Positions 1 through 64,000 of a stretch of 64,000 nt of DNA are shown here, in pieces. Numbering within the stretch: the first letter of the stretch is position 1; every line of letters begins with the position of its first letter. The stretch is taken from positions 62,001 through 126,000 of the forward strand of contig CAMCZZ010000005.1 of the NCBI GenBank assembly GCA_945888375.1, in the 5' to 3' direction. A program made the translations under genes and the position numbers. The stretch is from Akkermansia muciniphila (GTDB lineage Bacteria > Verrucomicrobiota > Verrucomicrobiia > Opitutales > Opitutaceae). Below the pieces are notes generated by a model, which had not been told where the DNA came from, searched no databases, and saw only the letters and a list, made by a program, of their open reading frames with translations.

Positions 1-457
1 AAAAGCGGGGCGTGGTGGAGGGCGTAATCTCCACTTGATACAACCGGATGAGCGGGTGGCCGCCGCCGAGTGTGACGAGGTCGCCGTTCAGGCTGCTTTC
101 CACCTTTACCTGCATGTTGGACTGGCCGGAGCAGAGCCAGACCTCGCCGACAAGAACGTCGGAGAAGACGAGGGTTTTTTCGCCGCTGGTGATAGTGAGC
201 GTGTCTGGGGTGGCGCTGGCGGATTCGGGAGCGAGTTTGGCGAGCCACTTGCCCTCGGCGTCGGCGACGGTCTCGACCGACTGCCGGCCGAAGGAGATTT
301 TCACTGTGGCACCGGCGTCGGCCCGGCCCCACACCGGCAGGGGTTGGTCCCGCTGGAGGACCATGTGATCGGAGAAGATATTGGGCAGCTCGAGGGCCCG
401 GAGAAAAACCGGCGCGGCGAAGAGGAGCAGACCAAGCAGGGGACGAAGCAAAATCAT
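1..457 (-). CDS. Sialate O-acetylesterase (SASA family), N-terminal part; truncated by window edge
   Basis: Minus-strand translation from ATG at 457: MILLRPLLGLLLFAAPVFLRALELPNIFSDHMVLQRDQPLPVWGRA...GEVWLCSGQSNMQ; signal peptide and GQSNM motif; open to position 1. Confidence 0.85.
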   Translation of the reverse strand, partial: MILLRPLLGLLLFAAPVFLRALELPNIFSDHMVLQRDQPLPVWGRADAGATVKISFGRQSVETVADAEGKWLAKLAPESASATPDTLTITSGEKTLVFSDVLVGEVWLCSGQSNMQVKVESSLNGDLVTLGGGHPLIRLYQVEITPSTTPRF

Positions 458-1848
458 GGGGAGGCCGGGGTGGGGGCGGGGGATGGGCGGGCGATGCCGC
501 CAAACCAGAGCAGAGCGAGGGCGAGCGGGTGCAGGGCGGCCATGGCGAGGAACCACGGGCCGTAGCCCTGGCCGGACACCATCTCGAGCAGTGGACCGAG
601 CAGTTTCTGGAAGGCGGCGTCGAGGAAGCCGGCGGCCTTGGTGGACGGGCCGGAGACCATGACCGCGACGATCATGTTCATGATGATGCCGCCTAGCGTG
701 CTGCCCGCTGCCACCACGCTGAAAATCGTCCCGAGCGAGTGCTTGGGGGCGACGTCCACGATCAAGGCGCTGATGTTAATCAGCCAGGAAAGGGAGGCGA
801 AGACCACGATGCTGGTCAGCACCATGGTGGGAGGCAGACCGCTCACGCTGGCGATCAGTGGGGAGAGGGGCGTTATGCACGCGCAGCCCAGCATGACCCA
901 CAGACGGGCGCGAATGGGGGTGGCGCCGCGCTTGATCAACACGCCGGAGAGCCAGCCGCCGGCCAGGGAGCCGACGCCGGCGGCGGCGTAGACGATCCAG
1001 GTGATGGTGAGGTCGGACTGGGCGACGCCTCTGTCGGTATGCAAATACTTGGCGAACCAGAATTGATAAAAATACCAGACCGGATCGGTCAGCAGGCGGC
1101 CGACCAGCAGCAGCCAGAGGGGTTTGAAAGTGAGAACTTTTCCCCACGACCAGGCCTTCTCGTCGGTGGTGGGGTTGGGTGCAGGCGCGCCGTCCTGAAT
1201 ATAGTCCCTCTCGACCGGGGTGATAAACCGGCTCTCGGACGGCTTTCGATAAAGGAGAAGCCACGGGATGACCCAGAGCACGCCCAGCGCGCCGGTGATC
1301 AGAAACGCCATGCGCCAGCCGGTGCCGTGGCCGAAGAGCGAATTAACCCACGGCAGGTTCTCCGCGTAATCATAGGCGGCCAGGGGAATCACGATGTAGG
1401 GCGCGACGGTGGCGCCGATGGTGGCGCCCATGGTGTAGAAACCGATGGCGAGGGCGCGTTCCCGGGAGGGAAACCACTCCGAGACGATCTTCGAGGCGGC
1501 GGGCCAGATGCCGGCCTCGCCCAGGCCGAGCGAGAACCGCAGCGCGCTCATCGAGCGCATGCCCTGAGCCCAGGCGGTCGCGAGATTCGAGAGTGACCAC
1601 CAGACCACAAAAAGCAGGGTGCTGTTTCGGGTGCCCATTTTGTCCACCAGCTTGCCGGAAACGAGGTAGGCGAGCGTGTAGGCGACTAGGAAGATGTTCA
1701 GGATGTTCGCGTAGTCGCGGTTATCCAGGCCGAGGTCGGCCTGGATGGTCGGGGCGAGCACGGAGAGGACCTGGCGGTCCACGTAATTTAGGACCGCGGC
1801 GAGGAAAACCAGCACGACGATCCACCAGCGCATTCCTTTGATTTTCAT
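454..1848 (-). CDS. MFS transporter, anion:cation symporter / hexuronate transporter-like
   Basis: 464 aa; MRWWIVVLVFLAAVLNYVDRQVLSVLAPTIQADLGL..., multiple TM segments. Confidence 0.85.
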   Translation of the reverse strand: MKIKGMRWWIVVLVFLAAVLNYVDRQVLSVLAPTIQADLGLDNRDYANILNIFLVAYTLAYLVSGKLVDKMGTRNSTLLFVVWWSLSNLATAWAQGMRSMSALRFSLGLGEAGIWPAASKIVSEWFPSRERALAIGFYTMGATIGATVAPYIVIPLAAYDYAENLPWVNSLFGHGTGWRMAFLITGALGVLWVIPWLLLYRKPSESRFITPVERDYIQDGAPAPNPTTDEKAWSWGKVLTFKPLWLLLVGRLLTDPVWYFYQFWFAKYLHTDRGVAQSDLTITWIVYAAAGVGSLAGGWLSGVLIKRGATPIRARLWVMLGCACITPLSPLIASVSGLPPTMVLTSIVVFASLSWLINISALIVDVAPKHSLGTIFSVVAAGSTLGGIIMNMIVAVMVSGPSTKAAGFLDAAFQKLLGPLLEMVSGQGYGPWFLAMAALHPLALALLWFGGIARPSPAPTPASP

Positions 1849-1851
1849 GAG

Positions 1852-3621
1852 TTATAGGGAAGGGGTGGTTTGTGAAGCGGAGTCGAACCGCAGGTAGGCC
1901 AGGCTGAGGCACCAGGCGGCGCCGTAGTTCACCCAGCCCTCGGCGTGGCGATAGGCGCCTTCCGGGTTGAAGGGGAACATCTCGCTGCCGGGCGCGGCGG
2001 AGAGGGATCCGCGGCATAGTTCAAGTCGGGCGCAGATACCTTCCTTGTGATGTTTCGGCCAGCCTCGTTCGACCTCGGGAAAGCCCATTTCCGGTTTGGC
2101 GGGTGCGGCCGCTAGGCGGGGGTTGCGACCGAAGATGTGGTCGATGGCGGCGGTGGATATCTGATCCAGCCGGGCTTTTTTAACCGGATCGTCTGTAACC
2201 CAACCGGCGGCGGTGGCGATGGCGGGAAACGATATCAGATTGCCGACATCGTTGAGCTTGGGAATCGACCAGTGCTCTTGCAGATCATACCTCCGGTAGT
2301 CCCAGAGGTTGTCCGACCGGCTCAGCGCGACGTCCACCCAAGCGTTGATTTTTTCTTTCAGGCCGGCGGGGGCCTCCCGAGGGTATTTTTGCAGCAGCCA
2401 TACGAGGTTGGGGATGGTGCGGTGCTCGCTCATCCGGTGCCCCTTGGTCGTGCGCGGATCGTTCCAATCGAGATTCATTATGCACCAGTCGGCCTGCTTG
2501 ACGGCGGCTTCGAGGTAGATTGCGGCGTCATCCCTGCCTTCCCGTTTGGCCACCTCATGCATGAGGAGATTTGGGACGATGGAATGGCCCGGCGCGTGTC
2601 TGCCTTTGTAGGGGTGAAGCAAGCCACCCATCGGGTTTCCCTCCTTAAGATCCGCCGGGGTCAGATACGTTTTCGGCTCCCACCACGGGCTGACTGCGAG
2701 GGAAGGTCTCCAATTGCCAAAGCAAAAATCCCGGCATCTTTGATAGAACGATTCGGGCAGCCATTTTTTAAGCGTCGGCCACGCCCAGATCACGTAGGCG
2801 ACCTGTTCCACCGTCTGGGGGTGAACCCTCCATTTGTCCGGATCGCTAGAGGGGTCCTGGGTCAGGGGATTGACCAGATAGAATCCCGCGCCCCAGTGGA
2901 TAAGTTTCACCACGTCCGGGGCATCGGCGGCTGGCGCTTCGAGATCATAGTAGGCCCGCACGGAATTCATGAAGCCCTTGCCGCCCGGGTCCTTGTCGAT
3001 GAAGTTGAATTCCGGTGCGATCGCACGCGGCTTGTCGGCGGCCCAGTCGATTTGTTTCGGCATGGATTCCACGCGGGCCGGGTCGGCGAGGTAAAACAGC
3101 ACCAAGGCCGGAAGGATGGCGTCGTAGTAGGTGCCGTCGCGCCAGGGGCAGCCGCCGTAGGCGCTGGCGTGGGTGCCGGTCGCGGAGCGGGCATCGTTCA
3201 GGAAGTCCACCGCGGGCTGCCAGAACTGCTCTCGATAAAGATCGGCCCGGATCAAGAAGGGGTCGCTGGCGGCGGGCGCGCCGTCCGCCGCTGGCACCTT
3301 GACTCGGTATCGCACGGAGGAATCGGCGGGCTGGAACGCCGAAAAATCGCCGATGCTGCCGGTGATTCGGCCTTGGAACACCGCCGTGCTCTCGTTCGCG
3401 GCGTGGAGGGTGAACGGCGTGTCGTCGGCGGCTTTGGGGGCGGTGAAGCGCTTCGGGCGTCCGGTCTCGTAGCCTACCTGGTTTACGGCGATGGGCTGCT
3501 GGCCGAATGCCGGATCGGACTCTGTAGCGACGGCGGCTAGACCGAGCAAGGGGCAGACCTGAAGGCCGGCCAGCAGGAACTGAACGAGACCTGGCCGGCG
3601 AGGGGAGCGGAGGAGAGGCAT
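1852..3621 (-). CDS. Divergent glycoside hydrolase family 9-like protein (N-terminal cellulase Ig-like domain)
   Basis: Start inferred at MPLLRSPRRPGLVQ inside the longer ORF; QPIAVNQVGYETGRPKRFT and FPFNPEGAYRHAEGWVNYGAAW segments. Confidence 0.7.
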   Translation of the reverse strand: MPLLRSPRRPGLVQFLLAGLQVCPLLGLAAVATESDPAFGQQPIAVNQVGYETGRPKRFTAPKAADDTPFTLHAANESTAVFQGRITGSIGDFSAFQPADSSVRYRVKVPAADGAPAASDPFLIRADLYREQFWQPAVDFLNDARSATGTHASAYGGCPWRDGTYYDAILPALVLFYLADPARVESMPKQIDWAADKPRAIAPEFNFIDKDPGGKGFMNSVRAYYDLEAPAADAPDVVKLIHWGAGFYLVNPLTQDPSSDPDKWRVHPQTVEQVAYVIWAWPTLKKWLPESFYQRCRDFCFGNWRPSLAVSPWWEPKTYLTPADLKEGNPMGGLLHPYKGRHAPGHSIVPNLLMHEVAKREGRDDAAIYLEAAVKQADWCIMNLDWNDPRTTKGHRMSEHRTIPNLVWLLQKYPREAPAGLKEKINAWVDVALSRSDNLWDYRRYDLQEHWSIPKLNDVGNLISFPAIATAAGWVTDDPVKKARLDQISTAAIDHIFGRNPRLAAAPAKPEMGFPEVERGWPKHHKEGICARLELCRGSLSAAPGSEMFPFNPEGAYRHAEGWVNYGAAWCLSLAYLRFDSASQTTPSL

Positions 3622-3650
3622 GGGTGGGTTATTAGACGAGGGAGGTCGGA

Positions 3651-5246
3651 TCAAAGGCGGGTGCGCGGGCTGGCCTGGGCGGTCGCGAGTTGCTCGGCGA
3701 GGCGCTGGGCTTCGGCGGGGCGTAGCGCGAAAAGATTCTGTTTTTCCCCAGGGTCGGCGGAGAGGTCGAACAGGCCGGGGCGGGCCGGGGTGTCGGCGGC
3801 CTTGCGGGCGGACTTCCAGCCGTCGGCGGTGTCTAGGTCGGGAATATACTTCCACCGTCCGCTGCGCAGGGCGAGGCGGCCGTTGCCATCCTGGAGAATG
3901 AGGGAATCCCGTTTCGGCGCATCGGTGCGGCCGAGCAGGGGCGGCAGGAAATCGAAGCTGTCGGCAAACGCCTCCGCCGGCGGGGTGACTCCAGCGGCGG
4001 CGCAGATCGTGGCGGGTATGTCCAGTGTGGATACGAGATCGACTGATTCGCCGGGGCTGATCCGGGCGGGCCAGCGGACGATGAAGGGCACGCGGCTGCC
4101 ACCCTCCCAGAGGCCGGATTTTATGCCGCGAAACGGGCCGGTGGGGCGGTGACCCTGCTCCTCGTTGATGTAGGCGCCGTTGTCGCTGCTGTAGATGACG
4201 AGGGTGTTTTCCGCTAGGCCCAGGGTGTCGAGCGACTGCAGAAGTGCGCCGAGCGAGGCGTCGAATTCCAGCAGCAGGTCGGCGCGGTCGCCCAGGCCGC
4301 TGCGGCCCTTGAAGCGCGGGCCGGGGACCTTGGGGGCGTGGACGTTGTGGGGGGCGTAGTAGAGGAAGAATCGATTGGCCCGGTTGCGCTCGATGAACGC
4401 GATGCTTTCCCGGGTGTGGATATCGGCCAGCTCGGTGTCTTTCCACCACGCGGCTTTGCCGCCCTTGGCCCAACCGATGCGATTGCGGCCGGCGGCCCAG
4501 GGTGACATCCCGGCGGCCTCGGCCTCGGCTTTATCGTAGGTGTAGGAAACGGGATCGGCCGGATCGAGGCCCTCCACGCGGTGGTTCCGCACCAGCATGG
4601 TGGGGATGCGATCGTTGGTCGCGGGTATGCCGAAAAACTCGTCGAAGCCGACCTCCAGTGGACCGGGGCGAAGTTCTTGGTTGTAGTCCGGCTTGGTCAG
4701 GCCGAAGCCGAGGTGCCACTTGCCGATGATCGCGGTGCGGTAGCCGGCCTGGCGGAGAAGGCCGGGCGCGGTGGGTTGGTCGGTGGGGATGAGCAGCGGG
4801 GAGGCGCCGTTGGCCACCCCGCGGTTCACGCCGACCTTATCGCTGCGCCAAGCGTAGGACCCGGTGAGCAGGGAATAACGCGTCGGGGTGCATACTGCAG
4901 CGGACGAGTAGCCCTGGTCGAAGCGTCGGCCTTCGCGGGCGAGCCGGTCGATATTCGGGGTGGCGATCTGGGTGGCGCCGTAACAGCCGGCATCGCCCCA
5001 GCCGATGTCGTCGGCGAGGACCACGATGATATTGGGGGCGACCTCGACCGGGGGCGGCGGGCTAGCGGGTCGCGGGGAGGCGGCGAAAGCGCTCAGTGCG
5101 GTGGTCACGCCGAGAACGAAAAAACGGGAGAGCAGGGAAGGAATTTTCACCGTGGGTGTCTTGGGGTAAAGGGCGGTTTTGGGGCGAAGGGACGGCCTCA
5201 ATCGGTCGCAGGCGGGAGCGCCCCGAGCGACCACTGGTCGCGCCAA
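3651..5246 (-). CDS. Sulfatase (arylsulfatase family, secreted)
   Basis: NIIVVLADDIGWGDAGCYGA...CTPTRYSLLTGSYAWR: Cys-type sulfatase signature C-x-P-x-R; true start may be internal near 5153. Confidence 0.9.
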   Translation of the reverse strand: MARPVVARGAPACDRLRPSLRPKTALYPKTPTVKIPSLLSRFFVLGVTTALSAFAASPRPASPPPPVEVAPNIIVVLADDIGWGDAGCYGATQIATPNIDRLAREGRRFDQGYSSAAVCTPTRYSLLTGSYAWRSDKVGVNRGVANGASPLLIPTDQPTAPGLLRQAGYRTAIIGKWHLGFGLTKPDYNQELRPGPLEVGFDEFFGIPATNDRIPTMLVRNHRVEGLDPADPVSYTYDKAEAEAAGMSPWAAGRNRIGWAKGGKAAWWKDTELADIHTRESIAFIERNRANRFFLYYAPHNVHAPKVPGPRFKGRSGLGDRADLLLEFDASLGALLQSLDTLGLAENTLVIYSSDNGAYINEEQGHRPTGPFRGIKSGLWEGGSRVPFIVRWPARISPGESVDLVSTLDIPATICAAAGVTPPAEAFADSFDFLPPLLGRTDAPKRDSLILQDGNGRLALRSGRWKYIPDLDTADGWKSARKAADTPARPGLFDLSADPGEKQNLFALRPAEAQRLAEQLATAQASPRTRL

Positions 5247-6262
5247 GGAATGGTCATGCGGCCGGTCTCGAACGAGATCGGCAGCCAGACGTGAAGGCTC
5301 TCGTAGGGGTGGTCGGGCTTGTTGATATCAAAAAAAGCGAGGTGGGTCGCGGTCGGTCCGGGCAGGGAAAGGATAAACGTGGACTGGCCGCCGTAGGTCA
5401 GTTCGGGGCCGAGACCGTTGTGGGGATTTACCCCTTCGCAGGGGTTGCCGTGATCCACCCAGGGGCCGAAAAGCGAAGAGGCGGAGAAAGAGCGGGCGGC
5501 GTTGGGGGCCCAGCCGGTCGAGCCCGAGGCGAGCAGCCAATAGCGTCCGTCGCGCTTCAACACGGCGGGCGCTTCGGTGGCCCGGGTGATGCCGGCCGCG
5601 ACCTCATAGGGACCGGCGGGGAGGAGGTAGTCGTCCTGCATTTTTCCCACCACCAAGGCTTTGTCGGGTTTACGGACTGCCAGGTGGTAAAGGGTGCCGT
5701 CGCTGTCTTGGAAAATCGCGAAATCGCCCGTGCCCTCCGGCGAGCCGCCGCCGAGAAACTTGTGTTGGTAAACGAAGGGGCCGGCCGGGCCGGTGGCGGT
5801 CGCCACTCCGACAAACCCGACCCGGGTGCCATGGCCGCGCAGATAAAGTTTAAAAAACAAAACGAAGCGGCGCGTCGTCGAATTATACACCACCTTGGGC
5901 CGGTCGAAATTGACTCCCGGGGTCAGGTCCCGGCTGGGTGGGGCGTCGATTGGCAGAACCAGGCCCAGATCCTGCCAGTTCATCAAATCGTGCGACGCGT
6001 AGGCATGCACTCCGCCGTCGGCGTGCTGGGCTTCGGACAGTCCCTCGATCTTGTGCGTGCCATACCAATAAAACAGACCCTGGTGGGAGAGCACGCCGCC
6101 GCCGTGGGCGTTGATCGGTTGTCCGCCGCCGTCCCGCCAGACCTGGCCGGGCTGGAACTCGGTCCGCGCGGGAGCCGTCGGAGCGGCAGCGGCCCCGGGT
6201 GCCGCGTGCGGGGCGAGCACGACTGCGAAAAACGCGAGGACGAGGGCGGCGGGGTGGGGCAT
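5198..6262 (-). CDS. GH43-like five-bladed beta-propeller glycosidase, secreted
   Basis: MPHPAALVLAFFAVVLAPHAAPG signal; HGGGVLSHQGLFYWYGTHK, SHDLMNWQDLG, EAPAVLKRDGRYWLLASGSTGW. Confidence 0.75.
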   Translation of the reverse strand: MPHPAALVLAFFAVVLAPHAAPGAAAAPTAPARTEFQPGQVWRDGGGQPINAHGGGVLSHQGLFYWYGTHKIEGLSEAQHADGGVHAYASHDLMNWQDLGLVLPIDAPPSRDLTPGVNFDRPKVVYNSTTRRFVLFFKLYLRGHGTRVGFVGVATATGPAGPFVYQHKFLGGGSPEGTGDFAIFQDSDGTLYHLAVRKPDKALVVGKMQDDYLLPAGPYEVAAGITRATEAPAVLKRDGRYWLLASGSTGWAPNAARSFSASSLFGPWVDHGNPCEGVNPHNGLGPELTYGGQSTFILSLPGPTATHLAFFDINKPDHPYESLHVWLPISFETGRMTIPWRDQWSLGALPPATD

Positions 6263-6288
6263 GGGGTGGTGTTCGGGCGGGTGGGGCG

Positions 6289-8388
6289 TCACTTTTCCCC
6301 GGCGGGCCGGGGCGGAGGCGGACTGCCGATGCGGGTGGGGCGGGGGGAGCGGCGGTAGTCGTAGAGTTCGTCCGAAACGGCGGTGAAAGCCTCCACCAAT
6401 GAGACGACCGGGCGGTCCACGATGCTGACGAGGCCGACGCCGAAGTTTTCTCCATCGTAGCGGCCGGTGACGGCCTGGCCGGACCATTGAAACCAGTGGG
6501 CGCCGACGATCTGCGGGTGGCGGAGGGCGTCGGAGAGGTAGGCGTGGACGAGGTCGGCTTGGTTGCGCGAATCGGCGGCCCAGGTGAGTCCGACGCCCCA
6601 AACGCCGTAATCGCGGGTGCCGAAATGGAATTCTCCGATGAGGATCGGCTTATCGACGACGGTATGGATGGAAAAACCAGCCACGCCGTAGCGGTAGGCG
6701 TTCACGCTGACCACGTCGCAATGACGCGATGCGGCGGCGGTGACCACGGGATTCCACACGTGGAATCGGCACCCCAGATAAAGGTGTCGGGGGAAGTGTT
6801 TATCCATGGCCCGCGCGCAGGCTGCGAAATAGGTGTCCACATACAGGGCGAGAAAGTCCTCCAGGTCCTTTAGGTAGGCTCCGGGAACGTCGGGTCCGGA
6901 ATGCGGACGCACGTTTTCGAAAGAGTCGAATTCGCTGCCCCACGCCTGGTTGAGGGCGGCGAGCGTGGGGTGCCGTTGACGGAGGAAAGCCACCAGCGCC
7001 TGGCGAGCGGGCGTCCGGGGAGAGCTGCGGAGGATCTGGGCGACCAGCTCGGTGCCGCCTCTCCAATCGAGTTCGTTGTCGATGAACACGCCGAGCAACC
7101 AGGGGCTGTTGCCGTGGAGCGCGGCGAGGCTCGCGAGGTTGTTTTCCAGGTCGTTTTTGAACTCGGCCGAGTAGGGGTCGGCGATTTTTTTATTTTCGGC
7201 AATGTGCTGGTAGCCGACGTGAACGATGAGGCTGTAGGGGATGCGGCGGGACGCGGTCATATCATCCATCGACCAAGCGCCGGCGGTGTTGAATCCCCAG
7301 CTCAACATCCGCGCGATCGACACCTCGGCGTGGTCGCCGCGCCAGTTCGCCGGGTCGTGCTTCGCCTTCACGTTGTCGGTGTAGTGGTCGAGTTCCTCCC
7401 GGTCGCGCACCGCCTTGGGGAAGAGGTGTTCCCGCCCCTTCACGCGGGTCGTGGAGCTGGTGCCTGCGCCGTTGATGCCGAGCGACCAGAAGAGATGTCC
7501 CTCTGGGTCGACAAACCACCACCTCCCGTCGATTTTCTCCACCCGGAAAAAGCCCGTGGCGGCCCGCGGCGGGCTGCCGAGGTCGCCCCCGAAACGGCTG
7601 CGCCCGGCGCGAGGTCCCTTGGTGGCCGCGACCAAGGCCTGGTCTTGCCCGGCATCCGCCCGGAGCTCGGCGGCGTCCTCGGCTTTGCCCGGCCACGTCT
7701 TGCCGCAATCCTGACCGAGCTCGTCCACCAGGGGAAACGCGAGAGTATCTAGGCGCGCCGGGTCGACCGAGTATTCCGCCAGGCCGACGGGGTGTTTGAG
7801 GCGGAGAGTTTGTCCGCTTCTCGCGCCATGCCACGTTACCTCGACCGTCACCCGCACGATCGCGGCGGCATCCAAGTGGCGCCAGTGGCTTTGATGGCCC
7901 CAGGGGAAGGCGTAGAGGTCACCCAGCCGACGAACAAAGGCGTGATCTTTGGGCAGAGCGGGGCGGACCATGAATACATGCAGAGCGGTGTGCTCGCCCG
8001 GCCTGACTAAAAAGCGCGTTTCGACGCGCTTCGTGTAGTCGTCCTTCCGGCTGCTTGTGCCGCTCACCAGCACGTCCAGCTCTGCGTCTGATCCGTTTTG
8101 CACTTGGACGGCGAGATCGCGAAAAGCGGACAGATCCAGCACCTCCCCTGGATAGGAAAACTCGATCACTGCCCGGCCGACGGTGCCAGGCAGCGTCAGG
8201 TCCACCGCGCCTTCCACGCCGTGCTTTATTTGCTCGGCTCCAGTGACTTTTACCGAGGGCGCCGGAGGAGCCGAAGGGCCGGGGCCGGCGGGCGAGGAGG
8301 AGGCGCCCTTCCCGGCTAGGACCAGGCACAACACGAATGCGAGCCCGCAAAGGGGGCGCGCGGTCGTCGGCCGGGGGAGGGGCATCAT
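6289..8388 (-). CDS. Clan GH-A glycosidase, GH50/beta-agarase-like
   Basis: FFRVEKIDGRWWFVDPEGHLFWSLGINGAGT; FIDNELDW (acid/base context); ILIGEFHFGTRD (nucleophile context); start inferred at MMPLPRP. Confidence 0.7.
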   Translation of the reverse strand: MMPLPRPTTARPLCGLAFVLCLVLAGKGASSSPAGPGPSAPPAPSVKVTGAEQIKHGVEGAVDLTLPGTVGRAVIEFSYPGEVLDLSAFRDLAVQVQNGSDAELDVLVSGTSSRKDDYTKRVETRFLVRPGEHTALHVFMVRPALPKDHAFVRRLGDLYAFPWGHQSHWRHLDAAAIVRVTVEVTWHGARSGQTLRLKHPVGLAEYSVDPARLDTLAFPLVDELGQDCGKTWPGKAEDAAELRADAGQDQALVAATKGPRAGRSRFGGDLGSPPRAATGFFRVEKIDGRWWFVDPEGHLFWSLGINGAGTSSTTRVKGREHLFPKAVRDREELDHYTDNVKAKHDPANWRGDHAEVSIARMLSWGFNTAGAWSMDDMTASRRIPYSLIVHVGYQHIAENKKIADPYSAEFKNDLENNLASLAALHGNSPWLLGVFIDNELDWRGGTELVAQILRSSPRTPARQALVAFLRQRHPTLAALNQAWGSEFDSFENVRPHSGPDVPGAYLKDLEDFLALYVDTYFAACARAMDKHFPRHLYLGCRFHVWNPVVTAAASRHCDVVSVNAYRYGVAGFSIHTVVDKPILIGEFHFGTRDYGVWGVGLTWAADSRNQADLVHAYLSDALRHPQIVGAHWFQWSGQAVTGRYDGENFGVGLVSIVDRPVVSLVEAFTAVSDELYDYRRSPRPTRIGSPPPPRPAGEK

Positions 8389-8524
8389 GGGGAAAACGAG
8401 GAGAGGGCGGGTCTTGGACCGCGGTCGATCAGAGCAGAAAGGGCGCAGGAGGAGCGAGCTTCGGCGATCATCCTTTCTACTAGCTAGCGCAGAAGGGATG
8501 GCATTTCGCGGTTGACGACCTAAA

Positions 8525-10219
8525 ATGCTAAGCAGACAAATTTCAAACAAAATCCTAAAACGAACTTCGCTCAGACCGCCCAGTTGGCTCAACGGGTGGG
8601 TTGGTCCCGTTTCTTGCGTTATGTTTATTACCGTTCCTGAATTACTTTCGTCGGCCTTCCGTGCTTCTAGGCCGTTAGCTTTGTTGGGTGGCTTGGCTGT
8701 GTTTGCTGCGCCGGGCGCCGGTATTTCGGCGACGGAAGGAATGACCGGGACGGGCGTTGGGCGTGCGCCCAACATTATCGTGCTCTATGCCGACGACCTA
8801 GGTTATGGTGATCTGGGCTGTTATGGGGCGCAAGGACTGGCGACGCCGCATTTGGACGCGATGGCGGCGGAGGGCGTGCGTTTCACCAACCTCTACGCGA
8901 CGGCGGCCACCTGCACGCCTTCGCGCTACAGTCTGCTTACTGGTTCCTACCCTTGGCGGAATCCGCGGGCGAAGATTCTCGCGGGGGATGCGCCGATGAT
9001 CATCGGGCCGAAAGAACTCACCTTGCCTCGCGCGCTCAAGCGGGCGGGCTACCCCACGGCGGTGGTGGGGAAGTGGCATATCGGCCTGGGCGACGGTAAA
9101 ATTGATTGGAACGGCGAGATCCGCCCCTCGCCGGTCGACGTGGGTTTTGACGAATCGTTTATTATGGCCGCAACCAACGACCGCGTGCCCTGTGTCTACG
9201 TGAAGGACCGCCGCGTGGTCGGGCTCGATCCGAGCGATCCTTTGGAGGTTTCCTACGCCAAGGAAAATCCTTTCCCCGAGGTGCTTACCGGGCGCGCGCA
9301 TCCCGAGCGGCTCGCGATGGCGCATAGCGACCGCCAGCATTGGGACACCATCGTAAACGGCGTCCCTCGCATCGGTTTCAGCCGTGGCGGCAAGGCTGCG
9401 ACCTGGAACGATGAGACCATGACGGAGGAGTTTTTGGCCCGGGCAAAAGATTTTATCACCCGTCGAAAGGACGAGCCCTTTTTCCTGTATTTTGCCTTAC
9501 ACCAACCACATGTGCCGCGGCTTCCCTCCGCCGGCTTCAAGGGCGTCTCCGCCATGGGGCCGCGGGGGGATGTTATCTTGGAACTCGACTGGGTGGTCGG
9601 CGAGGTCTTGGCCCAGGTCAAGGCGCTCGGCTTGGCGGAAAACACCATCGTCGTCTTTTCCAGCGATAATGGCCCGGTCTTGAACGATGGCTACCTCGAC
9701 CAAGCGGCCGAACTCAACGGAGCCCATCGCCCTGCCGGTCCGCTGCGGGGCGCCAAGTATAGCCTCTTCGACGGTGGCACCCGCGTGCCGGCGTTGGTCT
9801 GGGGCCCCGGACGGGTCAAGTCAGGCGTATCGGACGCACTCCTTAGTCAGGTCGATTTTCTTGGCAGTTTTACCGCGCTGGCCGGCGTAGAGCTGTCGGC
9901 GTCCGAGCTCGCGGACAGCCTGCGGCTAGACCGTGCGCTCCTCGGGCACAGCCCGGCGGGTCGCGACCACCTGGTGGTGGAGGGCTTCGGGGCCAAGACG
10001 GTCCTTCGGCAGGGGCGCTGGGTCTACCTCCCGGCCCATCCCGGGGCGCCGCTTTTTGGCGACAAAGCCATCGAATCAGGCAACTCCTCCCAGGTTCAAC
10101 TTTATGATTTGGAGGTAGATATTGGACAGCTTTGGAATGTCGCTTCTGAGCGTCCGGAAATGGTGAGTGCCTTGCGCAACCGGCTCGAAGACGAAATGGC
10201 TAAAAGGCAGAAAAGATAG
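8525..10219 (+). CDS. Sulfatase (arylsulfatase family)
   Basis: NIIVLYADDLGYGDLGCYGA...CTPSRYSLLTGSYPWR; start may be at MFITVPE (~8621). Confidence 0.9.
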   Translation: MLSRQISNKILKRTSLRPPSWLNGWVGPVSCVMFITVPELLSSAFRASRPLALLGGLAVFAAPGAGISATEGMTGTGVGRAPNIIVLYADDLGYGDLGCYGAQGLATPHLDAMAAEGVRFTNLYATAATCTPSRYSLLTGSYPWRNPRAKILAGDAPMIIGPKELTLPRALKRAGYPTAVVGKWHIGLGDGKIDWNGEIRPSPVDVGFDESFIMAATNDRVPCVYVKDRRVVGLDPSDPLEVSYAKENPFPEVLTGRAHPERLAMAHSDRQHWDTIVNGVPRIGFSRGGKAATWNDETMTEEFLARAKDFITRRKDEPFFLYFALHQPHVPRLPSAGFKGVSAMGPRGDVILELDWVVGEVLAQVKALGLAENTIVVFSSDNGPVLNDGYLDQAAELNGAHRPAGPLRGAKYSLFDGGTRVPALVWGPGRVKSGVSDALLSQVDFLGSFTALAGVELSASELADSLRLDRALLGHSPAGRDHLVVEGFGAKTVLRQGRWVYLPAHPGAPLFGDKAIESGNSSQVQLYDLEVDIGQLWNVASERPEMVSALRNRLEDEMAKRQKR

Positions 10220-10361
10220 CGGCGACTATTTGCATTCAGACACTTTTCAGACATTTTGATTGACTATTCCCGTGCCTTTGTTGATGCAAAGTTCGTTTTT
10301 AATATTTTAGCAGCTGTTTTGCCCCGGCTTCTACCCTGTTTAACCCCTACCCCTGTTTCTC

Positions 10362-12314
10362 GTGAATATTACCCCTAAAGTTTTACCCTACAGCAAATTC
10401 ACTACTGTTCTGCTTGTGTCGATGCTTGCACTCCCTGTGTCAATCCAAGCCCAGTCTTGGGATGGCGGCGGTTCGCCGAACTTTAGTTGGAATCTGAATA
10501 CCAATTGGAATCCAAACACCGTTCCCGTATGGGGCAATACCATCGATTTGACCTTCGATCTGGCGACCTCGACCCAGAGTTACTTCGGCAACGCCATTCC
10601 CACAGTCAGGTCGATCACGGTTGGTGCGCTGGTTGATACCGCGTTTGAAGCGACCTTAAGGTCGATAACAACCTCTGGCGGAACCGCTCGAAATCTGACT
10701 TTCTCGTCGAGCACTGGCACCTCTTCCCTTACCGTCGATAGTGGTGCGGCGGGCTTGGTCACTTTTGGTGTGGCAGCTGGGCACACCGCCGGCGGTGGCG
10801 CGATTGTTCTCACGAGCGACCTCAACGTCGTCCATAACGGAACCGGGGAGCTTCTCTTCAATCGTCCTCTGCAAGGGGCCGGCGCGCTTACCAAGACCGG
10901 AACCGGAACGTTTCGCTACGCGCCCACCGTTACGCCGTCCAGCTACACCGGCACGATCAACATTAACCAAGGTCGGTTTATCTTTAACGCGGTGAATGGG
11001 GCTTCTGATGATTTTGGCGCCACGACCGCGATCAATCTTGGCGGTGGCACCATGGAGGTGCGGACCACGACCGCGTTTAACAAGAACTTTGCTGTTAACA
11101 CCACGGTCTCCTCCGCGAGCACGCTCGCCTACAACAACACCGCTGCCACCGACCAAAGTCTTACCGTCGGCACCGGGTCGATGGCCCTCAACGCCGACCT
11201 CACCGTCCAGAATATCTCTTCTTCTGTCGCCGGAAACAATATCATTAACGTATCCCGCAATCTCACCGGCAGCGGCAACTTGATCGTCGATACCTACAAT
11301 AATGTGGCCTCGGGCGCCGTCGCGTTCTCGAACGGACGGGTTCAGCTCAGCGGAGACAACACCGCTTGGACAGGAAATCTGGTGGTGGCCAAGGGGACCG
11401 CGCAGTTCTCTGGGACTAACGCCTTAGTTCCGGCGGCGGGTTCCATCACCCTCGGCACCACCGGAAGTGCCTTTGGAGCCGCTCTCGGATTTAATCAGGT
11501 TGCGACCGATGCGACGGTGAGTAACAACATCACCGTCACCTCGGGCGGGGTGCGCCTGATCCGCAACAATTCGGGCCCGGGTAGCAGCAACGAAATCACG
11601 CTCAACGGAGCCGTCACACTCGACGGCAACCTCACCCTTGATCACGCCGGCTTGGGCGCGACCGAGTCGATCAACGTAAACGGTAATATCACTGGTTCCG
11701 GCGGACTGAATGTCACGTTTGTCGGCCCGCATCCCATCGCCGGATCCGCCGTTCGCCTGAATGGCAACAAGGCTTACACGGGAGCGACCAATATCGGTCC
11801 GGGCGCCAGCCTGATCTTGGGATCGTCCTCTTCCCTCGCCAGCGCGACGATTGACGTTGGTTCCGGGGGCACGTTTGACGTGAGCGCCAGTCCCTTTACC
11901 CTCGCGAGCGGACGTAGCATTGGGGGCACGGGCACGGTTGACGGTGGGTTCACCTTCGCCGCAGGATCCAACCTGATCTTCAACACCTCGGCCGCGCTGA
12001 ACATGACTGGCGCCGTGTCGTTCGGCGGCTTTGGAATCGCCAATCTCGTGGGTTTGAATTCCTCCACGATCGCCGCGACCTATACCGTTTTGAATGGTTC
12101 GGGTGCGAATATCAGTTTCACCAATGTGGCCAACGTCGGCCCGGGCCAAGCCGTGTCGCTTGGGGACGGGATGGCCGCCTATTTTGACACCACCAACGGG
12201 AATCTTTCCGTGATCGTCGGCGCGGCCATACCGGAGCCCGGCGCGTTTGCCCTGCTCGGTGGCGCTGCGGTGCTCGGTTTGGCCGCCTCGCGCCGCCAAC
12301 GTCGGAGCGTGTAG
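10362..12314 (+). CDS. Autotransporter-type beta-strand repeat protein with PEP-CTERM sorting signal
   Basis: GTG start; repeated GSGGLNVTF / LNGNKAYTGATNIGPGASLILG; C-term AIPEPGAFALLGGAAVLGLAASRRQRRSV. Confidence 0.85.
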   Translation: MNITPKVLPYSKFTTVLLVSMLALPVSIQAQSWDGGGSPNFSWNLNTNWNPNTVPVWGNTIDLTFDLATSTQSYFGNAIPTVRSITVGALVDTAFEATLRSITTSGGTARNLTFSSSTGTSSLTVDSGAAGLVTFGVAAGHTAGGGAIVLTSDLNVVHNGTGELLFNRPLQGAGALTKTGTGTFRYAPTVTPSSYTGTININQGRFIFNAVNGASDDFGATTAINLGGGTMEVRTTTAFNKNFAVNTTVSSASTLAYNNTAATDQSLTVGTGSMALNADLTVQNISSSVAGNNIINVSRNLTGSGNLIVDTYNNVASGAVAFSNGRVQLSGDNTAWTGNLVVAKGTAQFSGTNALVPAAGSITLGTTGSAFGAALGFNQVATDATVSNNITVTSGGVRLIRNNSGPGSSNEITLNGAVTLDGNLTLDHAGLGATESINVNGNITGSGGLNVTFVGPHPIAGSAVRLNGNKAYTGATNIGPGASLILGSSSSLASATIDVGSGGTFDVSASPFTLASGRSIGGTGTVDGGFTFAAGSNLIFNTSAALNMTGAVSFGGFGIANLVGLNSSTIAATYTVLNGSGANISFTNVANVGPGQAVSLGDGMAAYFDTTNGNLSVIVGAAIPEPGAFALLGGAAVLGLAASRRQRRSV

Positions 12315-12675
12315 TTCAAACACGTTTTATACTGTTTGCGGTCGCCCTGTCCTGTCGTTTGATTGTATTAAATCCCCATGGTCAGGATGGACCGGACAGG
12401 GGCCCAGTTAACTAAAAGCCCGCCGGTTCCGCCGGCGGATCCTTGGTTGTTGTGGCTGCCTCCCTTTCGGTCCCGTCGCAAAGCGATGTATGGGATGCCT
12501 TAGTCGTTGTAATTCAGTTTCTACAGGGTCGCGACGGTTTCTCTCTTGCTTTTCAGACAGATTGCGGACAAAAGTATTTAATCCTTGGAAGGTTGATCTT
12601 TAGTTTCTCCTTTAAAACAGTTTAAGGCACTAAGGTTGCGACCGAGGCCCAAGCCATCCCCTACGTTACTCCACC

Positions 12676-13452
12676 ATGAATTCTTCAAAACGCCCCTCAG
12701 GACTCGCGCTGGGGTCCAATCTTAAGGGGTTGGTCGCGCACCGTCGGGCCGCTGGCTTCACGCTCATCGAGTTGCTGACGGTCATTGCGATTATCGGGAT
12801 CCTGGCTGCGATCATCATCCCGACCGTCGGGGCGGTGCGCCGCAGCGCCTACAAGGCGCAGTGCGCTAGCAACATGCACCAGCTTGGCGTGGCGGTAAAT
12901 CTTCACCGGGCCGACAATCGCAACCGTCTGCCCGATGGTCACGGCATCGATGGGGTAGGCTCGGATAACAGTGCGGATCTCCAGCGCATCGGGGCGAATC
13001 TGCGGGATCTTTTAATCGGCAAACCTTCTGAGGCAAAATCCGGCTATGGTTTGACTTGGGGCATGTTGTTTTGTCCCGGTAACAAGGCCTACACCGACCG
13101 TTGGATGATTGAGGAAAATAGGGTTACGACCGGCACAAATATTCCGATAGGCTATCTCTATCTTCCGGGCACCTCGGTCACGGTGGCGACGAGCAAGGGG
13201 GCCTCGACCTCCATATACAAACGGCTTGCCGAGCCCCTCGGCTATCGCCTGATCGCGGCGGATATTAATCGTAAGTTCGAGGGTAACTGGGGGGGCGGTG
13301 TAAACCATTCGAACGACGACAACCTGCTCGGTGGTAATCACCTCTATGTCGATGGTTCGGTCAAGTGGATCGAGGGCCAAGCCTTTAGCCAGACTCCGGC
13401 GCTCTCTTCCGGCGGCTCTCAATATTACTTTAAAACCGAAGACATCCGCTAG
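12676..13452 (+). CDS. Type II secretion pseudopilin-like protein (prepilin-type N-terminus, H-X9-DG C-terminus)
   Basis: AAGFTLIELLTVIAIIGILAAIIIPTV; C-term GGNHLYVDGSVKWIEG. Confidence 0.88.
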   Translation: MNSSKRPSGLALGSNLKGLVAHRRAAGFTLIELLTVIAIIGILAAIIIPTVGAVRRSAYKAQCASNMHQLGVAVNLHRADNRNRLPDGHGIDGVGSDNSADLQRIGANLRDLLIGKPSEAKSGYGLTWGMLFCPGNKAYTDRWMIEENRVTTGTNIPIGYLYLPGTSVTVATSKGASTSIYKRLAEPLGYRLIAADINRKFEGNWGGGVNHSNDDNLLGGNHLYVDGSVKWIEGQAFSQTPALSSGGSQYYFKTEDIR

Positions 13453-13580
13453 GCCTCCTTTGGTAACCAGTCGCCGAGCTTACTGTTTGCCAGGAATCGT
13501 GTTTGCTCGGGTTCTTTTCGGTGCCCTTCCCGTCCTCTTCCTCCTCTCTGTTTCTCTTGGTTTAATAGTAATCCCCTAAC

Positions 13581-16500
13581 ATGAAATCCCCCGCATCCCG
13601 TTCCCTGTCTCATCGGCGCGCCGCCTGTGCGCTCCTTGCCGGTTTCGCCTCTTTATCCCCGGTATATGCCGCAGCTCTCGTCTGGGACCCCGCTAACTCT
13701 TCCAACGGAGCGGTGATCGACGCCGGTTCGGGGGTCTGGGACTTGGCACCGGGCAACACGGTTTGGAACAACGGCGGCACCAACGTGGCGTGGAGCCAGG
13801 CGGTGAGCAACCCGACGACCGGTGACGCCGCCGAGTTTGCGGGAGTGGATGCGCCGGAAGGCACGACCTACACGGTCACCGTTGGAACGTCCCTCGCGGC
13901 CGGCACCGCCACCGGGACATCGTTCAAATTCTCAAACAACGGATACGTTCTTACCGCCGCGGAGGGGACCGCGCCGGTGGTCACCGCTCGCCAGATCTCG
14001 GTGAACCCTGGTAAGGTCGCCACGCTCGCTGGCCCGCTCACCCTGGCCTTAAACAACGTGACGAACGTCAACCAATTTACCGGTTATGGCACCTTGGTCG
14101 CCCGGGACGGGGCCAAGCTGAATCCGGCGGGCAACCCGACCTTCGGCATCGGCAGCAAGGTGAAGTTACAGACCGGGTCGGTGTTTACCAGCGGCGGGTC
14201 TGCCATCATCGGCGGGCAGGCCACCGACGGCTCGACCACCGAGGTCACGGTGGAAGGCGGCAGCTTTAATATTGCGGGCGCGAACCTGAATTTTATTTTA
14301 TCCAACTCCAACGGCACCGGCGGACAGTATTCGAACACGGTGGTGACGCTCTCCTCTGGTAGCATCACCAATTCATCCGTAGGCGGTGGCGTGCGTTTCG
14401 GCGGATCGGGCGCGGTGGAGACGAATAATGGCAATGTGAACGGCACGTTCAACCTTGACGGCGGCGTGCTCACCGCCGCGCGCATCTTCGAATCGAACGG
14501 CACGCTCGCGACCCGGTATAATTCCACTTTCAATTTCAACGGCGGCACGCTTCGCGCGGTCGCCAATACCAGCAACGGCGCCACGTTTATGCAAACGCTG
14601 AATACCGCCAATGTGAAGGCGGGCGGCGCGTTCATAGACACCAACGGCGCCGCGATTACCATCGCCCAGGCGCTGCTGGCCCACCCTGTCTCGACCGGTG
14701 GCGGTCTGACCAAACTCGGCGCGGGCACGCTCACCCTGTCCGGTGCGAACACCTACACTGGTGCCACCACGGTTTCGGCCGGAAAACTGGCCATCACGGC
14801 GCCGTTTTCGGCCCTGACCGCGACGACCGTGGCGACTTCGGCTCGGCTCCAGATCAACACCGGCGCGACCCCCTCGGTTTTGCCCGAGCTGAACCTGGAG
14901 GCCGGCGCGGGTGTCGATTTGAATATCGGCCTATACAATGCCGGCACCACCTCCGCCGCGTCCGTGACGGCGTTTAACCCGGCGGGAGATTACGTTATCG
15001 ATCTGTCCGGCTCCAATGTTCCGGTCGGTAGCTTCACCGTGCTCTCTTATGGGAGCAAAACCGGTTCCGGCCAGCCCACGGTGGGCCTACTGCCGCCCGG
15101 CGTCACCGCCACGGTGCAGGATACGGCCGGGGCGATTGTATTAAATGTCCTGACCCCGCAGGTGCCGAGTTACACCTGGTCGGCCGGCACGGGCGCGTGG
15201 GACACCACTACGGCCAACTGGACCAGCCAGACCTACACCGAGGGCAGCGTGGCGGTGTTTCCGAACATCGCGGGCAACAATACGGTGACTCTGCCGTCCG
15301 GTCGCTCGCCGTATTCGGTGACTATACAAAACAATTACAACGCGACTCCGGCGTCGAACAGCACCTATACATTCACCGGCGGAGCCATTTCCGGAGCCGC
15401 TACGATGGCGGTGACCGGGACCGGGTCGGTGACCTTGGCTTCGGCCAACACCTACACCGGAGCCACCACGATCGGACCTGCTTTGGTAACTGTGTCGGCG
15501 GATGGAGCGCTCGGCACGGCCGATGCCGGCACCTCGGTGGCCAGCGGCGGCTCCCTCGCCTTGGCCAATGGCGTTACCTACTCCACGGCAGAGCCTTTGA
15601 CCCTTTCCGGATCGGGCTACGATACGACCCTCGATTCGACCACCTCGGCTCGCCTGCGCGGCGCTTTGCAGTCTCTCTCGGGCAACTCGACCTATTCCGG
15701 CCCGGTCCGGCTCGCCGCCGGCGGCGCCCGCTTGGGCGTGCAGTCGATCGCCGGTGCTTCTTTGACGCTGACCGGCACCATCGAACCGGCTCCCGGAGTG
15801 ACGGATAGCACCGTTTATTTCCGGGCCGGAAACGCCGACGGAAACTACATCATCCTTGCGGGAACCAATAACCGGTGGGACACCCCCGCCGCGATCTACA
15901 GTAACCCCAGCGATGGGGGCACCACCGGCGTCCGGCTCGGGGCCCACAACGCCCTGCCCACCAACGCTTCGATCGTGGCCGGCGGCACCTTCGCTAGCTT
16001 AGGTAATTCTCTGGATATGAACGGCTACAACCAGACCTTGCCCGGCCTGGTGGAGAGCGACGGTCACCTGCAGATCGTGAATCTGAACACCGGGACCACC
16101 TCGGTGCTCACCTTGGATACCTCCACCGCAGACTTTTCCAGCGTGGCGGGCATCAATAATCTCGAAGCGGAATTCACCATTCTCGCGGACGGCAACGGCA
16201 CCATGTCGCTGGTTAAGAAGGGCACCTTTAAGCAGACGCTTGACGGTATCCAGGCCTACTCCGGCCCGACCACGATCGAGGCGGGCACGCTCGCCATTGT
16301 GGGCATCGGTTTCCTTCAGGCTACCCCGGTGACGCTCTTCGCGGGTGCGACTTTGGATGTCTCGGGCATCGGGTCGCTCGCCGAACCCCGCACCGATTTC
16401 GCCCTCTCCGGCGGCCTCTCCGGGTCCGGCACGCTGACCGCCACCGGCAAGAACGTCACCGTATCCACCGTGTTCGCCCCCGGCGCCCTTGCCGTGACCG

Positions 16501-17261
16501 GCAATCTCGCTCTGGCCACCGGCACCGCGACCACCTTGGTCGCTGGGGCCACACCCGCGGCATCGTCCGCCGTCACGGTGGACGGCGTCCTCGCTTTGGG
16601 CGGCACGATTGCGATCACCGAGGCGGCCGGCTTCGACTTTGCCACCGGACAGAACTTCGCCTTTGCCACCGCGACCGGTGGCGTCACTGGCAGCGTCACT
16701 GGCGTCACCGTCAACGGCGTCGCTTTGACCGAGGCCACCCCGGACGTCTGGACCGCTTCGATCGCCGGCCTCGATTACACCTTCACCGAGGCCACCGCCA
16801 CGCTCGCCGTCTCCGGTGGCGTCGTGATCACGCCGATACAGGCCTGGCGCGATCTCTACTTCCCGACCGAAGGCAACGACGGCACCGGCATCGGCGCGAA
16901 CAACGCGGATGCGGATGCAGACGGCATTGCCAACCTGGTCGAATACGCCACCCACACCTCGCCTAGGGCCGCCAATGTTTCCCCGATCGTTCAAGGCACG
17001 AACGCCGGCCGTCTCACGCTGACTTTCCCGCGCATCGACGACCCGACCCTGCGTTACACCGTCCAGGGCCGCGATGACCTCGTTTCCGGCACCTGGGCCG
17101 CCGTCACCCCGGCTGCCGCGAACAATCCCAGCTTCGGCTTCGTGGGTTCGACCCCGGGCGTGACCGAGAGCAGCTCCGAGACCGTCATCGACACCGTCGT
17201 GATCGCCAGCCAGCCCAAGCGCTTCCTCCACCTCTCGGTCGACTTCGTCCCGGCGCCCTGA
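13581..17261 (+). CDS. Large secreted autotransporter-associated beta-strand repeat protein
   Basis: 1226 aa; LTKLGAGTLTLSGANTYTGATTVSAGKL repeats; YTWSAGTGAWDTTTANW; C-term NADADADGIANLVEYATHTSP. Confidence 0.85.
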   Translation: MKSPASRSLSHRRAACALLAGFASLSPVYAAALVWDPANSSNGAVIDAGSGVWDLAPGNTVWNNGGTNVAWSQAVSNPTTGDAAEFAGVDAPEGTTYTVTVGTSLAAGTATGTSFKFSNNGYVLTAAEGTAPVVTARQISVNPGKVATLAGPLTLALNNVTNVNQFTGYGTLVARDGAKLNPAGNPTFGIGSKVKLQTGSVFTSGGSAIIGGQATDGSTTEVTVEGGSFNIAGANLNFILSNSNGTGGQYSNTVVTLSSGSITNSSVGGGVRFGGSGAVETNNGNVNGTFNLDGGVLTAARIFESNGTLATRYNSTFNFNGGTLRAVANTSNGATFMQTLNTANVKAGGAFIDTNGAAITIAQALLAHPVSTGGGLTKLGAGTLTLSGANTYTGATTVSAGKLAITAPFSALTATTVATSARLQINTGATPSVLPELNLEAGAGVDLNIGLYNAGTTSAASVTAFNPAGDYVIDLSGSNVPVGSFTVLSYGSKTGSGQPTVGLLPPGVTATVQDTAGAIVLNVLTPQVPSYTWSAGTGAWDTTTANWTSQTYTEGSVAVFPNIAGNNTVTLPSGRSPYSVTIQNNYNATPASNSTYTFTGGAISGAATMAVTGTGSVTLASANTYTGATTIGPALVTVSADGALGTADAGTSVASGGSLALANGVTYSTAEPLTLSGSGYDTTLDSTTSARLRGALQSLSGNSTYSGPVRLAAGGARLGVQSIAGASLTLTGTIEPAPGVTDSTVYFRAGNADGNYIILAGTNNRWDTPAAIYSNPSDGGTTGVRLGAHNALPTNASIVAGGTFASLGNSLDMNGYNQTLPGLVESDGHLQIVNLNTGTTSVLTLDTSTADFSSVAGINNLEAEFTILADGNGTMSLVKKGTFKQTLDGIQAYSGPTTIEAGTLAIVGIGFLQATPVTLFAGATLDVSGIGSLAEPRTDFALSGGLSGSGTLTATGKNVTVSTVFAPGALAVTGNLALATGTATTLVAGATPAASSAVTVDGVLALGGTIAITEAAGFDFATGQNFAFATATGGVTGSVTGVTVNGVALTEATPDVWTASIAGLDYTFTEATATLAVSGGVVITPIQAWRDLYFPTEGNDGTGIGANNADADADGIANLVEYATHTSPRAANVSPIVQGTNAGRLTLTFPRIDDPTLRYTVQGRDDLVSGTWAAVTPAAANNPSFGFVGSTPGVTESSSETVIDTVVIASQPKRFLHLSVDFVPAP

Positions 17262-17295
17262 GTCTGATCGGGCCGGCGACGATTAAGCTGCCGCG

Positions 17296-17324
17296 GGCGC
17301 GGACTTCCCTTCGAGGTCCGCGCC
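17296..17324. terminator. Candidate bidirectional hairpin between convergent genes
   Basis: GGCGCGGAC-N11-GTCCGCGCC perfect 9-bp stem between 17261(+) and trpE(-). Confidence 0.45.
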
Positions 17325-17386
17325 TAGCGGGGCTGTTCGCCGCCTTGCGGGCTCTGGATTCTCCGCCGCGGCGGCTTTTGCCAACC

Positions 17387-18874
17387 TCAGAGGCGTTCGG
17401 CGATGGCGACGGCTTTGAACAAGGCGGAGCCTTTGTTGACCGTCTCCTGAAATTCGCTCTCGGGCACGCTGTCGGCCACGACGCCGGCGCCGGTCTGGAT
17501 GTGGATGCGGCCGTCCTTCAGCAGGGCGGTGCGCAGCATGATGCAGGTATCGCTGTTGCCGTCGTAGCCGAAGTAGCCGAGGGCGCCGGCGTAGAAGCCG
17601 CGTTGGACGGGCTCGGTGGCGGCGATGATCTGCATGGCGCGGATCTTAGGCGCGCCGCTGACGGTGCCGGCGGGGAAGGTGGCGCGCATCAGGTCAAAGG
17701 CGGTTTTATCCGGCGCGATGCGGCCCTCGACCTGCGACACGATGTGCATGACGTGCGAATAGCGTTCGATCACGAAGCTCTCGGGCACGGTGACGGAGCC
17801 GAACTGGCAGACGCGGCCGATGTCGTTGCGGGCGAGGTCCACCAGCATGAGGTGTTCCGCGCGTTCCTTGGCGTCGGCGAGCAGGTCTTTTTCGAGGGCA
17901 AGGTCCTCGGCCCCGGTCGCGCCGCGTTTGCGGGTGCCGGCGATGGGACGGATCTCGACCAGGCCGTCGGTCAGGCGCACATGGACCTCCGGCGAGGCCC
18001 CGACGATGGCGAAGTCGCCGGCGTCGAGGATGAACATGTAAGGCGACGGGTTGACGGTGCGCAGGGCGCGGTAGAGCTCCAGCGGGGTGCGATCAAAATC
18101 CTTCGAGAAGCGCTGGGAGGGGACGAATTGGATGATGTCGCCGGAGCGGATGAATTCCTGGCCGGCGGTCACGGCGTGTTCGAAGGCCGACTGGGTGAAA
18201 TTTCCGCGCGGGGTGGGCACGAAGCCTGGGTCGATGAGTGCGGCGGGCGCGAGGGTGCTGGGCTGGGCGATGAGGGCGTGCAGGGCCTCGAGCTCGGCGA
18301 CGGCGCGGGCGTGGGCGGCGGCGGGGTCCTCGCCGGCGGCGATGCGGGCGTTGACGCAGAGGCGCAGGGTTTGTTTGGCGCGATCAAAGATCAGCAGCGA
18401 ATCCGACAGCATGAAGTAGAGTAGGGGCGTGCCGAGCTCGTCTTTGCCGGGGGCGGGGATGCTGGGTTCGATACGGGTGGCGTATTCATAGGCGATGAAG
18501 CCCACCGCGCCGCCGGTGAAGCGCGGCAGGCCGGGGAGTTTCACCGGCTGGTGGCCGGCGAGCTCGGCCTCGATCAGGGTGAGCGGATCGGGCGGGGTGG
18601 GGACGGTGCGGTCGGGCTGGCCGGGCTCGCGGATCAGCGTGGTGACCGGGCCGCAGGCGAGGGTCTTGCGCGGGCGGCAGCCAATGAAGGAGTAACGCGA
18701 GAGGGTGTCGCCGCCCTCGACCGATTCGAGCAGGTAGGAGGGCCCGTGGGCGCGGAGCTTGGCGTAGGCCGAGACGGGCGTCTCGAAGTCAGCCATCAGG
18801 TCGGCGTAGACCGGGATGAGGTTGCCCTGCGCGGCGAGGCGGGCGAAGTCGGCGGCGGAGGGGAGGATGGTCAT
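17387..18874 (-). CDS. trpE: Anthranilate synthase component I
   Basis: MTILPSAADFARLAAQGNLIPVYADLMADFETPVSAYAKL...; FIVPSQRFS-like IIQFVPSQRFSKDF; PIAGTRKRG; TFPAGTVSGAPKIRAMQII. Confidence 0.93.
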   Translation of the reverse strand: MTILPSAADFARLAAQGNLIPVYADLMADFETPVSAYAKLRAHGPSYLLESVEGGDTLSRYSFIGCRPRKTLACGPVTTLIREPGQPDRTVPTPPDPLTLIEAELAGHQPVKLPGLPRFTGGAVGFIAYEYATRIEPSIPAPGKDELGTPLLYFMLSDSLLIFDRAKQTLRLCVNARIAAGEDPAAAHARAVAELEALHALIAQPSTLAPAALIDPGFVPTPRGNFTQSAFEHAVTAGQEFIRSGDIIQFVPSQRFSKDFDRTPLELYRALRTVNPSPYMFILDAGDFAIVGASPEVHVRLTDGLVEIRPIAGTRKRGATGAEDLALEKDLLADAKERAEHLMLVDLARNDIGRVCQFGSVTVPESFVIERYSHVMHIVSQVEGRIAPDKTAFDLMRATFPAGTVSGAPKIRAMQIIAATEPVQRGFYAGALGYFGYDGNSDTCIMLRTALLKDGRIHIQTGAGVVADSVPESEFQETVNKGSALFKAVAIAERL

Positions 18875-19020
18875 GGGCGGAAAGAGGCCGAAGGTCTGAA
18901 GGTCTAAAGTCTGAAGGTCGAGTCCGGCGCAGCTGGGGCCGCGACCCTTTGGTGGGGCGCGAAATGCGGTGGTGACCTGTGACTTTCGGACATGGGGCTT
19001 TTGACGGCTTGGTTGGCGGG

Positions 19021-20874
19021 TCACTCCACCGTGACCGATTTTGCGAGGTTGCGGGGTTTGTCCACGTCGCACTTGCGGGCCACGGCGATGTAATAGCTGA
19101 GGAGCTGGACCGGGATGGTAGCGAGGATGGGCAGGGCGGCTTCGTGGCAGTCGGGGATGGTGATGACCTCGTCGGCCAGGCCTTCGGGCAGCTCGACGCT
19201 GTCGGGGGCGATGGCGATGATCAGGCCCTTGCGCGCCTTGATCTCCTGCATCGAGGAAACGACCTTGTTGAACAGTTCCCCCTTCGGCACGAGGAACACG
19301 CTCGGGCATTCCTCGCTGATGAGGGCGATGGGGCCGTGCTTCATCTCGGCGGCCGGGTAGCCCTCGGCGTGGATGTAGGAGATTTCCTTCAGCTTCAGGG
19401 CGCCCTCCAGGGCGATGGGGAAGAGGGAGAGGCGGCCTAGGAAGAGGAAGTCGTTGAAACGCGCGTAACGCAGGGCGATCTCGCGAATGTGCGGGGCCTG
19501 TTCGAGGGCGCGGCGGGCGAGGTCGGGCACGCGGCGCAGGCCGGTCACGTATTCGACGCCGTCGGCGAAGGAGAGGTCGCGCATGCGGGCCACGTAAAGG
19601 GCAAACATGGCGGAGATGAGGAGTTGGCTGGTGAAGGCCTTGGTGGAGGCGACGCCGATCTCGGGGCCGGCGTGCTGGTAGATGCCGCCGTCGGCCTCGC
19701 GGGCGATGGTGGAGCCGACGACGTTGCAGATCGCCATGCACTTGTAGCCCTTGCGCTTGGCCTCGCGAAGGGCGGCAAGGGTGTCGATCGTCTCGCCCGA
19801 CTGCGAAACGACGAAGAACAGGGCGTTGCGGTCCAGCGGGGCGTTGCGGTAGCGGAACTCCGAGGCGTAATCGACCTCTACCGGGATGCGGGCGTAGCGC
19901 TCGATCAGGTGTTCGGCGACGAGGCAGGCGTGCCAGCCGGTGCCGCACGAGGTGAACACGAAACGATCGATCTGGCGGAAGTCGGCGGCGTTGAGGTTGA
20001 GGCCGCCGAAGTTGGCGGAGGAGCCGTCGGCGGAAAAGCGACCGCGCATGGCGTTTTCGAGTGCCTGGGGCTGCTCGAAAATCTCCTTCAGCATGAAGTG
20101 CGGGTAATCCCCGAGCTCGGCCTCGTCGACGGCCCAAGTGACCTTGTCGATGACCGGCGAGATATCGGCGAGGTCGAGGGTGTTGAGCGTGAAGCCGGCG
20201 GTGGAGATGTGGACGAGTTCGCCGTCCTTCAGGTAGACCACGTTTTGCGTGCGGGAAACCAGGGCGGAGACGTCGGAGGCGATGAGGTATTCCTGATCGC
20301 CTACGCCGAGGATGAGCGGCGAGCCCTTGCGGGCGGCGACGAGCTGCTCGGGGTGGGCGGGGGAGAGGACTGCGATGCCGTAGGTGCCTTCGACGTGCAG
20401 CAGGGTCTTCCGGACGGCGTTGAGGAAACGGGGGCCCTCGGGGGAATTTTCGGGCTCCTTGGCGAGGTGGTAGGCCATCAGGTTGGCCAGCACTTCGGTA
20501 TCGGTTTCCGAGGCGAAGGTGTAGCCCTTGGTGAGCAGGAACTTTTTGATCGCGACGTAGTTTTCGATCACGCCGTTGTGCACGAGGGCGATCTGGCCGT
20601 CGCTGGACAGGTGGGGGTGGGCGTTGGCGTCGGTCACGCCGCCGTGGGTGGCCCAGCGGGTGTGGGAGATGCCGGCGGTGCCGGAGAGTTTTTTCCCGGC
20701 GGCGAGTTTGGCCAGGGCGGCCACGCGGCCGACGGTTTTCACCACGGTCAGGCCGCCGTTTTGAAGCACGGCGAGCCCAGCGGAGTCATATCCGCGGTAT
20801 TCGAGGCGCTTCAGGCCTTCGATCATGATGGTGGCCGCGCGCTGGCGACCGACGTAACCTACGATTCCGCACAT
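19021..20874 (-). CDS. glmS: Glutamine--fructose-6-phosphate aminotransferase (isomerizing)
   Basis: MCGIVGYVGRQRAATIMIEGLKRLEYRGYDSAG; C-term CDVDKPRNLAKSVTVE. Confidence 0.97.
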   Translation of the reverse strand: MCGIVGYVGRQRAATIMIEGLKRLEYRGYDSAGLAVLQNGGLTVVKTVGRVAALAKLAAGKKLSGTAGISHTRWATHGGVTDANAHPHLSSDGQIALVHNGVIENYVAIKKFLLTKGYTFASETDTEVLANLMAYHLAKEPENSPEGPRFLNAVRKTLLHVEGTYGIAVLSPAHPEQLVAARKGSPLILGVGDQEYLIASDVSALVSRTQNVVYLKDGELVHISTAGFTLNTLDLADISPVIDKVTWAVDEAELGDYPHFMLKEIFEQPQALENAMRGRFSADGSSANFGGLNLNAADFRQIDRFVFTSCGTGWHACLVAEHLIERYARIPVEVDYASEFRYRNAPLDRNALFFVVSQSGETIDTLAALREAKRKGYKCMAICNVVGSTIAREADGGIYQHAGPEIGVASTKAFTSQLLISAMFALYVARMRDLSFADGVEYVTGLRRVPDLARRALEQAPHIREIALRYARFNDFLFLGRLSLFPIALEGALKLKEISYIHAEGYPAAEMKHGPIALISEECPSVFLVPKGELFNKVVSSMQEIKARKGLIIAIAPDSVELPEGLADEVITIPDCHEAALPILATIPVQLLSYYIAVARKCDVDKPRNLAKSVTVE

Positions 20875-20947
20875 GGTTTTTTTAAGGTTTTAGCTGGCGA
20901 ACCTACTCGCCGCCCGAGAAGCTCCGCAAGGTTTTAGCCTCATAATC

Positions 20948-22234
20948 ATGACCTCTAAAAAGAATGTTCTGGCTGTAATCATGGGCGGCGGTCGCGGCAC
21001 GCGTCTGCATCCTCTTACCCAAGAGCGCTGCAAGCCGGCGGTGCCGCTCGCCGGCAAGTATCGCCTAGTCGATATCCCGATCAGCAACTGCATCAACAGT
21101 GCGATCAACCGCATCTTCCTGCTCACGCAGTTCCATACGGCTTCCTTGCACCGGCACATTCAAAATACGTTCCACTTTGATCCTTTTGGGGGCGGTTTTG
21201 TGGATATCCTCTCGGCGGAGCAGACGGAGAAAAGCACGGATTGGTATCAGGGCACGGCGGATGCGGTGCGACGTAATCTCCAGCATTTTCGCAACTTCCC
21301 GCACGACTTGGTGCTGATCCTGTCGGGTGACCAGCTCTACCGGATGGATTTTCAGAAGATAATCGATCAACACATCGCGACCGGAGCCGACGTCACCATC
21401 GCGGCGATACCTTTTCCTGTCTCCAAGGTGGAGGGTTTGGGTTTGATGCGGGTTAACGACGATCTCTCCATTTCTCAGTTTGTGGAGAAACCCAAGGACC
21501 CCAAGGTCATTGACAGTCTCACCCTGACCCCGGCGGTCGAGGCCCGCCTGGTGAACCGCACCGGGGAAAAGCACTGCCTGGCTTCGATGGGCATCTATGT
21601 TTTTAACCGCAAGGCCTTGGCGGATGCGCTGGACAATCAGATGACCGACTTTGGCAAGGAGGTCATCCCAGGGCTGCTGGGGTTTAAAAAGCTCTACGCC
21701 CACGTCTTCGAGGGCTACTGGGAGGATATTGGCACGGTGAAGGCATTTTTCGATGCCAACCTCGCGCTGGCGCAACCGCTGCCGCCGTTTAATTTTTTCG
21801 ATCCCGGTGCGCCTATTTACACGCAGGATCGTTATCTGCCGCCTTCTAAGGTGAATAAATGCCAGGTTGACTATGCCGTGTTCGGCGATGGCTCGATCAT
21901 CGAGGATTCAACCATTCTCCATTCCGTGCTCGGCATGCGCTCCTTCGTGCGAGCCGGGGCGGTCTTGAAGGACGTGGTCATGATGGGTGCCGATTTTTAC
22001 GAGAGCGATGACCAGTTGCAGGACAACGTGAAGCGCGGGCGGCCGCACTTGGGGGTCGGCCCCGGGACCCGGATTGAGCATGCGATCATCGATAAAAATG
22101 CCCGCATCGGCGCGGGTGTGAAACTGAGCGCTCATGGCAACGCCGACGGGACTTATCCGCATGGTATCATCATCCGCGACGGCGTGCTGGTGGTGCCGAA
22201 GGGCGTGGCGGTGCCGGACGGCTACGTGCTTTGA
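20948..22234 (+). CDS. glgC: Glucose-1-phosphate adenylyltransferase
   Basis: VLAVIMGGGRGTRLHPLTQERCKPAVPLAGKYRLVDIPISNCINS; 428 aa. Confidence 0.96.
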   Translation: MTSKKNVLAVIMGGGRGTRLHPLTQERCKPAVPLAGKYRLVDIPISNCINSAINRIFLLTQFHTASLHRHIQNTFHFDPFGGGFVDILSAEQTEKSTDWYQGTADAVRRNLQHFRNFPHDLVLILSGDQLYRMDFQKIIDQHIATGADVTIAAIPFPVSKVEGLGLMRVNDDLSISQFVEKPKDPKVIDSLTLTPAVEARLVNRTGEKHCLASMGIYVFNRKALADALDNQMTDFGKEVIPGLLGFKKLYAHVFEGYWEDIGTVKAFFDANLALAQPLPPFNFFDPGAPIYTQDRYLPPSKVNKCQVDYAVFGDGSIIEDSTILHSVLGMRSFVRAGAVLKDVVMMGADFYESDDQLQDNVKRGRPHLGVGPGTRIEHAIIDKNARIGAGVKLSAHGNADGTYPHGIIIRDGVLVVPKGVAVPDGYVL

Positions 22235-22282
22235 GCTTTGGGGCGGGGCGGTGCTTTGCCGTCCCGCTAATTTACCGCGTGG

Positions 22283-22365
22283 TGCCCGAGGCGGGATTCG
22301 AACCCGCACGTCCTTACGGACAACAGATTTTAAGTCTGGAGCGTCTACCGTTCCGCCACTCGGGC
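22283..22365 (-). tRNA. tRNA-Leu (anticodon TAA)
   Basis: GCCCGAGTGGCGGAACGGTAGACGC...CCAGACTTAAAATCTG...GTGCGGGTTCGAATCCCGCCTCGGGCA; 7-bp acceptor, long variable arm. Confidence 0.96.
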
Positions 22366-22533
22366 CGAGGCACACCGGAGTCGAGAAAAGCGAACCTGGC
22401 CGCCGTAGCCACCCCAAATCTCAGAGACTTTTACCGGCGGGTGCGGCCGCTTCCGCGCGGCATCTCGTGTGACAAGAAGCTTGCGCCTCGTGGCCGGGGG
22501 CGCGTGCGTGGGGGGAGTTTATTTTGCCTTCCC

Positions 22534-23397
22534 ATGTCCGCCTTCGACCTTCCCCGTCTCGTAGCCCTGCTTCATGGTCCCGACCAACCCGGCCTCGTGG
22601 CCCGGGTGTCGGGTTGGATTTTTGAGCGTGGCGGTAATATTCTGCACGCCGACCAGCACCGGGATATGGAGGCCGGGGTGTTTTTTCAACGGGTCGAGTG
22701 GGAGCCCGGCCCTGCCGCCGACGGCATGGCGATGGCCGCCGAGTTTGAGGCCTTCGGTCGCAGCCTGGGTATGCAGACGCGGGTGGCGCGCAGCGAGGTG
22801 CGGCCGCGGGTGGCGCTCTTTGTTTCGAAGTTCGACCACTGTTTTCATGATCTCATCCTTCGCTGGCGCACGGGGGACTTTGCCGCGGACTTTGTGGCGG
22901 TCGTTTCCAACCACCCTGATCTGGAAGCGGCGGCGCGAGGCTACGGATTGCCCTATTATCACATCCCGGTGACTGCTGAAACCAAGGCCCAAGCCGAAGC
23001 CCGCCAAGTCGCGCTGCTGCACGAGCTGCGGGTGGACCTCGTGGTGATGGCGCGCTACATGCAAGTGTTGTCCGCGTGGTTTTTGGAGCACAGCCCGGCG
23101 CCGGTGATTAATATCCACCACTCCTTCCTGCCCGCCTTTGCGGGGGGGCGGCCCTACCATCAGGCCTACGAGCGGGGGGTGAAATTGATCGGCGCAACCG
23201 CCCACTATGCCACTGCGATTTTGGACGACGGCCCGATCATCCAGCAAGACGTGGCGAGGGTGACCCACCGCCATGATGTGGCGGATTTGGTGCGCATGGG
23301 CCGTGACCTTGAGCGTATGGTATTGGCCCAGGCAGTCCGCGTGCATCTGGAGAATCGGGTCTTGGTTTACGGTAAGCGCACTGTCGTGTTTGCCTGA
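22534..23397 (+). CDS. purU: Formyltetrahydrofolate deformylase
   Basis: MSAFDLPRLVALLHGPDQPGLVARVSGWIFERGGNILHADQHRD; INIHHSFLPAFAGGRPYHQAYERGVKLIGATAHYA; start set downstream of the tRNA. Confidence 0.94.
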   Translation: MSAFDLPRLVALLHGPDQPGLVARVSGWIFERGGNILHADQHRDMEAGVFFQRVEWEPGPAADGMAMAAEFEAFGRSLGMQTRVARSEVRPRVALFVSKFDHCFHDLILRWRTGDFAADFVAVVSNHPDLEAAARGYGLPYYHIPVTAETKAQAEARQVALLHELRVDLVVMARYMQVLSAWFLEHSPAPVINIHHSFLPAFAGGRPYHQAYERGVKLIGATAHYATAILDDGPIIQQDVARVTHRHDVADLVRMGRDLERMVLAQAVRVHLENRVLVYGKRTVVFA

Positions 23398-23501
23398 TTG
23401 GTTTTAAGTTATTTATTATAAAGTAATTAAAACTTAAAAAATCGCGGCTTTACCGGGAGGCGGCGGGGTGTTTTGTTCACGTTCCCCCCTTTTTCTTCCG
23501 C

Positions 23502-24260
23502 ATGGCCGCAAACGCTCCACAGTCCCCCGCCGGCGACGATCGCAACCTCGTTACCATCGACGAAAATTATCTCGCACCCACGCTGGAGGACCGGCTGCAG
23601 ATTTTTTGGTCGAAGCACTCCGGTAAGGTCTGGGCTCTTACGGGTCTCGTGACGGCGGTGCTCGTTGGTCGGTATGCCTTCGAGTCTTATGCCACCTATC
23701 GTGAGCGCCAGGTGCAGGCCGATTACGCCGCTGCCACCACGACCGCCCAGTTGCAGGCTTTCGTGCAGACGCACCCCTCCGCCATTCTTGCGGGTGTCGC
23801 CCAGCTGAGGCTGGCCGATGAAGCCTACTCCGCGGGTAACTATGTCGCCGCCCGCGAGGCTTACTCGGCGGCCGTGCCCTTGCTGGTGGATAATCCTCTC
23901 GCAGCTCGTGCCCGGTTGGGCGTTGCCTTTACGCCTCTCCAAACCGGCGACACGGCGGCGGCTAAAACCGCGCTGGAGGCTCTGGCGAATGATACCGCGC
24001 TGGCCCGCGCCTACCGTGCCGAGGCGGCTTATCATCTCGCCATCGTGGCGCGCGATACCGGCCAGACCGCTGACGCGACCCGCTGGATCGAGCTTGTAAC
24101 CACGGTCGAGCCGCAAGGCGCCTGGGCAAACCGCGCCAACCAGCTCCGTGAATCCCTTCCCGCGGTTTCCGAAGCTGCAGCCGCCTCGGGGAGCGCGATA
24201 CCGGCAGCCGCACCCGCTGGGGCCGAGTCGAGTTCAGTTACCTTTCCTGGAAAGCAATAA
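23502..24260 (+). CDS. Membrane-anchored tetratricopeptide-repeat protein (YfgM-like architecture)
   Basis: Single N-terminal TM (VWALTGLVTAVLVGRYAF) then helical repeats ILAGVAQLRLADEAYSAGNYVAAREAY. Confidence 0.65.
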   Translation: MAANAPQSPAGDDRNLVTIDENYLAPTLEDRLQIFWSKHSGKVWALTGLVTAVLVGRYAFESYATYRERQVQADYAAATTTAQLQAFVQTHPSAILAGVAQLRLADEAYSAGNYVAAREAYSAAVPLLVDNPLAARARLGVAFTPLQTGDTAAAKTALEALANDTALARAYRAEAAYHLAIVARDTGQTADATRWIELVTTVEPQGAWANRANQLRESLPAVSEAAAASGSAIPAAAPAGAESSSVTFPGKQ

Positions 24261-24418
24261 AAACGTTTTTCCAGTCCCTTTCTCCCACTGGTTCTGGGGG
24301 ACACCCGACGAGCCCGCCGCGGCCCCAAACGGCGGGTTTCGTTTTGTCCAGATGTCTCGATGCTAGGCATTGACTTGCTCGCAAACCGGCCACTCCATGC
24401 TCTTCTTGCATGTGGTAT

Positions 24419-24495
24419 CGGGGTGTAGCTTAGCCTGGTAGAGCGCCTGGTTTGGGACCAGGAGGTCGTAGGTTCGAATCCTATCGCCCCGACCA
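24419..24495 (+). tRNA. tRNA-Pro (anticodon TGG)
   Basis: CGGGGTGTAGCTTAGCCTGGTAGAGCGCCTGGTTTGGGACCAGGAGGTCGTAGGTTCGAATCCTATCGCCCCGACCA. Confidence 0.97.
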
Positions 24496-24603
24496 ATGCT
24501 TGTTTAGTATCGCATCGGAGCACTTTTATTCACGGCGCGGGCCTAATCTCTGCTTGAATCCCCCGCGTTCACCGCCTACCCAATCTTTTTAAATTTTACA
24601 CAA

Positions 24604-25143
24604 ATGGACACGATTTCGCGCGAATCCTCCCCCAGCTACCTGCCAATCGCGGGTCTTATCGCCGGCTTGGTCGGCTTGCTTCTCGGGGCAATCGCCCTCG
24701 CCAATGCCTCCAAGGCCAACAAGGCTGCGTCCGGTGCCGTCGAGCAGGTGACCACGCTTTCCACCAAGGTGGACGGGGTGGAGGCTACGGCGACCGCCGC
24801 TAGTTCCGCTGCCGACCGCGCGGCGACCAATGTCGCCTCCCTGCAGCGCTCCACGCAGGATGCTTTCACCGCCGTCGCCGGCGAGATTGGCAAGGTCAAT
24901 GGCGAGCTCGCTAAGCTCCAAGAGGCCGCTTCCAAAGCCCCCGCTGCCAAGGCGGGCGGCGCCAAGTCCGCTGGTCCCGCCGTGGCTGGCCCCGATGAAT
25001 ACATCGTCGTCGGTGGCGATACCGGCGCCAAGATCGCCCGCGCCAAGGGTGTCGCCCTGGCCGACCTCGTTTCCGTCAATCCTGGCGTCAACTGGAACGG
25101 TCTCAAGGTTGGGCAGAAGGTGAAGCTCCCCGCCAAAAAGTAA
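24604..25143 (+). CDS. LysM-domain protein with N-terminal TM and coiled-coil
   Basis: C-term DEYIVVGGDTGAKIARAKGVALADLVSVNPGVNWNGLKVGQKVKLPAKK. Confidence 0.8.
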   Translation: MDTISRESSPSYLPIAGLIAGLVGLLLGAIALANASKANKAASGAVEQVTTLSTKVDGVEATATAASSAADRAATNVASLQRSTQDAFTAVAGEIGKVNGELAKLQEAASKAPAAKAGGAKSAGPAVAGPDEYIVVGGDTGAKIARAKGVALADLVSVNPGVNWNGLKVGQKVKLPAKK

Positions 25144-25179
25144 TTTTGGTTTTCGGGTTTCCCTAAATCGCTCCCTTTC

Positions 25180-25210
25180 CCTCCCGCTTTTTCAGCGGGA
25201 GGTTTTTTTT
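25180..25210 (+). terminator. Rho-independent terminator
   Basis: CCTCCCGCT-TTTTC-AGCGGGAGG followed by T8, just after the LysM gene. Confidence 0.9.
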
Positions 25211-25823
25211 GCCCGTGCCTGACGTTTTCCCATCCGTTTCCTCGACGGCCGGCGACGCCGCGCCCGCCCGCTGGCAGCGGGGCGGGGCGCGTAGCCTGGC
25301 CCGGACCCGGATCCTGGATTTGCAGGCGGTTGCGTTTACCCATCCGCGGCGCGCCGTGACGCGGGACTTCGTCGTGGTGAACGCGCCCGACTGGGTGAAC
25401 GTGCTGGCCCACACCGTCGATGACCGGCTCGTGCTGGTGAATCAGTTTCGCTACGGCATCGACGACTTCTCGCTCGAAATCCCCGGCGGAGTGGTCGAGC
25501 CGGGCGAGGACCCGGTCGCGGCCGGATTGCGCGAGCTGACCGAGGAAACCGGCTACGTCGGCGAACGGGCCCGCCTGCTCGCCCGCGTGCATCCGAACCC
25601 CGCTTTTATGAGCAACCGTTGCCACCTCGTGCTGGTGGAGAACTGCCGGCTCGCGGCGCCGCTAGCCTGGGATGCCGACGAAGAGATTGCGGTATCTGCC
25701 CTGCCGGTGGCGGAGGTTTTGGCGCGGGCGCGCGCCGGGGAGATCACGCACAGTCTGGTGCTGGACGCCTTGTTTTTTTTCGAGCCGATCTGGCGGGCAG
25801 GCGGCTCGTGTTCGGCCGTTTGA
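25209..25823 (+). CDS. NUDIX hydrolase (ADP-ribose pyrophosphatase-like)
   Basis: Nudix box GGVVEPGEDPVAAGLRELTEETGYVG; TTG or nearby GTG start. Confidence 0.88.
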   Translation: MPVPDVFPSVSSTAGDAAPARWQRGGARSLARTRILDLQAVAFTHPRRAVTRDFVVVNAPDWVNVLAHTVDDRLVLVNQFRYGIDDFSLEIPGGVVEPGEDPVAAGLRELTEETGYVGERARLLARVHPNPAFMSNRCHLVLVENCRLAAPLAWDADEEIAVSALPVAEVLARARAGEITHSLVLDALFFFEPIWRAGGSCSAV

Positions 25824-25862
25824 CTCGCCACACCGTTCGGTTTGCCTGCGTCTATCGCCTCC

Positions 25863-27122
25863 ATGCCTGCCTCGCTTGTCTTCGCCAATTCTCCCGCGCT
25901 CCTCGCCAGCGAAGCGGCTACGCGCCTGCCGCCCCTCTTGGAACAGGAAATCCGCCGGATCTACGAGCTGAGCCCGCTTTACGCGAAACGCTTCCCGCTG
26001 CACCCGGATCCGCTGCACTGGAGTTGTTACCGCGAGATTCCAGCGCTTTCCAAAAAGGACATCGTGACCCACGGCCACGAGGCGTTTTTCGACGACTACC
26101 GGCTCATCCAGAAAGGTCTCGACGAGAAGCGCTACGAATATGAGTCCACCTCGGGCACCACCCAAGGGCCGATGACCGTGATCATGGAGGAGGGTTGGTG
26201 GAACGCCCAGACCGCGCGCGCCTACCGCGCCCACCCTTTGCTCGCGCCCTACGCGGACCGGCCGCACCGCAAGTGCGTGCTGGCCCCGGTCGGTTGCTCC
26301 TCGAACCTCTGTCCCTACGAGGACCATCCCTTCCCGCACCGCTATTTCGACGGTGTGGTTTATCTTAATTTGACGAGCGATCCCTTCGTGTTTCCCGAAA
26401 CCGAGTGGGACCGGATCGTGACCGAGCTGCAGGCCGTCCAGCCCGAGATCCTCGAGGGCGAGCCGATCTACCTCGCGCTTCTGGCGCGGGCGGCCCTGCG
26501 GCGGCGCGTGTCGGTGCCTTCCCTGCGCGTGGTCATCCTCACCTACGGCAAGGCCAGTCTCGTGCACAGCCGGCGCATCGCGGAGGCGTTTCCGTCCGCT
26601 GCGCAGGTCGATCTCTATGGCTCGACCGAGGCCGGCTACATTTTTGTCGGCGGCGCCTTCCAGGACGACTCACAGGTGATCGACGACAATGTCTTCGTCG
26701 AACTCGCACCCTACCGGGGCCTGGACGACGTTTTCCAGCTCTACGTCACGACCCGCGGCCGCGAGGCCATGCCGCTCCTACGTTACCACACGGGCGACGT
26801 CGTGCGGCGTCTGCCGACGGGTTATCGCGTGCTCGGGCGCGAGGGCGGGCTGCATTTCCGGGCCGACGGCTCGGTGGTTTCCCCGACCGAGATCGACGCC
26901 GCCATCCCGGCGGATTTTCGCTGCTGGCACTACAGCTTCGTGCAGTCGGGCGAGGCGCGGTGGAATTTTGAATATGTTGCGGATGAAGTCGCCCCCCCCG
27001 GGCTCGACTCCGCTCTGGCGGCCGTGTTGGGCGATGGCGCGCGCGTGGCGACTTTTCGCAAGCGTCTGATCGCGCCGGCCGCGAGCGGCAAGTTCGCCCT
27101 GCTCAAGCCGCTCGCGCGCTGA
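25863..27122 (+). CDS. Phenylacetate-CoA ligase (PaaK)-like / adenylate-forming enzyme
   Basis: YEYESTSGTTQGPMTVIMEEGWW; VDLYGSTEAGYIFVGGAF; LRYHTGDVVRRLPTGYRVLGREG; start chosen at MPASLVF. Confidence 0.75.
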   Translation: MPASLVFANSPALLASEAATRLPPLLEQEIRRIYELSPLYAKRFPLHPDPLHWSCYREIPALSKKDIVTHGHEAFFDDYRLIQKGLDEKRYEYESTSGTTQGPMTVIMEEGWWNAQTARAYRAHPLLAPYADRPHRKCVLAPVGCSSNLCPYEDHPFPHRYFDGVVYLNLTSDPFVFPETEWDRIVTELQAVQPEILEGEPIYLALLARAALRRRVSVPSLRVVILTYGKASLVHSRRIAEAFPSAAQVDLYGSTEAGYIFVGGAFQDDSQVIDDNVFVELAPYRGLDDVFQLYVTTRGREAMPLLRYHTGDVVRRLPTGYRVLGREGGLHFRADGSVVSPTEIDAAIPADFRCWHYSFVQSGEARWNFEYVADEVAPPGLDSALAAVLGDGARVATFRKRLIAPAASGKFALLKPLAR

Positions 27123-27358
27123 GCGCCGCTGGCGGGGGGAGCTGGTGAGGACTGAACAGTCGCCGGTTCTGCTCTTTTCCCTCGCACCCGGGTGGTCATG
27201 TTGGCGACTCAGGGCGGGTCTCAGTTCACCTTATAACCATGGTTAGCTCCGGTCCTGTCCGTGCGCCGCCCTTTACAAGCGCCTGCGTGAGCCGTTACGT
27301 GCATGCACACGGTATTTTTTTCCGCGTTTCAACATCCCATTTTACCCGCTATTTCGCG

Positions 27359-28171
27359 ATGAGCCTCCTCGCCAACCTGTTTCGATCCTCGATCGGCCGC
27401 AAAATCCTCATGGCGGTCTCCGGCCTTGTCCTGACCGGTTTTGTCTTCGGCCATCTCGTGGGTAACCTCCAGATCTTCGGCCATCCCGATCAGATCAACG
27501 GCTACGCCCACTTCCTGCAGGGCCTCGGGCCGGCGCTTTGGGTGGTCCGCCTCTTTCTGCTCGGCGCGGTCGCGGTCCACGTCTGGGCGGCCGTCGCCCT
27601 CACGTTGGAAAGCCGTGCCGCCCGCGGTCCGCAGAACTACGGCGTGCACCGCTGGCTGGCCGCCGCTTGGGCTTCCCGCTACATGCGCATGAGCGGCTTG
27701 GTGGTTTTGGTCTTCATCATCTACCACATTTTGCATTTTACCGTCGGCGTGACCGATCCGGCCAACTTCAAGGCCGCCCTGCCGGAGTGGACCCTGACCG
27801 AGGACGTCCGTGAATTCGGCATCCCGCTCGCCGCCAAGGGCACCGTGGTCCACGACGTCTATAGCATGATTTTTATCGGGTTCACCTGCCCGTGGCTCGC
27901 AGGGTTCTACATCTTTGCGACCGGTCTGCTCTCGGTCCATTTGCTGCACGGGGTCGAATCGATGTTCCAGACCCTGGGTCTGCGCAACGCGAAGTGGTCT
28001 TGCTGCCTGCGCAAGTTCGTCGCCCTCCTCGCCCTCGGCTACTTCCTCGGCAACCTCGCCATCCCCGGCTCTATCCTCACGGGGCTTTTGAAACCTGCCT
28101 CCGGCACCGCCGCCGCTGAGCGTTCTGCTTGCTCGACCTGTTCGTCCTGCGAGTCCGGTCCCGCCCATTAA
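27359..28171 (+). CDS. sdhC: Succinate dehydrogenase cytochrome b subunit
   Basis: MSLLANLFRSSIGRKILMAVSGLVLTGFVFGHLVGNLQIF; five TM; upstream of sdhA. Confidence 0.92.
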   Translation: MSLLANLFRSSIGRKILMAVSGLVLTGFVFGHLVGNLQIFGHPDQINGYAHFLQGLGPALWVVRLFLLGAVAVHVWAAVALTLESRAARGPQNYGVHRWLAAAWASRYMRMSGLVVLVFIIYHILHFTVGVTDPANFKAALPEWTLTEDVREFGIPLAAKGTVVHDVYSMIFIGFTCPWLAGFYIFATGLLSVHLLHGVESMFQTLGLRNAKWSCCLRKFVALLALGYFLGNLAIPGSILTGLLKPASGTAAAERSACSTCSSCESGPAH

Positions 28172-28215
28172 GCGCCGCGTAATCCAGCCCTTTCAAACCC
28201 AACCTTTTTTCGGAC

Positions 28216-30201
<1,986 letters not shown>

Positions 30202-30207
30202 TTTCCT

Positions 30208-30308
30208 AGCAGCGAGTAGCGGGTAGTGAGTAGCGAGCATCTCGCGAATCACCACCAGCCTCCCCGCTCCGTTTCAGATCTACTCGCTACCCGCTACTCA
30301 CCACCCGC
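30208..30308. repeat. Intercistronic hairpin, family A (heptamer-like arms)
   Basis: GCGAGTAGCGGGTAGTGAGTAGCGAG ... CTACTCGCTACCCGCTACTCACCACCCGC between sdhA and sdhB; arms built of ~7-nt GRGTAGY units. Confidence 0.82.
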
Positions 30309-30327
30309 AACTTTTATCCTCTCCGCC

Positions 30328-31149
30328 ATGGTCGCCACCGCTCACTCCGCCCCCTCCTCCACGCCGATCAGCATTACCCTTCGCGTCTGGCGCCAGGCCG
30401 GCCCGAACCAGTCCGGCAAGTTCGTCGAGTATCCCGCCAAGAACCTCAACCCGAACATGTCCTTCCTGGAGATGCTCGACGTGGTGAACGACGGGCTCGA
30501 GGCCAAGGGCGAGGAACCCATCGCCTTCGCCCATGACTGCCGCGAGGGCATCTGCGGCACCTGCTCGCTGGTCATCAACGGCAAACCCCACGGTCCCCAC
30601 CGCGGTATCGCCAGCTGCCAGACCTACATGCGCTCGTTCAACGATGGCGATGTCATCGTGGTCGAGCCCTACCGTGCCAAACCTTTCCCGGTCATCCGCG
30701 ATCTCATCACCGACCGCTCCGCCTTTGATGCCATTCAGCAGGCCGGCGGCTTCATTACCGTCCGCCCCGGCTCCGCGCCTGATGCCAACGCCATCCCCGT
30801 GCCGAAGGACAACGCCGACCTCGCCATGGACGCCGCCCAGTGCATCGGCTGCGGCGCCTGCGTGGCGGCCTGCAAAAACGCCTCCGCCATGCTTTTCGTC
30901 TCGGCCAAGGTCGGCCACCTCGGCCTTCTCCCCCAAGGCCAGGCCGAGCGCGATTCCCGCGTGCTCAACATGGTCGCCAAGATGGACGAGCTCGGCTTCG
31001 GCAACTGCACCAACCAATACGAGTGCTCCGCCGCCTGCCCCAAGTTGATCAGCCACGATTTTATCGCCCGCATGAACCGCGACTACCTCGGCGCCACCTT
31101 CCGCCAGGCCTTTAAGCCCAAGAGCAACGCTGCCGGCGGCGGCGCCTGA
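30328..31149 (+). CDS. sdhB: Succinate dehydrogenase iron-sulfur subunit
   Basis: [40 protein letters not shown]; start [11 protein letters not shown]. Confidence 0.95.
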
Positions 31150-31483
31150 GCTTGGGATCCTAGCGGTGCCCGGTTCGCGTCGAGGCGACTTGGCGGCGCC
31201 TTTCGGTGGGGCCCTCGGCTTGAAATACCCTCCTAGTATTGTGCGCCCTGCGGGCTCACCCTCCAGTTATGGCACCCGGCTGCGCCCTCTCCGCTTCGCT
31301 CCGGCTGCGCCGAAATCTGCTCGCTCCTCCGCTCCGCTGCTCTGCCGTCCAACTGAATGCCCCCGGCTGAGCCCCGTTCTTTTTTTTAAAACGGTTAAGC
31401 CCTTAACTGAGAGAGTTTAAGGCCTACCGCTGGTCGTGATCGGCTGGGAGCTGTCTCGTCCCGCCTTGGTCTGGCTTGCGGGC

Positions 31484-31843
31484 CTAGAACCGCGAAATAG
31501 CGCGAGCACTTTCCAGCACCACCCAGCCTAAGCCGCCGGCCGCAGCTAGGGAGAGCACGCGTTTGATGAGTTTCAGGCGTCGCAGACGGCGGTCAAAACG
31601 GTCCGGCTGACGGCGGTCGCAGCAACCGCTGGCGTCCACAAAGCTGACGAATTGGGCGTTGCGTATCGCCGTGCGCTGGATGCGTGCGTTGTCCACCCGG
31701 CCCATACGGACCGCGGGACGGCGCAATAGATTTTGGAGGAGTCGCAACACAGCGAGAAGTAGCCGAGCAAAGAGTGAAATTTGTATGGTCTTCGCAAGGG
31801 GCAATCGGCCACTTTTCGCCTTTTTCCAACGCTCTCCGTCCAT
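31484..31843 (-). CDS. Hypothetical small basic protein with one C-terminal TM
   Basis: Internal start MGRVDNARIQRTAIRNAQFVSF...RLRRLKLIKRVLSLAAAGGLGWVVLESARAISRF; start uncertain. Confidence 0.35.
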   Translation of the reverse strand: MDGERWKKAKSGRLPLAKTIQISLFARLLLAVLRLLQNLLRRPAVRMGRVDNARIQRTAIRNAQFVSFVDASGCCDRRQPDRFDRRLRRLKLIKRVLSLAAAGGLGWVVLESARAISRF

Positions 31844-31857
31844 TCAGTTCATCCGCC

Positions 31858-33165
31858 ATGCACCACTTCCGCCACGTCGGCCAGAATCTCCACTGTGAAA
31901 ACGTCGATCTCGCCGAGATCGCCCGCCTCTACGGCACCCCGACTTACGTCTACAGCACCGCCACCATGGCGGATAATTATACCCGTCTCGCCGGTGGCCT
32001 GCGAGGGCTTGATCTCCAGATTTGCTACGCGATGAAGGCGAACTCCTCCCTCGCCATCCTCCGCCACTTCGCCAATCTCGGGGCGGGTTTTGACTTGGTG
32101 AGCGGCGGCGAAATCCGTCGCGTCCTGGCCGCCGGTGGCGACATCAAGCGCTCCGTTTTTGCCGGCGTGGGCAAGACCGAGGCCGAGATCGAGTTGGCCC
32201 TGAAGAACGGGATTTTCGCCTTCCATGTCGAGAGCGAGCCCGAGATCGCCCGCATCAACCACGTCGCCGGAAAGCTGGGCGTAAAGGCCCCCATCGCCAT
32301 CCGCATCAACCCCGACGTCGATGCCCACACCCACGCCAAGATCACTACCGGCAAGTCGGACAACAAGTTTGGCATCCCGCTGGCCCACGCCGCCGCCGCC
32401 TACGAGACCGCCGCGCGTTTCCCCCATATCCAGATCAAGGGTGCGCAGATGCATATCGGCTCCCAGCTCACCAGCCTCGCGCCCTTCGTGGAGGCGGTGA
32501 AGAAGGTCGCCCCCTTCGTGCAGGAGTTGAAGGCGAAGTATGGCATCACCTACTGGTCCATCGGCGGCGGTATCGGCATCATCTACAAGGACGCCCTCGC
32601 CAGCGGCGACCCCGCCTGGTGGAGCGCCCAATCGCCCGAGACCCGCCCACTCACCCCCGAGGCCTACGGCGAGGCCCTGACGCCGCTGCTCGCGCCCCTC
32701 GGTCTGAAAATCCTCCTCGAGCCCGGCCGCTACCTCGTGGGTAACGCCGGCGTGCTGCTCTCCCGCGTCGAGTTTCTGAAGCGCGGCAAAGGGAAGAATT
32801 TCCTCATCGTCGATGCCGCCATGAACGACCTCGTGCGGCCCGCCATGTATGACAGTTACCACGAGATCGTCCCGCTGCGCCGCGATTCCGGCCGGCCGGC
32901 ACTCACCGCCGACGTAGTGGGCCCGGTCTGCGAGAGCGGCGACTGTTTCGCCAAGGACCGCACGCTCCAGGAGGTCGGCGAGGGCGAATTTATCGCCCTT
33001 CTCAGCGCCGGCGCCTACGGCTACACCATGGCCAGCCGCTATAACACCCGCAGCCTCGCCGCCGAAGTGTTGGTTCAAGGTGCCGCCAGCGACCTGATCA
33101 ACGCCCGCGAAACCTTCGAGCAGCAGATCCAGAACGAGACGGTGCCGATGTTTTTGACCAAGTAA
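31858..33165 (+). CDS. lysA: Diaminopimelate decarboxylase
   Basis: TPTYVYSTATMADNYTRL; CYAMKANSSLAILRHFANLGAGFDLVSGGEIRR; CESGDCFAKDR. Confidence 0.95.
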   Translation: MHHFRHVGQNLHCENVDLAEIARLYGTPTYVYSTATMADNYTRLAGGLRGLDLQICYAMKANSSLAILRHFANLGAGFDLVSGGEIRRVLAAGGDIKRSVFAGVGKTEAEIELALKNGIFAFHVESEPEIARINHVAGKLGVKAPIAIRINPDVDAHTHAKITTGKSDNKFGIPLAHAAAAYETAARFPHIQIKGAQMHIGSQLTSLAPFVEAVKKVAPFVQELKAKYGITYWSIGGGIGIIYKDALASGDPAWWSAQSPETRPLTPEAYGEALTPLLAPLGLKILLEPGRYLVGNAGVLLSRVEFLKRGKGKNFLIVDAAMNDLVRPAMYDSYHEIVPLRRDSGRPALTADVVGPVCESGDCFAKDRTLQEVGEGEFIALLSAGAYGYTMASRYNTRSLAAEVLVQGAASDLINARETFEQQIQNETVPMFLTK

Positions 33166-33184
33166 GGCGACGTCGGAAAAGAGC

Positions 33185-33255
33185 GCCCACGAGACACACG
33201 AAAAGACACGAAAGCCGGAGTTTCGCTTTCGTGTCCTTTCGTGTGTTTCGTGGGC
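33185..33255. repeat. Intercistronic hairpin, family B copy 1 (30-nt arms)
   Basis: GCCCACGAGACACACGAAAAGACACGAAAG (33185-33214) vs reverse complement of 33226-33255, 28/30 identical. Confidence 0.9.
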
Positions 33256-33332
33256 CCCTCCTTTTCTGCGACCCCCGGTGTTTCTTCCGTGTTTTCCGTG
33301 CGTTTGGCGGGCAATCTCTGCACTTCTAAACC

Positions 33333-34334
33333 ATGAACATCGTCGTCGTCGGCGCCGGAGCCTGGGGCACGGCCTTTGCCCTCCATCTTTCCCGGCTCGG
33401 CCACACCCTCACGCTGGTCCCGCGGCGTTTTGAACAAGCGCTCGCGCTGGCTTCCACCCGGGAAAACCCGGACTACCTGCCGGGGCACCGCCTGCCGCAG
33501 TCCATCCAGATCGCCCATGAGCTTGCCCCGGTGCTGATGGAGGCCGAGTTGGTCTTGCTCGCCTGTCCCTCCCAGGCCTTGCGGGAAACCGGTGCGCGGG
33601 TCGCCGCCGGGCTCGGCTTGGCTACCCAGCTCAAACTCGTGCTGTCGCTCGCCAAGGGGCTCGAACTAGACACACACCTGCGCCCGACCGAGGTCCTGGC
33701 CACCGTTTTGCCGGGTATCGCCGTCGGTTGCCTGACTGGTCCGACCAATGCAGCGGAGGTCGCGGCGGGCAAACCCGCCGCCATGGTCCTCGCCGCGACC
33801 GGCGCCGATGCGGCCCTGCTCGCCGCCGTGCAGATTGCGCTCAGCGGACCCACCCTGCGGGTGTATCGCAGCGACGACGTCGCCGGGGTCGAGTTTGGCG
33901 GGTGCCTGAAGAACGTCTACGCCATCGCCGCCGGGTGTTGTGACGGTCTGCGGCTGGGCGACAACGCCAAGGCCGCCCTGCTCACCCGCGCTTTGGCCGA
34001 GATGGTCCGGGTGGGCGTGGCACTCGGCGCGAGGGCCGAAACTTTTTATGGCCTGGGCGGCTTTGGCGACCTTGTGGCGACGTGCACCGGAGTATGGTCG
34101 CGCAACCGCACGTTTGGCCAGCGGCTGGGTGAGGGACGGACTGCCGCCGATCTCATCGCGCAGAGCAAGGGCGTGGTCGAGGGCCACCGCACCACCGAGA
34201 GTTTTTATGGCTTGTGCATGGCGCGGTCTATCGATGCGCCGATCCTGGCGGAGATCCATGCCATCCTTTACGCCGCCAAGCCGCCTGCCGAGGCCCTCGC
34301 CGCGCTCATGGGTCGCGGGCTGAAGCGCGAGTAA
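33333..34334 (+). CDS. gpsA: Glycerol-3-phosphate dehydrogenase [NAD(P)+]
   Basis: MNIVVVGAGAWGTAFALHLSRLGHTLTLVPRR; GGCLKNVYAIAAGCCDGLRLGDNAKAALLTRAL. Confidence 0.95.
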   Translation: MNIVVVGAGAWGTAFALHLSRLGHTLTLVPRRFEQALALASTRENPDYLPGHRLPQSIQIAHELAPVLMEAELVLLACPSQALRETGARVAAGLGLATQLKLVLSLAKGLELDTHLRPTEVLATVLPGIAVGCLTGPTNAAEVAAGKPAAMVLAATGADAALLAAVQIALSGPTLRVYRSDDVAGVEFGGCLKNVYAIAAGCCDGLRLGDNAKAALLTRALAEMVRVGVALGARAETFYGLGGFGDLVATCTGVWSRNRTFGQRLGEGRTAADLIAQSKGVVEGHRTTESFYGLCMARSIDAPILAEIHAILYAAKPPAEALAALMGRGLKRE

Positions 34335-34369
34335 GCGGCCTGCGACGCAGACGCCGGGGCCAGAGCTGC

Positions 34370-35995
34370 TCAAGGGCCCCCGCGCAAACGGGTTTTCCAA
34401 CTCCTGGGCCCACCCGCTATGGCAGGGGATTCCAGAGTCACGGGCACACCGCCGGGGGCGATGACGAGCGGAGTCGTCACCAAGGGCACGCCAGCGGCAT
34501 CGAGCACCTCCAGCCGCCACTCCACGGTCATCAGGTTGCCCTTGGTCGTCCATGGTTCGGAGGGTAGGGTCACCTCGAAATCGACATCCGTCCCCGGCGC
34601 GAGCTCTGGCAAGGACCGGGCCCAGACTACCTCGGCTTCGCGGGAGTCACGGATTTCTCGAAACCAGCCGAGCCTCAGGGTAAGTGCGCCCGGCTGGGCA
34701 ACGGCCTCGCGGATGATGTTGCCCACCAAAGTTTCCCCGGGGGCCAGAGCACCGGGCGCCAGCAGGCTGATGCCGCCGCCAGTCTGCACCGCCAAGGCAG
34801 GGTTGGCGGGGCTGGGCTGGATTCGTTCCGGGCCTCGCACCGGCAGGGGAAACTGCTCCGTCACCACCAGCCCCCAGCGGTGCGTGCATCTGGCCACCAG
34901 TTCCCAGACTATGCTGCGGTGCTTGCCCGTCAGCGTCGGCAGGACGTGCTCCAGGGGCAGCGTAAACTCGCTCCGGCCCTCCACTAGGGCGGACGGGTCG
35001 TTCAAATCCAGTAAAGCGGTCTGGTGGAAACGGGGCCGGGCGGTTTGTTTTTCCCCGCCGTAGCCCCACGTAGCCTCCTCTCGGGCCTCCAGTTGCAGTT
35101 GCAGGCGCTTAAAGACCATGCGTTTAAAATTCCAGCGGAAGGGCACGTTCGCTCCGAGCCGCAGGAGAGAGGGATCGAGCCGGAGTTCCATCCGGGGTAA
35201 GAAAGCTGCGTAGATGGCGTTAAAGGCCAAAAGTAAAAGCACCAGCCCGATGAGCGCGAAAGGAACGAGCTGGAGGAGAAAAAAGAGGGAAAACCAGTCG
35301 AACCCACCGTGGAAACCGCGCAGTTGGTAGCCGACCGCGGTATTCCAGACCAAGGCGAAAAGCCCCATTACGACAGCCCCGACAGGGCGGCCACCGGACG
35401 GCTTGATCTCCGCTTCACCTCCGGCTGGGGCGGCCGGGGCAGGGTTGGGGGCATCTAGACTTTCGTTCCGGGCTTGGCGGTGCGCGCGGATAGCCGACCA
35501 GATGACGCCGCCGCCGGCGGCGGGGAAAACCAGCCCGAACAACGCGCCCAACCAGATGCCCGAGGGCAGGCGGCGTTGGAGCACGGCTTGCTCGGGATGA
35601 TCGGGATCAACCCAGCAGGATTTCCGCGCCCCGGGGGGGTGCGCCTTGACCACGTCGTGCATGGCGCCGACCCCGACGTTGGTGTGGCCGGTGCCGAAAT
35701 CGTAGCTATCCCCCGTGTAGGAGCGGCCCTGGTAGGTATAGCGGTAGCGAATCTCGACCTGGAAGGTGGAGCCGTCGGAGTCGCGGCTTTCGTCGAGCTT
35801 GCTGGAGACGATCTCGCACGGCACCGACTCCCAGTGCCGGCTCTCGGCCACGAGCAAAACCGGACGGAGGGCGAGGGCCCAGCCCGCCGCCAAACCGAAG
35901 GCGATGAACAGGAGGCCGAAGGGAACGAGGTAACCGAGCCCCATGCTCGGTTTGGCGGCGCGAGTCGCGAGCGGGGATTCGGTGGACTTCCTCAC
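34370..35995 (-). CDS. DUF3592-like membrane protein
   Basis: N-terminal TM followed by WESVPCEIVSSKLDES...YRYTYQGRSYTGDSYDFG. Confidence 0.65.
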   Translation of the reverse strand: MRKSTESPLATRAAKPSMGLGYLVPFGLLFIAFGLAAGWALALRPVLLVAESRHWESVPCEIVSSKLDESRDSDGSTFQVEIRYRYTYQGRSYTGDSYDFGTGHTNVGVGAMHDVVKAHPPGARKSCWVDPDHPEQAVLQRRLPSGIWLGALFGLVFPAAGGGVIWSAIRAHRQARNESLDAPNPAPAAPAGGEAEIKPSGGRPVGAVVMGLFALVWNTAVGYQLRGFHGGFDWFSLFFLLQLVPFALIGLVLLLLAFNAIYAAFLPRMELRLDPSLLRLGANVPFRWNFKRMVFKRLQLQLEAREEATWGYGGEKQTARPRFHQTALLDLNDPSALVEGRSEFTLPLEHVLPTLTGKHRSIVWELVARCTHRWGLVVTEQFPLPVRGPERIQPSPANPALAVQTGGGISLLAPGALAPGETLVGNIIREAVAQPGALTLRLGWFREIRDSREAEVVWARSLPELAPGTDVDFEVTLPSEPWTTKGNLMTVEWRLEVLDAAGVPLVTTPLVIAPGGVPVTLESPAIAGGPRSWKTRLRGGP

Positions 35996-36044
35996 GCGCT
36001 CAGCAAAGAAGCGCGTGGGCGCGTTGGCAATCCGCCGGCGGCAA

Positions 36045-37850
36045 CTAGTGCCCCGCGCCGGCCTGGTGTTCTTGGATGTATTCGTTCTTCAGGCCGAGGG
36101 CTTCCGGGGCGTGGAGGACGAGCATCTTCATGCGGATATCCTTCGGCACGTCGCGGGCGGTGGCCTTTGACACCACGATCATCAGGCCGATGGCGAGAGG
36201 CACGGTCCAGATCGCGGGTTGTTCGCAGAGGATGCGCAGGAGCGGGTGCTGGGCCCAGAACTCGTTGAGCGGGGCGAAGGGGGCGAAGAGTTTGCCCATC
36301 GGGCCCTTGTCGAGGGCGAGGTTGCTGGCGTTGGTCAGCGCGGCGGCGAGGAGCGCGAGCACGCCGCCGGAGAGCATGCCGGTGGCGGCGCCCTTCATGG
36401 TCATGCCGCGCCACCACACGCTCATGAACAGCAGGGGAAAGTAGCTGGCGGCGGCGATGGCGAAGGCCTGGCCGACCATGAAGTTGATCTCCAGCGGTTC
36501 GACGCAGCAGCCGAGGCCGACCGACACCGCGCCGATGCCGATGGCGGCGAATTTAAACATCTTCATACGCTGCTCGGGGGTCGAATCCGGGCGGAGCATG
36601 CGACCGTAGACGTCGTGGGCGACCGCGCCGGTCATCGAGACGAGCAGGCCGGAGAACGTGCTCATGAAAGCGGCGAAGGCGCCGGCGCAGGCGATGCCGC
36701 TCAATACGGAGCCGAGCACGCCGTATTGCTCGCGGATAAGGGTGGGCAGCTCGAGCACGATCTTGTCCGTGCCCTTGGCCCCGAGTCCGTTGTAGAGCTC
36801 GGGCATGAAGTTGCGGCCGAGCACGCCGATCACCGGCGGGAAGACGTAGAAGACGCCGATCAGGATCATCACCCACATGGTGGTGCGTTTGGCGGCGACG
36901 CCGTCGGGGTTGGTGTAGAAGCGAACGAGGATGTGGGGCAGGCCGGCGGTGCCGCAGACCAGCGCGATGATGAGCGAATAGGTGTAAAGCAGCGAGAGCG
37001 GGCGGGCCTCCTCGGGGGAGAGTTTGGCCGCCTTGGCCGCCTTGGTGGTGAGCGGACCGAAGGGCGAGATCCAGGCCTCGTCGGCCGGGGCCTTGGCGGG
37101 GAGCTCGAGGCGGGGATGCTCGACGTTTTGCACCAACGCGGCTTTCTCGGCGGGGGTAGCGGCGTTGACCGAAAGATTTTTCCCGTAGCCGCCGAAGACG
37201 GCCGCGAGCACGAAGACGGGCACGCTGATCGCAAACATCTTCATCCAATACTGCATAGCCTGGACGAGCGTGATGCCCTTCATGCCGCCGAGGGCGACGT
37301 TCAGGGTGATGACCGCGCCGACCACCGCGACGCCGACCCAGTAGGGCAGGCCGGGGAAGATGTAGGCCAGGGTGGTGCCGGCGCCCTTCATCTGGGGCAT
37401 GGTGTAGAAGAAGCCGATGAAGAGCACGAAGCACACGGCGATCTTGCGGAAAAGCGGCGAGTCGTAGCGGCCCTCCGCAAAATCCGGGATGGTGTAGGCA
37501 CCAAAGCGGCGCAGCGGACCGGCGATGAAGAGCAGGAGGAAGAGGTAACCGCAGGCGTAGCAAACCGGATACCAGAGCGCGTCGTAGCCGATGGCCATGA
37601 CCATCCCGGCGACGCCCATGAACGAGGCGGCGGAGAGGTATTCACCGGAGATGGCGGAGGCGTTCCACCCGACCGAGACGGAGCGGCCTGCGACGAAAAA
37701 GTCGCCCGCGGTCTTCGACGTCTTTGCGGAGCGGAAGCCCATCCATACGGTCACCGCGACGGTAACGAGGGAGAAGGCGACGATCCAAGGATCGATGCCG
37801 CCGGCGGTGGCCTGGGCAAGGGCGGGGAGCGGTAAGGTCATGGTCGGCAT
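36045..37850 (-). CDS. actP: Sodium:solute symporter family, cation/acetate symporter
   Basis: 601 aa; AKTSKTAGDFFVAGRSVSVGWNASAISGEYLSAASFMGVAGMVMAIGYDALWYPVCYACGY. Confidence 0.9.
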   Translation of the reverse strand: MPTMTLPLPALAQATAGGIDPWIVAFSLVTVAVTVWMGFRSAKTSKTAGDFFVAGRSVSVGWNASAISGEYLSAASFMGVAGMVMAIGYDALWYPVCYACGYLFLLLFIAGPLRRFGAYTIPDFAEGRYDSPLFRKIAVCFVLFIGFFYTMPQMKGAGTTLAYIFPGLPYWVGVAVVGAVITLNVALGGMKGITLVQAMQYWMKMFAISVPVFVLAAVFGGYGKNLSVNAATPAEKAALVQNVEHPRLELPAKAPADEAWISPFGPLTTKAAKAAKLSPEEARPLSLLYTYSLIIALVCGTAGLPHILVRFYTNPDGVAAKRTTMWVMILIGVFYVFPPVIGVLGRNFMPELYNGLGAKGTDKIVLELPTLIREQYGVLGSVLSGIACAGAFAAFMSTFSGLLVSMTGAVAHDVYGRMLRPDSTPEQRMKMFKFAAIGIGAVSVGLGCCVEPLEINFMVGQAFAIAAASYFPLLFMSVWWRGMTMKGAATGMLSGGVLALLAAALTNASNLALDKGPMGKLFAPFAPLNEFWAQHPLLRILCEQPAIWTVPLAIGLMIVVSKATARDVPKDIRMKMLVLHAPEALGLKNEYIQEHQAGAGH

Positions 37851-38158
37851 TAGCGGCGGGCCTCCTCAACCTCGCGGGCTTCCAAGGCGAGCGAGCGACG
37901 GATGAAGTGGAACGAGATGGCCCAGACGTAGGGGAAAAATAAGACCCCCAGGATCAGCCAGGCTAGGGTGAAGCCGCCCACCCGCTTTGCCATAATCGAC
38001 GGGGCCAGGTAATTTACCAGGGGCAACCCGAGCAGGGCGACGAGGAAGGCGAGGGCGCAGCCGATGGACAGGGCGAGTTGGCGGCGCATCAGGTCGCCTA
38101 GGAAGGCTTCGCTGTGGATTTTATCGCCGGGTTTTGGGGCAGTTTGGGGTTGGGGCAT
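37850..38158 (-). CDS. DUF485 family inner-membrane protein (ActP partner)
   Basis: 102 aa, two TM, adjacent to and just upstream of actP. Confidence 0.8.
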   Translation of the reverse strand: MPQPQTAPKPGDKIHSEAFLGDLMRRQLALSIGCALAFLVALLGLPLVNYLAPSIMAKRVGGFTLAWLILGVLFFPYVWAISFHFIRRSLALEAREVEEARR

Positions 38159-38209
38159 GAGCGCGAATGGTAGGACAGGAGAGGCTTTTGGCGATTAAAA
38201 GTAGGCCCG

Positions 38210-39499
38210 TTGGCCTTGGAAAATCGCTGCCTGCCGGTTTGCGGCTGCGACTCCGACTTTGACGACTCCTGCGAGATCGGTCGAGGTCTTGGCAGCTTGA
38301 GATCTCTGCATGGCATTTTCTCTTTGGGCTCTTCGGTTACCTTCCTGGCCGTCCCTGCGACCGTTTCCGCTGCTTATGATCCACCGGCGGGCTACTACTC
38401 GACCGCTGCTGGCTTGAGCGGGGCCGCCCTAAAAACGGCCCTGCATAACCGGATCAAGGGGCACACCGTCCTTCCTTATACGTCCGGCTCTACCGATGTA
38501 TGGGACGCGTTGACGGTTCTGGATGCCGATCCGAAGAACCTCGCGAATGTGTTGCTGCTTTATTCCGGCGAAAGCCGGAGCAACGCCTTACGGGAGGGTT
38601 CCGCTTCCGGGAACACGTGGAATCGCGAGCACGTATGGGCTCTTTCCCGAGGCCCGGGAACCACTTCTACCGTGCCCGGCACGGATGTTTTCCATCTCTT
38701 TGCGTGCGACACCACGGTGAACGCGAACCGGGGTAACCAGCCCTACGATGAGGTATCCTTTTTACCTGATCCCGAGGCGTCCTCTTCGGGAAGTAATGGT
38801 TCCTCTTGGAATCCCCGCGATGCGGACAAGGGGGTCATCGCGCGGGCCCTTTTTTACATGGCCGTGCGCTACGAGAGTGATGACTCGGTGAATCTCGAAC
38901 TGGCCGAGACCGCCGGCACCACCACGCTTGGCAAGCTCTCCTCCCTGCTCGCCTGGCACCGCGAATTCCCGCCCACCGAGGCCGAGCGGAAACGCAACCA
39001 CACGATCTACACGACCTATCAGTTCAACCGCAACCCGTTCATCGACAACCCGCTGTTCGTCGATCAGGTGTTTTCCAACGATACGCCGGGAGGGGCGTGG
39101 AAGCGGGCGCGCTTCACGGCGGCGCAGCTTACCAGCACGGCGGTCTCGGGCGACGCGGCGGATCCAGATGGGGACGGATGCCCGAATCGGTTGGAGTATT
39201 TATTTAACACGAATCCGCTGCTGGCGGAGACTTCGGGCGAGGCGGCGACGACGGTGGCCTGGTTGCCGCCGGCGGGGGGGGGCGGGACGGCGCGCCTGGC
39301 GCTGAGCCACCGCCGGCAGCGCTACGCGACCGATCTGGTGGTGACTTACGAGGCTTCGGCGGATTGCGCCACGTGGGCGGTCTTCAGCCCGGCGACGACC
39401 GCGACCGTGTATGTGGACGGATTGACAGACCGGGTGACGGTCGAGACGCCTTTCACGGGGGAGCGGCGGTTTCTGCGAGTCCGGGTGGAGCGGCCTTGA
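38210..39499 (+). CDS. Endonuclease I / NucM-like secreted nuclease
   Basis: GNTWNREHVWALSRGPG...DVFHLFACDTTVNANRGNQPYDEV...NRNPFIDNPLFVDQVF. Confidence 0.85.
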   Translation: MALENRCLPVCGCDSDFDDSCEIGRGLGSLRSLHGIFSLGSSVTFLAVPATVSAAYDPPAGYYSTAAGLSGAALKTALHNRIKGHTVLPYTSGSTDVWDALTVLDADPKNLANVLLLYSGESRSNALREGSASGNTWNREHVWALSRGPGTTSTVPGTDVFHLFACDTTVNANRGNQPYDEVSFLPDPEASSSGSNGSSWNPRDADKGVIARALFYMAVRYESDDSVNLELAETAGTTTLGKLSSLLAWHREFPPTEAERKRNHTIYTTYQFNRNPFIDNPLFVDQVFSNDTPGGAWKRARFTAAQLTSTAVSGDAADPDGDGCPNRLEYLFNTNPLLAETSGEAATTVAWLPPAGGGGTARLALSHRRQRYATDLVVTYEASADCATWAVFSPATTATVYVDGLTDRVTVETPFTGERRFLRVRVERP

Positions 39500-39523
39500 A
39501 CCGGAAGAGGCGGCGCGGGCGGC

Positions 39524-39781
39524 TCAGTCGTTGAACTCGTCGCGCTTGCGGACGCGTTCGGCCTCGAGCTCGGCGGCGATGACGGGGTCGTGTTCGGCGA
39601 GACGCTTGCGCAGATCGTGTTCCTTGCGCCGGAGATCCTCGTAGCGTTGTTCGAGCATGATCTCGTGCTCCTGCTGTTCGGCGACTTTATCCATCAGGAC
39701 GGCTTCGGATTGTTCGACGAAGGCTTCGCGTTCTTTCAGGGCGGCGCGGGCCTCTTGCAGGGAGGCTTCCTGGGCGTCTAG
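39524..39781 (-). pseudogene. C-terminal fragment of coiled-coil protein split by the IS110-family element
   Basis: LDAQEASLQEARAALKEREAFVEQSEAVLMDKVAEQQEHEIMLEQRYEDLRRKEHDLRKRL; upstream sequence is IS end; fits in frame to 41258-41762. Confidence 0.7.
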
Positions 39782-39831
39782 ATACCATGACGGCGACAAG
39801 TTGGGATCGGTGATCCAAACTCGTCAGCCGT

Positions 39832-40905
39832 ATGAATACCAAAAACAACATCGGAAAGCAGGTTAAACGGGTGCTCGAAAGCAAGAGTGCGCAGGTGAAG
39901 CTGGGCATCGACCAACACGCCCGCGACGTGGTGGTGAGCATGCAAGAAGACGGAAGCGTGCCGCAACGCGCGCAGAAGATGCAGGCCGACGATCTGCTCG
40001 CGTTGGTGCGCGGGCTGGTCGGAGGAGGCGTCAAGGTGTTCGCTTGCTACGAGGCCGGCCCGTGCGGTTATTGGTTGCATCGGGCCTTGGTCGCCGCCGG
40101 TGCCACCGCCTACGTCATCGTGCCGAAGCCGCTGGGCGGTGCCAGACAGCAAAAGACCGATCAGCTCGACGCGATGGCCTTGTGCGACGCGCTTGACCGC
40201 TACGTGCGCGGCAACGTGAAGGCGTTCACCGTGGTGACGGTGCCCAGCGAAGAGGCGGAGCAAAAACGAGTCCGTGGCCGCGTTCGCAATCAGCTTCAGC
40301 AAGAGCGCGGACGCATGGCCGCCAGAGGCCGCAGTCTGTTGCTCAGCCAGGGCCACCACGTTGAAGGCATCTGGTGGGGCCGGGGTAAATGGGAGCAGCT
40401 AAAGGAAAAACTGCCCGCTTGGCTGGTCTCGTGCCTAGAGGAGATTCGAGCCCTCTTGCTGAAAGCCGACGAGCAGGAAAAGGCCCTGCGCAAAGAACTC
40501 GAAGCCGACGCCGAGAACGCCCCACGCCCCAAAGCGATTGGAGCGCTTACGTGGACGATGCTCAGTCGCGAGCTCGGCGATTGGTCACGGTTCAAAAATC
40601 GGCGACAGGTTGCGGGCTACACCGGTCTGTGTGCGGGCGTCTCCCAGTCCGGCACACATCAGCGCGACGGCTGCATCAACCGGTGCGGCAACCCGCGGGT
40701 GAGGGCGCTGCTGATCGAGGCGGTCTGGCGCTTGTCGATGTGGCAGCCGCAATACGCGCCGGTGAAGAAACTCGCCGACGGCATCGCCCGTGGCGCGGCC
40801 CGGCGCAAACTCGCGGTGGCGGCGGCGCGACGGTTGGCCATTGACCTGTGGCGACTGGCAACCGGCAAAACCACGCTTGAGAAGCTCAACCTCGTGCCCG
40901 CGTAA
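39832..40905 (+). CDS. IS110-family transposase (DEDD N-terminal domain plus Transposase_20 domain)
   Basis: VKLGIDQHARDVVVSMQEDG; CYEAGPCGYWLHRAL; KTDQLDAMALCDAL; QVAGYTGLCAGVSQSGTHQRDGCINRCGNPRVRALLIEAVWRL. Confidence 0.93.
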   Translation: MNTKNNIGKQVKRVLESKSAQVKLGIDQHARDVVVSMQEDGSVPQRAQKMQADDLLALVRGLVGGGVKVFACYEAGPCGYWLHRALVAAGATAYVIVPKPLGGARQQKTDQLDAMALCDALDRYVRGNVKAFTVVTVPSEEAEQKRVRGRVRNQLQQERGRMAARGRSLLLSQGHHVEGIWWGRGKWEQLKEKLPAWLVSCLEEIRALLLKADEQEKALRKELEADAENAPRPKAIGALTWTMLSRELGDWSRFKNRRQVAGYTGLCAGVSQSGTHQRDGCINRCGNPRVRALLIEAVWRLSMWQPQYAPVKKLADGIARGAARRKLAVAAARRLAIDLWRLATGKTTLEKLNLVPA

Positions 40906-41250
40906 AACCGCCTCGAAACCACCCCTGTTCTTTGACCCCGCCTAAATCACTTTCGGAGTGGAGCGCGCACGTTGCTACCCTTGGGTGCCAAACCCGCCCT
41001 TTAGATTGTGCCGCTCACTCCGTCCCACTTCGGCTCCGCTTTCGGACCGCATAACGTAACTTGCGCTGGCACCACCACGCGCGGATAGCAGGTTGGCCCG
41101 GGGCGTCGCCCTTGGGTTGGGACGCGAGACACTTCCATCAAGACTTCGCGCGGGGCGCTCGCCGCCCCCGCACCCCAGGCGGGGTAACTAAAACCCTAAG
41201 AAAACAAAAACATCAGATCCGCATACGATCCACTCTTGACCACGCGCCAT
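40906..41250 (+). ncRNA. Candidate bridge RNA / seekRNA region of the IS element
   Basis: Long structured-looking 3' non-coding tract; contains ATAGCAGGTTGGCCCG (41085-41100) matching the right junction 14/16 and GGGCGTC (41101-41107) matching the left target flank 7/7. Confidence 0.5.
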
Positions 41251-41257
41251 CATAGCA

Positions 41258-41762
41258 GGGTGGCGCGTAGTTTTTCCAGTGCGGCGGTCTCCTCGGCGCT
41301 GGCTGCGACGGGCGGGAGGGTGGGGGCCCGGCGTTGGGCCGAGATCACATGTTCACGGGCGAGGAGGAGGTTTTCCAGCTCGGCCATTTCGCGTTCGCGC
41401 TCGGCGAGTTTGGCCTGGACGTCTTCGAGGCTTTGTTCGCGTTCGTTTATTTCGATCTGTCGCTGGCGTAGGAGTTGTTCCAACTCGATGAGTCTCTGCT
41501 GGTCCGCCGGGCCGGAGGAGGCGCCCGGCAACGAGGAGTAGCCGAACGGCGCCCGGCTCAGCATCCGATTCTCGAGCCGGCGTTGCATGGCGGGAGAGGC
41601 GCCGGCGCAGGCGAGTGAAATGAGTCCGCCGCTGGGTTGGCTGGAGCCACCGAGGTTGGGGCGGCGGGGCAGGGTAAGTTTAAGGGCCGGTCGCGGTGGC
41701 GGCACGACCGGAGGGCGGGGTCGCGGCGGGGTCGGTGAAGGCGTCGGAGCGGGCTCGGACAT
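41258..41762 (-). pseudogene. N-terminal fragment of Pro-rich/coiled-coil protein disrupted by the IS
   Basis: MSEPAPTPSPTPPRPRPPVVPPPRPALKLTLPRRPNL... then coiled-coil LIELEQLLRQRQIEINEREQSLEDVQAKLAEREREMAELENLL...; terminates at the IS boundary (LRATLL*). Confidence 0.7.
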
Positions 41763-41791
41763 GGTGAGCGGAAGGGGGGGGCAGTCAGCCT

Positions 41792-42031
41792 TCAGCTGCG
41801 GCCCCAAAGGCGCGACCAGAAGGAGCTGGTCTGGCCGCTGGTGGCGGGGTTTGGGAGCGGGAGGTGGGGGCGGAGCAGGAGGAGCGCGAGTTCCTCAAGC
41901 TCGGGCGAGGCCAGGGCCGCCACCAGTCGGGCGGGGGGGGTGCCCTTGGCTAGGGCATCGCGGGCGGCGTCCAGATCGGCTTTAAAGTAAACGGCGAGGC
42001 GGGTGACGCGGGCTTCGAGTCCGGGCGGCAT
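41792..42031 (-). CDS. Uncharacterised 79-aa helical protein
   Basis: MPPGLEARVTRLAVYFKADLDAARDALAKGTPPARLVAALASPELEELALLLL; in tight array with ParA gene. Confidence 0.55.
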   Translation of the reverse strand: MPPGLEARVTRLAVYFKADLDAARDALAKGTPPARLVAALASPELEELALLLLRPHLPLPNPATSGQTSSFWSRLWGRS

Positions 42032-42047
42032 GGTGGACGGGGAGGTT

Positions 42048-42710
42048 TTAAGGCCTTTGCGGGCGTCCGGGGGGGAGCGAGCGGAGAATCAAGGCGAGTG
42101 CTTCCAGCAGGTGGAGACCGGGGTGGCCGGGGCGGAGTGGTAGGATTTGGGCGAGGGCGGCCTCATCTTTTTGGGCGAGGGCGTTGAGCAAGGCGCGCAC
42201 GTCGCCGCTGACGATGACGGATTGCGCCAAACGCGAGCCAAAGCCCACAAAGTCCGCCAGTGTGACCACGTTTTCCTGGCGGCAAAGTTCCAAGGTCGCG
42301 GGCGAAAGGCCGGAAAACTCTAGGGGGAAAGCATCCGGCAATTTCAGTTTATGCAGGTTTCTGATGAGGGGAGAGCCTTCGTCCAAGGCTCCGTCGGGCG
42401 CGGACTCGAGCTCATCCATCATTTCGCCGAAGGGTTGGTCGAAGGCATTGGTCTCGTTGAGGATGGTGATGAGTGCCTCGAGTTGGGCGGGCGGGAGGCC
42501 GCGGGCGGCGAGGGCGGCGATGGCTTGCCCGTAGCTCAGGTAGACGTAGGCGGCGGGGGTTTCGTCCGGGGCGCTGACCGGCCAGGGGGGGACGTCGAGA
42601 TCCTCCGCTAGCGTGGCGAGCGGGGTGTCCATGAGAATGGACTTCGCGAAGGCGTTGCGGGCTTGGTCCCAAGCGGCGGCGTTGGCGGGCAGGGGAGGGA
42701 GAGTGGCCAT
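42048..42710 (-). CDS. Uncharacterised 220-aa mostly helical protein
   Basis: MATLPPLPANAAAWDQARNAFAKSILMDTPLATLAEDLDVPPWPVS...; between ParA gene and 79-aa gene. Confidence 0.65.
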   Translation of the reverse strand: MATLPPLPANAAAWDQARNAFAKSILMDTPLATLAEDLDVPPWPVSAPDETPAAYVYLSYGQAIAALAARGLPPAQLEALITILNETNAFDQPFGEMMDELESAPDGALDEGSPLIRNLHKLKLPDAFPLEFSGLSPATLELCRQENVVTLADFVGFGSRLAQSVIVSGDVRALLNALAQKDEAALAQILPLRPGHPGLHLLEALALILRSLPPGRPQRP

Positions 42711-42747
42711 AGCGGGGTTGGAAGTCGGTGGGGCGCGGGCTGGCCGG

Positions 42748-43635
42748 TCAAGCGATGGGCGGATTGTTTAGCAATTCCTCGGCCAGATGCTCATAGTCGC
42801 GCACGACGTTATCGCCGGCGGCCTCTTGTCCGAGCAATGCGACAGGCATGCCAAGGGCGACGGCGCGGCGGACTACCATGGCATCGCGCACGAAGGCGGT
42901 GAGGATGCGGGCGTCCTTGGCGGTGCGTTTGGCGGCCTTAAACTGGTTCAGGCGCAGCTGCATCCGCATCCGCGGCACTTCGATGTCCACGCCGGTTTTG
43001 ATCGCATTAAAGATGATGCCGTTGACCTGCGGGGCGGGTCCCATGCTGGCTTGGCGGAAGCTGGCGGAGAGCTGGTGGAAGCGACCGAGTTTCTCGATCA
43101 GCAGGGTGAAGCCGATGAGCGAAAGGGCATCCGGGTTGGCGGGCACGTAGATCTCGTTGGCGCTGAAGATGCCGCATTGGGAGGCGCGCAGGATATTGGG
43201 CGGGCAGTCGAACAGGATGAGGTCGTAGTCTTTTTCGAGTTCGGCGATCTGCTCCTGGAAAATGAGGTAGGGCGGTCGCTTGGGGTCGCCGGTATATTCA
43301 CTTTCCAAATCGACTAGGTTGAAGGTGGTCGGCACCAGATCCAGACCGTGGAGGGGTTTGCCGCTGGTTTTATCGGTCACGACGTCGCGGATCACGAGGT
43401 CGCGGAGGCGGACCTTGGCGGGGTCAAAAATCGAGAGAAGGGCGCCTTCTCCGGTCGAGTTGATCGGGTTCCAACGGTCGAGCTTCAGCAGCCAGATGGA
43501 GGCGTTGGACTGGGTGTCGAAATCGCAAATCAGAACCCGCTGCCCGAGGCGGGCGAGGCAGGCGGCGGTATTGATAATCAGGGAGGTCTTCCCGACGCCG
43601 CCCTTGTAGTTAATGAATGCGAGCTTGCGGGCCAT
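42748..43635 (-). CDS. ParA/MinD-family ATPase (orphan, no ParB nearby)
   Basis: FINYKGGVGKTSLIINTAACLARLGQRVLICDFDTQSNAS (deviant Walker A); YDLILFDCPPN. Confidence 0.9.
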   Translation of the reverse strand: MARKLAFINYKGGVGKTSLIINTAACLARLGQRVLICDFDTQSNASIWLLKLDRWNPINSTGEGALLSIFDPAKVRLRDLVIRDVVTDKTSGKPLHGLDLVPTTFNLVDLESEYTGDPKRPPYLIFQEQIAELEKDYDLILFDCPPNILRASQCGIFSANEIYVPANPDALSLIGFTLLIEKLGRFHQLSASFRQASMGPAPQVNGIIFNAIKTGVDIEVPRMRMQLRLNQFKAAKRTAKDARILTAFVRDAMVVRRAVALGMPVALLGQEAAGDNVVRDYEHLAEELLNNPPIA

Positions 43636-43773
43636 TTAGGGTGTCAGGTTGCAATATTGTTAAACCTTTTACAACCCCCCCGCGAGGGTGGGCGAGGGCA
43701 TTCTTTTGCTGATTGGCCGCAGGATCGGTTTTTTCGCGTCGCTTGAGGGGGCGCGAGCGGCAGGATTCCCGGC

Positions 43774-44769
43774 ATGGAAACCGGAACTCTGGAGCGGGCG
43801 CGGCGACTTTTGTGCAGTTTGCAGGATGACATCCAGCGCACGTTGACCGCGGCCCGGAGCCGGCAGGGCCGGCGTTTTGCCGAGGTGGCGGAGGTGACCG
43901 CGGAGGACACCATTTTCCATGTGGATAAAATCTCCGAGGAGGCGATTTTAGGCTGGCTGGAGCAGAACTGGCCGCGGGCCTGGCCGGTGGAATTGGTCAT
44001 GGAAGGGCTGCCGTCGGGCGCGACTTTCCCGCGCGGCGTGCCGCTGAAGGCGACCCGCTGGAAACTGATACTCGATCCGATTGATGGCACGCGTTGCCTG
44101 ATGCACGACAAGCGCAGTGCCTGGGCGCTGGCCGGGCTGGCGCCCCAACGGGGGGTGCGGACTTCACTTCGTGACATCGTTGTCGCGGCGATGACCGAGT
44201 TGCCGACTTCGAAGGCGGGGTGGGCCGACCAGTTGAGTGCGGTGCGCGGCGGGCCCCTGCGCGCTACGCGGCGGGATCTGCGGGATGGCCGGAGCCGGCG
44301 TTGGACGCCCCGCCCGAGCGCGGCGGGTGATTGCGACCATGGGTTTGCCTCCTTGGTGAAGTTTTTCCCTGAAGCCAAGGCGGCCACGGCCGCGCTGGAG
44401 GAAGAGCTCTGGCGCGGGTTGGGTCTGCATGGCTGGAACGGCGGGGCGCGGGTTTTTGACGACCAGTATCCGTCCACCGGCGGTCAGCTCTACGAACTCA
44501 TTGTCGGCCATGACCGGTTGATTGCCGACCTCCGGCCCCTGTTGCTTCCCAAAGTAGGGCTGGCGAGTGCGCTGTGCTGCCATCCCTACGACATTTGCAC
44601 GGCCTTGTTGCTCGAGGCGGCGGGCGGGGTCGTCGCCCAGCCGGGCGGGGGGGCGCTTGCCTCCCGGCTGGATCTTACCACCCCGGTGTCCTGGGTAGGC
44701 TACGCCAATCCCCGTTTGGCCCGCCGGGCCGCGCCCGTATTGCGCCGTTTGCTCGCCGGGCTGGGTTGA
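43774..44769 (+). CDS. Inositol-monophosphatase/FBPase superfamily protein
   Basis: WKLILDPIDGTRCLMHDKRSAWALAGLAP; HPYDICTALLLEAAGGVVAQPGGG. Confidence 0.75.
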   Translation: METGTLERARRLLCSLQDDIQRTLTAARSRQGRRFAEVAEVTAEDTIFHVDKISEEAILGWLEQNWPRAWPVELVMEGLPSGATFPRGVPLKATRWKLILDPIDGTRCLMHDKRSAWALAGLAPQRGVRTSLRDIVVAAMTELPTSKAGWADQLSAVRGGPLRATRRDLRDGRSRRWTPRPSAAGDCDHGFASLVKFFPEAKAATAALEEELWRGLGLHGWNGGARVFDDQYPSTGGQLYELIVGHDRLIADLRPLLLPKVGLASALCCHPYDICTALLLEAAGGVVAQPGGGALASRLDLTTPVSWVGYANPRLARRAAPVLRRLLAGLG

Positions 44770-44784
44770 GGCTTCGGCTCGGGT

Positions 44785-45831
44785 TCAGTCCGTGCGGCGG
44801 TCGCGCGTGGTTTTCCCGTCGGCCCAGGAAGCGCCGACCAAAGTGGCGCGCGGAAATGCGGTCATGCCCGGTTCCTGATGATGGAGCATCGAAACCAGCA
44901 TGTCGACCGCCGCCTCTCCGGTCAGGTCGTTGTGTTGTTCCAGGCCCGACCACCCCTCGCAACCGCGCCGCCTTTCGAGCTGCACCAGGCCGATGTCGCG
45001 CGGTGCCTCCAGGCCGATGGCGGAAAGCCATTCACGCACCACGGTGTGCAGGGTGAAGACGACGTCAGGACGCCGGGTGCGAAACCAGGATTGGAAAAGA
45101 GCCGGATCGGTGCGCGCCCTCTCGACGTCCAGAAACGCCGGCAGACGGTCGGCCTCGGGCAGGATTTCCCCAGCGAACCAGAACCCTGCACTGAAACGGC
45201 CATCCACCAGCCGGTCGATGCTGCGTTCGAGCACGAGAGCCGGGCGCCGGTAGCCGAGTGCGCGGACACGCTCCATGGCTTCCAGCACGAGCGCATGGTG
45301 GTCCACGCAGGCAAAGGAAAGGGTGGGTTCCCGGGTGCGCACGCCGGTGACCACGACGGCGTGGCGTGGCCAAGTGACGGCGAAGCGCGCCGGCAGGCGG
45401 TTTTCCTTCATCAAACCGACCACCGCCAACCCCGCGATGCCTCTGGCGCGGAGCACGCGGTTGAGTTGCTCGCCGTGCAGCGCGGGGTCGTGCAGCCAGA
45501 ATTCGTCGAGTGCGTAGCCGTGCATGGTCGCCCTCCGACGGCAGCCCGCGACGTAGGCCGGGATGGTCGGGTGGCGGGTAAAGGCTTGCGGGTCGAGGTT
45601 GGCGTTGAGCAGGGCCAGGGTGCGGCGCCGGCTTCCGGAATGGGTTTTACGCAACTCCGCCATCAGCTGAGCCACCACCGGGTTGCGCACGTAGCCGAGC
45701 TCGCGGGCCGCGCGTTCGACCCGCTCACGGGTCGCGGATGGAATCTGCGGGTCGTGTCGGAGTGCGAGTGAGACGGTGTTTTTAGAAACCCCCGCGTGAT
45801 TCGCGAGGGTGGTCATGGTGACGCGAGGCAT
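44785..45831 (-). CDS. LacI-family transcriptional regulator
   Basis: VTMTTLANHAGVSKNTVSLALRHDPQIPSATRERVERAARELGYVRNPVVAQLM. Confidence 0.92.
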   Translation of the reverse strand: MPRVTMTTLANHAGVSKNTVSLALRHDPQIPSATRERVERAARELGYVRNPVVAQLMAELRKTHSGSRRRTLALLNANLDPQAFTRHPTIPAYVAGCRRRATMHGYALDEFWLHDPALHGEQLNRVLRARGIAGLAVVGLMKENRLPARFAVTWPRHAVVVTGVRTREPTLSFACVDHHALVLEAMERVRALGYRRPALVLERSIDRLVDGRFSAGFWFAGEILPEADRLPAFLDVERARTDPALFQSWFRTRRPDVVFTLHTVVREWLSAIGLEAPRDIGLVQLERRRGCEGWSGLEQHNDLTGEAAVDMLVSMLHHQEPGMTAFPRATLVGASWADGKTTRDRRTD

Positions 45832-45931
45832 GTTATGTGACTGTCAAGTGACTCCGGCGTTTACGAGCCTGGATCTCGTTGCGAGGGTATCGTTTTCGCA
45901 CCGTTTCCCGTCGCACCCCACCCTCGTCCCC

Positions 45932-47590
45932 ATGTTCACCATCGGCATTGATTACGGCACTAATTCCGTGCGCGCGCTCGTCGTTCGCACCAAGGATGGA
46001 GCCGAGCTCGGCACCGCCATTTTCCAATACCCCAGCGGCCATCAGGGCGTGCTGCTGGATCCGAAGGATCACCACCTCGCTCGGCAAAACCCTGCCGACC
46101 ATCTGCTCGGCCTGGAAAAGACCATCAAGGGTGCGCTCGCGCAGGCGAAAAAGACGAAGGGCTTCGATGCCCGCCGGGTGGTGGGCCTGGGGGTGGATAC
46201 GACGGGTTCCAGCCCTATTCCGGTGGACGCCACGAACACGCCGCTCGCGCTCGACAAGAAATGGTCGGGCAACCTCGCCGCCCATTGCTGGCTCTGGAAG
46301 GATCACACCTCGGTAAAGGAGGCCGCGGAGATCACCGCCCTCGCCGCCAAGATCCGCCCGAACTACATCGCCAAGTGCGGCAACACCTACTCTTCCGAGT
46401 GGTTCTGGGCCAAGATTCTGCACTGTAAACGCACCGCCCCGAAGGTTTTTTCCGCCGCCTATTCCTGGGTGGAGTTGGCCGACTGGATACCGTCCGTGCT
46501 CGCCGGTGTGAGCGATCCGAAGGCGGTCATGCGCGGCGTGTGCTGCGCCGGCCACAAGGCCCTCTACGCCGACGAATGGGGCGGTCTGCCCGACAAGGAA
46601 TTTCTCGCCCGGCTCGACCCCGCCCTCGCCGATCTACGCGACCGGCTCTACGACGTCGCGCATGATGCCACGGCCTCGGCCGGCGGGCTTTCCGCGGCAT
46701 GGGCCAAGAAGCTCGGTCTTCCCCCCGGCATCCCCATCGCCATCGGTGAGATGGATGTTCATTATGGTGCGATTGGCAGCGGCGTGACCGAGGGCACCCT
46801 GGTCAAGGTGATCGGAACCTCTACCTGCGATTGCGGCGTGGTTTCGGCCGGCAAGACGGTGGCCGATATCCCCGGCATCTGCGGCATCGTCAAGGGTGCC
46901 ATTCTGCCCGGTTACTATGGCCTCGAGGCCGGCCAATCCGCAGTGGGCGACATCTTTAAATGGTTTGTCGAAGGCGTGCTCGGCGACGTCTCGCTCCATG
47001 CCCGGCTCACCGCCGAGGCGGCCAAGTTGAAGCCCGGCCAGTCCGGCCTGCTCTCCCTCGACTGGAACAACGGCAACCGCACCATCCTCGTCGACCAACT
47101 CCTCACCGGCCTCACCGTCGGCGCCACGCTCTACACCACCAAGGCCGAGCTCTATCGCGCGTTAATCGAGGCCACCGCCTTCGGGGCGCGTGCCATCATC
47201 GAGCGTTTCAAGGAATACGGCGTGCCCATCGAACGCGTGGTTTGCGCCGGCGGCATCGCCGAGAAGAACCCCCTACTCATGCAGATATACGCCGATGTCA
47301 CCGGGTGCACCATGCTGGTGGCCGGCTCGTCTCAGGCCTGCGCGCTGGGTTCCGCCATTTCCGCCGCCGTGCTCGCGGGAGAACATCCGGACTTCGCCAC
47401 GGCCCAGAGGAAGATGACCCGCCTCAAGAAGGTCGCCTACAAGCCGAAGGCCGCGAACGTGAAGGTCTACGACCAGCTCTACGCGCTGTATCGGCAACTC
47501 CACGACAGCTTTGGCGGCCTGAACAAGTCTGCCGACCTCTCCCGCATCATGAAAGACCTGCTGGAAATCAAAGGTGCGAGCAGCCGGTAG
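45932..47590 (+). CDS. araB: Ribulokinase
   Basis: MFTIGIDYGTNSVRALVVRTKDGAELGTAIFQYPSGHQGVLLDPKDHHLARQNPADHLLGLE; followed by araA and araD. Confidence 0.93.
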   Translation: MFTIGIDYGTNSVRALVVRTKDGAELGTAIFQYPSGHQGVLLDPKDHHLARQNPADHLLGLEKTIKGALAQAKKTKGFDARRVVGLGVDTTGSSPIPVDATNTPLALDKKWSGNLAAHCWLWKDHTSVKEAAEITALAAKIRPNYIAKCGNTYSSEWFWAKILHCKRTAPKVFSAAYSWVELADWIPSVLAGVSDPKAVMRGVCCAGHKALYADEWGGLPDKEFLARLDPALADLRDRLYDVAHDATASAGGLSAAWAKKLGLPPGIPIAIGEMDVHYGAIGSGVTEGTLVKVIGTSTCDCGVVSAGKTVADIPGICGIVKGAILPGYYGLEAGQSAVGDIFKWFVEGVLGDVSLHARLTAEAAKLKPGQSGLLSLDWNNGNRTILVDQLLTGLTVGATLYTTKAELYRALIEATAFGARAIIERFKEYGVPIERVVCAGGIAEKNPLLMQIYADVTGCTMLVAGSSQACALGSAISAAVLAGEHPDFATAQRKMTRLKKVAYKPKAANVKVYDQLYALYRQLHDSFGGLNKSADLSRIMKDLLEIKGASSR

Positions 47591-47677
47591 CGAGTAGCGA
47601 GCATACCAGCCGCCAAATTTGCCCCCTGCTTCGCGCTCCCCTCACTCCGTTCCCACCTACTCACTACTTTTTTCACC

Positions 47678-49192
47678 ATGTCCCTCGTAAACCTCTCCAC
47701 TCCCGAAATCTGGTTCGTCTGCGGTTCGCAGCACCTTTACGGCCCCGGCCCGCTCAAGCAGGTTGCGGCCAACGCCCAGACTGTTGTCGACGGTCTCGTC
47801 GCCTCCAAACGTCTCGCGCTTCCCCTGAAGTTCAAGGCCCTCCTCGTGGATGCCGACCAGATTGCCAAGGTTTGTGTCGAGGCCAACAGCGATGCCAACT
47901 GCGCCGGCCTCGTGCTCTGGATGCACACCTTCTCGCCGTCCAAGATGTGGATCCGCGGGCTCACCACGCTGAAAAAGCCCTTCCTGCACCTGCACACCCA
48001 GTTCAATCGCGACCTGCCTTGGTCGTCGATCGACATGGATTTCATGAATCTCAACCAGGCCGCCCATGGCGACCGCGAGGCCGGGTTCCTGCACACCCGC
48101 CTCCGCCTCGGCCGTAAGGTCGTGGTCGGCCACTGGTCCGATGCCGAGGTGCAGGACCGCATCTCCGCCTGGATGCGCGCCACCCGCGCTTGGCACGACT
48201 GGCAGGGCGCCAAGTTTGCCCGCTTCGGGGACAACATGCGCTACGTCGCCGTGACCGAGGGCGACAAGGTCGCCTCCGAGATCAAGTTCGGCTTCGAGGT
48301 CAACGGCTACGGTGTAGGCGACCTCGTCGCCCAGGTGAACGCCATCTCCGACAAGACCGTCACCGGCCTCTGCGCCGACTACGAGAAACTCTACGCCGTC
48401 TCCGCCGAGTTGAAAAAGGGCGGCAAACGCCACGAGGAGTTGCGCTACAGCGCGCGTCTCGAGCTGGGTCTTTCCGCGTTTTTGGAGAGCATCGGCGCCA
48501 AGGGTTACACCGATACCTTTGAGGATCTCCACGGTCTCCGCCAGCTCCCCGGCATGGCCACCCAGCGCCTCATGGCGGCGGGCTACGGCTTCGGCGGCGA
48601 AGGCGATTGGAAGACGGCCGCGCTCGTCCGTGCGATGAAAGTCATGGGCGACGGCCTGCCCGGCGGCACCTCTTTCATGGAGGACTACACCTATCACCTC
48701 GCGCCCGGCGGACACCAGGTGCTCGGCTCGCACATGTTGGAAATTTGCCCGACCATCGCGGCCGGCAAGCCCAGGGTCGAGGTCCACCCGCTCGGTATCG
48801 GCGGCAAGGAAGATCCGGTGCGCTTCGTGTTCGACGCCCCCACCGGCGAGGCGCTGAACGCCTCCCTCGTGCATCTCGGCAACCGCTTCCGTCTGCTCAT
48901 CAACGAAGTCGTGGCGGTCAAGGTGCCCAAGATGCCCAAGCTGCCCGTCGCCCGTGCCGTCTGGGAGTGCAAGCCCGACTTCAAGACCGCCTGCCAGTCC
49001 TGGATCCTCGCCGGCGGCGCCCACCACACCGGTTACAGCTACTCCGTCACGAGCGAGATGCTCGAGGATTTCGCGACCATCGCCGGTATCGAGACCGTGC
49101 ATATCAATGCCGATACCCGCCTCGCCCAGCTCAAGCAGGACTTACGCAACAACGAGGTCTATTACCATCTAGAAAACGGCTTCCGCGCCTGA
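47678..49192 (+). CDS. araA: L-arabinose isomerase
   Basis: [52 protein letters not shown]. Confidence 0.96.
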
Positions 49193-49197
49193 TGTTT

Positions 49198-49294
49198 TAA
49201 CCACGGAGGACACGGAGATCACGGAGTGGAATACCGAGACCAAGGTGTCCGGCTCTGCTCCGACTCTCCGTGTCCTCCGTGCTCTCCGTGGTTA
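49198..49294. repeat. Intercistronic hairpin, family C (29-nt arms, 9-nt internal period)
   Basis: TAACCACGGAGGACACGGAGATCACGGAG (49198-49226) vs reverse complement of 49266-49294, 25/29. Confidence 0.88.
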
Positions 49295-49311
49295 GACAAT
49301 CCGACCTTCCT

Positions 49312-50016
49312 ATGCTCGAATCTCTTAAAGCCGAAGCCTACGAGGCCAACATCGCCCTACCGCGCCATGGCCTCATCAATCTCACCTTTGGCAATGCCTC
49401 CGCCATTGACCGCGCCGCCGGGGTTTTCGCGATCAAGCCCTCTGGCGTCGCCTACGCCGATCTGAAACCGGCCGACATGGTCCTCATCGATCTCGACGGC
49501 AAACAGGTCGAGGGCTCGCTGCGTCCCTCTTCCGACACTCCCACGCACCGGCGCCTGTTTCTCGCCTTCCCCGAGATCGGTGGAGTGGTTCATACCCATT
49601 CTTCGCACGCCACCGCCTTCGCCCAGGCCGGGCGGGCCATCCCGATTTTCGGCACCACCCACGCCGACTACTTCGCCGGCAACGTGCCCGTGACGCGCAA
49701 GATGACCCCGGCCGAGATCGGTGGCGGAGCCTATGAGTGGGAAACGGGTAATGTCATCGTGGAGCTGTTCACCGGGCGCGCCCTCGACCCGGCCGATTAT
49801 CCAGCCGTGCTGGTCAACCGCCATGCTCCCTTCACCTGGGGCAAATCGGTCGCCAAGGCGGTCGAGGTGGCCGTCGCCACCGAGTGTATCGCGCATCTGG
49901 CGTTGATGTCACTCGCCCTCGAACCCGCGTTGCCGGCCATCGAGCCGGAGCTCCTGAACAAGCACTTCAAACGCAAGCACGGCCCGGGCGCGTATTACGG
50001 TCAGGGAAATTGTTGA
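49312..50016 (+). CDS. araD: L-ribulose-5-phosphate 4-epimerase
   Basis: MLESLKAEAYEANIALPRHGLINLTFGNASAIDRAAGVFAIKPSGVAYADL; VVHTHSSHATAFAQAGRAIPIFGTTHADYF. Confidence 0.95.
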   Translation: MLESLKAEAYEANIALPRHGLINLTFGNASAIDRAAGVFAIKPSGVAYADLKPADMVLIDLDGKQVEGSLRPSSDTPTHRRLFLAFPEIGGVVHTHSSHATAFAQAGRAIPIFGTTHADYFAGNVPVTRKMTPAEIGGGAYEWETGNVIVELFTGRALDPADYPAVLVNRHAPFTWGKSVAKAVEVAVATECIAHLALMSLALEPALPAIEPELLNKHFKRKHGPGAYYGQGNC

Positions 50017-50059
50017 ACGGGGATTTGCCAAACGCCCCGCGGCCGTTTTCGTAGGTGGC

Positions 50060-50209
50060 GTGATCTGGTTTCTTCTTATCCCAGTCTTGCTGGTCGTCGC
50101 CGTATTCTGGTTTGGCCGGAGGCATATCGCCATCCGCCGGCCCAACTGCTGCGGCAAAGGCTGCGGTTGCCTATTTCCGGTGAAGTTGCCGGAAAAGAAA
50201 CCGGAGTAA
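50060..50209 (+). CDS. 49-aa single-TM cysteine-rich protein (absent from ORF track)
   Basis: GTG start: VIWFLLIPVLLVVAVFWFGRRHIAIRRPNCCGKGCGCLFPVKLPEKKPE*. Confidence 0.65.
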   Translation: MIWFLLIPVLLVVAVFWFGRRHIAIRRPNCCGKGCGCLFPVKLPEKKPE

Positions 50210-50226
50210 GCGTCCGGCCGCCTCGC

Positions 50227-50967
50227 TCAGCCCAGGCGGCGGCGGAAAAGATCGAGGGCCTGCCCGAGTAACTGGCGGGAGAGCTCCGCGTCGTAGCGCA
50301 GGCCTTCGTCGCGCAGGAAGGCGTGGGCGGCATTGACCTCGTGCCAGGTGAAATGCACCCGGGCGGCGGCGAGGGTCTGGCGGATCAGGTCGCGGCCCTC
50401 GGCCGGCACGTGGGGGTCTTGGCGGCCGAGGATCATCATCACTTCACCCCGGATCTCGCCAGCGCGGGCGAGGGAGTCATCGTTCTGGCCGGCGCCGAGG
50501 CCGCGTTTGTGCAAATCGGTTGGGTAGAAGCAGGCGGTCGCGCCGACGCCTTCCAGCAGCGCGGCGCGGAAGGCGAGGTGGCCCCCGATGCAGGGGCCAA
50601 AGGCGCCGACCCGGCCGTTGCCGGCGGGATGGTTGCGGAGATAGGCGAGCAGGGCGCGGTTGTCGTCATCATAGCCTTGGAGCGCTTTGGTGGTTTTCAG
50701 CCGGTTGCCGGTCTCCGAGCCGGCGGCGTCATAGCCGAGCACGGTGCCGGCCGGCAGGTGCTCGTGGTAGATTTCCGGCAAGGCGACGATGAAGCCGTGG
50801 CCGGCAAGAAAGGCGGCGGTCCGGCGGATCGGGCCCGTCAGCTGGAAAATTTCCGAATGGAAAATCAGCCCGGGGTGGCGGCCGTCGCCTTCGGGCCGCA
50901 GCACGAGGGTGCGCATGGGGCCGGAGGGGGTGGGGAGATCGATGCTTTCGGGTTCGCGAAGGGTCAT
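50227..50967 (-). CDS. Dienelactone hydrolase family protein
   Basis: MTLREPESIDLPTPSGPMRTLVLRPEGDGRHPGLIFHSEIF; GRVGAFGPCIGGHLAFRAAL (Cys nucleophile context). Confidence 0.88.
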   Translation of the reverse strand: MTLREPESIDLPTPSGPMRTLVLRPEGDGRHPGLIFHSEIFQLTGPIRRTAAFLAGHGFIVALPEIYHEHLPAGTVLGYDAAGSETGNRLKTTKALQGYDDDNRALLAYLRNHPAGNGRVGAFGPCIGGHLAFRAALLEGVGATACFYPTDLHKRGLGAGQNDDSLARAGEIRGEVMMILGRQDPHVPAEGRDLIRQTLAAARVHFTWHEVNAAHAFLRDEGLRYDAELSRQLLGQALDLFRRRLG

Positions 50968-51060
50968 GGGAGAGAGGCTGAGTTTTCGGGATCGGGACGA
51001 AGTGGCAATCCCGGCGCCTCGGCGGTTGCCTAGCGCGAGGCGGGCGGGCAAGCGTTGCGC

Positions 51061-53334
51061 ATGAGCAAAACCCAAACTCGCCGGCATCTTCGCTCCAGCC
51101 TCTGGCTCTATTTTAGCCTGATCACCTTTTCCCTCGTTTGGTTCCTGCTCGATCAGGCTGGTGTGCTCCGCCCGCTGGAGAACCTTTCCGTCAACGCCCG
51201 CTTCAAGGTCCGCGGTTCCCTGCCCGCGCCGTTGAAACTGGTCTACGTGGACATCGACACCTCGTCGCTCAACGACCTGGGCAACTTCCCCTGGGACCGG
51301 GCGATTTTTAAGGAGGTCTGCGAGATGCTGGTCGAGCAAGGCAAGGTGAAGGCCATCGGGATCGATGTCGTTTTTTCCTCCGCCGGCGTGCCCAACCTCA
51401 CGGACATGAGCCGTTTCGAGGCCGGGCAGACCGCCTTTGGGACCTATCTTTTTGACCAACCCCCGGTCGTCTTGGCCGCCAGTTACGCCAGCGGGTCCCA
51501 AGTGGCCGCCGATGGCAGCATCGAGGCTCGCAGTCTCCCGCTGGTGAGGGATCCCGCCAGCCGGCGGAATCGACCGGAAGTGCCCGAGTGGCCCCTCGGC
51601 CAGATGGTGTTTACCCCGCCCTTGGTCGGGTTGATCGATACGCTCGATGGCGACACCCGCCGGGTGCCCCTTTATGCCTCGGCCGAGGAGCGGCCCTACT
51701 ACCAGATCTCGCTGGAGTTGGCCCGGCTCTACTTCGGGGTGGAGCCGGATGGCCTCCGGGTGGCTCCGGATAAAATCGAGCTGGTCCGGCCGGACGGGAC
51801 GCTCGCGCAGACCATCCCGTTGATCCAAGGCCAGATGCTCGATATCAACTGGTTCTCGCCCTGGCTCGACACCGGTAATCCCCGCTTTCCCATCGTCGGA
51901 ATCTACGGCGTGGCCCTGGCGCTAAAGTCGCAGGATCCCGAGGAGCAAAAGATCGGCGCGGAGGCCTTGGCCGGGCTAGCGGAGACGCTTCGGGATGCGA
52001 TCGTCCTGATCGGCCCGGTGGATCCGCTAATGCAGGATCTGGCGCCCACGCCCTTCGATCGCATACCCGTGCCCAAGGTCGGCGTGCATGGCAATCTGGT
52101 GAAGACGATCGTCTCCGGCCGTTTCCTGAAGAGTCCGCCGCCTTGGGTCCTGCCTCTGCTAATCCTGGGTCTCAACGGATTGGTGGTGGGGCTGGCCTTG
52201 TCGGCCGAAGGGCGGCGCGGAGCCTGGCTCCGGTTGCTGGCGGGCGGATTATTTGCGGGCTACGTGGCGACTGCCTTCGCGGTCTTCAGCTGGTTTGACT
52301 GGGTGCTACCCCTGGTGGCTCCGCTGGGCGCGGCCACCTCCACCATTTTTGTCGTCGGCGCGGCCCAGCTGGTGTTGGCGCAGAAACAGAAGAGTCGCAT
52401 CAAGGGGCTTTTCGGCGCTTATCTCGCGCCTTCCCTCGTTAGCCAAATGGTCGATTCCGGGCAGGAGCCAAAGCTCGGTGGGGTGGAGGAGGAGATCACC
52501 GCCTACTTTAGCGACATCCAATCGTTCTCCGCCTTCGCCGAGGTGCTTTCGCCGAATCAGCTGGTCGAGTTGATGAATGAATACCTCACCGCCTGCACCG
52601 ATATCGTGCAGGGGGAAGGAGGCACCTTGGATAAATACATCGGTGACGCCGTGGTGGCGATGTATGGCGCCCCGCTTGCCCTGCCGGGGCATGCCCACCG
52701 CGCGTGCGTATCGGCCCTGCGGGTGGACAAACGTTGCGCGGAGCTAAGGGAGAAGTGGCGTGCCGAGATCCCGCAGAAAAACTGGCCCGATCTCGTCACC
52801 CGCATGCGCACCCGCGTCGGTCTCAACTCCGGCCGCGCGGTGGTGGGTAATATGGGCAGCGTCTCGCGCTTCAGCTACACCATGATGGGCGACACCGTGA
52901 ACCTCGCCGCGCGCATGGAGTCCGGCGCGAAGAGCTGGGGCGTTTACACCATGTGCGCCGATCCCACCCGGGTCGCCTGCCAAGCGGTGGATGGCGGCGA
53001 AGTGATTTTCCGTTCGCTCGGTCGCATCGTAGTCAAGGGGCGGAAGACCGCCGTGCCCATCCATGAACTGGTCTGCCTCAAGGGGGACGTGACCGACCGC
53101 ACGCGGGAGGCGATCGCCACTTTCGAAGCCGGCTTGGAGCGTTATTATCAACAGGACTGGGAGGGTGCCCTGGCGAAGTTCGAGGCCAGCGCGGCGCTCG
53201 AGCCCCGCCAGCCGGACCCGGCCGCCGGCTTGGAGAGCAATCCCTCCCGAGTTTACCAGCGCATCGTCGCGGAGCTTCGCGCCGCTCCGCCCGGACCGGG
53301 CTGGGACGGCGCTTATGTGATGCGCGAGAAGTGA
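51061..53334 (+). CDS. CHASE2-domain adenylate/guanylate cyclase
   Basis: N-terminal TM, CHASE2-like FPWDRAIFKEVCEML; C-terminal EEITAYFSDIQSFSAFAEVLSP...YIGDAVVAMYGAP...SRFSYTMMGDTVNLAARME. Confidence 0.9.
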   Translation: MSKTQTRRHLRSSLWLYFSLITFSLVWFLLDQAGVLRPLENLSVNARFKVRGSLPAPLKLVYVDIDTSSLNDLGNFPWDRAIFKEVCEMLVEQGKVKAIGIDVVFSSAGVPNLTDMSRFEAGQTAFGTYLFDQPPVVLAASYASGSQVAADGSIEARSLPLVRDPASRRNRPEVPEWPLGQMVFTPPLVGLIDTLDGDTRRVPLYASAEERPYYQISLELARLYFGVEPDGLRVAPDKIELVRPDGTLAQTIPLIQGQMLDINWFSPWLDTGNPRFPIVGIYGVALALKSQDPEEQKIGAEALAGLAETLRDAIVLIGPVDPLMQDLAPTPFDRIPVPKVGVHGNLVKTIVSGRFLKSPPPWVLPLLILGLNGLVVGLALSAEGRRGAWLRLLAGGLFAGYVATAFAVFSWFDWVLPLVAPLGAATSTIFVVGAAQLVLAQKQKSRIKGLFGAYLAPSLVSQMVDSGQEPKLGGVEEEITAYFSDIQSFSAFAEVLSPNQLVELMNEYLTACTDIVQGEGGTLDKYIGDAVVAMYGAPLALPGHAHRACVSALRVDKRCAELREKWRAEIPQKNWPDLVTRMRTRVGLNSGRAVVGNMGSVSRFSYTMMGDTVNLAARMESGAKSWGVYTMCADPTRVACQAVDGGEVIFRSLGRIVVKGRKTAVPIHELVCLKGDVTDRTREAIATFEAGLERYYQQDWEGALAKFEASAALEPRQPDPAAGLESNPSRVYQRIVAELRAAPPGPGWDGAYVMREK

Positions 53335-53344
53335 TTTCCCGTCG

Positions 53345-54403
53345 TCAGGCGCGGGTCGAATAGAGCGCGACCAGCGCGGCGCCGATGGACTGTGAAAGCT
53401 CGCCGAGGGTGGCGGGCACGATGCGCAACCGCTCTCGCTGGGCGGGGAAGAAATAGGGCTCGGCCGCCCGGCGGATGCCGTCGAGGTAGCGCTGGCGAAA
53501 CTCCGGGGTGGTGCTCTCGGGATCGATCAGGCCGCCGCCGATCACCACGATGCCCGGGTCGAGGGCCATGGCGAGGTTGGCCACGTGGAGCCCGAGGGCA
53601 CGCGCCTGGGTATCGAAAATCTCCAGCGCCAGCGCGTCGCCCTTCTGGGCCCGGCCGCGGAGGGAGAGGGCCTTGTGTTTGGGGGTATCGGCGGAGGCGC
53701 CGAGTTCGTGGCCGGCATGGCGGGGCAGGAAAAAATCGAGGTATTGGGGCAGGCCGGAGATGGTGGAGTAGGCCTCAATGCACCCCCAGTCGCGCCCGCA
53801 ACCGCAGCGAAAGGCCGGCGCTTTTTCCAGGCCGCTGCCGAGCAAGTGCAACGGCACCGGCATGTGGCCGGCCTCCATGCCGGCGAACTGGTCGCCGGTC
53901 AGGGGCAGGCCGCGTGCGTCGATGTAGGCCGCTCCCAGCCCGGAACCGGGGGCCAGTAGCAGCACGGTGGCCTTGGTGTCGCCGCGCACCCGCGAGGCTT
54001 CACCCACGCCGCCGAAGTCGCCGTCGTTGCCCGAGCGGAGCGGGATGGGACGGCCGGCCGCCGTGGCCAGGGCAGCGGCATAGTCGGCATGAAAATCCCA
54101 GCCGACGAAACTCTCCGGCAGGTTGGCCGACTTGGCCAGCACGCCGTAGCGCTGATAAGGGCCGGGCAACGCGAGGCCGGCGGCGGCGACGCGATCCCAC
54201 GACAGACCGTTGTCCTTGAGAAAACCCTCGGCGCCCTCGATCCAGCCCGCGACCACGGCGGCGGTGCCGAGCTGGGAATTGGTCGAACTCTGGCGGAGTT
54301 GACGCGAAATCGGCTCGCCGTCGGCGAAGACGCCGCCGGTTTTGGAGGTGGTGGCGCCGGAGTCGGTGCCGAGGTAAACGTCGCGGAGGGTGGCGGTGGA
54401 CAT
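53345..54403 (-). CDS. ROK-family protein / sugar kinase
   Basis: YLGTDSGATTSKTGGVF; GSGLGAAYI; EAGHMPVPLHLLGSG; CGCGRDWGCIEAYSTISGL. Confidence 0.85.
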   Translation of the reverse strand: MSTATLRDVYLGTDSGATTSKTGGVFADGEPISRQLRQSSTNSQLGTAAVVAGWIEGAEGFLKDNGLSWDRVAAAGLALPGPYQRYGVLAKSANLPESFVGWDFHADYAAALATAAGRPIPLRSGNDGDFGGVGEASRVRGDTKATVLLLAPGSGLGAAYIDARGLPLTGDQFAGMEAGHMPVPLHLLGSGLEKAPAFRCGCGRDWGCIEAYSTISGLPQYLDFFLPRHAGHELGASADTPKHKALSLRGRAQKGDALALEIFDTQARALGLHVANLAMALDPGIVVIGGGLIDPESTTPEFRQRYLDGIRRAAEPYFFPAQRERLRIVPATLGELSQSIGAALVALYSTRA

Positions 54404-54443
54404 GTGAAGAAGGGGGGAGGAAGGGGGAAAGCGGCGCGGAGGC

Positions 54444-54959
54444 TTAGGCGGCGCCGTGGCACTTTTTGAATTTCTTGCCCGAACCGCACGGGCAGGGGTC
54501 GTTGCGACCGACCTTGGGCGATTCGCGGCGGATGGGTTGGGCGACCGGCACAACCACGCCGGCGTAGACCCACCGGCCCTCCTCGCGGATGAAGCGGGCC
54601 TTCTCGACGTGTTTGCGTTCCTCGCCGTTCACGCTGAAGCGGGCCACGAAATCCACCGTGCCCTCCTGGTCTTCCGGGCCGCCGGCCTCGGTCGCGGTGA
54701 TATCCAGGCCGAGCCATTGCGCGGACTCAGCCCAGTCGCGGGCATCCTTCAGGCTGAAATCCGCCCGCTGCTCGGCGGACAGGGAGTTTTCCAAGTGGCG
54801 GTAATCGCGCTTCGCGTAGGCGGTGTAGCGCGAGCGCATCAGCGCGGCGGCGGTGGGCGCGGGGGCACCGGCGAGGATGGGGCCGCAGCAATCGGCGTGG
54901 GCGAGCCCGGAGCCGCAGGGGCAGGTTTCGGATGTGGGGGCGGAGGCGGAAGTCGACAT
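54444..54959 (-). CDS. YchJ-family SEC-C motif protein
   Basis: [17 protein letters not shown] at N-term and [17 protein letters not shown] at C-term. Confidence 0.9.
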
Positions 54960-55107
54960 GAAGAGCTCATGCCGGCGGGCCGGACGGGCGGCGGCAAGAG
55001 CGGAAACGCGGGCGGCGGGTGCGGTTTCGAGTTGAAAGCGCGCCCGGCTTGCGCGGCACTCCCCTCTTCTCGGTTCAGGAAACAAACCACTTCAACCCAT
55101 CCCCACC

Positions 55108-55416
55108 ATGGCCGGCGTCGGAAAACTGCTCAAACAAGCCCAGAAAATGCAGCGCTCGATCGAGACGCTCCAAGCCCAGCTGGCGGCCCGCGAATTTGAT
55201 TTCTCGCGCGGCGGCGGCGCGGTCCAGGTGAAGGTCAATGGCGCCGGCCAGTTCGTCGCCCTGAAGATCGACGCCGAGTTTCTGAAGGAGGACGCCGCGA
55301 CGGTGTCGTCCGAGATTCTCGCGCTGGTCCAGGAGGCGGCGGCCGCATCGAAGAAGTTCAACGAAGAGGAGATGCAGAAGGTCACCTCCGCCTTCCAGAT
55401 GCCCGGCATGTTCTGA
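55108..55416 (+). CDS. YbaB/EbfC nucleoid-associated protein
   Basis: KLLKQAQKMQRSIETLQAQLAAREFDFSRGGGAVQVKVNGAGQFVALKID; directly upstream of recR. Confidence 0.92.
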   Translation: MAGVGKLLKQAQKMQRSIETLQAQLAAREFDFSRGGGAVQVKVNGAGQFVALKIDAEFLKEDAATVSSEILALVQEAAAASKKFNEEEMQKVTSAFQMPGMF

Positions 55417-55453
55417 GGCCGGCCGCGCGCGCCGCGCCCGACCCGTCCGTCCC

Positions 55454-56050
55454 GTGACGCCCGCCTTCGAGCAGCTTCAGCAGGCCCTCAAACGTCTGCC
55501 CGGCGTCGGCTATCGCTCGGCGGAGCGCATGGCTCTCCATCTTTTGGTGGAAAAACCCGAGCGCCTGCGCGACCTCGTCGGTGCGCTGGAGGCGGCGTCC
55601 CGGGCGGTGCGGCGTTGCGCACGCTGCGGCAACCTTGCTGAGGGCGAGGCCTGTGCGGTCTGCGCCGATCCCCGCCGAGATGGTGCGGTGGTCTGCGTGG
55701 TCGAGCACGTCCCGGATCTCGTCGCGATCGAGCGTTCCGGCGCCTACCGAGGCAGTTATCACGTCCTCCACGGCCGGCTTTCCCCGATTAATTCCATCGG
55801 TCCGGGCGAATTAAACTGGTCCGCGCTGCTGGGTCGTCTCGAGGCCGGCGAGATACGGGAACTCATCCTCGCGCTGGGCAATGACGTCGAGGGGGAGGCG
55901 ACCTGTCACTTTATCCAGCAACACCTGCCGCCGGGCGGTGCGGTCAAGGTGTCGCGCATCGGCTTCGGGCTGCCGAGCGGCGGCGGCGTGCTCTACGCCG
56001 ATGCGGTAACGCTGCGCAGTGCCCTGGAGGGGCGGCGGGAATACGCGTGA
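55454..56050 (+). CDS. recR: Recombination protein RecR
   Basis: LPGVGYRSAERMALHLL; CARCGNLAEGEACAVCADPRRD; YHVLHGRLSPINSIGPGEL; GTG start. Confidence 0.95.
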   Translation: MTPAFEQLQQALKRLPGVGYRSAERMALHLLVEKPERLRDLVGALEAASRAVRRCARCGNLAEGEACAVCADPRRDGAVVCVVEHVPDLVAIERSGAYRGSYHVLHGRLSPINSIGPGELNWSALLGRLEAGEIRELILALGNDVEGEATCHFIQQHLPPGGAVKVSRIGFGLPSGGGVLYADAVTLRSALEGRREYA

Positions 56051-57732
56051 GCGCCGCGCCGGAGCTTCATGCGCGGCGACGGGCGGCCGGCCGCTTCGGG
56101 GCCATTCGGGGTAAGTTGGGGGCGTGGACCGAGGCCGAGCGGGCGGCCGGTGCGGCCGGCCTGGCGGCGGGATTGGCCCTGCTCGTATGGGCGCTGCGTC
56201 TTTGGCCGGAGTGGAGTCGCAATCCCGATCTTTCCCATGGGTTTTTGGCGGTCCCGGCGGTGGTGCTGCTCTGGCTCCGGGCCAGGGAGGACGCGCCGGC
56301 GGATCGCGGGCTCGGGGCAGCGGCCCAGTCCGTGCTGACGCTGGCCGCGGCGCTCGTCCTCGGCGGGGCCGCGTTGTTTGTCGCGATTTATTCAACGGCC
56401 TTTGGCTGGACCGCGGCCCCGACGCTTTTTCTCACCAGCATGGCCGTGGCGGCTGCTTTGACGCTGGCCGTCGTTTTAGCGGCGGGACGGGCGGTGCGGT
56501 GGATCGCGCCGGGCTGGCCGGTCCTCGTGCTTCCCGCGGTGGTGCTGCTCAGCGCGCCGCTGCCGCCCGGCACCTATGCGCGACTCACCTTGGGCCTGCA
56601 AAACGGGATTACCATCGGGGTGGTGGAGACGCTGCGCCTCTTTGGCATCGCCGCCATGCGTTCGGGCAATGTGATCAATCTCGGCACGATCTCGGTGGGG
56701 GTGGAGGAGGCGTGCAGCGGGGTGCGCAGCCTCGTCTCCTGTCTGCTCGCGGGATTGGTGTTGTCCGCGTTGCTGCTGCGTTCGCCTTGGCGCCGCGTCT
56801 GGCTGGTCGGTCTCGCCGCGCCGTTGGCCTTGGCCGCGAACTTTGCGCGTTCCCTCGTCCTCACCCTGCTGGCGCGCGGCGGGGTGGACCTCGGCGGTTT
56901 CTGGCACGATGCGCTCGGTTATGCGGTGCTGGTGATCACGACCGGACTGCTGGCCGCGCTGGCCTTTTTTCTGGAGGAGCCGCCTTTGCGGCCGGCGCCT
57001 TGCGCGCGCGCGCCGGCGGGCAATGCTTGGAAACCCGCGAGCGTCCTCGCCTTGGCGGCGCTGGCCTTGGCCTTCGTCTGGGTCGGGCAACTGCTGGCGC
57101 GCACCCAATTCGGGGCGCCAGGGGGCTCGCCGCCGCCTGAGCTGGAGCGGTTGGTGCCGGCCAAAGCCGACGGGTGGACGGTCACTACGCGCACGGACTT
57201 GGGGCGCTTCGCCGGCATCCTGCGCACCGGCCACCTGCTGGAGCGTTCCTACTCCAAGCCGGGGGCGGACGGCCGGCGCGTGCAGTTGACCGTCTATACC
57301 GCCTGGTGGCCGGCCGGGGCTTCATCGGTCAGCGAAGTGGCCACGCATACACCCGAGGCCTGCTGGCCGGGCGCCGGCTGGACGCTTCTGCCCGAGGGCA
57401 CGGCGCGGCGCGCGCTGGCGTTGGCGGATGGCCGGGTGGCGGGCGAGGCCGAGCAGCGTGCCTTTATCGGCAATGGTTACCCGCAGCACGTGTGGTTCTG
57501 GCACTTGGTGGAGGGTGCTCCACTGGGGCCTTTCGAACCGAAATCGTGGCGGCAGCAACTGCGTTTGTTTTTCGAGCGCGGAGTGCGGCGGGACGAGCCG
57601 CAGATGTTTATCCGGCTATCGAGTAACCGGGAGTGGTCCGAGATTGCGGGGGAGGCGCTGGTGGCGGAGACCTTAAACGGGTTGTCGAGGATCGGTCTGC
57701 CCGTGGGCCCGCCGGAAAAGGCGTCGCCGTGA
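56047..57732 (+). CDS. Exosortase fused to a C-terminal EpsI-like domain
   Basis: VEEACSGVRSLVSCLLAG (catalytic Cys), NFARSLVLTLLA (Arg), FWHDALGYAVL (His); C-term LQLTVYTAWWPAGASSVSEVATHTPEACWPGAGW. Confidence 0.88.
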   Translation: MSAAPELHARRRAAGRFGAIRGKLGAWTEAERAAGAAGLAAGLALLVWALRLWPEWSRNPDLSHGFLAVPAVVLLWLRAREDAPADRGLGAAAQSVLTLAAALVLGGAALFVAIYSTAFGWTAAPTLFLTSMAVAAALTLAVVLAAGRAVRWIAPGWPVLVLPAVVLLSAPLPPGTYARLTLGLQNGITIGVVETLRLFGIAAMRSGNVINLGTISVGVEEACSGVRSLVSCLLAGLVLSALLLRSPWRRVWLVGLAAPLALAANFARSLVLTLLARGGVDLGGFWHDALGYAVLVITTGLLAALAFFLEEPPLRPAPCARAPAGNAWKPASVLALAALALAFVWVGQLLARTQFGAPGGSPPPELERLVPAKADGWTVTTRTDLGRFAGILRTGHLLERSYSKPGADGRRVQLTVYTAWWPAGASSVSEVATHTPEACWPGAGWTLLPEGTARRALALADGRVAGEAEQRAFIGNGYPQHVWFWHLVEGAPLGPFEPKSWRQQLRLFFERGVRRDEPQMFIRLSSNREWSEIAGEALVAETLNGLSRIGLPVGPPEKASP

Positions 57733-57797
57733 CTTCAGGGCCAAAAGGGGATTGCGCGCCGGGCGTGGCCGCGTTGCAGTGTGGGTCACGTCGGTTT

Positions 57798-57872
57798 GCG
57801 GGTGTAGTATAACGGCTATTATGCGTGCTTCCCAAGCATGAGACGAGGGTTCGACTCCCTCCACCCGCACCA
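57798..57872 (+). tRNA. tRNA-Gly (anticodon CCC)
   Basis: GCGGGTGTAGTATAACGGCTATTATGCGTGCTTCCCAAGCATGAGACGAGGGTTCGACTCCCTCCACCCGCACCA. Confidence 0.96.
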
Positions 57873-57884
57873 ACTTGATCCGGC

Positions 57885-58298
57885 TCACGCCGAGCCTAGT
57901 TGGATGATTCGCTCAAAATCGGCTTTTGCCAGAGGCATAACGGACAGGCGGCTCTGCCGCAGCAAGGGCAGTTCCGCGAGGCGGGGATCGGCTTTGATCG
58001 CGGCCAGTTCCACCGGACGGGGGAGCGAGGCGCCGAGCTTGAGCTCGACCGCCGACCACGCGCCCTCGGCCGCGGAGGGATCGGGGAAATGTTCTTTGGC
58101 CACGGTCGCGGTGCCCAGCACGGCCTTGGTCGTCACGCTGGCGTAGAAGAGGACTTGGTCGCCTTTTTTCATCGCGCGGAGGTGGTTGCGGGCCTGGTAG
58201 TTTCGCACTCCGTCCCAGACAGTGCGTTTATCGCGGAGGAAAGTTTCCCACGCGTAGGCTTCGGGTTCGGTTTTCACCAGCCAATATCCGGTTGTCAT
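57885..58298 (-). CDS. EVE-domain protein
   Basis: YWLVKTEPEAYAWETFLRDKRTVWDGVRNYQARNHLRAMKKGDQVLFYAS. Confidence 0.93.
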   Translation of the reverse strand: MTTGYWLVKTEPEAYAWETFLRDKRTVWDGVRNYQARNHLRAMKKGDQVLFYASVTTKAVLGTATVAKEHFPDPSAAEGAWSAVELKLGASLPRPVELAAIKADPRLAELPLLRQSRLSVMPLAKADFERIIQLGSA

Positions 58299-58309
58299 AC
58301 TACCTTCAG

Positions 58310-58462
58310 GTGAATGCCTTCAAGGGCGTGGACGCAACACCACCTGAAAAAACAGATCCTGCCTTGGCCGCTCGTGCTGAACGCGCCCGCGCCGTGTTAT
58401 GGATCGTCACCGCGGTGATGGCTCTGTTGCCGGTCTTGCTGTTCGTTTTTTTTCATACCTGA
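58310..58462 (+). CDS. 50-aa tail-anchored TM protein (absent from ORF track)
   Basis: GTG start: VNAFKGVDATPPEKTDPALAARAERARAVLWIVTAVMALLPVLLFVFFHT*; 12 nt upstream of the PIN-TRAM gene. Confidence 0.55.
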   Translation: MNAFKGVDATPPEKTDPALAARAERARAVLWIVTAVMALLPVLLFVFFHT

Positions 58463-58474
58463 TCAGTCGCGACC

Positions 58475-59482
58475 ATGAACAAGACTTTGCTCCCCATCCG
58501 CCTGTTTTTCGTCCTGATCTGTGCGGCGGCGGGATTTCTGGTCTGTCTGAGCATTCGGGAGTGGGACGGCCACAGGTTGGTCGCCACCGCCATCGGTCTG
58601 CTGCTCGGTCTGCTCTTTGTGCTGGTTGATATCCTGCTCAAGGGGTTCTCCCTGCGCGGGCTTTCCGCGATCACTTTTGGCTTGGGCGCAGGTCTGCTGA
58701 TTTCCCATTTCTTGAGTGTCTCGCCCCTACTGGAAAAGGGAGATCCCCAGATGCGGTTTCTCGCCCAAATGGGGCTTTTTTTGGGCGTCACTTATCTCTG
58801 CACGGTCATCGCCCTACGAGGGAAGGATGAGTTTAATCTTGTTATCCCTTACGTGCGTTTCGTGCCGCACGAGGTCGATGTGCCCCTCGTCTTGGTGGAC
58901 ACCAGTGCGTTGATTGACGGCCGGCTGGCGCGGATCTGCGCGTGTGGTTTTGTGCCCGGCGCCTTGATCATCCCGCAATTCGTTTTGCAAGAGCTACAGG
59001 CCATCGCGGACTCGCCCGATTCCATGCGGCGTGCGCGGGGCCGGCGCGGTCTGGATTCCCTGGGTGAACTGCGCGCGATCAAGTGGCTCGATCTCCGTAT
59101 TCACGAAAGCGAGGCCCGCCGCAGCGAGGTCGATGCCAAGCTGGTGTTTCTCGCTTCCTCGATGAAGGCCAAGCTCCTCACCATGGATCAAAACCTCGCC
59201 AAAATGGCTGGTTTTCACGGTGTGATCTGCCTCAACCCCGGTGATCTCGCCCGTGCCTTGCAGCCGACTTTTCTGGTGGGAGAAATCATTGATGTAGAAC
59301 TGTTAAAGCCTGGAAAAGAAGAGGGCCAGGCGGTCGGTTATATGCCGGATGGTTCGATGGTCGTGGTCAATGATGCGCGTGAAGCCATCGGCAAGATCGC
59401 CGCGGCGGAGATTATCAGCGTCATGCCTTCCGGCAGTGGACGCATTATCTTCGCCCGCAACCTGCTGCGCACTGCCGATTAA
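58475..59482 (+). CDS. Membrane PIN/TRAM-domain protein (YacL-like)
   Basis: Four N-terminal TM; VDTSALIDGRLARICACGFVPGALIIPQFVLQELQAIAD; TMDQNLAKMA; TRAM-like C-term AVGYMPDGSMVVVNDAREAIGKIAAAEIISVMPSGSGRIIFA. Confidence 0.93.
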   Translation: MNKTLLPIRLFFVLICAAAGFLVCLSIREWDGHRLVATAIGLLLGLLFVLVDILLKGFSLRGLSAITFGLGAGLLISHFLSVSPLLEKGDPQMRFLAQMGLFLGVTYLCTVIALRGKDEFNLVIPYVRFVPHEVDVPLVLVDTSALIDGRLARICACGFVPGALIIPQFVLQELQAIADSPDSMRRARGRRGLDSLGELRAIKWLDLRIHESEARRSEVDAKLVFLASSMKAKLLTMDQNLAKMAGFHGVICLNPGDLARALQPTFLVGEIIDVELLKPGKEEGQAVGYMPDGSMVVVNDAREAIGKIAAAEIISVMPSGSGRIIFARNLLRTAD

Positions 59483-59498
59483 CAAACCGCACCGCCGG

Positions 59499-60407
59499 TT
59501 AACCCTCCGGGGTCGCCACCGCCAGAAAGGACGCCAGAGCTGGTTCGAGGTTTGTCTCCGGCGCCCGCCACCCAATGACCAGGCGGCTTTCCGGGGCTGG
59601 CCCTTCCAGCGGCCGGAAGGTCACGCCCTCCGGCAGTGGACGGGCCTCGCTCGGGCACATGAATGTCGCCCCCAGTCCGGCGCGCACCAGGCCGACCGCA
59701 TTGGCCCTGGGCCAGACCTCCTCGGCGATGCGCGGCGTCACGCCGGCGCGGGAGAAGGCCGCCAGCACCCGATCGTAAAAGCCGGGGTTGTGTGTGCGCG
59801 GGAAGAGCACCCAAGGCACCGCCGCCAGATCGCGCAACCGGAGCGACGAGCTCGCGGCCAGGGCATGGTCGGCTGGCAGCAGCACCCCGTTTTTCTCCCG
59901 CAGGAGCTCTCGCGTCTTCAGGCCCGGAGTGGTGGCATCGGGATGGAAAAAACCGCACGCGATATCCCCGGCCGCCAGCGCCGCGAGTTGCGCGGAAGTA
60001 GGCGACTCATTCAGCTCCAGTCGTATCCGTGGATAGGCCCGGTGAAACTCGCGCAGGATGCCGGGCAGCACCGTCGCCATCGCCAATCCGGTGAACCCCA
60101 CCCGCACCCGCCCGGTCTCTCCCTCCGCCAGCGCCCGCAATTCGCCCGGCACCGCCGCCAAACCCCGCAGAATCGGCTCGACCCGCTCCGCCAGCGCGCG
60201 ACCCGCTGCCGTGAGCTCCACCCTGCGCCGAGATCGTAAGAAAAGCACCGCGCCCAGCGCCAATTCGAGTTGCGCAATTTGCCTGCTTAAAGCCGGTTGC
60301 GCCACGGCCAGTGCCTCCGCCGCCTTCCGAAAGTGCAGGGTGCGCGCGACTTCGCGAAAATACACCAGGTGGCGTAGTTCGTAGGAAAATTGATACTCCC
60401 GAGGCAT
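59499..60407 (-). CDS. LysR-family transcriptional regulator
   Basis: ELRHLVYFREVARTLHFRKAAEALAVAQPALSRQIAQLELALGAVLF; divergent from leuC. Confidence 0.93.
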   Translation of the reverse strand: MPREYQFSYELRHLVYFREVARTLHFRKAAEALAVAQPALSRQIAQLELALGAVLFLRSRRRVELTAAGRALAERVEPILRGLAAVPGELRALAEGETGRVRVGFTGLAMATVLPGILREFHRAYPRIRLELNESPTSAQLAALAAGDIACGFFHPDATTPGLKTRELLREKNGVLLPADHALAASSSLRLRDLAAVPWVLFPRTHNPGFYDRVLAAFSRAGVTPRIAEEVWPRANAVGLVRAGLGATFMCPSEARPLPEGVTFRPLEGPAPESRLVIGWRAPETNLEPALASFLAVATPEG

Positions 60408-60526
60408 CACCGAAGGGGAAACAAGTATTTCCTCGCAATGCAATCTCCTGCTAGGATGGTCGCGTTCAAAGCCAGTTTCTCCTGCCCGCGTCTTCCTTTC
60501 TCTTTTTAAACGAACCTCCGCCCACC

Positions 60527-61948
60527 ATGTCCGCCCAACCCAAATCGCTCTTCGAAAAAGTCTGGGACGCCCATGCCGTCCGCACCCTTGCCAACGGCCA
60601 GACCCAACTCCTCATCGGCACCCACCTGATTCACGAGGTCACTTCGCCCCAGGCCTTCGGCATGCTGCGCGATCTCGGCCTAAAGGTCGCTTTCCCGCAC
60701 CGCACCTTCGCGACCGTGGACCACATCGTGCCCACCAACGAGTTGGTCGAGCCGTATAAGGACAACCTCGCCCAGGCCATGATGGACGAGCTGCGCAAGA
60801 ACTGCGCCCAGTTTGGCGTTACCTTTTTTGACCGCGCCTCCGGCAAACAGGGTATCGTCCACATCGTCGGCCCGGAGCAGGGTATCACCCAGCCCGGCAC
60901 CACCATCGCGTGCGGCGATTCCCATACGTCCACCCACGGCGCCTTTGGGGCGATCGCCTTTGGCATCGGCACCAGCCAGGTGCGCGACGTGCTCGCCACC
61001 CAGACCATGGCGCTCGGCGCGCTCAAGGTCCGCCGTATCGAGGTAAACGGTAAGCTCCGCCCCGGCGTTTACGCCAAGGACGTCATTCTCCATATCATCC
61101 GCCTCACCGGCGTGAATGGCGGCACTGGCTTCGCCTACGAGTATGCCGGCTCCACCTTTGACGGCTTCTCGATGGAAGAGCGCATGACGGTGTGCAACAT
61201 GTCTATCGAAGGCGGTGCGCGCGTCGGCTACGTGAATCCCGACGAGACCACCTTCGCCTACCTCAAGGGCCGTCCCTACTCGCCGACTGGCGCCGCTTGG
61301 GATGCTGCCGTCGCCCGCTGGCGTTCCTTCGCCTCCGATGCCGGGTGCCGCTATGATGACGTCATGGTCATCGACGCCGCCGACATCGCCCCGTCCGTCA
61401 CTTGGGGTATCAACCCCGGCCAAGGCATCTCGATCAACGAAAACATCCCCAGTCCCGAGACCGCCCTTTCCGACGACGATCGCGCCGGTATCATCGAGGC
61501 CCTCGCCTACATGAAGCTGCCCGCCGGCCAGCCCATCAAAGGCACTAAAATCAACGTCGCCTTCCTCGGCTCCTGCACCAACGGCCGTCTCTCTGACTTC
61601 CAGGAAGTGGCCAAATACATCCAGGGTCGCAAAGTCGCCCCGGGCGTGCGCGCCATCGCTGTGCCCGGCTCGCAGATCGTCGCGCTCCAGTGCGAAAAAC
61701 TCGGCCTCGACAAGATCCTCGCCGAGGCCGGCTTCGAGTGGCGCGCTGCCGGTTGCTCGATGTGCCTCGCAATGAACCCCGACAAGCTCATCGGCGACGA
61801 ACTCTGCGCCTCCTCCTCCAACCGCAATTTCAAGGGCCGCCAAGGCTCCATCACCGGTCGCACCGTGTTGATGAGCCCGGTCATGGTGGCCGCCGCCGCC
61901 GTCACCGGCGTGGTCGCCGACGCCCGCGAAGTCTTCGCGGTCAACTGA
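60527..61948 (+). CDS. leuC: 3-isopropylmalate dehydratase large subunit
   Basis: [74 protein letters not shown]. Confidence 0.97.
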
Positions 61949-61971
61949 TCAAACGAATATCAATTCAAGTT

Positions 61972-62042
61972 GCCCACGAAACACACGAAAGAGCACGAAA
62001 CCCGAACCTCTGATTTCGTGTCATTTCGTGTGTTTCGTGGGC
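61972..62042. repeat. Intercistronic hairpin, family B copy 2 (29-nt arms)
   Basis: GCCCACGAAACACACGAAAGAGCACGAAA (61972-62000) vs reverse complement of 62014-62042, 26/29; near-identical arms to 33185-33255. Confidence 0.9.
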
Positions 62043-62067
62043 CAATAAATCCGACTTCTTAACAAAC

Positions 62068-62673
62068 ATGGCTCTCGCAAAAATCACCTCCGTCTCCGGA
62101 CGCGGCGTTTACGTCCCCGGCAACGATATCGATACCGACCGCATCATCCCCGCGCGCTTCATGAAGTGCGTGGTTTTCGACGGTCTCGGCGAATTCTTGT
62201 TCTACGACGTCCGCCACACCCCCGAGGGCGTGCCGACCGGCCATCCGATCGACAAACCCGAGCACAAGGGCGCCACCGTCCTTCTCTCCGGTGCCAATTT
62301 TGGCTGCGGTTCCTCCCGTGAACACGCCCCCCAGGCCATTCACAAGGCCGGCTTCCGGGCCGTGATCGCCGAGAATTTTGCCGAAATCTTTTTTGGTAAC
62401 AGCACCACCCTAGGCATCCCGTGCGTGAATGCCACCCGCGAGGACATCGCGAAGGTCGCCGCCGCCATCGAGGCAAATCCCGCCTTGGAAATCACCGTCG
62501 ATGTCGCCGCGCGCGAAGTCCGTTTCGGTGGCGACAAGATCGCCATCACCCAGCGTGAGTCCGCCCGCGATGCGCTGGTGAACGGACGCTGGGACGCCAT
62601 CGGCGACTTGATCGACGGTCTTCCCGCCGTGCAGGCCACCGCCGCGCGTCTGCCCTACATGGCCGTGGCCTGA
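62068..62673 (+). CDS. leuD: 3-isopropylmalate dehydratase small subunit
   Basis: GNDIDTDRIIPARFMKCVVFDGLGEFLF; GANFGCGSSREHAPQAIHKAGFRAVIAENFAEIFFGN. Confidence 0.95.
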   Translation: MALAKITSVSGRGVYVPGNDIDTDRIIPARFMKCVVFDGLGEFLFYDVRHTPEGVPTGHPIDKPEHKGATVLLSGANFGCGSSREHAPQAIHKAGFRAVIAENFAEIFFGNSTTLGIPCVNATREDIAKVAAAIEANPALEITVDVAAREVRFGGDKIAITQRESARDALVNGRWDAIGDLIDGLPAVQATAARLPYMAVA

Positions 62674-62692
62674 AGTCGGCCGGGGCCGGTCT

Positions 62693-64000
<1,308 letters not shown>

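What the first reader, a model, noticed from the sequence alone, without database searches (positions are those of the whole stretch)
39780..41267. IS1111-like IS110 element with guide-like segments in its 3' non-coding region that match its own insertion junctions
Seen: the 3' non-coding tract holds ATAGCAGGTTGGCCCG (41085-41100), which matches the right element/target junction ATAGCAGGGTGGCGCG (41252-41267) at 14/16. The next 7 nt, GGGCGTC (41101-41107), match the left target flank GGGCGTC (39772-39778) exactly. A weaker match, GGTAACTA (41183-41190), resembles the reverse complement of the left junction (GGTATCTA). Element tips are 7 nt (AGATACC) left and 3 nt (AGC) right of a subterminal inverted repeat. 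Established: IS110/IS1111 elements encode a structured bridge RNA/seekRNA that base-pairs with donor and target DNA, in the 3' region for IS1111-type members. Inference: this is a self-contained programmable-insertion RNA whose guide still records this target. Caveat: in known bridge RNAs the two target guides pair with opposite strands, so same-strand matches need structural modelling.
Basis: partly seen in the sequence, partly recalled or inferred. Interest (0 to 1): 0.75.

Follow-up and report, generated by a model that had tools for sequence, protein, structure and literature searches.

The report
IS1111-type transposon with bridge RNA

Summary
The element is real: 39780-41256, intact IS110-family transposase, 7- and 3-nt tips, clean insertion in a minus-strand gene (joined flanks are collinear with intact genus homologs). 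Its 3' tract encodes a bridge RNA (seekRNA), as inferred, but most guides were misplaced. A permutation-controlled scan of RNA against target flanks in 21-31 related elements finds two target guides: 40973-40981 (complement of the right flank) and 40999-41004 (left flank plus AG core). ATAGCAG (41085-41091) is genuine, but guides recognition of the element's own right end and changes with it. The other donor guide is at 41055-41061, not 41183. The fold shows compensatory changes; a model of it finds 35 of 42 held-out homologs. One base beyond the core, the left target guide matches the element (26/26) and the left donor guide matches the target (28/32): handshake-like, so ATAGCAGG does read the insertion junction. 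Two copies in one genome differ at one guide base and its target base. Known kind, new member; expression and activity untested.

The parts
39780..41256 (+). IS1111-type insertion sequence (1477 bp); ends ambiguous by 2 nt because AG is present at both junctions
   Evidence: Tips and sub-terminal repeats; flanks join into an unbroken frame collinear with genus homologs; same kind of tips in relatives
39832..40905 (+). transposase, 357 aa, IS110 family RNA-guided transposase; D27, E74, D110, D113 and S273-G274 invariant in the close relatives
   Evidence: PF01548 + PF02371; NCBIfam NF033542; alignment A1
39780..39786 (+). left tip AGATACC (7 nt), read by the right donor guide
   Evidence: tip variants AGATACC/AGATGCC/AGATGAC go with guide variants GTA/GCA/TCA
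39787..39795 (+). left sub-terminal inverted repeat ATGACGGCG
   Evidence: 8 of 9 against the right repeat, by eye
41245..41253 (-). right sub-terminal inverted repeat (CGCCATCAT on +)
41254..41256 (+). right tip AGC (3 nt), part of the sequence read by the left donor guide
   Evidence: co-change with the guide in relatives
40950..41137 (+). bridge RNA / seekRNA core (true 5' and 3' ends not determined)
   Evidence: Consensus fold with 41 pairs, 14 with compensatory change, 0/500 shuffles; model R1 finds it in 35 of 42 held-out homologs
40955..41021 (+). target stem-loop: helix 40955-40970/41008-41021, apical hairpin 40982-40985/40993-40996, internal loop holding both target guides
40973..40981 (+). 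right target guide (TGCTACCCT), complementary to the right flank AGGGTGGCG incl. core AG (7 Watson-Crick + 2 G.U)
   Evidence: z 7.6-8.5 in the scan, 0 of 300 permutations; mean 7.6/9 vs 5.3 shuffled; held-out set 1 of 40320 permutations
40999..41004 (+). left target guide (CTTTAG), same sense as the left flank GTCT + core AG
   Evidence: z 7.1, 0 of 300 permutations; 3.05 of 4 vs 1.70 shuffled, 0 of 20000
41005..41005 (+). handshake-like base A just 3' of the left target guide; equals the third base of the element's left tip, not of the target
   Evidence: 26 of 26 elements, null 19.2, 1 of 20000; mostly one clade-level change
41055..41061 (+). right donor guide (CGTAACT), complementary to the left tip AGATACC (5 of 7); core part not conserved in relatives
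   Evidence: co-variation with the tip, few independent changes; core positions variable
41062..41083 (+). donor helix 41062-41069/41075-41083 between the two donor guides
   Evidence: four core pairs kept with compensatory changes in 33 elements
41085..41091 (+). left donor guide ATAGCAG, same sense as the right tip plus core AG
   Evidence: co-varies with the right tip: ATAGGAG (L145, L146), ATATTAG (L154, L158), ATCATAG (L153), ATAACAG (L120)
41092..41092 (+). handshake-like base G just 3' of the left donor guide; follows the third base of the right target flank, never the element's own tip base
   Evidence: 28 of 32, null 22.9, 4 of 20000; cognate match 0 of 26; held-out 6 of 8
39772..39779 (+). 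left target flank GGGCGTCT
41257..41265 (+). right target flank AGGGTGGCG

Best explanation
An IS1111-type insertion sequence whose 3' non-coding tract encodes a bridge RNA. [quoted passage not shown] The two target guides and the left donor guide include the AG core; the right donor guide includes it in this copy but not in many relatives. The transposase with this RNA would bring the circularised ends and the target together and exchange strands at the core, leaving no duplication. Single bases just 3' of the left target and left donor guides match the other DNA partner, as handshake guides do in IS621, and so would favour the exchanged (inserted) state or help recognise the integrated junctions for excision. 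Shown here: anatomy, clean empty site, conserved RNA fold, guide-target and guide-donor co-variation, natural reprogramming. Inferred from published work on IS1111/IS110: transcription, binding by the transposase, recombination, and the meaning of the handshake-like bases.
For: Domains and family. Empty site collinear with genus homologs, no duplication. Only the two target-guide windows beat all permutations in a scan of 231 RNA columns against both flanks. Right guide: 27 of 32 elements have at least 7/9, 10 have 9/9, null 5.26 +/- 0.19. Held-out elements: 66 of 72 vs 44.9 expected, 1 of 40320 permutations. Left donor guide co-changes with the right tip. Handshake-like bases. Fold with compensatory changes; covariance model finds 35 of 42 held-out homologs and 0 of 8 distant ones at 27-34% identity. 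In G021 two copies with 99% identical RNA differ at one guide base and the matching target base; the guided sequence TGGAGGGGCAYG is a host repeat (179 sites, reversed control 1). Published model: PMC11187229, PMC11208160, PMC11208158.
Against: No expression data. The left target guide of this copy has only two plain matches in four before the core. The right donor guide is 5 of 7 and L161 departs from the rule. L005, L028, L106, L120 and L134 fit poorly, unexplained (truncated, composite or wrongly ended copies are possible). The sub-terminal repeat is short (8/9). Permutations do not remove shared ancestry. The fold of this one sequence alone is only mildly stable (z -1.6).
Confidence: 0.94

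Rival explanations
1. One reading: the whole of 41085-41107 guides target choice, and 41183-41190 the donor.
For: String matches exist; ATAGCAGG is a true reading of the right junction.
Against: No target co-variation of 41093-41107 that survives the scan, only a weak single-window excess, part of it due to base 41092; same-sense matches to both flanks do not fit opposite-strand pairing; 7-mer sharing is common by chance.
Confidence: 0.02
2. The RNA is real, but this copy is a fossil or mis-programmed copy that no longer moves and sits at a secondary or drifted site.
For: Single copy in the genome; target pairs with wobbles and a mismatch; the two exact sites TTTAGGGTAGC are unoccupied, in a repeat.
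Against: Transposase open and conserved; RNA fold intact (though this sequence was in the model); G.U pairs may be tolerated; of 6349 AG sites in the window only 10 pair fully with the eight-nt right guide and 2 of those also have 3 of 4 left pairs.
Confidence: 0.35
3. The transposase alone reads target and ends; the conserved RNA fold is regulatory.
For: No binding test here.
Against: Co-variation with target and tip at the positions the bridge model predicts, including one-base co-change between two copies in one genome.
Confidence: 0.02
4. The handshake-like signal at 41092 reflects pairing inside the RNA (AGG of the left donor guide with CCT of the right target guide) rather than pairing with the target.
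For: Both segments change with the target, so they also change with each other.
Against: Would not explain the matching signal at 41005 with the element tip; not tested by structure.
Confidence: 0.2

Closest known systems
IS1111-family seekRNA elements (ISEc11, ISPa11, ISKpn4; PMC11187229)
   Same: RNA downstream of the transposase gene, 7/3 nt tips, no target duplication, top-strand-pairing guide before bottom-strand-pairing guide, targets in repeats (ISPa11 in REP), natural redirection between relatives
   Different: Different host lineage (Opitutaceae and other Verrucomicrobiota) and targets; shorter sub-terminal repeat; here donor guides and handshake-like bases are also placed by co-variation
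IS621 bridge RNA (IS110 group; PMC11208160, PMC11208158)
   Same: Two loops, four guides, core dinucleotide in the pairings, opposite strands for left and right target guides, handshake logic (match to the other DNA, mismatch to its own)
   Different: RNA at the right end, not the left; guide order within both loops reversed (right before left); handshake-like bases follow the left guides (bottom-strand pairing), whereas IS621 has them next to the right guides (top strand); donor guides flank a helix inside a larger multiloop

Membership tests
IS1111 group of IS110 elements | DEDD transposase with Transposase_20 domain | tested here: met
   PF01548 34.0 bits (cutoff 29), PF02371 58.3 (21.3), NF033542 165.8 (140)
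IS1111 group of IS110 elements | Long non-coding region downstream of the transposase gene | tested here: met
   351 nt, 40906-41256
IS1111 group of IS110 elements | Tips of 7 and 3 nt, no target duplication | tested here: met
IS1111 group of IS110 elements | Sub-terminal inverted repeat of 11-13 bp, perfect or near perfect | tested here: inconclusive
   8 of 9 bp at the expected place, then diverging (by eye)
Bridge RNA / seekRNA | Two short segments pairing with opposite strands of the target, IS1111 order | tested here: met
Bridge RNA / seekRNA | Segments pairing with the element ends (donor) | tested here: met
   left donor guide clear; right donor guide weaker
Bridge RNA / seekRNA | Conserved secondary structure with guide loops | tested here: met
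Bridge RNA / seekRNA | RNA made, bound by the transposase, needed for movement | not testable with these tools
   needs experiment

The most novel reading that the evidence does not exclude
In this IS1111 lineage the handshake bases sit on the bottom-strand-pairing (left) guides, the mirror image of IS621, which together with the reversed guide order suggests that the bottom strands are exchanged first; in addition target guides, and the donor guide with its right tip, are naturally reprogrammed, tracking host repeats base by base.
Probability: 0.3. Interest if true: 0.6.

Novelty: new member of a known kind. Interest (0 to 1): 0.42.

Why it matters
It adds an IS1111 lineage whose guides can be read from sequence alone, a covariance model that detects it, and natural reprogramming pairs (L006/L138, L145/L146) that make good test cases for a less-studied branch of programmable recombinases. 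If the handshake-like bases on the left guides hold up, they make strand-exchange order in IS1111 directly testable.

Tried and rejected
IS621-type handshake positions next to the right donor guide: no signal (41062, 41063), and next to the right target guide the base is T in 28 of 32, not the G that would pair with the tip. Second base past the left donor guide (41093) and past the left target guide (41006): no significant signal. Rfam gathering search of the window: only tRNAs. Profile search of solved structures with the four-sequence alignment: no match at 1e-3. A consensus fold of 33 diverse elements keeps only ten pairs, so the detailed fold rests on the ten closest relatives. Fixed-column right-guide scoring underestimates matches because the aligner slips by a base in several elements; rescored with +/-2 shifts applied equally to shuffled pairings. 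Plasmid and viral collections gave only distant relatives. I could not check ISfinder for a named copy, nor see the published figure of IS1111 donor guides. The ~280-nt repeat holding the exact guide matches was not identified (Rfam no match; Pfam call failed).

Full report
Observation. The strings and coordinates in the finding are correct. The element runs from 39780 to 41256, tips AGATACC and AGC, with AG shared by both junctions. The 357-aa transposase (39832-40905) matches PF01548, PF02371 and NCBIfam NF033542 above cutoff. Joining the flanks gives an unbroken minus-strand frame (...EKLRATLDAQEASLQ...) that runs collinearly with genes in two genomes of the same genus, L166 and L167, so insertion added and removed nothing. 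There is one copy in the genome.

Where the target guides are. I collected relatives, fixed their ends from conserved tips, and took 33 with both RNA and right end (22 with a left tip). Every RNA column was compared with every flank position, in both senses, against shuffles of elements and flanks. Two signals stood out for 4-, 6- and 8-nt windows: RNA around 40972-40981 as the antiparallel complement of the right flank, and 40997-41002 in the same sense as the left flank; none of 300 permutations reached the best windows. I had already seen these candidates by eye when the scan was run, but the scan itself treats all columns alike. No window at 41093-41107 survived. With the register allowed to slip by two, the right guide matches 7.6 of 9 on average (null 5.26, sd 0.19, maximum 6.06 in 20000 shuffles). 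The left guide matches 3.05 of 4 (null 1.70).

This copy. RNA TGCTACCCT pairs with AGGGTGGCG through seven Watson-Crick and two G.U pairs. The left guide CTTT against GTCT has two matches, one wobble and one mismatch, then the AG core. Of 6349 AG sites in the window, ten pair fully with the eight-nt right guide and two of these also have three of four left pairs. Exact sites TTTAGGGTAGC occur twice in the genome, both inside a ~280-nt repeat near contig starts. So the guide fits the present site, but not best.

Donor side. The right donor guide (41055-41061) varies with the left tip: GTA with AGATACC, GCA with AGATGCC, TCA with AGATGAC; these are few clades, the core part is not conserved, and L161 does not follow. 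The left donor guide ATAGCAG is nearly invariant in the first set. In held-out elements found by the covariance model it changes together with the right tip: ATAGGAG, ATATTAG, ATCATAG, ATAACAG. For each of these I read the string in the RNA and then searched downstream for the same string after CAT, so this is a directed check rather than a blind one. The right-guide match in the same held-out elements was tested by exact permutation (66 vs 44.9, 1 of 40320); the eight include two sister pairs.

Handshake-like bases. The base just 3' of the left donor guide (41092) equals the third base of the right target flank in 28 of 32 elements (null 22.9, 4 of 20000) and never the element's own third tip base (0 of 26); held-out 6 of 8. 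The base just 3' of the left target guide (41005) equals the element's third tip base in 26 of 26 (null 19.2, 1 of 20000) and almost never that of the target (1 of 32). For 41005 most variation comes from one clade (L008, L028, L151, L155), whose tips I assigned with a looser motif. In IS621, handshake guides next to the right guides pair with the other DNA after top-strand exchange (PMC11208158). Here the signal is on the left guides and absent from the IS621-type positions. Inserted junctions are also the substrate of excision, so these bases may serve that step. I noticed this signal after the main analysis, and it was not corrected for the number of positions looked at; it deserves independent testing.

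Structure. In ten close relatives the consensus has 41 pairs, 14 with compensatory changes, none of 500 shuffles as good, and sliding the partners destroys it. Ten pairs persist over 33 diverse elements (93% of cells paired). The target guides lie in one internal loop, the donor guides on either side of a helix in a larger multiloop.

Natural reprogramming. In genome G021, L006 and L138 have 99% identical RNA, guides CATGCCCCT and CGTGCCCCT, and right flanks AGGGGCATG and AGGGGCACG. TGGAGGGGCAYG is present 179 times there against 1 for the reversed control, so these copies are aimed at a host repeat with both alleles. L145 and L146 show a similar one-base co-change.

Comparison. Order, location and tips follow published IS1111 seekRNAs (PMC11187229) and the bridge model (PMC11208160). 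The element is a new member of that kind. Limits: shared ancestry is not removed by the permutations; poor-fitting elements (L005, L028, L106, L120, L134) are not explained; transcription, binding and activity are inferred.

Noticed in passing
G000:C7:1-285, G000:C16:100-380, G000:C26:33684-33832, G000:C7:149244-149293 (L177, L178): Roughly 280-nt repeat of the host, at least partly at contig ends; two copies hold the exact sequence TTTAGGGTAGC programmed by the window's bridge RNA. Nature of the repeat unknown.
   Followed up: partly
G021:C1:299698-358576 and elsewhere: TGGAGGGGCACG occurs in dense clusters on both strands (179 exact TGGAGGGGCAYG sites in the genome), a REP-like host repeat targeted by two IS copies.
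   Followed up: partly
window 41183-41241; L007 and L153 downstream of RNA: A-rich tail (TAACTAA...AAGAAAACAAAAAC) between the RNA and the right end, similar in some relatives; role unknown. A -35-like TTGACC follows in the right end, possibly part of a circle-junction promoter.
   Followed up: no
L120 1325-1385 (oriented on the transposase strand): Two left ends 50 bp apart in tandem, a possible double insertion or abortive event.
   Followed up: no
window 38210-39499, 42748-43635: Neighbouring genes: a possible endonuclease I-like protein and a ParA-like ATPase (by eye from translations).
   Followed up: no
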